Under the pieces are notes generated by a model, which saw nothing but the letters and a program-made list of their open reading frames with translations, had not been told where the DNA came from and made no database searches. This document shows positions 1 through 37,087 of a DNA stretch of 37,087 nt, piece after piece. This DNA comes from Bacteroidales bacterium (lineage in GTDB: Bacteria; Bacteroidota; Bacteroidia; Bacteroidales; DTU049), in assembly GCA_016937255.1 (NCBI GenBank), contig JAFGWG010000010.1, forward strand, positions 1-37,087, in the 5' to 3' direction. Position 1 is the first letter of the stretch. Every line of letters begins with the position of its first letter. The position numbers and the translations under genes are program-made.

Positions 1-7
1 AAAGCCA

Positions 8-15
8 TACATTTG
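8..15 (+). promoter_or_regulatory. -7 promoter box of the first lipoprotein gene
   Basis: TACATTTG fits the Bacteroidota -7 consensus TAnnTTTG exactly. It lies 40 nt before the ATG at 56. The matching -33 element would fall outside the window. Confidence 0.55.
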
Positions 16-55
16 CAAGAACAATCTAATTATTCATAAAAAACGAACGAACACC

Positions 56-550
56 ATGAAAAAAATTACTCTTTTAAGTTTTGCATTGCTCTTAACGGCA
101 TCTTTCTTTATGTTTTCTTGCGGATCTGATGCCAAAAAAGAAGTTAAAGAACAATCGGGAGAAGAATTGGTAAACCAATTATGGACCATTCTGCAAAATA
201 GTGATACTGCTGCTGCTGACAGTTTTATAACGGAGGGTTTTCAAGCAGTACACGAAGATGGTGCCAATAACAAAGAGCAAGAATTAGCGCTCATTGCAGG
301 ATTAAATATTGATACATACAGTATTGCAAATCTTGTTTCTACTCAAAACAATAATGTAATTGTAACAACTTATATGGTATCGGTTGAAGAAACCATTGAG
401 GGCGAGCGTCTGTCAAAAGCACCAGCTGCACGCATGAGTGTTTTCGTAGAAGAGGATGGTGCCTGGAAATGGATTTCACATGCCAATTTGAAGCCATTGG
501 AACAAGTTTCTGACACCACTGCTGTGGTTGAGACCGATAGTATTCAGTAA
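56..550 (+). CDS. small lipoprotein, SnoaL/DUF4440-like
   Basis: This is a 164-residue exported lipoprotein. It has a Lys-Lys start, a hydrophobic segment and a lipobox ending in Cys22 (FMFSC), followed by a charged linker. The body begins with a helix (GEELVNQLWTILQNSDTAAADSFI) and continues through beta-strand-like stretches to VFVEEDGAWKWISHANL. That pattern resembles the NTF2-like SnoaL/DUF4440 fold, where a helix precedes strands ending in a W-x-W-x-x-H-like motif. No catalytic residues are recognisable, so the role is unknown and periplasmic-side or outer-membrane anchoring is inferred. The gene has its own -7 box and ends at a perfect hairpin terminator shared with the convergent TPR gene. 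The fold assignment is tentative; lipoprotein status is fairly safe. Confidence 0.8.
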   Translation: MKKITLLSFALLLTASFFMFSCGSDAKKEVKEQSGEELVNQLWTILQNSDTAAADSFITEGFQAVHEDGANNKEQELALIAGLNIDTYSIANLVSTQNNNVIVTTYMVSVEETIEGERLSKAPAARMSVFVEEDGAWKWISHANLKPLEQVSDTTAVVETDSIQ

Positions 551-584
551 AGAGACTTCTTTTTTTTGTCTTTTTCTGGTAATG

Positions 585-613
585 AAAATCTCTGTTCATT
601 TGACAGAGATTTT
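585..613. terminator. perfect bidirectional hairpin terminator
   Basis: The arms AAAATCTCTGT (585-595) and ACAGAGATTTT (603-613) pair perfectly over 11 bp around a 7-nt loop. A run of T follows on the plus strand and the A-rich arm gives the T run on the minus strand. It sits between two convergent genes and can serve both. Confidence 0.85.
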
Positions 614-614
614 T

Positions 615-1307
615 TTATTCCGGATTTGTATCCATGCCCACGGCATCTTGTAGGGTTTGAGACACATTTACGCCTTCTTCTTTAGCCAATTTTAAGTATT
701 TTCTGGAGTTTTCCATATCTTCCATAAAATAATAGATGAGCCCTATCAAATAATGTGCATCCATTACATATTCGCTTTCGTAAGTATTGTACAGCTCTTC
801 GGCCATTAATGCATCCTGCATAGCATTATCGTAGTCTTCAAGAAACATATACATTCTTGCACGCCCATAATAACCTTCGGGGTTTGAGTTCGATAACTCA
901 ATTAGTGAGCTATAAACCTCAACTGCCTTTTCATAGTTTTTCTTTTTCTCATAAACTACGCCCAGATTTTGTAATGCCAAACCACCTTCTGGATAGAGTT
1001 CAATTGAAAGAACATAGTATTTTGCTGCGCTATCGAGTTCATTCATCTGCCTGTAAGTAAGTCCTAGATTATCATAAGCTTCAACAAAAAGAGAGTCTTC
1101 ATCTATTGACATTCTATAATATTTAGCGGCTAGGGTAAATTTCCCTTTTTCGAAATAATAATTTCCTTTTTCATAATACTCGGCCGCCTCATCATCTTCA
1201 GTATAATTATAGTTCCCGTATGATAAAACCCGATCGTTTTGTGCATTCACAATTGAAAACTGAGCCATAAACAATATGCCAACGAGTAAAACCCCAATAC
1301 TTTTCAT
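615..1307 (-). CDS. exported tetratricopeptide-repeat protein
   Basis: This 230-residue protein starts with a signal peptide ending at about residue 22 (IVNAQ). About five TPR units follow from residue 40 to 210. Typical W/Y-G-A-P-like spacings are visible in EAAEYYEKGNYYFEKGKF, AYDNLGLTYRQMNELDSA, ALQNLGVVYEKKKNYEKA, GYYGRARMYMFLEDYDNA and HYLIGLIYYFMEDMENS. TPRs are protein-interaction scaffolds. Nothing in the sequence shows an enzymatic domain, so it is probably a periplasmic scaffold of unknown partner. It is monocistronic and convergent with the upstream lipoprotein gene, and its stop codon abuts the shared terminator. No clear -7 box is seen upstream. Confidence 0.85.
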   Translation of the reverse strand: MKSIGVLLVGILFMAQFSIVNAQNDRVLSYGNYNYTEDDEAAEYYEKGNYYFEKGKFTLAAKYYRMSIDEDSLFVEAYDNLGLTYRQMNELDSAAKYYVLSIELYPEGGLALQNLGVVYEKKKNYEKAVEVYSSLIELSNSNPEGYYGRARMYMFLEDYDNAMQDALMAEELYNTYESEYVMDAHYLIGLIYYFMEDMENSRKYLKLAKEEGVNVSQTLQDAVGMDTNPE

Positions 1308-1441
1308 AATTATGCATTTATTAATAATCTTGCTAAGATATTAAATTTTGGAAGATATTTCAAAGAAATTGATTGTCAAATACATTCAAGCACAATAATT
1401 CTTTATTTATAATGTTTTAGAGCCAAGACACGCTAAAATAC

Positions 1442-1449
1442 TATCTTTG
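1442..1449 (+). promoter_or_regulatory. -7 promoter box of the T9SS cargo/TPR-LuxR pair
   Basis: TATCTTTG matches TAnnTTTG, 18 nt before the ATG at 1468, which implies a very short leader. The -33 region is T-rich (TTTTA at 1415-1419) rather than a perfect TTTG. The box argues against the upstream TTG at 1447 as the start, because that codon lies within it. Confidence 0.65.
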
Positions 1450-1467
1450 CAATATAAATTTACCACT

Positions 1468-2328
1468 ATGCGATTTGTACTACTTTTTTCACTGATCATT
1501 CTTTTTTCTGTAACGCTTAATGCGCAAGAGAATTCCAAAGTGAATACCGTAAAACATGGGAATGATTTTCCTGTTTTCAACTTAAAAAACAATCTGGTGT
1601 TTGAAGATTTTGAATCCGGTGTATGGCCTCCGACTGGCTGGACAGTTTTAGCTGATACTACTCCACAAACATGGGATACAGCATCATTTGACCCGCACTC
1701 AGGCTCATATTATGCACATTGCCTCTATGATGAAACCTTATCTGGGGTACAAAACGAATATCTGATTAGTCCGGTAATGGATATGCGTGGGGTTTCTTCA
1801 GCTGTACTTACCTTTTATTTCCAGTTTTCACAATACTGGGGAATAACACCAAACGACAATTATGATCTTTATGTTTTTGCCAGCACTGATAGCGGAATGA
1901 CTTTTCCTGACACCGTTTGGCACGAACTAGATACCGATACTTCAGCATGGAATAGTTTTGAATGGGTAATGGCTCAAGTTGATTTGGCATCATATATTGG
2001 AGATTCCGCTTTTGTACTTGCATTTGTATATTACGGATATGATGGAGCCGAAGCTGCACTTGATGATATTCTGTTACAAACCGCCGGTGCAATTGAGGAA
2101 AGTGAAAGGCAAATAATAATGTATCCAAACCCTGCCGATGATTTCATTTTTGTGGTGTCAAAAGTAAACTCTTATGCAATTTATTCCCTCGATGGTAAAC
2201 TACTTTGCAGTGGCATTCCCGATACCCAAGGCAAAATATCTACCGCTCATTTGCCTAATGGTACTTATGTCATTACTATTTTCAATAACAGCGTTACTCA
2301 AGGTAAAAAAATAGTTATTCAACATTAA
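1468..2328 (+). CDS. T9SS-secreted choice-of-anchor/cleaved-adhesin-like protein
   Basis: This is a 286-residue protein counted from the ATG at 1468. A longer reading would begin with TTG inside the promoter box. A signal peptide ends near residue 20 (TLNAQ). Residues 45-205 form a jelly-roll like the cleaved-adhesin/choice-of-anchor domains: FEDFESGVWPPTGWTV, then YLISPVMDM, TFYFQFSQYW, and AALDDILL at the end. The C-terminal 75 residues are a T9SS type A sorting domain (MYPNPADDFIFV, IYSLDGKLL, LPNGTYVITI, KKIVI). The protein is therefore expected outside the outer membrane. It is the first gene of a two-gene unit; the next gene, a TPR/LuxR regulator, begins 4 bp after its stop. Ligand unknown. 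Confidence 0.85.
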   Translation: MRFVLLFSLIILFSVTLNAQENSKVNTVKHGNDFPVFNLKNNLVFEDFESGVWPPTGWTVLADTTPQTWDTASFDPHSGSYYAHCLYDETLSGVQNEYLISPVMDMRGVSSAVLTFYFQFSQYWGITPNDNYDLYVFASTDSGMTFPDTVWHELDTDTSAWNSFEWVMAQVDLASYIGDSAFVLAFVYYGYDGAEAALDDILLQTAGAIEESERQIIMYPNPADDFIFVVSKVNSYAIYSLDGKLLCSGIPDTQGKISTAHLPNGTYVITIFNNSVTQGKKIVIQH

Positions 2329-2332
2329 AACA

Positions 2333-4201
2333 ATGAATTCTACAAGCATATACCGCATTACGGTCATTGGTTTTACGGTACTATTGCTTTTTTCTTTTTC
2401 CTCAATATCGGCACAGAAAAAGAAAGTTCAGGCATCGTGGACCATTGAACAAAAAATCGATTCATTATGTGAATGGTCGTGGAACGAACGGCGAAATAAT
2501 AATAATTTAAGCCAGGAATATGTGCAACAGGCTCTTTCTTTAGCCGAAAAAGTCTCTGATGATTGTGTAAAAGGAAAGGTTAATTTCTATCAAGGTTCGG
2601 TTTTTTTCAATAAAGGTGATGCAGAAAATGGCAAACAATCGTTTACCATTGCTCTAAACTTGCTCGATAATTGTTCAGATCCTTTTCTTTTAGCACGAGT
2701 GTATAATGGCATAGGGCTTTGCAATGCCGATTTATCCAATTTTCAAAAATCTATCGACAATTATGAGTTGGCATTAAATATTTATATTCAGGAAAGTGAT
2801 AGCGAAGGAATTGCTTTGCAAAAACAAAATATCGGCGTTATTTATTATCAGGTTGGGCAAATGGATAAGGCTTTGCAATACTATTTGGAAGCAGAGTATA
2901 TTCTTATTAATATGCCCAATGCCCGAACAACAGTTCTTGCAAACAATTATGTAAATACAGCTATTATTTACAATAATTTAAACGATATTGAAACCGCAAA
3001 AAGGTATTATAGAAAAGCCATTCATTTATACTCATCTACCAACGACAGGGTTGGTCTTGGCGAAGCCTATTCAAATCTTGCTGTTTTATACTTCGATTTA
3101 AACCTCGACAGCTCTTTTTATTATCATAGTGCAGCACTTAATATTTATGCCGAAAGTGGAAATATGCAGCGCGAAGGTCTTGCACGAACGTATGTAGCAG
3201 ATATTTACCGTGAATGGGGTGAAAACGACTCGGCGCTTGTATATTATTCCCAATCGCTGATTCTTTTGCATGAATACTCCTTTTCTTACGGCCTTATTTC
3301 GGCTTATACCGGACGGGGAAGGTTGTATCGTGAAATGCAAAAATATCCCGAAGCTGTCTCCGATTTATTAGCTGCTATGGATACTGCTCATGCCATTCAA
3401 GCCCTGAGTTTAGAAGTTATGGCTAGTTTTGAACTGGCTGAAACCTATTATCAAATGGGAACCTTTCAGGAGGCATATAAAACGCTGATGCTTCACAAAA
3501 CGCTGAGTGACAGCCTATTAGGTGTTGAAAAGATAGATTTGATGAAGAATTTAGAGTTTTCTTACGAAACAGCTAAAAAAGAAATTCTTATTGAAAAACT
3601 GGAAAGCGAAAAAAAATTATATCGTTTTCGTTTCATTTTAATCTTTGTAGCTTCGGTATTCGTTATCTTATTATTATTGCTTTGGCTTAACAGGCAACGA
3701 GTTAACCGACAAAAAGACTTGGCTTTGGCAGAAGCTAAAAATGCTTTATCCGAAGCTAATCTTATTGCAGCAAATGTAGATATAGAAATGCGCAAAAAAT
3801 TGCTTTTAAGTTATGCTATGCGTATTTCTGAAAAAAATGAACTTCTCGAAGATATTCGCGACACTCTGAAAAGCAAGAAAGAATTCGTTGCTAAGGATAA
3901 AAAAGAGGTCATTTCTCTTATTAATCGTCATTTAATTATTCCTTCCGAACGCGAAGAACTTAATACCTTGGTTAAGCAAACAGGAGAAGTATTTTTTCAA
4001 AAATTGGCTTATTATACCGACAACCTGACCGATACCGAAAAAAAAATATGCGTTTTCCTTTCTTTGGGGTTAAGCTCAAAAGAAATGGCTTCTATTATTA
4101 GTATCAGCCCTGCGACTGTCGATAATTACCGCAGCTCTATAAGAAAAAAACTAAAACTCGATTCTTCGATAAACTTAGATGAGTTTCTACAAAAATTGTG
4201 A
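2333..4201 (+). CDS. TPR sensor with transmembrane helix and LuxR-type HTH
   Basis: This 622-residue membrane-bound regulator has a signal sequence (residues 1-27, ending SISAQ). About seven to eight TPR repeats cover residues 50-400. A single strong membrane helix lies at about 430-452, followed by a charged coiled coil at about 455-530. The C-terminal LuxR/GerE-like helix-turn-helix spans about 565-609 (LTDTEKKICVFLSLGLSSKEMAS, then SPATVDNYRSSIRKKL). This architecture is widespread in Bacteroidota: an outward-facing TPR region is thought to sense a partner and a cytoplasmic HTH to act on DNA. The gene starts 4 bp after the T9SS cargo gene and lies just upstream of the giant T9SS gene, so it may regulate these surface proteins; that is inference. 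No kinase or receiver domain is present. Confidence 0.88.
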   Translation: MNSTSIYRITVIGFTVLLLFSFSSISAQKKKVQASWTIEQKIDSLCEWSWNERRNNNNLSQEYVQQALSLAEKVSDDCVKGKVNFYQGSVFFNKGDAENGKQSFTIALNLLDNCSDPFLLARVYNGIGLCNADLSNFQKSIDNYELALNIYIQESDSEGIALQKQNIGVIYYQVGQMDKALQYYLEAEYILINMPNARTTVLANNYVNTAIIYNNLNDIETAKRYYRKAIHLYSSTNDRVGLGEAYSNLAVLYFDLNLDSSFYYHSAALNIYAESGNMQREGLARTYVADIYREWGENDSALVYYSQSLILLHEYSFSYGLISAYTGRGRLYREMQKYPEAVSDLLAAMDTAHAIQALSLEVMASFELAETYYQMGTFQEAYKTLMLHKTLSDSLLGVEKIDLMKNLEFSYETAKKEILIEKLESEKKLYRFRFILIFVASVFVILLLLLWLNRQRVNRQKDLALAEAKNALSEANLIAANVDIEMRKKLLLSYAMRISEKNELLEDIRDTLKSKKEFVAKDKKEVISLINRHLIIPSEREELNTLVKQTGEVFFQKLAYYTDNLTDTEKKICVFLSLGLSSKEMASIISISPATVDNYRSSIRKKLKLDSSINLDEFLQKL

Positions 4202-4415
4202 GATAATATTTATTGAGATATAATTAGTTATACAATAACGTATGAGATTTTTTTACGATCACTTGCTCTTTCATGAGCTTTTTATGAGATATTTAATTTC
4301 CTTTCCACATCTTTGCTTACGATATTTGTACTCGTGTTTGTTTCACTGAATTAATGAGGTTTTTTCTTTTTCAATGTAAGCGGATTTTCAGCCAACGAAT
4401 TTAATATTTACTGTT
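4202..4415. promoter_or_regulatory. intergenic region before the giant gene, with near-consensus -7 box
   Basis: This 214-nt gap contains CATCTTTG at 4308-4315, one mismatch from TAnnTTTG, which would give a leader of about 95 nt. TGAGAT occurs four times in or beside its first part (4199-4204, 4214-4219, 4243-4248, 4285-4290). No hairpin terminator for the preceding gene is evident. Confidence 0.4.
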
Positions 4416-7400
4416 ATGAGACGTATATTCTGTTTTCTTTTTGTGTTAACATTCTCTTTTTGCGCATTATCGCAAACAGTTAAACCCGACAGCGGTCTTA
4501 TTTTGCATTATCCCTTAAATGGCGATGCGCTCGATCAAAGCGGGAATGGCAATCATGGAGCCGTTTCTACCGCAGGAGTTTATGCTTCGCCCAATAAATC
4601 AAAACTTACTGATAGCGCTATGTTTTTTAATGGTGCTTATGAGCAGGGAAACATCAATATGCCGTTGAATATCATGAACGGAAGAACTGAATTTAGTATG
4701 AGTTTTTGGTTTAATCTTGCTTCTGCTACTTCTGGGATGAGTCTGGTAGGTCTCGATAATGTGCTCGAAACAGGTTTTTACACTTCTCCAAATCGTATTA
4801 CGGTTTATCATCCAACCTCAGGAAGTATCAATTCTGTTACCCTTACACAAACCACCGGCGTTTGGCAACACTTAGCCATTACTTGTAGTGCCTCAGAAAT
4901 TAAAATATACCTCAATGGTTCGCTCGCTCATTCAGCCTCCGGCAATTATTCATTGGGTAGTAATACGGTTACTCCCAATATCGGAGGAAATGTCGTAAAC
5001 CAATCCAATAACTCTTGGTTTCGCGGAAGCATTGATGAGGTGCGGTTTTACGATCGTGTAATCAATCAGAACGAAGTGAATTTGCTGTCCTCTGCATTGT
5101 CATTAACCTATGGAATTTCTTCAATTAGCTCCACCAATCTTTGTGCCGGCGATCAATTTGATGTTTCATATCTGATTATGGGTGCCGGAGTGTATGCCAA
5201 TAATGTGTTTACCTTACAACTTAGCGATGAAAACGGCAGTTTCGACAATCCTTATATTCTTGCCTCTCAGGCCGGTACGGGCAGTGGGTCTTTTTTGGGC
5301 GCAAGTATTCCCGATTTTATTGAAACATCTAATTTATATAAAATTCGCGTCGTAAGCAATATGCCAATGTTTGAAGGCACTGAATCTACTCAAAGCCTTA
5401 ATATTTTTAATCCCTCTGAATCTAAATCTACCCTCGAAAATGGCAGAATCTTATGGTATAAATTCGACTCCAATACTGCCGATAGCAGTGGAAATGGGAT
5501 GGACGGCACTGCAATAGGAGGATGCTCTTATGTGGCTGACCGCAATGGTAATCTTTTTTCCGCCATCCAGTTTAATGGCACCAATGCTTATGTTGATGTG
5601 CCCGATGCTCCCTGGTTCGATGGTAACCCTTTTGCAGCTTCTTGTTGGGTAAAGCCTTTGGCATACAATTATTGGAGCCGTATTTTCGATTTCAGTCAGG
5701 GTGAAAATGATGAAAATATTGTATGGGCTCTCAGCAATGCAACTACGGGTAAACAATTTGTGAGTTTCAGGCTAGGATCTACTGAGGTTACCACTCTAAA
5801 CGGTACAGTCTTACCTCTCAATCAATGGAGTCATGTTGCTTTTTCTTTCGATGGAAGTAACCTGCATTTGTATATTAATGGATCTGAAATTGCCTCAACT
5901 TCAGCTTCAGCTCCTCGTTATATCCAGCGTACGGTTAATTATATCGGCAGAAGTGCTTGGGCTTCCGATTCTTATGCCAATGCTGTTTACGACGACTTCG
6001 GCTTGTGGAACAGGGCGCTAACGGAAAATGAAATTAAAACGCTTTATTCCTCGTCATTAATTTATTCTAATTCTCCTGTTTGCAATGGAAATGTAATTCA
6101 TTTAGAAGCTCCATATATTACAGTAGCAAGCTATGCATGGTCTGGTCCTTCTTTTTCTGCTACGGGCAGAGTACAGGATATTCCATCGGTTAGTGCTGCG
6201 AATCAAGGTATGTACTATGTAACCATCAACAATGGTTCTTGTTCTTATACCGATAGCCTTTATGTTAATGTTATTACTCCCGGCAGTCAAAGCGCGGCTT
6301 CATTAACGGGCTTACCCAATTTTACTTACACCGATGCCGCTACCAATACTCTTGTCGGGAATCCTACCGGTGGTGTTTTCGCAGGTCCCGGTATTAGTGG
6401 CTCTGTATTTGACCCTACCGCTGCCGGAATAGGTACTCATATTATTGTCTATAGTTACATGAACGCGGGTGGCTGCGTTAGTACAGCTTCTGATACCGTT
6501 TTTGTTGGCTATGGCGTGAACATGCAGGATACCATTATTACTGCCTGCAAAGGTGGATTTTTCGATAGTGGCGGTCGTTCTGCCAATTATTCCGACAACG
6601 AATCCTCTACCATAACCTTCTGTTCGGGCGGCTCCGAGCGTTTGCAGTTCTATTTTAAAGCCATGAGTATTGGCATCGGCGATACTCTTTGGGCTTACGA
6701 TGGACCCAATACTTCTTCTGAACTAATTGCCATGTACATTGCCTATTCGGGCACCGATTACCTATGGTCTTCTTCTTCTTGTCTCACGTTTCGCTTTAAA
6801 AGCAATGGGTCTTCCACAACCAGTGGCTGGGAAGCTGAATATCAATGTATGACTGACCCGGTTATTGCTAATGAATATACCAATGTCAGCGGTGGATTCC
6901 GAACTTTTTGTAGCGGTGTTCTTCGCGACCCGGGCGGAAGCGGCAATTATACTGTGCCTTCTTATCGAACCGAAACCTACAAATCTTCTGATGGAAATAA
7001 ACTCAAATTCGATTTTTCATTTTTAACTGTTAATGGGAATAATGGTGGGCATTGGGTCAGTTTTTACGATGGTCCTACTACCGCTTATCCTAAAATCGGG
7101 TCTTACAACGAATGGGCATGGCCCCCTTCTTCTATCGTTGAAACCTCGCAAGAATATGTAACCGTTGTTTTCGATGCCAATAATACTTCTGCCGGATCAC
7201 GCTCGGGTTTTGAAGCCACTATTTCTTGTACCAGTTCCCCCGATTCAGTTATTACCATGCACGACACAACTATAAGTATTTGTTCTGCAGTAATATACGA
7301 CCACGCAGGTCCGGCTGCAAATTATGCTGCAAATCGGCGCGATACCATGACTTTATGTTCAGATTCAGGCAATTTACTCAAGTTTTCTTTCAATCACAAT

Positions 7401-10400
7401 GAAACAGGATTCGCTTCCGGTGATACTCTTTGGATTTTTGATGGCAATGATTGTTCTGGCGAATTATTGGGCATGTATATTAGCTCTACCCGAATGGATA
7501 ATGTTTTTTCTCTTTCATCCTGTGTTACATTTGTTTTTCATAGCGACGCCTCGTCTCAGTCACGTGGTTGGCAAGGTTTTTTATCGTGTGTACCTGTACC
7601 CGCGGTGGTTAATTATAACATCAGTACGGGAATAAGGGGGGCTTGCGAAGGAATTATTCGCGATCCGGGGGGTACATCAAATTATAGCGTGCCTAGTTCT
7701 GCCCGACAAACCTATAAGTCTTTTAATGGGAATCGGATACGACTGGATGTCAACTCTCTTAGTATTAATGGCAATAATGGAGGTCATTGGTTGCATGTGT
7801 ATGATGGACCATCTTCTTCATACCCACGTATTGGCAGTTATAATCAATGGGCGTGGCCATCGGGTAGCGTTATTGAAAGTACTGGTGAATATTTAACACT
7901 GTATTTCGATGCGACCAATACCAGCGCCGGCTCTGCAGCAGGTTTTGAACTTGACCTTGCTTGTACTACTCCTGTTTTACCTATCTTTATAATGAAAGAT
8001 ACAACAATTTCAGTATGCGATGCTGTTATTTACGATAATGGCGGTCCAGCTGCCAATTATTCAGATAATTTGGATGATACCATGACCATTTGCAGTGCTT
8101 TGGGGCAACTGCTTTCTTTAACTTTTAATCATAATGTTAGCCAGTTTAGCAGCGGAGATACCCTTTGGATTTTTGATGGGCCCACAACATCTTCGCCTCA
8201 GTTGGGGATGTATATTTCATCTTCGAGAATTGATAACATTGTTTCGAGCGATACTTGTTTAACCCTTCGTTTTAAATCTAATTCTTCGGGCAATTCGCGG
8301 GGTTGGCAGGGTTATTTATCTTGCATTACCGCTCCTTCCGGTCAGGTTTCATACAATATGAGCTCTGGTGAACGAAATGTTTGTGCCGGCAAATTTTACG
8401 ATCCGGGTGGTACGGGTAATTATCCCGACGGTGTATATACTCAAACATTCACTTCCTATAGTGGTGAAAGACTGCGTTTTACTAGAGTTTCATTCAACGT
8501 AAACGGCAATAACGGCGGGCATCCATTTAAGGTTTATGATGGGCCGTCTACTGCATCTCCACTCATTGGAACATACACAAATTTTGCATTTCCACCAACT
8601 GTTTTCCAATCGACAGGTTCAAGCCTTACTTTTAACTTTAACAGCACTAATACATCTGCCGGAAATACAGCCGGTTGGGAATTCGACATTTCTTGCTTTA
8701 CCAACGATCCTATTGATGTAACATGGCTCAATAGCCCCCTTTGTCAAGGCGAATATTTTGATATTCCTTTCATACTAAACGACACCGTAAATGCAGGGAA
8801 TATTTTTACAGCACAATTGAGCAATGCTTCGGGTAGTTTTGCCTCTCCGGTAAATATTGGGTTGCTTACCGATACATTATCGGGAACAATAATCGCTCAG
8901 ATTCCTCTTGCAACGCCGCCCGGAACCGGCTATCGTGTGCGTGTTGTGTCGTCAAACCCGGCTATGGTGGGTAGCATTTCTCCTAATCCTATAGTTATCG
9001 TTGAAACTCCTGTTGCTGCCAATATTACTGCTGTTGGTAATACAACTTTTTGTCAGGGTTCAGGCAGTGTTAGCCTAAGTGCTCCTAATCAAAATGGGGT
9101 GAATTATGCATGGAAAAAAGACGGAATAAGCATCGGAACAAATAATCCTGTTTTATCAGCTACTCAAGCCGGTGTTTATACGCTCGAAATCTCAAATTCA
9201 TGCGATACGGTTTTAGCTGTAAACAGTATTACACTGATGGAAGAAAGTCCGCTTGCTAAACCTTTAATCGGGAATAACGGTTCTCTGTCATTTTGTTTAG
9301 GTGATAGTGTAATCCTATTCAGCGATAGTGTTTCGGGAGTAACTTACCATTGGTATAAAAATGGTGTCGATTTGGGCATAGATACTCATTTCGTATTAGT
9401 GTTTGATGCAGGTAATTATGCTGTTCAAATTGAAAATGTCTGTGGTTTATCTCCTTTTTCAGATACCGTGCAAGTTAGTATTTCCGGCGCTGTTCCTTTG
9501 GCGCAAACTATTATCGCTTACGGCTCAACTCATTTTTGCCCCGGCGATAGTGTTATGCTTAGCGTAACTTATAATTCCGGAAATTCATATCAGTGGTTTG
9601 CCGACGGAACACCCGTTTTTTCCGATACCAATGAAGTTTATGCCAAAAATGTGGCTACATACACAGTAGAAGAAAGTAATCTATGTGGAAATTCTCTTTC
9701 TTCAAACAGTATTGGCATTACTCATAAAGATGAGATTCAAGCGGTTTCAATAACAGCAAGCGGACCTTTAAGTTTTTGCAATGGCTCTTCGGTTATTTTA
9801 TCTACCGATTATATTTCGGGGCAACATTATCAGTGGTATAAAAACGGTAATCTATTATCTGGCGATACCAGCAGTATTTTGGTTTCCGATTCAGGTTTTT
9901 ATACCGTTAGCACTTGGAACGAATGCGGTTTGCTGGCTTCGACCGATACTCTTGAAGTGATTATTTTGGGTGATATTCCTGCTACTCCCGTTATCAGTGC
10001 TTCCGGTCCGGTTTCGTTTTGCAGTGGCGATAGCGTTGTTTTATCGTCTTCTATACCAAGCGGCAATGTTTGGTCAAACGGTGAAACTACTCAAAACATA
10101 ACAGTCCTTAATTCAAATTTCTATTATGTTTTTGCCGATGGTGGAAACGGCTGTGTAAGCGACACTTCAAATATCATTGTGGTTGAATCCTACCCTGTGC
10201 CGACTGCAGCAGTAAATAGCAGCTCACCAACACTTTGTCCCAACGACTCCTTCGTGGTCTTAACAGCAGGTGGAGGCAATACTTATGAATGGTTCTTTAA
10301 TGGATTAGCCAATGGAGTAAGCACTCAAACCTTGCACGCAGACAGTATCGGAACCTATATGGTGATTGCTGAAAACACCTATTCTTGTACCGATACGGCA

Positions 10401-11951
10401 AGTTTCATATTAACTCAAGGAATTTTACCTGTGGCTACATTAAGCTATGCAGCTAATCATTTCTGTCAAGGCAGCTCAATGACTATCGATGTTATGGGAA
10501 GTGGAATAAGTTCATATATTTGGTATAGAAATTCACTTCTTTTGTCTGGTTATACAAGTAGCTCTCATGCTGTTTTTTCGGATGGCTTATACTTTGTTGA
10601 AGTTGAAAACACCGATGGTTGCAGTGCTGTAACAGATTCTGTAATAATGACTATGGATACTTTGCCCACAGCAAATCTTTCTGCATCTTCTCTTAGTTTT
10701 TGTTCGGGCTCTTCGGTAGTTCTTACAGCCGATGTGGTACCGGGAGCTAATTATGAATGGATTAAAGATGGAATTACAACGGGAGTTTCCGGGGCATCAA
10801 ATTCATACACAGCATCTATTGCAGGCGAATATTATGTTATGGTTTCCACCAATTGCAGCAATCAATCAAACAGCATTTTCATTACAGAAAGTACAGTACC
10901 GGGATCGGCAGGACCTATTAGCGGAACAGCATCTTTTTGCCCGGGAGAAGAGTTAAGTTTCTTTATTGCTGCGGTAAGCGGTGCCGACTATTATTGGTGG
11001 GAAATTACACCTAGCAATGCTGCAAGTATTATTAATGGACAAGGAACAAATACCGTAGCTATTGCCTCAATGAATACTAATTTCAACATTAGTGTTACTC
11101 CTCGAAATGATTGTGGCGACGGAAATGCTTCTTCAAAAACTGTTTCTGTTATTACCAACGGTTCCTGCGATTTTAATATTATGTTTGCCGGTACTCCGGG
11201 AAATGTTTGCCAAGGAAATAGTGTGATTTTTTACAACTATACAAATTCTTCATATTATCCGGGAAGTACACCCCAGTGGAATTTTGGCTCAGGAGCAAGT
11301 CCGGCAACCGCATCTGGAAATGGTCCGCATACCGTAACTTATTCCACTCAGGGTTTTAAAACCGTAACGCTAGATTATGTCGATAATTTTAGTGGTATGT
11401 CAATTGGTAGCGAAACCAAATACGATTATATATTTGTCAGCCCACCGGTAAATACATCTGCAATATCGGGTAACACTTTTGTGCAATGCGACGGGTCAAC
11501 AGAATACTATTATGTTGTCGAAACATCAGGCTCTATTTATACTTGGTCGGTTCCTGTAGGTGTTTCCATCATTAGCGGGCAGGGTACCCATGAGGTTTTG
11601 TTGCAATTCAATTCTGCTGCAGGACAAATTAGCGTTGAAGAGCTTTCTAATTCGGGTTGTACAGGCAATGAGGTTGTTCTTAATGTCTCTTGCAATACAG
11701 TAAGTATCAGTTCAAATGAGAATAATAGTTTACTTGTATTTCCAAACCCTGCAAATGAATATGTTATGGTCTCCGCAGATTTTATTATTGAAAAAATTGA
11801 GCTGTACAGTATGCAAAACAAATTGATCTTTAGCTCAGAGCCCATGACCAAAGAATATAAACTCACATTAAAAACACTACCGGCTGCTTCGTATCAACTG
11901 CGTATTATCTCAGAAAATGAAGTGAAAACGCTGTTGTTGATTAAGGAATAA
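4416..11951 (+). CDS. giant modular T9SS-secreted surface protein (LamG, CUB-like, Ig/PKD-like)
   Basis: This 2511-residue protein has a signal peptide at residues 1-20. A LamG/concanavalin-like domain covers about 24-225 (SGLILHYPLNGDALDQSGNGNHG to IDEVRFYDRVINQNEV), then an Ig-like spacer at 235-330, then a second LamG at about 341-545. Ig-like modules follow. Six Cys-containing CUB-like domains cover about 708-1427, arranged as three A-B pairs: A carries GDTLW..DG, B carries NGNNGGH. About eight Ig-like modules, each starting around FCxGxSV, fill about 1530-2160, then PKD-like modules to about 2425. The last 80 residues are a T9SS type A sorting domain (LVFPNPANEYVMV to SYQLRII). No enzymatic motif is seen. 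It is best read as a cell-surface or released glycan/protein-binding adhesin. It ends at a strong terminator shared with the convergent WD40 gene. Confidence 0.9.
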   Translation: MRRIFCFLFVLTFSFCALSQTVKPDSGLILHYPLNGDALDQSGNGNHGAVSTAGVYASPNKSKLTDSAMFFNGAYEQGNINMPLNIMNGRTEFSMSFWFNLASATSGMSLVGLDNVLETGFYTSPNRITVYHPTSGSINSVTLTQTTGVWQHLAITCSASEIKIYLNGSLAHSASGNYSLGSNTVTPNIGGNVVNQSNNSWFRGSIDEVRFYDRVINQNEVNLLSSALSLTYGISSISSTNLCAGDQFDVSYLIMGAGVYANNVFTLQLSDENGSFDNPYILASQAGTGSGSFLGASIPDFIETSNLYKIRVVSNMPMFEGTESTQSLNIFNPSESKSTLENGRILWYKFDSNTADSSGNGMDGTAIGGCSYVADRNGNLFSAIQFNGTNAYVDVPDAPWFDGNPFAASCWVKPLAYNYWSRIFDFSQGENDENIVWALSNATTGKQFVSFRLGSTEVTTLNGTVLPLNQWSHVAFSFDGSNLHLYINGSEIASTSASAPRYIQRTVNYIGRSAWASDSYANAVYDDFGLWNRALTENEIKTLYSSSLIYSNSPVCNGNVIHLEAPYITVASYAWSGPSFSATGRVQDIPSVSAANQGMYYVTINNGSCSYTDSLYVNVITPGSQSAASLTGLPNFTYTDAATNTLVGNPTGGVFAGPGISGSVFDPTAAGIGTHIIVYSYMNAGGCVSTASDTVFVGYGVNMQDTIITACKGGFFDSGGRSANYSDNESSTITFCSGGSERLQFYFKAMSIGIGDTLWAYDGPNTSSELIAMYIAYSGTDYLWSSSSCLTFRFKSNGSSTTSGWEAEYQCMTDPVIANEYTNVSGGFRTFCSGVLRDPGGSGNYTVPSYRTETYKSSDGNKLKFDFSFLTVNGNNGGHWVSFYDGPTTAYPKIGSYNEWAWPPSSIVETSQEYVTVVFDANNTSAGSRSGFEATISCTSSPDSVITMHDTTISICSAVIYDHAGPAANYAANRRDTMTLCSDSGNLLKFSFNHNETGFASGDTLWIFDGNDCSGELLGMYISSTRMDNVFSLSSCVTFVFHSDASSQSRGWQGFLSCVPVPAVVNYNISTGIRGACEGIIRDPGGTSNYSVPSSARQTYKSFNGNRIRLDVNSLSINGNNGGHWLHVYDGPSSSYPRIGSYNQWAWPSGSVIESTGEYLTLYFDATNTSAGSAAGFELDLACTTPVLPIFIMKDTTISVCDAVIYDNGGPAANYSDNLDDTMTICSALGQLLSLTFNHNVSQFSSGDTLWIFDGPTTSSPQLGMYISSSRIDNIVSSDTCLTLRFKSNSSGNSRGWQGYLSCITAPSGQVSYNMSSGERNVCAGKFYDPGGTGNYPDGVYTQTFTSYSGERLRFTRVSFNVNGNNGGHPFKVYDGPSTASPLIGTYTNFAFPPTVFQSTGSSLTFNFNSTNTSAGNTAGWEFDISCFTNDPIDVTWLNSPLCQGEYFDIPFILNDTVNAGNIFTAQLSNASGSFASPVNIGLLTDTLSGTIIAQIPLATPPGTGYRVRVVSSNPAMVGSISPNPIVIVETPVAANITAVGNTTFCQGSGSVSLSAPNQNGVNYAWKKDGISIGTNNPVLSATQAGVYTLEISNSCDTVLAVNSITLMEESPLAKPLIGNNGSLSFCLGDSVILFSDSVSGVTYHWYKNGVDLGIDTHFVLVFDAGNYAVQIENVCGLSPFSDTVQVSISGAVPLAQTIIAYGSTHFCPGDSVMLSVTYNSGNSYQWFADGTPVFSDTNEVYAKNVATYTVEESNLCGNSLSSNSIGITHKDEIQAVSITASGPLSFCNGSSVILSTDYISGQHYQWYKNGNLLSGDTSSILVSDSGFYTVSTWNECGLLASTDTLEVIILGDIPATPVISASGPVSFCSGDSVVLSSSIPSGNVWSNGETTQNITVLNSNFYYVFADGGNGCVSDTSNIIVVESYPVPTAAVNSSSPTLCPNDSFVVLTAGGGNTYEWFFNGLANGVSTQTLHADSIGTYMVIAENTYSCTDTASFILTQGILPVATLSYAANHFCQGSSMTIDVMGSGISSYIWYRNSLLLSGYTSSSHAVFSDGLYFVEVENTDGCSAVTDSVIMTMDTLPTANLSASSLSFCSGSSVVLTADVVPGANYEWIKDGITTGVSGASNSYTASIAGEYYVMVSTNCSNQSNSIFITESTVPGSAGPISGTASFCPGEELSFFIAAVSGADYYWWEITPSNAASIINGQGTNTVAIASMNTNFNISVTPRNDCGDGNASSKTVSVITNGSCDFNIMFAGTPGNVCQGNSVIFYNYTNSSYYPGSTPQWNFGSGASPATASGNGPHTVTYSTQGFKTVTLDYVDNFSGMSIGSETKYDYIFVSPPVNTSAISGNTFVQCDGSTEYYYVVETSGSIYTWSVPVGVSIISGQGTHEVLLQFNSAAGQISVEELSNSGCTGNEVVLNVSCNTVSISSNENNSLLVFPNPANEYVMVSADFIIEKIELYSMQNKLIFSSEPMTKEYKLTLKTLPAASYQLRIISENEVKTLLLIKE
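6539..8697 (+). repeat. three A-B pairs of CUB-like domains within the giant gene
   Basis: The B-domain motif NGNNGGH begins at codons 873, 1118 and 1363, giving an exact 245-residue period twice. The A-domain motif GDTLW has its Asp at codons 756, 1003 and 1248, periods 247 and 245. Between copies the DNA has diverged, so the triplication is old and kept in register at protein level. Confidence 0.85.
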
Positions 11952-11961
11952 TACTGGATTT

Positions 11962-11997
11962 AAAAAGAGGCTGTCTCAAAAGGATCAGCCTCTTTTT
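11962..11997. terminator. bidirectional hairpin terminator
   Basis: AAAAAGAGGCTG (11962-11973) and CAGCCTCTTTTT (11986-11997) form a 12-bp perfect stem with a 12-nt loop and flanking A and T runs. It lies between the convergent giant T9SS gene and the WD40 gene. Confidence 0.85.
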
Positions 11998-12074
11998 CTT
12001 CGTTTTCCCGACCGTTTTCCACATAATCACTACAATAAATGCCGATGGTATTTACTCTGGTATTATATTTTGGT

Positions 12075-13526
12075 TTAATACTGTCCAAATGAATTGAAGA
12101 ATCTCTTCTCCTCTGCTGTCTCACTGTCACCCGAATTCACAACAAGCAGATAATAATACATATTTCCGATAAAAGCAAACCTGTAATGATAGCGATAACC
12201 GCCTTTGGTTCCAATTACATCTTTTCCGGTTTCGCCACTCATAGAAACTGAAACTACCTGAGGATTAGTAAGTTTAGCCTTATAAGTGTCTACTTTATTA
12301 TTGATGGTTTCACTTCGTTTACTGCTACTAACATCGTATTTATACTCTGTGGCTCTAACCTGATAGGAATGACCTGAATGATTATTCAACGTAAAATCGT
12401 AATAGTTATAATACTGATCACCGCTGCTTTCTTCTTTTGGAGCAGTCGGAAATTCAAGTCTAATGTCTGCTTTTGAAGACGCAAGTTTATACCATTCGGA
12501 ATTAATTACAGCTTCACCGGTTTTATAAATTGCAGTTGTGGTTACCTCAAAAGCATCGCCGTATGTTCTCAGGGCAACGGCCAAAGATTGTCCGTTTGGA
12601 CTAAATTTCAGACCATTTATATCCGGGCCGTTTTTGTCAATGCTTTGTACCAGAGAACCCGTTTTTGTATCCCACATTTTGAAAACACAAGTGTGATCCA
12701 TGCCTGCACCAACAATATATTTTCCGTCAGGGCTAAAATCTAAAGTTAAAACATAGCTTTCAAGACCGCTAAGTGAGTGAACCAGATTGTCGCTACTTGT
12801 ATTCCATATAGATACTTCATCTTTGCTTCCTCCTGCAACATACTGCCCGTCAGGGCTATAGGCAACAGAGTTGATATCCAGATTATGAGGAATATACCTG
12901 AGCTTATTTCCGGTGGCGGCATCGTAGATTACTATGCCGGTTGATTCATTGGCAAATCCAGCTGCAACATATTTGCCATCAGGACTATATGTTAGGCACA
13001 TTGGCAGCGAGGTATTATTACCTTGTACAAATAATGTTCTGACTTTTGCTCTGGTATCTGCATTATAAATAGCAACACACTGTTTATTATTTGGTAAAGC
13101 TCCAACCACTGCGAACTCATTGTTTTGTGGATTAAAACAAACATCTTCAACTGAATAAAAATCTTTTATAGTTAGAACAACCTGAAGGTTTTTTGCATTG
13201 TGAATTCTAATGTTTTTATTTGAATACCCACCGGAAACTAATAGAGAACCATCGTTATTGAGTGAAATGTTATGGATATTTCCATTTTCTTCATCGGTGT
13301 AAGAAAACAATTGTGAGCCGTTATCACTATTAAAAGCAATAATCTGATATGCGCCGCCACAACTGTACAAAATACTTCCATCGGGACTAAATTCTACATC
13401 ATTCACAGTAGTTCTGTGACCCTTGCATTCTAAATAATTGTTAGAAAACTGTAGGTTTTGAGTCATTATAAATGGCGAAATACCCATTAAGATCAAAAAA
13501 GCAAAAACGTACTGGAGATTTTTCAT
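12075..13526 (-). CDS. exported WD40-repeat protein with extra C-terminal domain
   Basis: This is a 483-residue protein with an N-terminal hydrophobic export signal (residues 1-23). About seven WD40 blades cover residues 33-335. Blade motifs recur: VNDVEFSPDGSILYSCGG, CLTYSPDGKYVAAGF, SVAYSPDGQYVAGGSKDEVSIWN, TLDFSPDGKYIVGAG, GLKFSPNGQSLAVAL. WD40 propellers bind proteins. Residues about 345-483 are a separate domain (EWYKLASSKADIRLEFPTAP to EEKRFFNSFGQY). Its RFFNSF ending resembles a small exported family in this phylum, but I cannot name it. WD40 proteins are usually cytosolic, so export is worth noting. It is monocistronic and convergent with the giant gene. Partner unknown. Confidence 0.85.
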   Translation of the reverse strand: MKNLQYVFAFLILMGISPFIMTQNLQFSNNYLECKGHRTTVNDVEFSPDGSILYSCGGAYQIIAFNSDNGSQLFSYTDEENGNIHNISLNNDGSLLVSGGYSNKNIRIHNAKNLQVVLTIKDFYSVEDVCFNPQNNEFAVVGALPNNKQCVAIYNADTRAKVRTLFVQGNNTSLPMCLTYSPDGKYVAAGFANESTGIVIYDAATGNKLRYIPHNLDINSVAYSPDGQYVAGGSKDEVSIWNTSSDNLVHSLSGLESYVLTLDFSPDGKYIVGAGMDHTCVFKMWDTKTGSLVQSIDKNGPDINGLKFSPNGQSLAVALRTYGDAFEVTTTAIYKTGEAVINSEWYKLASSKADIRLEFPTAPKEESSGDQYYNYYDFTLNNHSGHSYQVRATEYKYDVSSSKRSETINNKVDTYKAKLTNPQVVSVSMSGETGKDVIGTKGGYRYHYRFAFIGNMYYYLLVVNSGDSETAEEKRFFNSFGQY

Positions 13527-13564
13527 GACAAATAATTTTTATGTAAAAGTATGAAATGATTTGC

Positions 13565-13572
13565 CAAAATTA
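13565..13572 (-). promoter_or_regulatory. -7 promoter box of the WD40 gene
   Basis: On the minus strand this reads TAATTTTG, an exact TAnnTTTG match, 39 nt before the ATG at 13526. The -33 element is not clear. Confidence 0.45.
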
Positions 13573-13670
13573 TGCCTAGGGGAATAATCTCACGGTTCAA
13601 TTTGATAAAATTTGTAAATCTTTACAAACTTTATTTATTAAAGAATACTGAAATATAGGATAAAAACAGG

Positions 13671-15512
13671 TTATTCTACCGTAACAGATTTAGCAAGATT
13701 TCGAGGTTGATCTACATTACAACCTCGCATAACAGCAATGTGATATGCCAGTAATTGAAGAGGAATGGTGGCTAAGATTGGCACCAAAAACTCTTCAGTT
13801 TCCGGAATTTCGATAACATAATCGCTGCTTTCTCTCACCATGGTATCGCCTTCGGTAACAATAGAAATAATCTTTCCTTTGCGAGCTTTCACTTCCTGAA
13901 TATTGCTAACAACTTTATCATATGTGCCGCGATTTGTAGCAATAACTACTACTGGCATTTCTTCGTCAATTAAAGCAATAGGACCATGTTTCATTTCTGC
14001 CGCAGGATAGCCTTCGGCATGAATATAGCTGATTTCTTTGAGTTTAAGAGCGCCCTCAAGAGCAACGGGATAATTATAACCACGTCCGAGATAAAGAAAA
14101 TTATGACTGTCTTTGAAATGCGCAGCAATTTCTAAAACCTTTTCTTCGGTTTTCTCGAGAATTTCTTTGATTTTATCAGGAATTCGACTTAACTCATTTA
14201 GATACTGAATGTATTTTGATTTATTTATGGTTCCTTTTTGATGACCAATCATTAAAGCCATCATTGTGAGAATGGTTACCTGAGCTGTAAATGCTTTAGT
14301 ACTTGCTACTCCAATTTCCGGTCCAGCATGAGTATAAGACCCAGCATCAGTAAATCGCGCAATTGTAGATCCTACGACATTACAAATGCCAAGAATGGTA
14401 GCACCTTTTGATTTAGCAAGTTGAAGAGCGGCAAGAGTATCAGCTGTTTCTCCGGATTGAGAAATTGCAATCACAATATCATTTTCACTAAGCACTGGAT
14501 TGCGATACCGGAACTCACTTGCATATTCTACTTCGCAATTTGTTCTGGAAAGATCTTCAAAAAGGTATTCTCCTACTAAACCAGCATGCCATGAAGTTCC
14601 ACAACCAATAATAATAATGCGATTAGCGCTAGCAAGTTTTTGTACATAATCAATGATTCCACCAAGAGAGATAATTCCATTTTTCAGGCTCATGCGACCA
14701 CGCATGCTGTCGTGTACAGAATTTGGTTGCTCATTAATTTCTTTGAGCATAAAATGTGGATACCCGCTTTTTTCAAGAGCGGTCAAATTGAGCTCCAGTT
14801 TTTGTATATAGGGGTTTTTATCCTTATTCTTAATGGTTTTAATTTTCAACTCTTTATTACGCTCAATAATGGCAATTTCCTCATCTTCGAGATAAACCAC
14901 TTTTTTGGTGTATTCTACTATTGGCGTTGCATCTGAGGCAATAAAAAACTCGTCTTCACCAATTCCGATAACCAAAGGACTACCTTTTTTGGCAGCAATT
15001 AGTAAATCTGGATGATCCTTTGAGATGATTACAATAGCATATGCGCCAATAACCTGGCTCAATGCTAATTGTACGGCTTCAACAAGATCAACTTTTTCAT
15101 TCACCATAATATCTTCAATTAGGTGAATAAGCACTTCAGTATCGGTTGTGCTTTGGAAAATATATCCGCGATTAATAAGCTCTTCTTTAAGCGTAGAGTA
15201 GTTCTCAATAATTCCATTATGAATAATCGCTAATTTTTCAGAAGGAGAGTAATGTGGATGTGCGTTGGTGATATTCGGCTCTCCGTGCGTAGCCCATCGA
15301 GTGTGAGCAATCCCGATATTACCTGTTAAATCTTCAGACTTAATGGCATCTTCAAGATCATTAACTTTTCCCTGACGCTTAAAAACACGTACATTCCCAT
15401 TGAGTAAAGCAACTCCAGCACTGTCGTACCCACGGTATTCAAGACGATGCAAACCGTTTATCAAAATCGGGTATGCCTGGCGCGGCCCAATGTATCCTAC
15501 AATTCCACACAT
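13671..15512 (-). CDS. glmS: glutamine--fructose-6-phosphate aminotransferase (isomerizing)
   Basis: GlmS makes glucosamine-6-phosphate from fructose-6-phosphate and glutamine, the first step to UDP-GlcNAc for peptidoglycan and lipopolysaccharide, in the cytosol. The 613-residue length is normal for the family. The N-terminal class II amidotransferase domain begins MCGIVGYIG, with Cys2 as nucleophile after Met removal, and contains HTRWATHGEP. Two SIS sugar-isomerase domains follow, with CGTSWHAG and SQSGETADT in the first and EGALKLKEISYIHAEGYPAAEMKHGP in the second. The conserved C-terminal tail PRNLAKSVTVE closes the sugar site. The gene starts 12 bp after the DUF4270 gene, so the two are probably co-transcribed. 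No ribozyme or riboswitch signature is seen in that short gap. Confidence 0.98.
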   Translation of the reverse strand: MCGIVGYIGPRQAYPILINGLHRLEYRGYDSAGVALLNGNVRVFKRQGKVNDLEDAIKSEDLTGNIGIAHTRWATHGEPNITNAHPHYSPSEKLAIIHNGIIENYSTLKEELINRGYIFQSTTDTEVLIHLIEDIMVNEKVDLVEAVQLALSQVIGAYAIVIISKDHPDLLIAAKKGSPLVIGIGEDEFFIASDATPIVEYTKKVVYLEDEEIAIIERNKELKIKTIKNKDKNPYIQKLELNLTALEKSGYPHFMLKEINEQPNSVHDSMRGRMSLKNGIISLGGIIDYVQKLASANRIIIIGCGTSWHAGLVGEYLFEDLSRTNCEVEYASEFRYRNPVLSENDIVIAISQSGETADTLAALQLAKSKGATILGICNVVGSTIARFTDAGSYTHAGPEIGVASTKAFTAQVTILTMMALMIGHQKGTINKSKYIQYLNELSRIPDKIKEILEKTEEKVLEIAAHFKDSHNFLYLGRGYNYPVALEGALKLKEISYIHAEGYPAAEMKHGPIALIDEEMPVVVIATNRGTYDKVVSNIQEVKARKGKIISIVTEGDTMVRESSDYVIEIPETEEFLVPILATIPLQLLAYHIAVMRGCNVDQPRNLAKSVTVE

Positions 15513-15524
15513 GTTAATATTGTT

Positions 15525-16847
15525 TTAGTTGACAATGGTATATGCAATATCAAGTTTCATATTAGATGAAAAATGGCCGGGACCATTTAACACGACACGA
15601 TTTCCCCGAACAGATGATCCACTAACCATCAAATTGAGCCCGTAATTTCCCTCATTACCTATGATAAGATCCTGAATATAACGGGTAAGGGTAAAAACAT
15701 AGGCTCCCAATTCTTCGTCGTAGGATCCTCCAAATGACGCTTCTGAATAAATCTGATCAGGTAAAAAATCCAAACCTCCTTCTTCATCTAATTTTGCTAA
15801 AGTCAATGTTACCGGTCTTTCATATACCGATTCTGTTAGGTCGCTCTGATCTACAGGAATGATAAGTTTTGCCCTGTTTATAACAATAGTACTCAGAAAA
15901 TCCATATTCTCTATATCTGGAAACTGAATAAATATTTTGCTGCCGGCCAAAGGTTGCAAATACAATTTGTCTTGACCCAAAATTGTGTCTCCATTGAGTT
16001 GCTGAACAAAATTACTTTCTGCTCCGCTGAATCCAAAATGATCAAAATATCCATATCGAGCGCAAGAAGAACTAATCTCAAACACATAGTCTAATGTATC
16101 GACATCGTTGCGATAGTAAATAGTTAGACATGATGTGCTTGCGAGCATATCAAAAGAGATAAGAGATCCGCCCGAAACATTGGTAGATGGTCTAATTGCA
16201 ATACCGTGAAAGAAGTCTTCAAAAGTAGTATTATCTGTCAACAGACCCATGCTTGCGGCAGTTACAAAGTCTTTTCCAAGATTTTTATCCAGGTTAATAC
16301 GAACTTGAGGCTTTTTAATATCATTACCAACAGGAACGCTGTCATTAGGAGCAGGAACAAAAGTTTTAGAACCCAATAACTGTCCTGTAGAAAACGGCAT
16401 ATTACTATAATATGCACTGTCTATATATAAAGGGTCAGCTAATTCATACACCGAAAGAGTTATTCTGTTGTTTGTTTTATTATTGACATAAACATCGTAA
16501 TATTCCATGCTTAAAACCACAGAATCAATAATAACATTATTTCCAAAATCAACATCCTCTTCAGAGAGTCTTATTTGTGTGCAAAAAGAAGCATAAACGG
16601 GGCCAAATACCGGATCATTGTAGTATCCAGCAAGATTTCGCGATGTTTCATCTGTTCGCACGCTATCTTCTCTATCGGAATATGCAATAATACCAATGGT
16701 ATCACAATGTTCAACTCCCAGTAAATCTGAAGGCGGTTGTATATCTAGACCTAGCTGCTCATCACTCTCACAAGAGATTACAAGAAAGCTGCTCAGAAAT
16801 AGTAATAGGCTGGTTTTAACGAGGTTTCCCAACAATAATTGCTTCAC
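15525..16847 (-). CDS. DUF4270-family lipoprotein
   Basis: This 440-residue lipoprotein has a signal peptide and a lipobox ending in Cys26 (LVISC), followed by ESDEQLGLDIQPPSD. The start LGLDIQP, the segment on a Cys-free beta-rich body, and repeated strand patterns match the Bacteroidota DUF4270 family, whose function is not established. The body is mostly predicted beta structure with no catalytic motif. It lies 12 bp upstream of glmS on the same strand, an arrangement I recall as recurrent in this phylum, which hints at a link to envelope or amino-sugar metabolism; that link is inference. The upstream sequence contains CAAATTAA (minus strand TTAATTTG), one mismatch from the -7 consensus. 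Confidence 0.85.
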   Translation of the reverse strand: MKQLLLGNLVKTSLLLFLSSFLVISCESDEQLGLDIQPPSDLLGVEHCDTIGIIAYSDREDSVRTDETSRNLAGYYNDPVFGPVYASFCTQIRLSEEDVDFGNNVIIDSVVLSMEYYDVYVNNKTNNRITLSVYELADPLYIDSAYYSNMPFSTGQLLGSKTFVPAPNDSVPVGNDIKKPQVRINLDKNLGKDFVTAASMGLLTDNTTFEDFFHGIAIRPSTNVSGGSLISFDMLASTSCLTIYYRNDVDTLDYVFEISSSCARYGYFDHFGFSGAESNFVQQLNGDTILGQDKLYLQPLAGSKIFIQFPDIENMDFLSTIVINRAKLIIPVDQSDLTESVYERPVTLTLAKLDEEGGLDFLPDQIYSEASFGGSYDEELGAYVFTLTRYIQDLIIGNEGNYGLNLMVSGSSVRGNRVVLNGPGHFSSNMKLDIAYTIVN

Positions 16848-16933
16848 GTTTCTTTATTTAAGTGTGTAAAAGTACCAAATTAACTGCAATTGCAGTAAAA
16901 AATTGTGTAATGGTAATTGATTCTGACGAACAG

Positions 16934-18586
16934 TTAATAAACAATAAAATTTTGTGTGGTTGTTTTATTGTTCGAATGAATTAAGATGATGTATAATCCC
17001 TGGGAATAATCAGAAACATCAATACTATTGGTATATTTAGTTTCAATAAACCGACCAGAATCATCAAAAACATCTATAATACCATCCGTAAATCCTTCGA
17101 TTGTAATAAACTTTGAGGCAGGATTAGGATATATTTTCCATTGACTTGCATTTTCGGGAATATCAGTGCTTAAAAACTCATATGCGCCAATATCATAACC
17201 ATTTCCCTGTGGACGTGAAATTTCATCGTGATCATAAGGAATGCCAGTGTTTAAAGCTGAGTCTATACAAGGTGATCCAACAGAAAGGCGATAGTTAAAG
17301 TTTATTGAGTCTGAAAACAACGGATCATTTAATATACTGTTCCAATCATCATTGATATGTGTTTGATATGTGTTAAATTCCTGCATAGTATACACTTGCA
17401 TGGCTCCGTAATTTACCATAAAAGTATCCAGCGGAGAATCAGCATAATAGCAATTATAGTCACAAACAATGTTTTCAAAGGTTGAATCAATATCATAAAC
17501 ATGAAATCCACGAGAAGGATTTGCAAATATATTGTTGCGGATGAAAACAGAATCGGTTTGGGCTATATTACTCCAGGCCGCATAACAAAAACCCATGTAA
17601 TCAGGACGCTGCGAACCCCATCCATAGCCAATATTTACACAAGTGTTGTTTTCAAAATATATCTTGTCAATTATTGCAGTAGAGTTTTGATTCCAAATCT
17701 CAAGAGCAGCCATACCACAATTCCAGATTACATTATTTCGATAAACAATGTTTTTTTGTATGCTGAGACCGCTTCCCTGGTTGGTTACTCCGGTGTCATA
17801 AATCTCCCAGATCATATTATTCTCTACAAGATGGTTTTCTCCATTCATCCAAAATTCAATTGCATTCCCGAAACGAACCTGTCCGTCGAGATTAAGGTCT
17901 CCGCCGCCAATCCATGAAATTTCGCAATTTCTTATTGTAATGTTGGAGGTGTTCTCTCCTCCAAAACCATGAGCTGCACCATATTTTATGGCTAGGTTTT
18001 CATAGGTTATAAAACACCTGTTGCTTTGATTTACAACATGTTCTCGCAACGCGCATTCAATATTTGTATGAACTGTGGCGGGGTTTCCAACGCTATACAT
18101 TCTGAGTTCACCTGTGCTTAAATTAAAATGGAAATCATCCTGGCTTTGTAATTCTACAAGTGTCCATTTCTTAATACCTGCATGGCTTTCATTGTCGAAA
18201 ATGATGTTTCCTACATCGGTTTGAGCAGTGCTGGTGCATAGCCATATATTGGTTGACTCTTCTATCCAATCAGAACTTTGGTTCATGTTTTCTGACCCCA
18301 TAATTAGTGGCAATGAACCCGATCCGAATGCGCCATAATACACATCAGCCGCTAAAGATCCAGAAGATGGAAAGAGTTGTCGTCGCCAGCATTCTCCACG
18401 TTTAAAAAGAATAGAATCCCCCGGTTGAAAAACACTTGTATTTACTTTGTTAAGCGTTTGCCATGCAGTACTGGGGCTGTTTCCGATCCAGCTGTCGTTG
18501 CCGGCTGTAGCATCAATATAGTATGTGTTTTGGGCAAAAATGCCGGAAGTAAAAACAATCAAAAAAGGTGCTATAAGAAACCTCAT
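16934..18586 (-). CDS. T9SS-secreted right-handed parallel beta-helix protein
   Basis: This 550-residue protein is counted from the ATG at 18586; a longer reading would need a TTG at 18601. The signal peptide (residues 1-19, ending IFAQ) is followed by YYIDATAGNDSWIGNSPSTAWQTLNKV, the usual opening of pectate-lyase-like beta-helices. Asn-rich coils run to about residue 440: ITYENLAIKYG, ITIRNCEISWI, HLVENNMIWEI, IVYRNNVIWNCG, IYFENNTCVN, VFIRNNIFANP. It then has SPCIDSALNTGI and GYDIGAYEF, a typical coil terminus, and ends with a T9SS type A sorting domain (WKIYPNPASKFITIEG). Such proteins are often polysaccharide lyases or hydrolases or sugar-binding proteins. I cannot identify catalytic residues, so the activity stays open. 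It is divergent from glyS. Confidence 0.88.
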   Translation of the reverse strand: MRFLIAPFLIVFTSGIFAQNTYYIDATAGNDSWIGNSPSTAWQTLNKVNTSVFQPGDSILFKRGECWRRQLFPSSGSLAADVYYGAFGSGSLPLIMGSENMNQSSDWIEESTNIWLCTSTAQTDVGNIIFDNESHAGIKKWTLVELQSQDDFHFNLSTGELRMYSVGNPATVHTNIECALREHVVNQSNRCFITYENLAIKYGAAHGFGGENTSNITIRNCEISWIGGGDLNLDGQVRFGNAIEFWMNGENHLVENNMIWEIYDTGVTNQGSGLSIQKNIVYRNNVIWNCGMAALEIWNQNSTAIIDKIYFENNTCVNIGYGWGSQRPDYMGFCYAAWSNIAQTDSVFIRNNIFANPSRGFHVYDIDSTFENIVCDYNCYYADSPLDTFMVNYGAMQVYTMQEFNTYQTHINDDWNSILNDPLFSDSINFNYRLSVGSPCIDSALNTGIPYDHDEISRPQGNGYDIGAYEFLSTDIPENASQWKIYPNPASKFITIEGFTDGIIDVFDDSGRFIETKYTNSIDVSDYSQGLYIILIHSNNKTTTQNFIVY

Positions 18587-18609
18587 AATAGAATATGACA
18601 ATGTAAAGT

Positions 18610-18652
18610 TTAGAATCTATGCTAAGATATAGAATTTTGTTAGAATCTATGC
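18610..18652. repeat. 13-bp direct repeat with inner dyads in the glyS/beta-helix intergenic region
   Basis: TTAGAATCTATGC occurs perfectly at 18610-18622 and 18640-18652, 30 bp apart. Each copy contains the dyad TAGAATCTA. Both copies lie upstream of the glyS -7 box and between divergent genes, as expected for a regulator binding on one face of the helix. Confidence 0.6.
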
Positions 18653-18664
18653 ACGGATTTTTAG

Positions 18665-18672
18665 TAATTTTG
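18665..18672 (+). promoter_or_regulatory. -7 promoter box of glyS
   Basis: TAATTTTG matches TAnnTTTG exactly, 18 nt before the ATG at 18691. A TTTTG lies at 18635-18639, with a longer than usual spacing. The box sits inside the longer reading from 18619, supporting the later start. Confidence 0.65.
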
Positions 18673-18690
18673 CACCTAAACTCGAAAAGC

Positions 18691-20205
18691 ATGATCGAAG
18701 ATATTTTTAAGAAGATCATTTCACACGCCAAGGAATACGGTTTTATTTTCCAGTCGTCGGAGATTTATGACGGGCTTAGTGCAGTGTACGATTACGGACA
18801 GTATGGTTCGGAACTAAAAAACAATATACGCAGCTACTGGTGGAGAAGCATGGTACAGCACCACGAAAACATTGTGGGCATAGATGCTGCCATTTTTATG
18901 CACCCTACAACTTGGAGGGCCTCTGGCCACGTGGATGCGTTTAATGATCCTCTTATCGATAATAAAGACAGTAAGAAACGCTACCGCGCCGATGTTTTGA
19001 TTGAAGATTATGCTGAAAAACAAAGGCAGAAAGCAGAAAAAGAAATTGAGAAGGCAAAAAAACGTTTTGGTGATGATTTTGACGAAAAAATGTATCGCGA
19101 AACTAATCCACGCGTTAAAGGCTACCTCGATAAAGCCGATGAGGTTGTTGCCACAATGGCAAAAGCCTTGGCGGCAGAAGATTTGGCAGCAGTAAAACAA
19201 TTGATCGAAGATCTTGAAATCGCTTGCCCTATTAGTGGCTCGCGCAATTGGACAGACGTTCGTCAGTTTAATCTGATGTTCGATACCCGCATGGGTTCGC
19301 TAAGCGATGGTTCAGACACCATTTATCTGAGACCGGAAACTGCTCAGGGTATTTTTGTTAATTTTCTTAATGTAATGAAGTCTGGGCGCATGAAGGTGCC
19401 CTTTGGTATTGCACAAACTGGAAAAGCTTTTCGCAATGAGATCGTTGCCCGCCAATTTATTTTTCGTATGCGAGAATTTGAGCAGATGGAAATGCAGTTT
19501 TTTGTGAAACCGGGCACAGAAATGGAATGGTTTAAGTATTGGAAAGAACAGCGCATGAACTGGCATTTGAAAATGGGAATTCCCGAAAGTAAATACAGAT
19601 GGCACGATCATGACAAACTTGCACATTATGCAAATGCTGCTACTGATGTGGAATTTGATTTTCCTTTTGGGTTCAAAGAGCTGGAAGGCATACATAGTCG
19701 CACCGATTTTGATTTAAGTGCACACCAGGAACATAGTGGTAAAAAACTGCAGTATTTCGATCCTGAACTAAACGAAAATTATGTGCCATACGTGATTGAG
19801 ACATCTATTGGACTTGATCGGACTTTCCTTGCGGTATTCAGTCATGCTTTACAGGAAGAAAAACTGGAAGACGGCTCTGAGCGGACCGTACTTCGCCTAC
19901 CAAAATTTCTGGCTCCCATTAAGGCTGCAATTTTACCCCTGGTGAAAAAAGACGGCATGCCCGAAATGGCCAAGAAGATTTTTGACGAGCTAAAACTTGA
20001 TTTCATGCTTCAGTATGATGAGAAAGATGCTATTGGAAGGCGTTACCGCAGACAAGATGCTATTGGAACGCCTTTTTGTATTACGGTTGACAATGAGTCG
20101 CTAACAGATAATAGTGTTACTGTTCGAGAACGCGACAGCATGAAGCAAGCTCGTATTGCTATAGATCAGCTGCGCACGTATCTTTTTGATCAATTGAAAG
20201 TTTAA
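18691..20205 (+). CDS. glyS: glycine--tRNA ligase, alpha2 class II type
   Basis: This enzyme charges tRNA-Gly with glycine using ATP, in the cytosol. The protein is 504 residues from the ATG at 18691. A 24-residue upstream extension from 18619 would include the promoter box and is unlike the family start (MIEDIFKKIISHAKEYGFIFQSSEIYDG). Signature motifs of the homodimeric class II enzyme are present: GLSAVYDYGQYGSELKNN near the start, RPETAQGIFVNF (residues 214-225), FRNEI then FIFRMREFEQMEMQFF, GIHSRTDFDLSAHQ, and IETSIGLDRTFLA. The anticodon-binding domain begins around LPKFLAPIKAAILPL and includes RYRRQDAIGTPFCITVD. This is one chain rather than the separate GlyQ/GlyS subunits. A small winged-helix gene follows 18 bp downstream. 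Confidence 0.97.
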   Translation: MIEDIFKKIISHAKEYGFIFQSSEIYDGLSAVYDYGQYGSELKNNIRSYWWRSMVQHHENIVGIDAAIFMHPTTWRASGHVDAFNDPLIDNKDSKKRYRADVLIEDYAEKQRQKAEKEIEKAKKRFGDDFDEKMYRETNPRVKGYLDKADEVVATMAKALAAEDLAAVKQLIEDLEIACPISGSRNWTDVRQFNLMFDTRMGSLSDGSDTIYLRPETAQGIFVNFLNVMKSGRMKVPFGIAQTGKAFRNEIVARQFIFRMREFEQMEMQFFVKPGTEMEWFKYWKEQRMNWHLKMGIPESKYRWHDHDKLAHYANAATDVEFDFPFGFKELEGIHSRTDFDLSAHQEHSGKKLQYFDPELNENYVPYVIETSIGLDRTFLAVFSHALQEEKLEDGSERTVLRLPKFLAPIKAAILPLVKKDGMPEMAKKIFDELKLDFMLQYDEKDAIGRRYRRQDAIGTPFCITVDNESLTDNSVTVRERDSMKQARIAIDQLRTYLFDQLKV

Positions 20206-20223
20206 CTTCAAAAAATTAAACTT

Positions 20224-20403
20224 ATGGAAAGTAAAATGAAAGTCTTAGACACCATGAAAAAAGCTGAGAAACCTTTATCAGCAGGACAAATAGCCGACCT
20301 TAGTGGCCTCGACAGAAAAGAAGTGGACAAAGCCATGAAAGAACTGAAAACAGACGAAAGCATAGAGTCTCCCAAAAAGTGTTATTGGCAACCAAAAAAA
20401 TAG
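20224..20403 (+). CDS. 59-residue winged-helix protein
   Basis: This small ORF reads [18 protein letters not shown], then [19 protein letters not shown], then [18 protein letters not shown]. It has the layout of a minimal winged helix: helix 1 ([13 protein letters not shown]), helix 2 (AGQIADLSG), recognition helix ([15 protein letters not shown]) and a wing ([14 protein letters not shown]). Small MarR/ArsR-like or replication-factor-like winged helices of this size occur in bacteria and archaea. It starts 18 bp after the glyS stop, so it is probably co-transcribed. The composition is very Lys-rich, fitting a nucleic-acid binder. There is no sensor domain or metal site; the single Cys near the end is not enough to suggest one. 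DNA-binding is inferred from the fold only, and the target is unknown. Confidence 0.7.
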
Positions 20404-20426
20404 CTCCACTTGTATTATTCGCCACT

Positions 20427-20482
20427 GATATTGTTAGCTCTTCCCCACTTTTATTTAGGGCGAGGGAAAAGAGAACAATATC
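20427..20482. repeat. 56-nt imperfect inverted repeat between the wHTH gene and ctp
   Basis: GATATTGTT (20427-20435) pairs with AACAATATC (20474-20482). An inner CTCTT (20438-20442) pairs with AAGAG (20469-20473), and a CCC/GGG pair lies further in. There is no T run after it, so it is not an ordinary intrinsic terminator. Confidence 0.6.
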
Positions 20483-20563
20483 CAGATGCTTTGGCTTTAC
20501 CAGTAAATTAAAAGCTTTCGGAAATAAATATTAATTTTACGGAACTACATTGAACTATCAATT

Positions 20564-22132
20564 ATGAAAAAATCTTATCAGGGCTTCATTTACGGTGCAT
20601 TACTAGCCATTGGCGTTTTACTGGGATATTGGATTTCCTCCGGCAGTATAATCCAAAGCAAACAGAATTATGCATCGGAAGAGAAAATTTCGGAAGTCAT
20701 CTCTTTTGTGCTTGATAATTATGTAGATAGTGTGGATCATGAGCAGATGGTTCAGAATGCAATTATCGGCATGTTGGAAAAGCTTGATCCACATTCGGTT
20801 TATATCAGCAAAGAGGAATTTGATGCCGTTAATGATCCCCTTATGGGTGAATTTGAAGGAATTGGTATACAGTTTCGCATAGAGCGTGACAGTATTGTGG
20901 TCATAAATCCCATTCCGAATGGACCAAGTGAGAAAAAAGGTATTCGTCCTGGCGATCGAATTGTAAGAGTTGATGGAGAAAACGTGGCAGGAATAGGAAT
21001 TGAGAATGAAGATGTTTTGCGTTTGTTGAAAGGAGAAAAAGGAACAAAGGTAATTGTTGGAATATACAGACGTGGCGTATCGGGCATTACAGATTATGAA
21101 ATTACACGAGATGTTATTCCTTTAAATAGTTTAGATGCAGCCTTTCTTTTGGATAGTAAAAACGCATATATAAAATTGAATTCATTTTCAGCCACTACCT
21201 ATGAAGAGTTTCGTACTGCTGTTTTGAATTTGCGAGAAAAAGGAGCCCAAAACCTGATTCTGGATTTACGCGATAATGGTGGTGGCTTTTTAAGTGCCGC
21301 CGTTGATATTGCCGATGATTTTCTTCCTAATAATCAAACAATAGTATATACCGAAGGAGTGCATCGCAAGAAAAAGAACTATAAGTCGCGAGGAAAAGGT
21401 TTATGGGAAGACGGTAAAGTAGTGATTTTAGTGAATGAGTTTTCCGCTTCGGCAAGTGAAATTTTGGCTGGTGCGATACAGGATAATGATCGAGGCTTTG
21501 TGGTTGGGCGCCGTACTTTTGGAAAAGGATTGGTACAGGAGCAGATTGATTTGCGCGATGGATCGGCAATGCGTATTACTGTTGCCCGATATTATACTCC
21601 TTCGGGTCGTTGCATACAAAGACCTTATGATAATGGAGCAGAAGAGTATTATCTCGATTTTTACAAAACCCTTATGCTAGATGATTCCGCTGCTTATGAA
21701 TATAATAATGCAAAAAACGACTCATTAATTTATAAAACCCTTTCTGGAAGAACTGTTTATGGTGGTGGTGGCATAATTCCAGATTCTGTAGTAATGAAAG
21801 ATTTTATTCTTTCAACCGAAATTCGCACTGAATTATTTGGCTCGGGAAAACTCTTTCAGGAAGTTTTTAATTTTGTAGATAATAATAGAACAGAACTTCG
21901 TCAAAAATACCCCAATGTACAAATCTTTATGGCTGCATTTACAGTACCAAGTTCACTGTATAATAGCATTACTTCGGGTATGAAATCTGAAATATCGCTT
22001 TCGGATAGCAGAAGTATTAACCATTTTATTAAAGCAAATGTGGCAAGGGAAATGTTTAGCTATGAAGCCTATTACCGTGTTACAGCCTCAGATGATGAGG
22101 TCATTAAGACTGCTTTGTATTTATTGAGGTAA
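20564..22132 (+). CDS. S41 C-terminal processing protease
   Basis: This 522-residue serine protease has an N-terminal membrane helix (residues 8-25) that would anchor it facing the periplasm. A PDZ domain spans about 95-185 (GIGIQFRIERDSIVVINPIPNGPSEKKGIRPGDRIVRVDG), then the S41 core. The catalytic triad is visible: Ser296 in FSASASE, Lys321 in RTFGKGLVQ and Gln325. The 25-residue Ser-Lys and 4-residue Lys-Gln spacings match the CtpB/Prc family. These proteases trim or degrade proteins from their C termini and can help turn over envelope proteins; the substrate here is unknown. Residues about 360-522 are an extra C-terminal region lacking an obvious known domain. It is preceded by a large inverted repeat and converges with a small lipoprotein gene. 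Confidence 0.93.
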   Translation: MKKSYQGFIYGALLAIGVLLGYWISSGSIIQSKQNYASEEKISEVISFVLDNYVDSVDHEQMVQNAIIGMLEKLDPHSVYISKEEFDAVNDPLMGEFEGIGIQFRIERDSIVVINPIPNGPSEKKGIRPGDRIVRVDGENVAGIGIENEDVLRLLKGEKGTKVIVGIYRRGVSGITDYEITRDVIPLNSLDAAFLLDSKNAYIKLNSFSATTYEEFRTAVLNLREKGAQNLILDLRDNGGGFLSAAVDIADDFLPNNQTIVYTEGVHRKKKNYKSRGKGLWEDGKVVILVNEFSASASEILAGAIQDNDRGFVVGRRTFGKGLVQEQIDLRDGSAMRITVARYYTPSGRCIQRPYDNGAEEYYLDFYKTLMLDDSAAYEYNNAKNDSLIYKTLSGRTVYGGGGIIPDSVVMKDFILSTEIRTELFGSGKLFQEVFNFVDNNRTELRQKYPNVQIFMAAFTVPSSLYNSITSGMKSEISLSDSRSINHFIKANVAREMFSYEAYYRVTASDDEVIKTALYLLR

Positions 22133-22208
22133 AACTATTATCTTCCCCAAATTGTGCTGATGCTCTTTCTCAAATAACTAGAGCGCGAAGAAGTTTTTAT
22201 AAAAACAC

Positions 22209-22415
22209 TTATTCTATTGGTTTTTCTGCTAAACTATCTGTGCTAGTAGAATCATTCAGAAAATCATTGGCAGCATCTACAGAGCTATTAATTGATGCCG
22301 TATCTTTCTTAATTGAATCCTGAAAGTCATTCATTTCGTCTTTTTCTTCTTTGGTCATTCCTCCGCAGGCTACGAGAAATAAAGTGACTAAAAATAATAC
22401 AAAGAGTTTTTTCAT
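22209..22415 (-). CDS. small lipoprotein
   Basis: This is a 68-residue lipoprotein with signal and lipobox ending in Cys17 (FLVACGG). The mature part is short, charged and mostly helical (MTKEEKDEMNDFQDSIKKD), followed by a Ser/Asp/Thr-rich tail. It has no recognisable domain. It has its own well-formed promoter, converges with the protease gene, and stands alone. Small lipoproteins of this kind are common in the phylum and of unknown function. Confidence 0.75.
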   Translation of the reverse strand: MKKLFVLFLVTLFLVACGGMTKEEKDEMNDFQDSIKKDTASINSSVDAANDFLNDSTSTDSLAEKPIE

Positions 22416-22431
22416 AATACTAAGCTTTGTA

Positions 22432-22463
22432 CAAAAATAGAATTTTTGTGGTTATCTTGCAAA
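22432..22463 (-). promoter_or_regulatory. promoter of the 68-residue lipoprotein gene
   Basis: On the minus strand this reads TTTG (22463-22460), 20 nt, then TATTTTTG (22439-22432). Both the -33 and -7 consensus elements are exact and the spacing is in the expected range. Confidence 0.75.
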
Positions 22464-22539
22464 TTTAGAAAATAAACGCGTTTTGTCTTGAAAAATTGGC
22501 CACTTACAATAAAAATGCAGTTGATAATATATTCTTCCG

Positions 22540-22547
22540 TAACTTTG
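22540..22547 (+). promoter_or_regulatory. -7 promoter box of the first YD-like gene
   Basis: TAACTTTG fits TAnnTTTG, 21 nt before the ATG at 22561. A TTG lies at 22521-22523, with a 16-nt spacing that is a little short. Confidence 0.55.
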
Positions 22548-22560
22548 TAAAAATTTGAAT

Positions 22561-24156
22561 ATGAAAAAGATAATAATTCTTTCGGGCTTATTTTTGATTT
22601 TAATATCTGCTATGGCTCAAAACACTTCGAATAACTCGGTTTTTAATATTGATAACCAAAACGAAATTCCTGTGAAAAGCACCGCAGCCATTGTTCAGGT
22701 TCTGGATTCAACCATTGATTATACATATAATAGTGGGTGGGAATATACGGAGAAGGAAATCGTGAATATCCGACACTGGGAAAGTGGTTATCCTTGGGAA
22801 ACACTGTTCTATGCATTTGATGGGGGCGTTTGGAATCCGTTTATAAAAGCTCATATAAATTGGTACGACAGTATTACTTATCAAACTTATAACCTTTATC
22901 CATGGAATTCATTTATGTTAGATTGGAACCCCGACGCTTTGGCGCATTATAGTTTTGCTCAACATCAAACATCGCAGTTTGGCCAAGTGTATAATGATGT
23001 GAGTTTCATGATGTCGTATGATTTTAGTGTTAATCAGTTTACCGGTGGGACTAAAATCAGGCCAACAATGCACAATGATACGCTTTATGACAGTTATTCC
23101 TTGGATGATTATAATGTTGCTACTAGCCTTTGGGAACCAAATGAAACTTATATCTTTACGTATACACCGGAAGGGTTAATAAAGACCATTCTACATAAAG
23201 CCTATAATACCATCACTTCATCTTATGAAAACTTGAGGTACCAAGTATCGGCTTATTCAGGTACAAATATCCTTTTAAATGTAGAACAGAACTGGCTTGT
23301 TGACCACTGGGAGAATAATGTAAAAACTGAATACAGCTATAATGGCAACAACCAAATATCCAGTAAAACCAAATATATCTGGAATAATATTACTGAAGAA
23401 TGGGATCCAGAGGGTCGTCATTTATACACTTATTCAGTAAATGATTTAGTTAATGATACTTATCAAAGCTACAGCGGAGTCTCTTATGATTATTCGTACC
23501 GAAATTTATATACCTACGATGTAAGCGGAAATATGCTTTCGCGACAATATGATTCATATACAGGTGGAGTTTGGGTAAACGGAATACTGTATGAATACAC
23601 CTTTAATTCAAATAATGACAGGCTTACATACAAAAAAAGCAACTGGAATAGTGGATTAAATACATGGGTAAACTCTATCCTAAATACTTACACTTATAAT
23701 GCAAATTTCAACCTCACTCAACAATTGTATCAAAGCTGGGACTTAGGCTTGTTATCTTGGGTGAATGTAGAGAAGTATGATTACACTTTTGATGCTAATT
23801 TCAATAAAACCAAGAAAGAGTTTTCAAATTGGGATAATATTGGTGGTGTATGGGAATATGCTGATAAAACCGAATATTTCTGGTCACAATACGATGCAAA
23901 TAGTGTTCAGGAAATTTTCATTAACCCAATGAATGTATTTCCAAACCCAAGTAATGGCTTGATAAATATTAATATTGAGAACGATATTTATAATACACTC
24001 ACTATTTGCGATAATAACGGAAAAACTGTTCTGGTTAAGTCCATTAATGGCAGAGAAGAGCAGATTGATTTGACGCAATATGGAAAAGGGTATTATATGA
24101 TTACTCTTAGCAATGAGTATGGCGAATCCGAATCTCGGAAGCTGATGGTTTACTAG
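22561..24156 (+). CDS. T9SS-secreted Trp-rich YD-like repeat protein (copy 1)
   Basis: This 531-residue protein is counted from the ATG at 22561; the TTG at 22555 is not needed. A signal peptide ends near residue 20 (ISAMAQ). Residues about 45-170 form an N-terminal region shared with the next gene (STAAIVQVLDS, IRHWESGYPWE, HINWYDS, PWNSFMLDWNPD). Residues about 170-440 hold about eight repeats of 30-40 residues, each with a Trp-containing strand followed by a YTY-like strand, such as VWVNGILYEYTFNSNNDRL. They resemble YD/RHS-type repeats. The last 75 residues are a T9SS type A sorting domain (VFPNPSNGLININIE). No catalytic residues are seen. A secreted structural or binding role is inferred. 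It is a tandem paralogue of the following gene. Confidence 0.85.
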   Translation: MKKIIILSGLFLILISAMAQNTSNNSVFNIDNQNEIPVKSTAAIVQVLDSTIDYTYNSGWEYTEKEIVNIRHWESGYPWETLFYAFDGGVWNPFIKAHINWYDSITYQTYNLYPWNSFMLDWNPDALAHYSFAQHQTSQFGQVYNDVSFMMSYDFSVNQFTGGTKIRPTMHNDTLYDSYSLDDYNVATSLWEPNETYIFTYTPEGLIKTILHKAYNTITSSYENLRYQVSAYSGTNILLNVEQNWLVDHWENNVKTEYSYNGNNQISSKTKYIWNNITEEWDPEGRHLYTYSVNDLVNDTYQSYSGVSYDYSYRNLYTYDVSGNMLSRQYDSYTGGVWVNGILYEYTFNSNNDRLTYKKSNWNSGLNTWVNSILNTYTYNANFNLTQQLYQSWDLGLLSWVNVEKYDYTFDANFNKTKKEFSNWDNIGGVWEYADKTEYFWSQYDANSVQEIFINPMNVFPNPSNGLININIENDIYNTLTICDNNGKTVLVKSINGREEQIDLTQYGKGYYMITLSNEYGESESRKLMVY

Positions 24157-24179
24157 AAATATTATAAAATAATTTTAAG

Positions 24180-24203
24180 GGAGGCCAATGTGCCTCCTTT
24201 TTT
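24180..24203 (+). terminator. hairpin terminator after copy 1
   Basis: GGAGGC (24180-24185) and GCCTCC (24192-24197) form a GC-rich 6-bp stem with a 6-nt loop, followed by six T. Confidence 0.85.
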
Positions 24204-24378
24204 ATTCTTTATGTTATAGGAACACCTTCAATTGCATAGGTTTTTCAAGCCAATTCACATGTATTAGCAATTCAAAAAAATTTGTCGAACAATAAACATT
24301 TGAAATCAAAAGGGTCAAAAATAAACTTAAATATTTAACATACAGATCGGTTATTTTTTTATACAAGAAAAAATGTTG

Positions 24379-24386
24379 TATTTTTG
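24379..24386 (+). promoter_or_regulatory. -7 promoter box of the second YD-like gene
   Basis: TATTTTTG fits TAnnTTTG, 22 nt before the ATG at 24401. The -33 region is T-rich with no exact TTTG. The preceding gap (24204-24378) shows no other structure I can name. Confidence 0.6.
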
Positions 24387-24400
24387 AAAAAAAATAAACC

Positions 24401-26008
24401 ATGAAAATAGTATCCTTTGCAATAGTATTTCTTCTTTTTTCTTTCTGTGTTTTCTCACAAGATGTAAATGATTTGAAGATTAAAAAAATTGATGCCAAGC
24501 TAAGGCATGAAACTCCGGTGAAAAACACAGCTGCCATTGTGCAGGTTTTGGATTCCGCTATCGGTTATTCTTACAGTACTCACTGGGATGAGTCAACTAA
24601 GTCTGTCACAACAATTCGCCATTGGGAAGATGGAAGCCCTTATGAAATTATTTATTACGATTATAATGCTGGAACTAGCAGTTGGGACAATAGGGATAAG
24701 GTTCATATAAACTGGCACGACAGTGTGTATTATGCACAGGAAACTTGTTTTCCATGGAACTCTAACTTGCTTACTTGGAATCCAGACACCATGGCCGCCT
24801 ATAATTATGTGTATTATGAAAGTTGGCAGTTTTGGTTTCTTTACAGCGATGTAACATTTAGTAAATCATATGACTATAATACCAATCAATATACCAGTGG
24901 CAACAGATATCGCCCAGTTTTGTTGCATGACACCTTATACGAATATTTTTACGCAGACAATTATAATGTTTCAACTTTTCAATGGGATAATTCCGAAAAA
25001 CAGTCGTATACCTACGATGCAAACGGCATGCTCCAAACCCATCTTGATCAGAATTGGAATAGTAGTACATCATTATATGAAAATGATAATTATTCGAGCT
25101 ACGTATTTTCTGGAAGAAATTTACTTCAATCTACAGATCAAACTTGGGTACCCAACCAATGGATAAATGACGATAAAGACACATATACTTATGATGGCAA
25201 TAATAAAAGGTTGTCACATACCGATTTTGTCTGGAATAATGGCACCACCACATGGGATAGCAATTACAGATACCTTTATACATATTCGGGAAATTTACTA
25301 GAAGAAGAAATAACGCAAAGTTGGAATGGAAGTAGCTGGGATAATGATTATCGTAACGTTTATACACACGATGTTAATGGAAATGTCATTACAAGTCGTA
25401 ATGATGATTGGTCGGGCGGAGCATGGGTGTATTACAGAAAATATACCTACACATATGACGCCAATAATAATCGGCTAACCTCAATGAGGCAGTATTGGAA
25501 TGTAGGAACTACTTCTTGGGATAATGATTATAGAGAAACAAACACCTATAATATCAACAATGACGTTACGTATTATTTGAGAGAAGAATGGGACGCAGGA
25601 ACTACTTCTTGGGTAAACTATAGTAAACAAGATTATACGTATGATGCTAACCTAAACAACACCATGTATATATATGCAAGATGGAATATTTCTGGAAGTG
25701 CTTGGGATTATCAAACTAAGTATCTTTATTATTGGTCGCAATATGATGCCAATAGTGTTCAGGAAATGTTTGCCAGTCCTTTTAATGCATATCCTAATCC
25801 AAGCAATGGATTTGTAAAACTAGATTTAATGGGTAGTGAATTTCAAAACATCACCATTACCGATGCGCAGGGCAAAATCATAATGAATGAGCCGATAGAA
25901 GGTCAAAGCAGAGATATTAATCTTGGGTTTTACGGTAAGGGCTTGTATATTATTACCCTTAGTAATGATTATGGCGAGCATAGTGACAGGAAAATTTTAG
26001 TGCAGTAG
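24401..26008 (+). CDS. T9SS-secreted Trp-rich YD-like repeat protein (copy 2)
   Basis: This 535-residue paralogue of the preceding gene has a signal peptide (residues 1-20, ending VFSQ). The same N-terminal region follows: NTAAIVQVLDS, IRHWEDGSPYE, HINWHDS, PWNSNLLTWNPD. About eight Trp/Tyr repeats cover residues about 190-450 (SYTYDANGM, DTYTYDGNNKRL, YTYTYDANNNRLTS, QDYTYDANLNN). It ends in a T9SS type A sorting domain (AYPNPSNGFVKLDLM to GLYIITL). The YTYDxNxNR segments are the nearest to true YD repeats in the pair. The gene has its own promoter and terminator, so the two copies are separately controlled. A 17-nt identical stretch at 25504-25520 and 25597-25613, 93 bp apart, marks a later in-frame repeat. 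Function unknown; secretion is well supported. Confidence 0.87.
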   Translation: MKIVSFAIVFLLFSFCVFSQDVNDLKIKKIDAKLRHETPVKNTAAIVQVLDSAIGYSYSTHWDESTKSVTTIRHWEDGSPYEIIYYDYNAGTSSWDNRDKVHINWHDSVYYAQETCFPWNSNLLTWNPDTMAAYNYVYYESWQFWFLYSDVTFSKSYDYNTNQYTSGNRYRPVLLHDTLYEYFYADNYNVSTFQWDNSEKQSYTYDANGMLQTHLDQNWNSSTSLYENDNYSSYVFSGRNLLQSTDQTWVPNQWINDDKDTYTYDGNNKRLSHTDFVWNNGTTTWDSNYRYLYTYSGNLLEEEITQSWNGSSWDNDYRNVYTHDVNGNVITSRNDDWSGGAWVYYRKYTYTYDANNNRLTSMRQYWNVGTTSWDNDYRETNTYNINNDVTYYLREEWDAGTTSWVNYSKQDYTYDANLNNTMYIYARWNISGSAWDYQTKYLYYWSQYDANSVQEMFASPFNAYPNPSNGFVKLDLMGSEFQNITITDAQGKIIMNEPIEGQSRDINLGFYGKGLYIITLSNDYGEHSDRKILVQ

Positions 26009-26055
26009 AAATCTTTAGACTTTACGAGGTTATAAAACTTTAGAGATAAAAAAAT

Positions 26056-26084
26056 AAAAGGCCGCCGATATACGGCGACCTTTT
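26056..26084 (+). terminator. hairpin terminator after copy 2
   Basis: AAAAGGCCGCCG (26056-26067) pairs with CGGCGACCTTTT (26073-26084) with one C/A mismatch and a 5-nt loop. It lies about 50 nt after the stop codon. Confidence 0.85.
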
Positions 26085-26141
26085 CCCTCTTATCATCATA
26101 ACCACCACCACTATGAAAATTCCTCTCAAAAAAGGGTATAA

Positions 26142-26372
26142 TATCTTTGTTCTTTTCAACTTCCCACTTCAACTATCGGATTTTTCCGAAGTAAGCGTTG
26201 TCGCACTTTTGCAATCAATGAGTGTACTTAGAACTTTTGCTTTTAGAACAACTGCTTTTTCTCTCAAGCATGTTGTAAAGATAAACCAGCAGGAAAGGGA
26301 ATTTGACCTGAAATCTACCTGAAATGAAAAAAAATTAGGAATAGAAAACACCTATAGAAAGCAGGTGTTTTT
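26142..26372 (+). ncRNA. candidate small transcript between a -7 box and a terminator
   Basis: TATCTTTG at 26142-26149 is an exact -7 box, predicting a start near 26156. A perfect 9-bp terminator stem follows at 26345-26371, giving a transcript of about 215 nt. It includes a small hairpin, TCGGA/TCCGA at 26176-26189, and an imperfect 15-nt tandem repeat at 26228-26257. No -33 TTTG is evident. The only ORFs are unconvincing: one starts upstream of the promoter box, and its later ATG would give just 34 residues. It may be a small RNA or a decayed gene. Confidence 0.35.
26345..26371. terminator. perfect 9-bp hairpin terminator
   Basis: AAAACACCT (26345-26353) and AGGTGTTTT (26363-26371) pair perfectly around a 9-nt loop. 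On the minus strand it ends the yicC-gmk-ATP-grasp unit; on the plus strand it could end the candidate transcript from 26156. Confidence 0.8.
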
Positions 26373-26400
26373 ACTTATAAACACTGGCGGCCTTTCATTG

Positions 26401-28353
26401 TCAATCGCTTAAATAACGAATGATGTTTTTCTGCTGTTCAATTCGAATTAAAAAGGACTCTATTATTTTATCATATAAACGATCTCCAAGAAAAAGATCC
26501 TCGACACCTGCATCAATACTAGGATTGTCGTTAACCTCAATAACTAAAACTTCTCCATTTACCTCCTTCAAATCAACGCCATATAAACCATCGCCTATTA
26601 AAGAGGCTGCTTTAAGTGCTGTTTTCAAAACTGTAGCAGGCACCTCTTCAACAGAAAGTGTTTCAGACATTCCGGCCTCTTCGCCCTTTGCACCCTGCCA
26701 GTTATAAATTTGCCAATGATGATCAGACATATAATACTTACAAGCATATAACGCTCTATTGTCGAGTACTCCAATTCTCCAATCAAATTCAGAATATTTA
26801 TATTCCTGACAAATAATCATGTCAGATTTTTTAAATAATTTCAGAATAGATAAATGAGCATCTTCCGCATTATTAACTTTAATAACACCGAGTGAAAAAG
26901 CACTATCGGGTTGCTTAAGAACCAAAGGATAAAAAAATGTATCGCAATCAGATTGCCTGTAATAATTTTTGCTTAGGATAAAAGAATTCGGCGTCTGTAT
27001 TTTGTTTTGGCGAAATAATTCGTACTGATAAATTTTATTCGAACATCGCAATATTGACCATGGATCGTCAATCACTACCAGTCCTTCTGCATAAGCAAGT
27101 CTTGATAATTCATAAGTATGATTGTTTACCGTAGTTGTTTCCCTAATAAAAAGAGCATCAAACTCATTAATGCGATCGAAATCGTTTTTCCTAATAAATT
27201 CCAAATAAATGCCCTGCCTGTTAGCAGCTTGGTGAAATTTTTCCAATGCTTTTGCGCAAGAGGGGCTGTTTTCTTCCGCTGGATTTACCAAAATAGCCAA
27301 ATCGTAAATATAGGAAGGAAGTCTGGCTTTATTGAATCTTTTTTTGTCAAAATATATCCGTGCAAAGTGATTTACATACAGAAATTCATCCTCGCTGATT
27401 TTTCCTGGATTCAAGTTTTGAATTTTCCTAATGATCCAGTTATTATCAATTTTTATAAACTGTACACTAAGCAATGGCGACTCAAAAAGCTTATACAAGC
27501 GCATTGCCAATTTTTTGAATCCCCTTATTGGGCTATGCCCAAAGTAAATGTTTATGGTAAATCGGTCGACATTGATGTGTTTAAAAGAAGAATTTAATAG
27601 ATCCGACATTTCTGTGCTAATGGATCGAATAATATTGGTGCTGCTAAAATCGCGAATAGTTGCAACACTAGGTATTACTCGCTGACCACGCGCAGAAGCC
27701 AGTAAAGACACATAATAGCCATAACTTTGATAGTGATACGAACTGCACAAATTGAATATGCGCAAATTTGAGTCAGAATGATAAACGGATTTGCTGATAT
27801 ACTCTTTAACGGAAATTATTTCTGCGTTAATATTAGTAAACGAGTGGCTCCTTGGATGATTCATAACAATCAGGTTTTTAATACCAATTGTTTCTCCATA
27901 ATCAATTAATAATTCCATTTTTATACAATCCTCACCCGCAGTATAATAATCTTTTATATGTCGAACCTCTCTAAAACCCAACGATTTATACCATTTTAGC
28001 AAGGTGTCGTTTGTCGCTGATGCTTCCAAAACAACACTGCGTTTTCTCATTTCTCGTGCTTTGCCCAGCACTTCTTTTATTAGAAAGGCTCCCATTCCTT
28101 GGTGACGAAAATCAGGGTGAACAGCAACAGAGTAAATGCGCAAAGTATGTTTATAAACAAAAAGAATTATACTCCCCCCTGCTTCAACTTTGCCGTTTTT
28201 ACTTTCACAAATCCAGCATTGTTGAAATGAACTTTCAATGCTGTGAGTTAAATTTCTTCTATTGCTCCGTTGAAATTTTTCAAACGCAGATTCTTCCAGC
28301 ATTTCCAGAAAAGCTAGGTCACTTTTCTCAGCTAATCGAAGATTAAATTGCAT
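26401..28353 (-). CDS. GNAT acetyltransferase-RLAN-ATP-grasp fusion
   Basis: This 650-residue protein has three parts. Residues 1-150 are a GNAT acetyltransferase with the acetyl-CoA loop VAVHPDFRHQGMGAFLIKE and the later NDTLLKWYKSLGFREVRH. Residues about 155-345 look like the RimK-like ATP-grasp N-terminal (RLAN) domain (FNLCSSYHYQSYGYYVSLLASARGQRVIPS). Residues about 355-645 are a RimK-like ATP-grasp ligase: DAFFIRE-like LFIRETT, IDDPWSILRCSNKIYQYELF, PLVLKQPDSAFSLGV, and the metal site VIEVNDNPS with Glu606 and Asn608. ATP-grasp ligases of this class join an amino acid to a carboxylate using ATP; the GNAT part would acylate an amine. The product is unknown. It starts 21 bp after gmk and is probably in its operon. 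The family was noted in comparative surveys of amidoligases. Confidence 0.88.
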   Translation of the reverse strand: MQFNLRLAEKSDLAFLEMLEESAFEKFQRSNRRNLTHSIESSFQQCWICESKNGKVEAGGSIILFVYKHTLRIYSVAVHPDFRHQGMGAFLIKEVLGKAREMRKRSVVLEASATNDTLLKWYKSLGFREVRHIKDYYTAGEDCIKMELLIDYGETIGIKNLIVMNHPRSHSFTNINAEIISVKEYISKSVYHSDSNLRIFNLCSSYHYQSYGYYVSLLASARGQRVIPSVATIRDFSSTNIIRSISTEMSDLLNSSFKHINVDRFTINIYFGHSPIRGFKKLAMRLYKLFESPLLSVQFIKIDNNWIIRKIQNLNPGKISEDEFLYVNHFARIYFDKKRFNKARLPSYIYDLAILVNPAEENSPSCAKALEKFHQAANRQGIYLEFIRKNDFDRINEFDALFIRETTTVNNHTYELSRLAYAEGLVVIDDPWSILRCSNKIYQYELFRQNKIQTPNSFILSKNYYRQSDCDTFFYPLVLKQPDSAFSLGVIKVNNAEDAHLSILKLFKKSDMIICQEYKYSEFDWRIGVLDNRALYACKYYMSDHHWQIYNWQGAKGEEAGMSETLSVEEVPATVLKTALKAASLIGDGLYGVDLKEVNGEVLVIEVNDNPSIDAGVEDLFLGDRLYDKIIESFLIRIEQQKNIIRYLSD

Positions 28354-28374
28354 GGCTTTATATAGCTAAAATAA

Positions 28375-28935
28375 TTATTTTAAAAAAGACAAAATGGCCG
28401 CTTCGCTTTTATTAATGGCCAGGTCTAGTGAGTCGTTTATAATACTGATATCAAATTTTTCCTCAAAGCTCAACTCGAAAGAAGCTCTTTGCAAACGTTT
28501 TTGGATAGATTCTTCATTTTCCGTTTTTCTTTCTCTCAAGCGTTTTTCCAAAACATCAAGTGATGGTGTTTTTATAAAAATAGATAATGCATCATTGCCC
28601 AGAATCTCCTTTAACCGAACTCCTCCTTTAACATCTACATCAAAAACAACGGCTTTTTTTTCGGCCCAAACACGATTACACTCTGAGATAAGAGTTCCGT
28701 AATACACATCTTCATACACTTCTTCCCATTCTAAAAAAAGATCCTTTTCAATTTTTGTTTTAAAATCAAGAGCACTGATAAAGAAATAATCTTTGCCGTC
28801 TTTTTCATAATTTCTTGGTTTACGGCTGGTGGCAGAAATGCTAAATCCCAGCGGCAATCCTCTTTCTATGAGCTTATGCACTATAGTGGTTTTTCCTGAA
28901 CCACTTGGAGCCGAAAAGATGATGGCTTTTTGCAT
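28375..28935 (-). CDS. gmk: guanylate kinase
   Basis: Gmk phosphorylates GMP to GDP with ATP, a step in nucleotide synthesis, in the cytosol. The 186-residue length is usual. The P-loop is APSGSGKTT (residues 9-17). The GMP-binding region includes SATSRKPRNYEKDGKDYFF and EWEEVYEDVYYGT, and DVDVKGGVRLKE follows; the lid segment is RLRERKTENEESIQKRL. The ATG overlaps the yicC stop by 1 nt (TAATG), showing translational coupling. The GNAT-ATP-grasp gene follows 21 bp later. Confidence 0.97.
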   Translation of the reverse strand: MQKAIIFSAPSGSGKTTIVHKLIERGLPLGFSISATSRKPRNYEKDGKDYFFISALDFKTKIEKDLFLEWEEVYEDVYYGTLISECNRVWAEKKAVVFDVDVKGGVRLKEILGNDALSIFIKTPSLDVLEKRLRERKTENEESIQKRLQRASFELSFEEKFDISIINDSLDLAINKSEAAILSFLK

Positions 28936-29816
28936 TATAAAATATTTAAAACCTGTTCCTTAATTTTTTCCAATTCATCTTTCATTTCTACAACCATCTT
29001 TTGAATTTCAAAATGAGCTGCTTTATTGCCAAGAGTATTAATTTCGCGACCCATTTCCTGAGAAATAAAACTTAGTTTTTTCCCCGCTCCTTGTCTCCCT
29101 GCTTCAGAAACGCTTTGACGGAAATAGTTTATATGCTGAGCCAAACGAACTTTTTCTTCTGTGATATCTGCTTTTTCGAGATAATAAATCATTTCTTCTT
29201 CAAATCGCATAGGATTATATTCGGCTTTTTGCGGAAGTTTTTCAAGTTCCTTTACTATTTTCGTTCTTTGATGCTGAATGCGCTCTTCTTCAAATGCAGG
29301 AATTTGATTCAATTTTTCCTCAATAATTTCAGCGTGTTCAAGCAATTTCTTTTCAAGGGCTTCGCCTTCTTTTTCGCGAAAATCGACACAAGACGCGAGT
29401 GCAATATTTATATTTTCCAACAAAAACCTCCATTCTTCATCACTAAGTTCGTCGGAAGAGGGAAGAACTACATCGGGCATCTTCAGTACAAGCCCAAGCC
29501 AATCGGCAGGAGCATCAATATCCATTTTTTCTTTTAAAGATGTCAATTCATTATAATATTGTAGTGCTTTTGCCTCATTAACAGAGAAATTCCCTTTCCC
29601 TTCGGCAGCCTCTGCATTAATCATAATGTCAATTTTCCCTCTGTTCAGCACATTGGTAACCAATTGCCTGATTTCCTGCTCTTTTTCACGATATCGTTGT
29701 GGCATTTTAATGCTGATATCGCATTGTTTACTGTTGAGGGTACGGATTTGCACATTAATTATGGCATCATTGCTCTCATTTTGTGCTTTTCCAAATCCGG
29801 TCATTGATTGTAGCAT
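28935..29816 (-). CDS. yicC: YicC-family endoribonuclease/stress protein
   Basis: This 293-residue protein starts at the ATG at 29816, which gives the family's hallmark N terminus MLQSMTGFGKAQ. An upstream ATG at 29873 would add 19 unlike residues. The N-terminal YicC domain includes IRTLNSKQCDISIKMPQRYREKEQEIR. The C-terminal DUF1732 domain ends with GKKLSFISQEMGREINTLGNKA and a helical tail EMKDELEKIKEQVLNIL. YicC proteins have been reported as endoribonucleases involved in RNA decay. The gene overlaps gmk by 1 nt, the usual yicC-gmk pairing. In many Bacteroidota nadD follows gmk; here it does not. Confidence 0.93.
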   Translation of the reverse strand: MLQSMTGFGKAQNESNDAIINVQIRTLNSKQCDISIKMPQRYREKEQEIRQLVTNVLNRGKIDIMINAEAAEGKGNFSVNEAKALQYYNELTSLKEKMDIDAPADWLGLVLKMPDVVLPSSDELSDEEWRFLLENINIALASCVDFREKEGEALEKKLLEHAEIIEEKLNQIPAFEEERIQHQRTKIVKELEKLPQKAEYNPMRFEEEMIYYLEKADITEEKVRLAQHINYFRQSVSEAGRQGAGKKLSFISQEMGREINTLGNKAAHFEIQKMVVEMKDELEKIKEQVLNIL

Positions 29817-29893
29817 AGGTCTGAAATTTTGGTAAAAATATAAAATTATTGTTCTTCTTCTCTGTTTTAGCATACTTCTCTTTGGAGAAAAAG

Positions 29894-29922
29894 AAAACCC
29901 CTGCCGTGAAGCAAGGGTTTTT
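29894..29922 (-). terminator. hairpin terminator of the S46 peptidase gene
   Basis: AAAACCC (29894-29900) pairs with GGGTTTT (29915-29921), with an inner TGC/GCA pair after a C/A mismatch. On the minus strand the stem ends in a T-rich run. It lies 21 nt after the peptidase stop. Confidence 0.8.
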
Positions 29923-29942
29923 CAGCAAATATATTAATGCTT

Positions 29943-32165
29943 TTATTTTTCTTTCTTTGAAAAAGTCATTTCGTCAATAAGGTTTTGTGCTCCGGCAAAT
30001 TTGTCGATAACAAACATTACATAACGAATATCAACAGAAATGGTGCGTTGAACACTAGGTTCAAAATCGATATCCCCACTCATGCTTTCCCAGTTTCCAT
30101 CAAAAGCAATACCTATAAGTTCTCCTTTTCCATTGATAACTGGACTACCAGAGTTACCACCGGTAATGTCGTTATCAGAAAGAAAACAGGTATATAAAAC
30201 TCCATTTTCTGCATAAGGACCAAAGTCTTTTTCAGCATAGAGTTCTTTTAATTTAGGCTCAACAATAAACTCGTCAACCTTAGGATCTTCTTTTTCCATT
30301 ACACCAGCCAAAGTAGTGCGGAAATCATAATGTACTGCATCGGCAGGATAATAATCCTGAATTGTACCGTAAGTTAAACGAAGAGTACTATTGGCATCTG
30401 GATAGAAAACGCGCTCAGGTTGCATTTCTCTCATACCAGCAAGAAACAGACGACTTCCGTGGTTGATCTGATCTTCAACGCTTGAAATATTTCCATATAC
30501 ATTACGAATAGTTTCTACCATGCTCATAGTAATTTGCCAACCCGGATCTTCAGCTAAAACATCATACTGAGGGTTAGCAAGAAACGCACGAAGTTTTTCT
30601 TCATTCACAAAAATGCTTTCTGCAAAGACATAATCGCCCCATGCACGAAAACTGCCCTTGAATTTTTTTCCCTGCACATCTTTGAAAACAGATGGGTGCT
30701 GCTCTTGTGGAATATCGTTATAATACATTTCCATTAAAGCAACAAAGAGATCTTTATCAACACTCGCATTATAGTTTTTGAAATGATCTTCCAAAGAAGC
30801 ATCAAATATACTCGCCATACTTTTTATGCCGGCATTATATTTTTCTTTTTCTTTTTTTCCTGCTTCATCTTGTGCTTTCAAAGAACCATAAAGTTGGAAC
30901 ACGCCAAATGAGAAGTATATAAATTCTGGTCCCTGAAAAACAGCCTCTTCTAAATATTTAAGAGAAAGATTATATTTTTCAAGTTGTGAATAGCCCTGAG
31001 CTATTTCGTCAATACAGCCACCATATTTATCTTTACGCTTACTGTCTTTGTCAACCCAAGCTACAAACTCATCTTCAAGTGCCTTGCGCTCATCATATAC
31101 TTTCCAACGCTTAAGACCTTTGGTTTGTCCAATAAAATACTTCCAATAATTAGCTGTTTGAGCATATTTAGAAGCATATTGCAATTTGATTTTAGGATCA
31201 GCATTCATATATGAACGAATGATGTCGAGTTTCTTATCTCTAATTTTTACAACAGCAGGATTGCTTTCGTCCAATGCCAGTTTTACACCATGCGAAGTAA
31301 GATATCGTGTTGTTGTGCCAGGGAATCCCATAATCATTGAAAAATCACCTTTATGAACTCCATCAAGAGAAATGGGGAAATAATATTTGGGTTTCAGAGG
31401 AACATTTTCCTCGCTATATTTGGCTGGGTTTCCATCAGGATCAGTATAAATTCTGAACATGCTGAAGTCGCCAGTATGACGAGGCCACATCCAGTTGTCG
31501 GTATCGCCACCAAATTTCCCGATACTTGAAGGAGGAGCTCCTACTAAACGAACATCGAGATAAGTGATATAAACAAAAAGATAAAACTCGTTTCCATCAA
31601 AAAAGTCTTTTACGATAACATCGTATTTTCCTTTTTCACTGGCTTCTCTTTCAATTTTCTTTTTTGCAGCAGCAATTGTCTCCTGGCGTTCACCATCAGA
31701 CATATCGTCGTTTACATTTTCAAGAACCTGTTTTGTAACATCATCCATGCGAACTAAAATCGACATACTGAGATCTTCGTTTGCAAGTTCCTCTTTCTTG
31801 CTTTTCGCCCAAAATCCATCTGTTAGGTAATCGTGCTCAAGCGTACTATGTTGTTGAACAATATCAAATCCACAATGATGATTGGTTAATACCAATCCCT
31901 GGTCGCTAATGATTTCACCTGTACAGAAAAATCCTTCAGGAACCATCATTCCGCTTCCAAGACCAACCACAGCATCTTTCATACTGCTGTTATTGATGCT
32001 GTAAATTTGTTCTGCGGTCAATTGAAGACCTTTGTCTTTCATGGCTTCGTAATTCTTTTCGCCAAGAAACATGAGTAGCCACATTCCTTCATCAGGAGGA
32101 GTAGCCGCGAGCATTCCTTTAACCAAAATACCCAATAGTGTCAAAAATGCGAGTGTTCTTTTCAT
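29943..32165 (-). CDS. S46-family dipeptidyl-peptidase, DPP7-like
   Basis: This 740-residue exported peptidase has a signal peptide (residues 1-20). S46 enzymes release dipeptides from N termini of peptides in the periplasm, feeding amino-acid-using Bacteroidota. The N-terminal part has CTGEIISDQGLVLTNHHCGFD with His96/97. The C-terminal part has NSGSPVINGKGELIGIAFDGNW with Ser672 in GNSGSP. The residue 18 after the Ser, where P. gingivalis DPP11 has its acidic-specificity Arg673, is Gly690 in FDGNWESMSGD. That matches DPP7-type enzymes, which prefer hydrophobic residues at P1. FGGDTDNWMWPRHTGDFSMFRIY, holding the probable catalytic Asp, is also typical. The gene stands alone with its own promoter and terminator. 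Confidence 0.95.
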   Translation of the reverse strand: MKRTLAFLTLLGILVKGMLAATPPDEGMWLLMFLGEKNYEAMKDKGLQLTAEQIYSINNSSMKDAVVGLGSGMMVPEGFFCTGEIISDQGLVLTNHHCGFDIVQQHSTLEHDYLTDGFWAKSKKEELANEDLSMSILVRMDDVTKQVLENVNDDMSDGERQETIAAAKKKIEREASEKGKYDVIVKDFFDGNEFYLFVYITYLDVRLVGAPPSSIGKFGGDTDNWMWPRHTGDFSMFRIYTDPDGNPAKYSEENVPLKPKYYFPISLDGVHKGDFSMIMGFPGTTTRYLTSHGVKLALDESNPAVVKIRDKKLDIIRSYMNADPKIKLQYASKYAQTANYWKYFIGQTKGLKRWKVYDERKALEDEFVAWVDKDSKRKDKYGGCIDEIAQGYSQLEKYNLSLKYLEEAVFQGPEFIYFSFGVFQLYGSLKAQDEAGKKEKEKYNAGIKSMASIFDASLEDHFKNYNASVDKDLFVALMEMYYNDIPQEQHPSVFKDVQGKKFKGSFRAWGDYVFAESIFVNEEKLRAFLANPQYDVLAEDPGWQITMSMVETIRNVYGNISSVEDQINHGSRLFLAGMREMQPERVFYPDANSTLRLTYGTIQDYYPADAVHYDFRTTLAGVMEKEDPKVDEFIVEPKLKELYAEKDFGPYAENGVLYTCFLSDNDITGGNSGSPVINGKGELIGIAFDGNWESMSGDIDFEPSVQRTISVDIRYVMFVIDKFAGAQNLIDEMTFSKKEK

Positions 32166-32215
32166 ATTAATTTTTGTTTCAGATTATTTGCAGTTGTGTT
32201 TTTTCAATTGAAGCA

Positions 32216-32243
32216 CAAAAGTAGGCTTTCCTCAATAAATCAA
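32216..32243 (-). promoter_or_regulatory. promoter of the S46 peptidase gene
   Basis: The minus strand carries TACTTTTG (32223-32216), an exact TAnnTTTG match, with a TTG at 32243-32241 seventeen nt upstream. It lies about 50 nt before the ATG at 32165. Confidence 0.6.
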
Positions 32244-32336
32244 TGTATAAACTTGAGCCGACTGTGTACTGAATTCAGGAATCCATAAAAGGAAATCTAT
32301 TATATATGTGTTTATATTCATGTTTTGGCGAAAATT

Positions 32337-33095
32337 TTACATATGTTTTGGGTTAATGAGCTTAAGTTTTTGCAATAGCTCGAAAAAAGCTTTGCGAAAA
32401 CTGTCGCCAATGGGCAATCTTTCATTCAGTACAATAACATGCGATTTCTCAATGCTTTGAATCTTTGAAAGATTAATAATATATGATTTGTGTATGCGGC
32501 AAAATTGTTCATTTGGCAACATCTCCAACATGTTTTTGAAATTCGTCAATGTCATTATTCGCAGATCTGGACATACAATTCGTAGATAATCTTTCATTCC
32601 TTCGATGTAGTGTATATCATTGAACATCACTTTCTGCATGCGATACTCTGTTTTCACAAAAATAAATTCGTGTTTAGCATGATCAGGTGCTGCAATAACA
32701 GTTACTTCGTTGCTGTTTCCAGTGTGCTCGGCCTGTTTGTCGGCCACCCGATTTACCGAATGCAAAAATCGCTCAAATGAAATCGGCTTAACAAGATAAT
32801 CGCTCACTTCTAGCTCATATCCTTTTAATGCATATTCTCCATATGCAGAAGTAATAATGACGTAGGGTTTGTTTTTCAGAATTTCAAGCAACTGAATTCC
32901 AGTCAAATCATCCATTTGAATATCAAGAAAAAGCAGATCTACGGTATTCTTTTTCAGATAATCTAGTGCAGAAATTCCATTGTCGAAAGATTGTTTCAAC
33001 TCTAGAAAAGGAACTTTTGCGATATATCCTTCCAGTTTTTGAATGGCCAATGGCTCATCGTCAACAACTACACAAGAAATCTTTAATGAATGCAT
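32337..33095 (-). CDS. LytTR-type response regulator
   Basis: This 252-residue regulator has a receiver domain at residues 1-120: acidic pocket Asp12/Asp13, phosphoacceptor Asp58 in FLDIQM, Thr82 and Lys103 in LVKPI. A linker leads to a LytTR DNA-binding domain at about 150-245 (FVKTEYRMQKVMFNDIHYIEG, YLRIV, RIHKSYIINLSKIQSIEK, LPIGDSFRKAFFELL). LytTR domains bind DNA through beta-strands and usually recognise paired direct repeats. The start overlaps the upstream kinase gene by 13 nt, so the pair is translationally coupled. The divergent TonB-dependent receptor is a plausible target. Confidence 0.95.
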   Translation of the reverse strand: MHSLKISCVVVDDEPLAIQKLEGYIAKVPFLELKQSFDNGISALDYLKKNTVDLLFLDIQMDDLTGIQLLEILKNKPYVIITSAYGEYALKGYELEVSDYLVKPISFERFLHSVNRVADKQAEHTGNSNEVTVIAAPDHAKHEFIFVKTEYRMQKVMFNDIHYIEGMKDYLRIVCPDLRIMTLTNFKNMLEMLPNEQFCRIHKSYIINLSKIQSIEKSHVIVLNERLPIGDSFRKAFFELLQKLKLINPKHM

Positions 33096-34123
33096 AAGCG
33101 AACTTTATATTCTTTATTATCAACTATTATAGTTTCCAATGTATGCTTGTCTGGATATAGCAAATCAAGACGACGGCGAAGATTAATCATTCCAATTCCA
33201 CCAGCATTGTCTTTGTTAATTCTGATATCGCTTAAAAAATTACGGACTTCAAAACAAAGACGGTGATCATCAGCTTCAAGATACATCTTTATGCCTGGAT
33301 GCTTAACTTTTTTATCTCCATGCTTAATGGCGTTTTCAACCAATGGAATAAAAAGCATGGGAGCAATGAGCAAATCTTTTCGAACAGGTTTTGAATTGAA
33401 CTCAAAAAATCCGGGGCTTAATCGAAGGGCATGAAGCGAAATGAAATTCTTCAGATAATTGATTTCCTTTTCCAATGGAACAAAATCTGCAGTTGCTTCA
33501 TATAAAACATAGCGCATGATATCGCTCAATCGCATAATGCTTTCGGACGCTTTCGAGGGCTCAATGGCAATTAAAGAATCTATATTGTTGAGTGTATTGA
33601 ATATGAAATGCGGGTTAATCTGGTTTTTCAATAACGCCAGTTCACTTTGAAGATTTTGATTTTGTAAGAAATTTCGATGCTGTTGTTCCTTTACCCATTG
33701 CTTCAACAATTTAATGGCCGCAGCAAAAAGGGCAATACTTAGTGATGAAATTGTGAAATAGAAATAGTTGAACTGCCAGAAAGTATATTTCTCAAGATAT
33801 TCAGGGTGATAAATGGGTAGATAAATATAATAGTTAATTATTTGGTTTGTAATGGGAGTAATTACAGCTAGAACAATGAAGAATAGACTGAAAAAAAGAT
33901 ATTTCTTTTTGAAAAGTAAAGGAAGTAATGCATAAATAAGAATATAAGTAATAATGATATCGACAGGAAGAAAATAAAGGGTTCTCTTAAGTAAATCCCA
34001 AAAAGTTAATTCAACGGGAATACTTACTATAAGCGAATACACAGAGATATATAGCAGCCAGAAAACGATATGCGACAATATCTGTTGACTTTTGCTTTTA
34101 TAACCTTGAATTAAAAACTTCAT
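33083..34123 (-). CDS. LytS-like sensor histidine kinase
   Basis: This 346-residue kinase has four membrane helices (about 15-37, 48-70, 76-97 and 119-140), then a short coiled-coil linker. The His_kinase (PF06580) domain contains LALLKNQINPHFIFNTLNNI with the phosphoacceptor His172. The ATPase domain has LVENAIKHGDKK (N box) and GGIGMINLRRRLDLLY (G box). It has no extracellular sensor domain of size, so it probably senses a signal within the membrane. It would phosphorylate the LytTR regulator encoded by the overlapping next gene. It is divergent from the TonB-dependent receptor gene, 214 bp away. Confidence 0.94.
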   Translation of the reverse strand: MKFLIQGYKSKSQQILSHIVFWLLYISVYSLIVSIPVELTFWDLLKRTLYFLPVDIIITYILIYALLPLLFKKKYLFFSLFFIVLAVITPITNQIINYYIYLPIYHPEYLEKYTFWQFNYFYFTISSLSIALFAAAIKLLKQWVKEQQHRNFLQNQNLQSELALLKNQINPHFIFNTLNNIDSLIAIEPSKASESIMRLSDIMRYVLYEATADFVPLEKEINYLKNFISLHALRLSPGFFEFNSKPVRKDLLIAPMLFIPLVENAIKHGDKKVKHPGIKMYLEADDHRLCFEVRNFLSDIRINKDNAGGIGMINLRRRLDLLYPDKHTLETIIVDNKEYKVRLCIH

Positions 34124-34337
34124 ATGATCTGCGTTGTAACTGCGAATATCGGAAAGTTTCTAAGAAAAGAAAAATTATTTCTACAAAAACAAGGAAACGC
34201 TCTATATCTTTACCCAGTTTGGGGTTTAACGCTGTTTTTAACGAAAACCAGTGTTGGTCGAGAAACTTAAACAATTAATATATCAAATTTGGAAAAACTT
34301 CAATATCCTTTCATCTTTGTTGCAGAATTTGAAAAGC
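34124..34337. promoter_or_regulatory. divergent control region with direct repeats and receptor promoter
   Basis: The receptor promoter is TTTG at 34288-34291, 20 nt, then CATCTTTG at 34312-34319 (one mismatch from TAnnTTTG), 18 nt before the ATG at 34338. Two TTTAACG repeats at 34225-34231 and 34237-34243 are 12 nt apart. On the minus strand they read CGTTAAA, whose GTT core and A-rich end partly fit LytTR sites, though the spacing is shorter than the usual 21-22. Confidence 0.5.
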
Positions 34338-36761
34338 ATGATTAGAAAAGTATTCATATTAATTATTGTTTTGGTAATCGGATTTCAGGCAAATGCTACT
34401 GAAAGTCCCCTACGTGCGTTTATTAAAGGCGTGGTTACCGACAGCATTAGTGGAGCACCAGTTGAATATGCCAACGTAAGCATATTCTCTCTTCCTGATT
34501 CTACTCTAGCAGGTGGTGCAATAACAGACAGTACTGGCACATTTGTAATCAGCAGCCTTAAAAAAGGAAATTATTTTATGAAAATTTCTTTCGTGGGATA
34601 CGGATCAATGATTATTGACAATATTAAATTGGGTTCCAATAGCGAATTTAAAGATCTTGGATTCATAAAAATATCTCCCTCAAGCCTTGGAATAGAGGGT
34701 GTTGAAATTGTTGCAGAGAAAAACCCGATCGAATATCATGTTGATAAACAGGTTATTAACGCGGACGCATTACAAAATGCTGCAACAGGAACTGTTATCG
34801 ATATTCTGAAAAACAGTCCGTCGGTAACAGTAGATAACGATGATAATGTTATGCTGCGAGGTAGCACTGGCTACGTTTTACTTATTGATGGAAAACCAAC
34901 GGTTCTCGACCCCAAAGATGCTATGCGTCAGATTCCTGCGTCAATTGTTGATCAGGTGGAAATAATTACAAACCCCTCTGCAAAATACGATGCAGAAGGT
35001 ACTGCAGGCATCATTAATATTTTACTGAAAAAAAAGAAAGATAATGGCTTTTCCGCTCTAGTTAACGCCCGTGCAGATAATCAGGGCGGATATGGTGCAG
35101 ATGCCTCTTTTACCATTAATAAAAACAAGTGGTCTATTAAAGGAATGCTTAATCATAACATGATGAAACGCAAGCCGAACAGTGAAAATGAACGCAATAT
35201 TATTTATGCTGCCGATTCCATTTCAAATTTGTACTGGGATTCCAACCGAAGTATGGAAAACTCAAACTCTTCTTTCCGACTAGGTGTTGATTTTAATGCC
35301 ACTGCAAAAAATAAATTCAGTGTTAATGGTGAAGTAGGAAAAAGCAAATGGCAAATGGGCATGTTGTCCGATTATACCGAAACCTCACCAGGTGGAGATA
35401 TTAATTATTATACTACCGATTATTTGGCATCAGTTCCTGGAACTTTTTACAACGGATCCATTTCATATACACACGAGTTTGACACCACAGCAAGTAAGCT
35501 AGAAATTACCGGTTTTGCCATGATTTGGAATGGCGACATAAGTCATACCAGCTATCAATATGAATCCAATACTGATTTTGAGATGCTGAATATGACACAG
35601 GGCTCTCGAAACAATGAAGATGCTCTTCTGAGTGAATATCGACTGAATGTGGACTATTCAGATGTGCTCTTTAAGAAGTTTAAGCTTGAAACCGGCTATC
35701 AGTTTACGTATCGCCCTTACGAAGCGTATTTTGATGCGCAGAAATTTGATGCCGGAAGCTGGAATATGGATTCATTATATAGCACTGACCAAGACTTTAC
35801 CCAAACTAAACATGCTGGCTATTTTACACTGAGTGGAAACATTAAGAAATTTGATGTACAATTGGGTCTTCGTGCCGAAGATTTTTACAGTGAATTCATA
35901 CTCGATTCAGACAATTATGATGACATCACCCAAGATTATCTGTATTGGTTCCCGTCTCTTCATATTAGTAAAAAAATGAAGAATATGAGTCAGTGGCAGG
36001 CCAGTTATTCTCGCCGCATCAATTATCCTCAAGACTGGATGATGGGTCCAACCCCGATGTACAGCGACGCATTTATGTACCAAGAAGGAAACGCTAGTCT
36101 GTTGCCAGAGCTTATAGATTCTTACGAACTCTCTCATATTCGCTTCATTGCAAAAAAACACATGTTGAGCATGACCGGATTTTATCGTCAGACCAATGAT
36201 GAAATTGCTCGCACCATGTATGTAAATAGTGATGATATTCTTACCGTGGGCTGGGATAATCTTGCCATAAATCGTTCTTATGGATTTGAGATGGGCTCAA
36301 ACCTGAATATCAGTAAAATGTTTTCTGCTAATCTTTCTGCCTCTGCTTTTGGATTGCATAGCGAAGGATATTTGGCCAATACTGATCTGAATTACTCCAC
36401 CTTTTCTTGGACCGTTCGTGGTATGTTTAATATTAAGGCAACGCCCAATACCAATATTCAGCTTAGCGGTTTTTATAATGCCAAAGCCAAAGAGCAGCAG
36501 GGAATTAGAAAAGAACAAGGCATGATTAGTATGAGCTTGCGTCAGGATTTTATGAAGAAAAAACTTAGCCTGACTCTGAATTTCCAAGACATATTCAATA
36601 TATTCAAATGGGAATACAACATTACCGAACCGACATATACGACCAGTATGAATTTTATTCCACCTTACCCACAACTCTCGCTGGCATTGTCGTACAAAAT
36701 AAACAATTACAAGCCCTCACAGGGCAATAACGATACTTATAATCCCGGAATGGGAATGTAG
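34338..36761 (+). CDS. TonB-dependent receptor-like outer-membrane barrel (PF14905 type)
   Basis: This 807-residue protein is counted from the ATG at 34338; a GTG reading from 34251 would include the promoter. A signal peptide ends near residue 20 (GFQANA). A carboxypeptidase-regulatory-like domain spans about 27-115 (IKGVVTDSISGAPVEYANVSIF, TDSTGTFVISSLKKGNYFMKISFVGY). The plug domain follows at about 120-245 (VIDILKNSPSVTVDNDDNVMLRGSTGYVLLIDGKP, IPASIVDQVEIITNPSAKYDAEGTAGIINILLKKKK). The rest is the outer membrane beta-barrel, ending AYK-like LALSYKINNY. Members import or bind ligands across the outer membrane, but the substrate of this group is mostly unknown. It is divergent from the LytTR two-component pair, which may control it. 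No SusD partner is adjacent. Confidence 0.93.
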   Translation: MIRKVFILIIVLVIGFQANATESPLRAFIKGVVTDSISGAPVEYANVSIFSLPDSTLAGGAITDSTGTFVISSLKKGNYFMKISFVGYGSMIIDNIKLGSNSEFKDLGFIKISPSSLGIEGVEIVAEKNPIEYHVDKQVINADALQNAATGTVIDILKNSPSVTVDNDDNVMLRGSTGYVLLIDGKPTVLDPKDAMRQIPASIVDQVEIITNPSAKYDAEGTAGIINILLKKKKDNGFSALVNARADNQGGYGADASFTINKNKWSIKGMLNHNMMKRKPNSENERNIIYAADSISNLYWDSNRSMENSNSSFRLGVDFNATAKNKFSVNGEVGKSKWQMGMLSDYTETSPGGDINYYTTDYLASVPGTFYNGSISYTHEFDTTASKLEITGFAMIWNGDISHTSYQYESNTDFEMLNMTQGSRNNEDALLSEYRLNVDYSDVLFKKFKLETGYQFTYRPYEAYFDAQKFDAGSWNMDSLYSTDQDFTQTKHAGYFTLSGNIKKFDVQLGLRAEDFYSEFILDSDNYDDITQDYLYWFPSLHISKKMKNMSQWQASYSRRINYPQDWMMGPTPMYSDAFMYQEGNASLLPELIDSYELSHIRFIAKKHMLSMTGFYRQTNDEIARTMYVNSDDILTVGWDNLAINRSYGFEMGSNLNISKMFSANLSASAFGLHSEGYLANTDLNYSTFSWTVRGMFNIKATPNTNIQLSGFYNAKAKEQQGIRKEQGMISMSLRQDFMKKKLSLTLNFQDIFNIFKWEYNITEPTYTTSMNFIPPYPQLSLALSYKINNYKPSQGNNDTYNPGMGM

Positions 36762-36790
36762 GTGCATTTCTTATAATGATTGGTTGGTTA

Positions 36791-36817
36791 AAGCCGGGGT
36801 GGAGACCTCGGCTTTTT
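36791..36817 (+). terminator. hairpin terminator of the receptor gene
   Basis: AAGCCGGGGT (36791-36800) pairs with ACCTCGGCTT (36805-36814), with one G-T pair and a GGAG loop. A five-T run ends at 36817. Confidence 0.88.
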
Positions 36818-36829
36818 ACTTATCAATAA

Positions 36830-37087
36830 TTGTTACTCTGAGCAGCCTACCCTCGCACAGGAAAAGCATCTACGTTCCGAGCAAAGAGGTTGTTTCTTGT
36901 GACAAAGCGAGGATCTTGGTTCGATAAGGGGAAAAATTAATAATTTGTCTTTCAAAAAACGTCTCAATTTTGTTTTATGCTGAAAACTTGGCAAAAAAAC
37001 GCATCTATTTTCAGTATAATGAAAAGATTAGCTATAAACATTTGCACATTACAGATTTTCTGCATGAGAAAAATCAATAATTAACTC
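36830..37087. other. non-coding tail with candidate dispersed repeat and possible promoter
   Basis: Positions about 36835-36925 look like an intergenic repeat: CCTCGC at 36851-36856 matches GCGAGG at 36907-36912, and CACAGGAAA at 36856-36864 nearly pairs with TTTCTTGTG at 36893-36901. A sequence AACATTTG at 37037-37044, one mismatch from TAnnTTTG, may serve a gene beyond the window. I find no credible ORF here. Confidence 0.35.

Follow-up and report, generated by a model that had tools for sequence, protein, structure and literature searches.

A GNAT-RLAN-ATP-grasp fusion protein of a Bacteroidales bacterium as a possible stand-alone N-acetyl-dipeptide synthetase

Introduction

A number of ligases, i.e., LysX/ArgX, RimK and GshB, attach an amine to an N-acylated residue through the carboxylate of the latter. 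With ArgX, LysX and RimK the amine is that of an amino acid and the carboxylate that of an N-acylated glutamate. Acylation of an amine is the reaction of both GCS2-type ligases and GNATs; among the latter, RimI is presumably a single-domain protein. For systems in which a RimK-like N-terminal (RLAN) domain is found with a RimK-like ligase, Iyer et al. reportedly predicted peptide synthesis in 2009 (Mol Biosyst 5:1636). Another relevant system is Ngg, the ligase half of which we take to be an ATP-grasp without RLAN and the partner of which is presumably asnO. As described in the part of the source available to us, one Ngg protein acetylates glutamine and joins a second glutamine to it, which yields N-acetylglutaminylglutamine (PMC8070244).

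Here, we describe a gene from a 37,087-nucleotide stretch of DNA of a Bacteroidales bacterium (GTDB lineage DTU049; assembly GCA_016937255.1, contig JAFGWG010000010.1, positions 1 to 37,087), referred to below as the window. The gene product carries a GNAT acetyltransferase, an RLAN domain and a RimK-like ATP-grasp ligase in a single polypeptide, and it is, as far as checked, a new variant of the putative RLAN/ATP-grasp peptide synthetases.

Domain composition and conserved residues

The gene and the segments that encode its domains are located as follows.

26401..28353, minus strand: GNAT-RLAN-ATP-grasp fusion gene, 650 aa (open reading frame and Pfam matches)
27904..28353, minus strand: RimI-like GNAT domain, residues 1-150 (Pfam, alignment and structure match)
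27385..27807, minus strand: RLAN domain PF14401, residues 183-323 (sequence profile; predicted structure for the fold)
26434..27306, minus strand: RimK/LysX/ArgX-like ATP-grasp module, residues 350-640 (Pfam, structure and profile matches)
26530..26574, minus strand: metal-site residues Asp594, Glu606 and Asn608 (alignment of relatives)

The first-pass annotation of this DNA had proposed three domains in one protein, and each of them scores above its Pfam cut-off: RLAN (PF14401) with 147.2 bits (E 3.8e-43, cut-off 25, residues 183-323), Acetyltransf_1 (PF00583) with 45.5 bits (E 1e-11, cut-off 20.7, residues 16-127) and RimK (PF08443) with 40.7 bits (E 2.5e-10, cut-off 21, residues 438-614). 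The ATP-grasp metal site, also said to be intact at Glu606 and Asn608, is indeed present, and none of Asp594, Glu606 and Asn608 varies across the 57 aligned relatives. In the GNAT domain, the acetyl-CoA loop RHQGMG is found at residue 83, while Glu110 and Tyr122 are identical in all 38 aligned sequences that have the domain. Their counterparts in a gapless alignment with Salmonella RimI (2cnm) are positions 103 and 115, which we take to be the catalytic base and acid, respectively, of that enzyme. The domains and the conserved catalytic residues support the earlier general idea that the protein may both acylate and ligate.

An AlphaFold model of the protein was obtained with 57 sequences (mean pLDDT 87.4, pTM 0.64). 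In this model the ATP-grasp module (residues 350-640) is closest to ArgX, LysX and RimK, with Z 26.0 to 24.3 over 262-273 residues, and the GNAT part (residues 1-155) is closest to RimI/Ard1-type acetyltransferases (2cnm, Z 22.4; 4pv6, Z 22.3). The best sequence-profile match of the ATP-grasp module is RimK of P. aeruginosa (E 1.2e-11).

Fold of the RLAN domain

When predicted alone from 52 sequences (mean pLDDT 93.5), the RLAN domain matches ArgX, RimK and LysX over the whole length of these enzymes, with the central part missing. The match to 3vpb_B has a Foldseek E of 6.7e-6 and that to 3vpc_C a Z of 11.3 (174 of 191 residues, 4.3 A); among the rows shown, almost all structural matches belong to the ATP-grasp superfamily. 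These data suggest that RLAN is a contracted, lid-less and probably inactive second ATP-grasp. With a sequence identity of about 10%, a high rmsd and no confirmation from the profile tests, this reading of the fold stays a lead. A search of PDB sequences with the RLAN profile (hmmsearch) returned nothing below E 0.1. At the level of sequence, the idea that RLAN arose as a decayed duplicate of the ATP-grasp in the same protein found no confirmation: hhalign of the two profiles gave a probability of 5.2%. In the same comparison with the protein's own ATP-grasp, 15 of 100 column-permuted controls scored as high as the N-terminal part of RLAN, and none of 100 as high as the C-terminal part (reversed-sequence control 18.7 vs 24.4), the register of which seems at odds with the structural one, or as high as the whole domain (reversed control 23.3 vs 26.5). 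If confirmed, the fold would account for a domain family to which no function is assigned.

Two architectures of the RLAN/ATP-grasp family

The RLAN/ATP-grasp proteins are of two main kinds, i.e., a form of about 490 aa found in an operon with a GCS2-type ligase, and a GNAT-fused form of about 650 aa that stands alone. Loci were collected by a scan of named genomes, from which the best 80 of more than 590 candidate stretches were taken, ranked by similarity to the fused family; together with 20 further genome stretches and 5 from plasmid records these make up 105 scored loci with 102 distinct cores. Custom profiles were used to score GNAT, GCS2, C39 and FGase (N-formylglutamate-amidohydrolase-like) within 3 kb of the core. 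In this sample, which is tilted to the fused form by construction since the searches started from the fused protein, GNAT is fused in 55 loci, GCS2 is adjacent in 39, an unfused GNAT is found in 7 and neither partner in 4. At none of the 105 scored loci do GNAT and GCS2 occur together inside this 3-kb limit.

The 39 listed GCS2 loci have a C39-type peptidase nearby in 33 cases and an FGase in 29. Near the fused loci, GCS2, C39 peptidase and FGase were found in 0 of the 55 listed, 12 of which have less than 1.5 kb of sequence on one side; neither the window gene nor any of these 55 belongs to a C39 - RLAN/ATP-grasp - GCS2 - FGase operon. The linked hydrolase, peptidase or transporter that the first-pass annotation had suggested looking for was found neither at the window gene nor at the other fused loci, such partners belonging to the unfused form. 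Five of the seven unfused GNATs are adjacent to the core on the same strand (L057, L110, L140, L198, L200), and in L198 and L200 the GNAT is itself fused to a DUF3335/C39-like peptidase; in L149 the GNAT lies 2.3 kb from the core and in L201 on the other strand. In Azospirillum and Tistrella, the gene immediately upstream of the short form encodes a GNAT fused to a C39-like peptidase. The four loci with neither partner are L056, L154, the copy on a P. aeruginosa plasmid (L199) and L153, the contig of which starts only a short way upstream.

An even sample of genomes of the phylum has RLAN over the cut-off in 43 of 395, including the genome of the window. One of these, G213, has only a 209-aa frame; in the remaining 42 the frame is long (about 650-730 aa) in 13 and short (about 480-565 aa) in 29. 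By comparison of coordinates by eye, GCS2 is found within about 2 kb of 29/29 short forms and 0/13 long forms, and FGase adjoins 20 of the 29 short forms. The order-level sample adds one long form (G042) and two short forms without GCS2, one with an adjoining FGase (G040) and one with an adjoining separate GNAT (G044). No GCS2 match was found anywhere in the genomes of four long-form holders, i.e., the window's own genome (G000), G042, G147 and G355; the other 10 long-form genomes have GCS2 elsewhere, weak in nine and strong in G281. The sole FGase of the window's genome is on contig C32.

The same contig harbors, at 3002-6759 of locus L197, a row of three genes on one strand that encode FGase-like, MATCAP-family (PF08014, tubulin tyrosine carboxypeptidase-like) and GshB-like ATP-grasp proteins. 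This row would be a second ATP-grasp peptide system.

The fused form has no recurrent neighbor beyond near relatives. An inositol-monophosphatase-like gene that adjoins it in Balneola/Gracilimonas-type loci and in L117 was treated as local. The fused gene has no conserved partner, and its own context therefore does not name the product. In L117, from a Marinamargulisbacteria MAG, the fusion gene (5974-7926) is situated within a haem-synthesis (hem) cluster, where it overlaps a hemD-type gene by 4 bp and is followed by a class-III aminotransferase gene.

Family tree and distribution

In a tree of 61 cores, rooted for drawing only, 27 of the 29 fused rows form one clade (support 98/92) together with the unfused-GNAT rows L110 and L140, and GCS2 rows surround this clade. 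The remaining fused rows, L063 and L064, group with alphaproteobacterial GNAT-C39 loci. Along strongly supported branches the label "fused" has to change two or more times, which implies that the ligase acquired GNAT repeatedly, unless some of the changes are losses. Because most fused forms are a single clade, the mutual exclusion of GNAT and GCS2 is in part shared ancestry. L063-L065 (genomes G143, G297 and G418) make up a divergent fused lineage apart from the main one, with about 35% identity to the window protein.

Fused forms were found in Bacteroidota, Balneolota, Bacillota, Spirochaetota, Planctomycetota, Thermodesulfobacteriota and others. The nearest named homologue among the matches listed is that of Prolixibacter denitrificans, with 60% identity. 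RLAN was detected in 3 of the 58 other relatives and in none of the 11 from the window's own family, from which it appears that the window gene is probably a lateral arrival. A search of 50,697 phage records gave no match, and the plasmid matches comprise 11 records, all without a fused GNAT. One plasmid record, of Pseudomonas aeruginosa (L199), carries a solitary RLAN/ATP-grasp gene with no GNAT, GCS2, C39 or FGase nearby. Many named holders of the family belong to what we take to be marine or saline genera, and other holders are, by their record titles, digester or spring MAGs. An osmolyte role deduced from these habitats was set aside and is not counted as evidence.

Genomic neighborhood of the window gene

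The window gene is flanked by the following features.

28375..28935, minus strand: gmk, guanylate kinase (TIGR03263, 197.3 bits, cut-off 160.45)
28935..29873, minus strand: yicC (TIGR00255, 172.3 bits, cut-off 167.5)
26056..26084, minus strand: terminator-like hairpin downstream of the fusion gene (12-bp stem and T run)
29894..29921, minus strand: terminator-like hairpin upstream of yicC (12-bp stem and T run)

The TIGR00255 match begins at residue 20 of yicC, so the true start may be 19 codons downstream of the listed one. The gmk gene overlaps yicC by one base and is separated from the fusion gene by 21 bp (28354-28374), in agreement with the placement given earlier. The region has 7 terminator-like sites, compared to 3.1 (sd 1.6) in shuffles, and none was found on the minus strand between gmk and the start of the fusion gene. 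With hairpins on both sides of yicC-gmk-fusion and none between gmk and the fusion start, a joint transcript is likely, of which the fusion gene is probably the last gene.

The first-pass annotation had further noted that in this phylum the position after gmk is often that of nadD, and had proposed a search for nadD elsewhere in the genome. The nadD gene is indeed present, on another contig (C38). At the level of the order the observation on nadD stands: of 47 genomes from the other families, as taken from genome coordinates, 32 have gmk and nadD on one contig with no more than 0.9 kb between them, 11 have the two genes on separate contigs (gmk lying at the edge of its contig in G027 and G055), and 4 lack one or both above the cut-off. 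It does not extend to the window's own family, where nadD adjoins gmk in 0 of the 9 relatives that have both genes over the cut-off; two further relatives have no nadD over the cut-off. Absence of nadD after gmk in close relatives, named beforehand as a result that would speak against the claim on position, is thus what the family displays, and because gmk goes without a following nadD in this family, nothing indicates that the fusion gene displaced nadD. The fusion gene was not found among the downstream neighbors of gmk in the 11 relatives from the own family, and none of the 105 listed homologous loci has gmk beside the RLAN/ATP-grasp gene, the single gmk homologue (in L151) lying on the opposite strand at a distance of about 4.5 kb. 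These data do not bear out a meaningful replacement of nadD, and the location beside gmk looks incidental.

Elsewhere in the window, 4416-11951 encodes a secreted-looking repeat protein of 2511 aa, the C-terminus of which, as read from the translation, resembles a Bacteroidota type IX secretion sorting domain. Two proteins that look secreted and resemble each other (533 and 535 aa) are encoded in tandem at 22555-26008; by eye, both have repeated YTYD/N-type motifs and similar C-termini.

Proposed function and alternatives

The domains, the conserved catalytic residues, the two architectures and the absence of any locus with both GNAT and GCS2 point to an N-acyl amino acid that would be extended by the RLAN/ATP-grasp part. 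The explanation that we tentatively place ahead is that the window protein is a stand-alone bifunctional synthetase of an N-acetyl-dipeptide or an N-acetyl-amino-acid amide. The RimI-like GNAT domain would acetylate a small amino acid or peptide at its alpha-amine, after which the RimK/LysX-like ATP-grasp would use ATP to phosphorylate the free carboxylate of the N-acylated substrate, and a second amino acid would then be attached there through its amine to yield acetyl-X-Y. N-acylation in the unfused relatives would fall to a GCS2-type ligase, with gamma-glutamyl in place of acetyl, to give glutamyl-X-Y; GshA acting before GshB in glutathione synthesis would be the model for this order of GCS2 and ATP-grasp, and the C39-type enzymes and FGase would be the matching hydrolases of the operon form. 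In our reading, which is the simplest account, GNAT and GCS2 would be alternative N-acylating partners of the same ligase; we infer this equivalence, the order of the steps and the kind of substrates. A first guess for the amino acids would be glutamate or glutamine, because RimK, LysX/ArgX and Ngg use these. Counting against the proposal are that the protein is not Ngg, that the exclusivity is partly ancestry and that four loci have neither partner.

The GNAT domain could equally cap the product after ligation. In a scheme of this kind, which taken as a whole we consider unlikely, the ATP-grasp would first make a di- or oligopeptide, as in RimK-like polyglutamate formation, and the GNAT would then acetylate its N-terminus. 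This scheme fits with the best structural matches of the GNAT domain, RimI/Ard1, being enzymes that modify the N-termini of peptides. It also fits with the formation of poly-alpha-glutamate by E. coli RimK (PMC12239564, in the part available) and with the proposal, in the accessible part of PMC4431377, that a linked GNAT, operonic with other ATP-grasp families, is a capping enzyme. However, capping does not alone explain that GNAT and GCS2 never occur together in the 105 listed loci. A modifier of a cellular protein, e.g., a ribosomal one, to which the enzyme would add an acetyl group and amino acids, is a quite unlikely alternative. The two halves have ribosome-modifying relatives in RimI and RimK, but the matches to RimI (TIGR01575; 59.2 bits for the whole protein, 61.9 for the domain alone, cut-off 86.4) and to the RimK family alpha-L-glutamate ligases (TIGR00768; 69.7 bits, cut-off 143.4) are below the family cut-offs. 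No match in the window's genome reaches the rimI or rimK_fam cut-off, which leaves room for such a role, but a separate rimI-like gene on contig C222 scores like the fusion (62.7 vs 62.2 bits). Moreover, RimI and RimK target different proteins, and among the neighbor clusters, which were not annotated singly, no ribosomal gene was seen as a conserved neighbor.

The single, sparse and transferable-looking occurrence of the gene (3/58 other relatives, 43/395 genomes of the phylum, many phyla) would also suit a role in detoxification or resistance, by acetylation and amino-acylation of a foreign amine, and the GNAT matches include resistance enzymes, all far below the cut-off. Such a role is nevertheless highly improbable: the ligase core is as conserved as that of a metabolic enzyme (catalytic residues 57/57), the partners of the short form are glutamate/peptide enzymes, and mobile elements are represented by none of the phage records and by plasmid copies that lack the fused GNAT.

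If the N-acetyl-dipeptide synthetase proposal is true, the gene would be a single-gene target for finding unrecognized acetylated small peptides (osmolytes, stores, redox metabolites) in many phyla, and the alternation of GNAT and GCS2 would also predict the product type of the unfused operon. A wider version, somewhat unlikely as a whole, would have one-gene N-acetyl-dipeptide synthetases across phyla in which GNAT replaced a GCS2-type glutamate ligase at least twice, and in which RLAN is a shrunken, lid-less second ATP-grasp that makes the ligase an internal pseudo-dimer. A literature search that covered few subscription journals found no paper joining a RimK-like ligase, an acetyltransferase and GCS2, none on RimK with glutamate-cysteine ligase and N-formylglutamate amidohydrolase, and none on an N-acetyl dipeptide with GNAT and RimK.

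Comparison with known systems

The window protein shares with RimI the GNAT fold and the aligned Glu/Tyr pair, and with LysX/ArgX and RimK the ATP-grasp module, for which these enzymes are the best structural and profile matches; unlike the window protein, LysX/ArgX and RimK have neither GNAT nor RLAN. With the RLAN/RimK-like systems it has in common the RLAN and ATP-grasp core and a family in which GNAT, C39-like peptidase and GCS2 are the partners. In contrast to those operons, the GNAT is fused directly to RLAN-ATP-grasp, and peptidase, GCS2 and FGase are absent from the vicinity. As in Ngg of the NAGGN osmolyte pathway, a GNAT part on the N-terminal side and a ligase are found in one protein, according to the part of PMC8070244 available. 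The Ngg profile TIGR03103, however, touches only the GNAT part of the window protein (13.6 bits, cut-off 569) and gives no full-length match. By analogy, the window protein most likely works like Ngg while standing outside the Ngg family.
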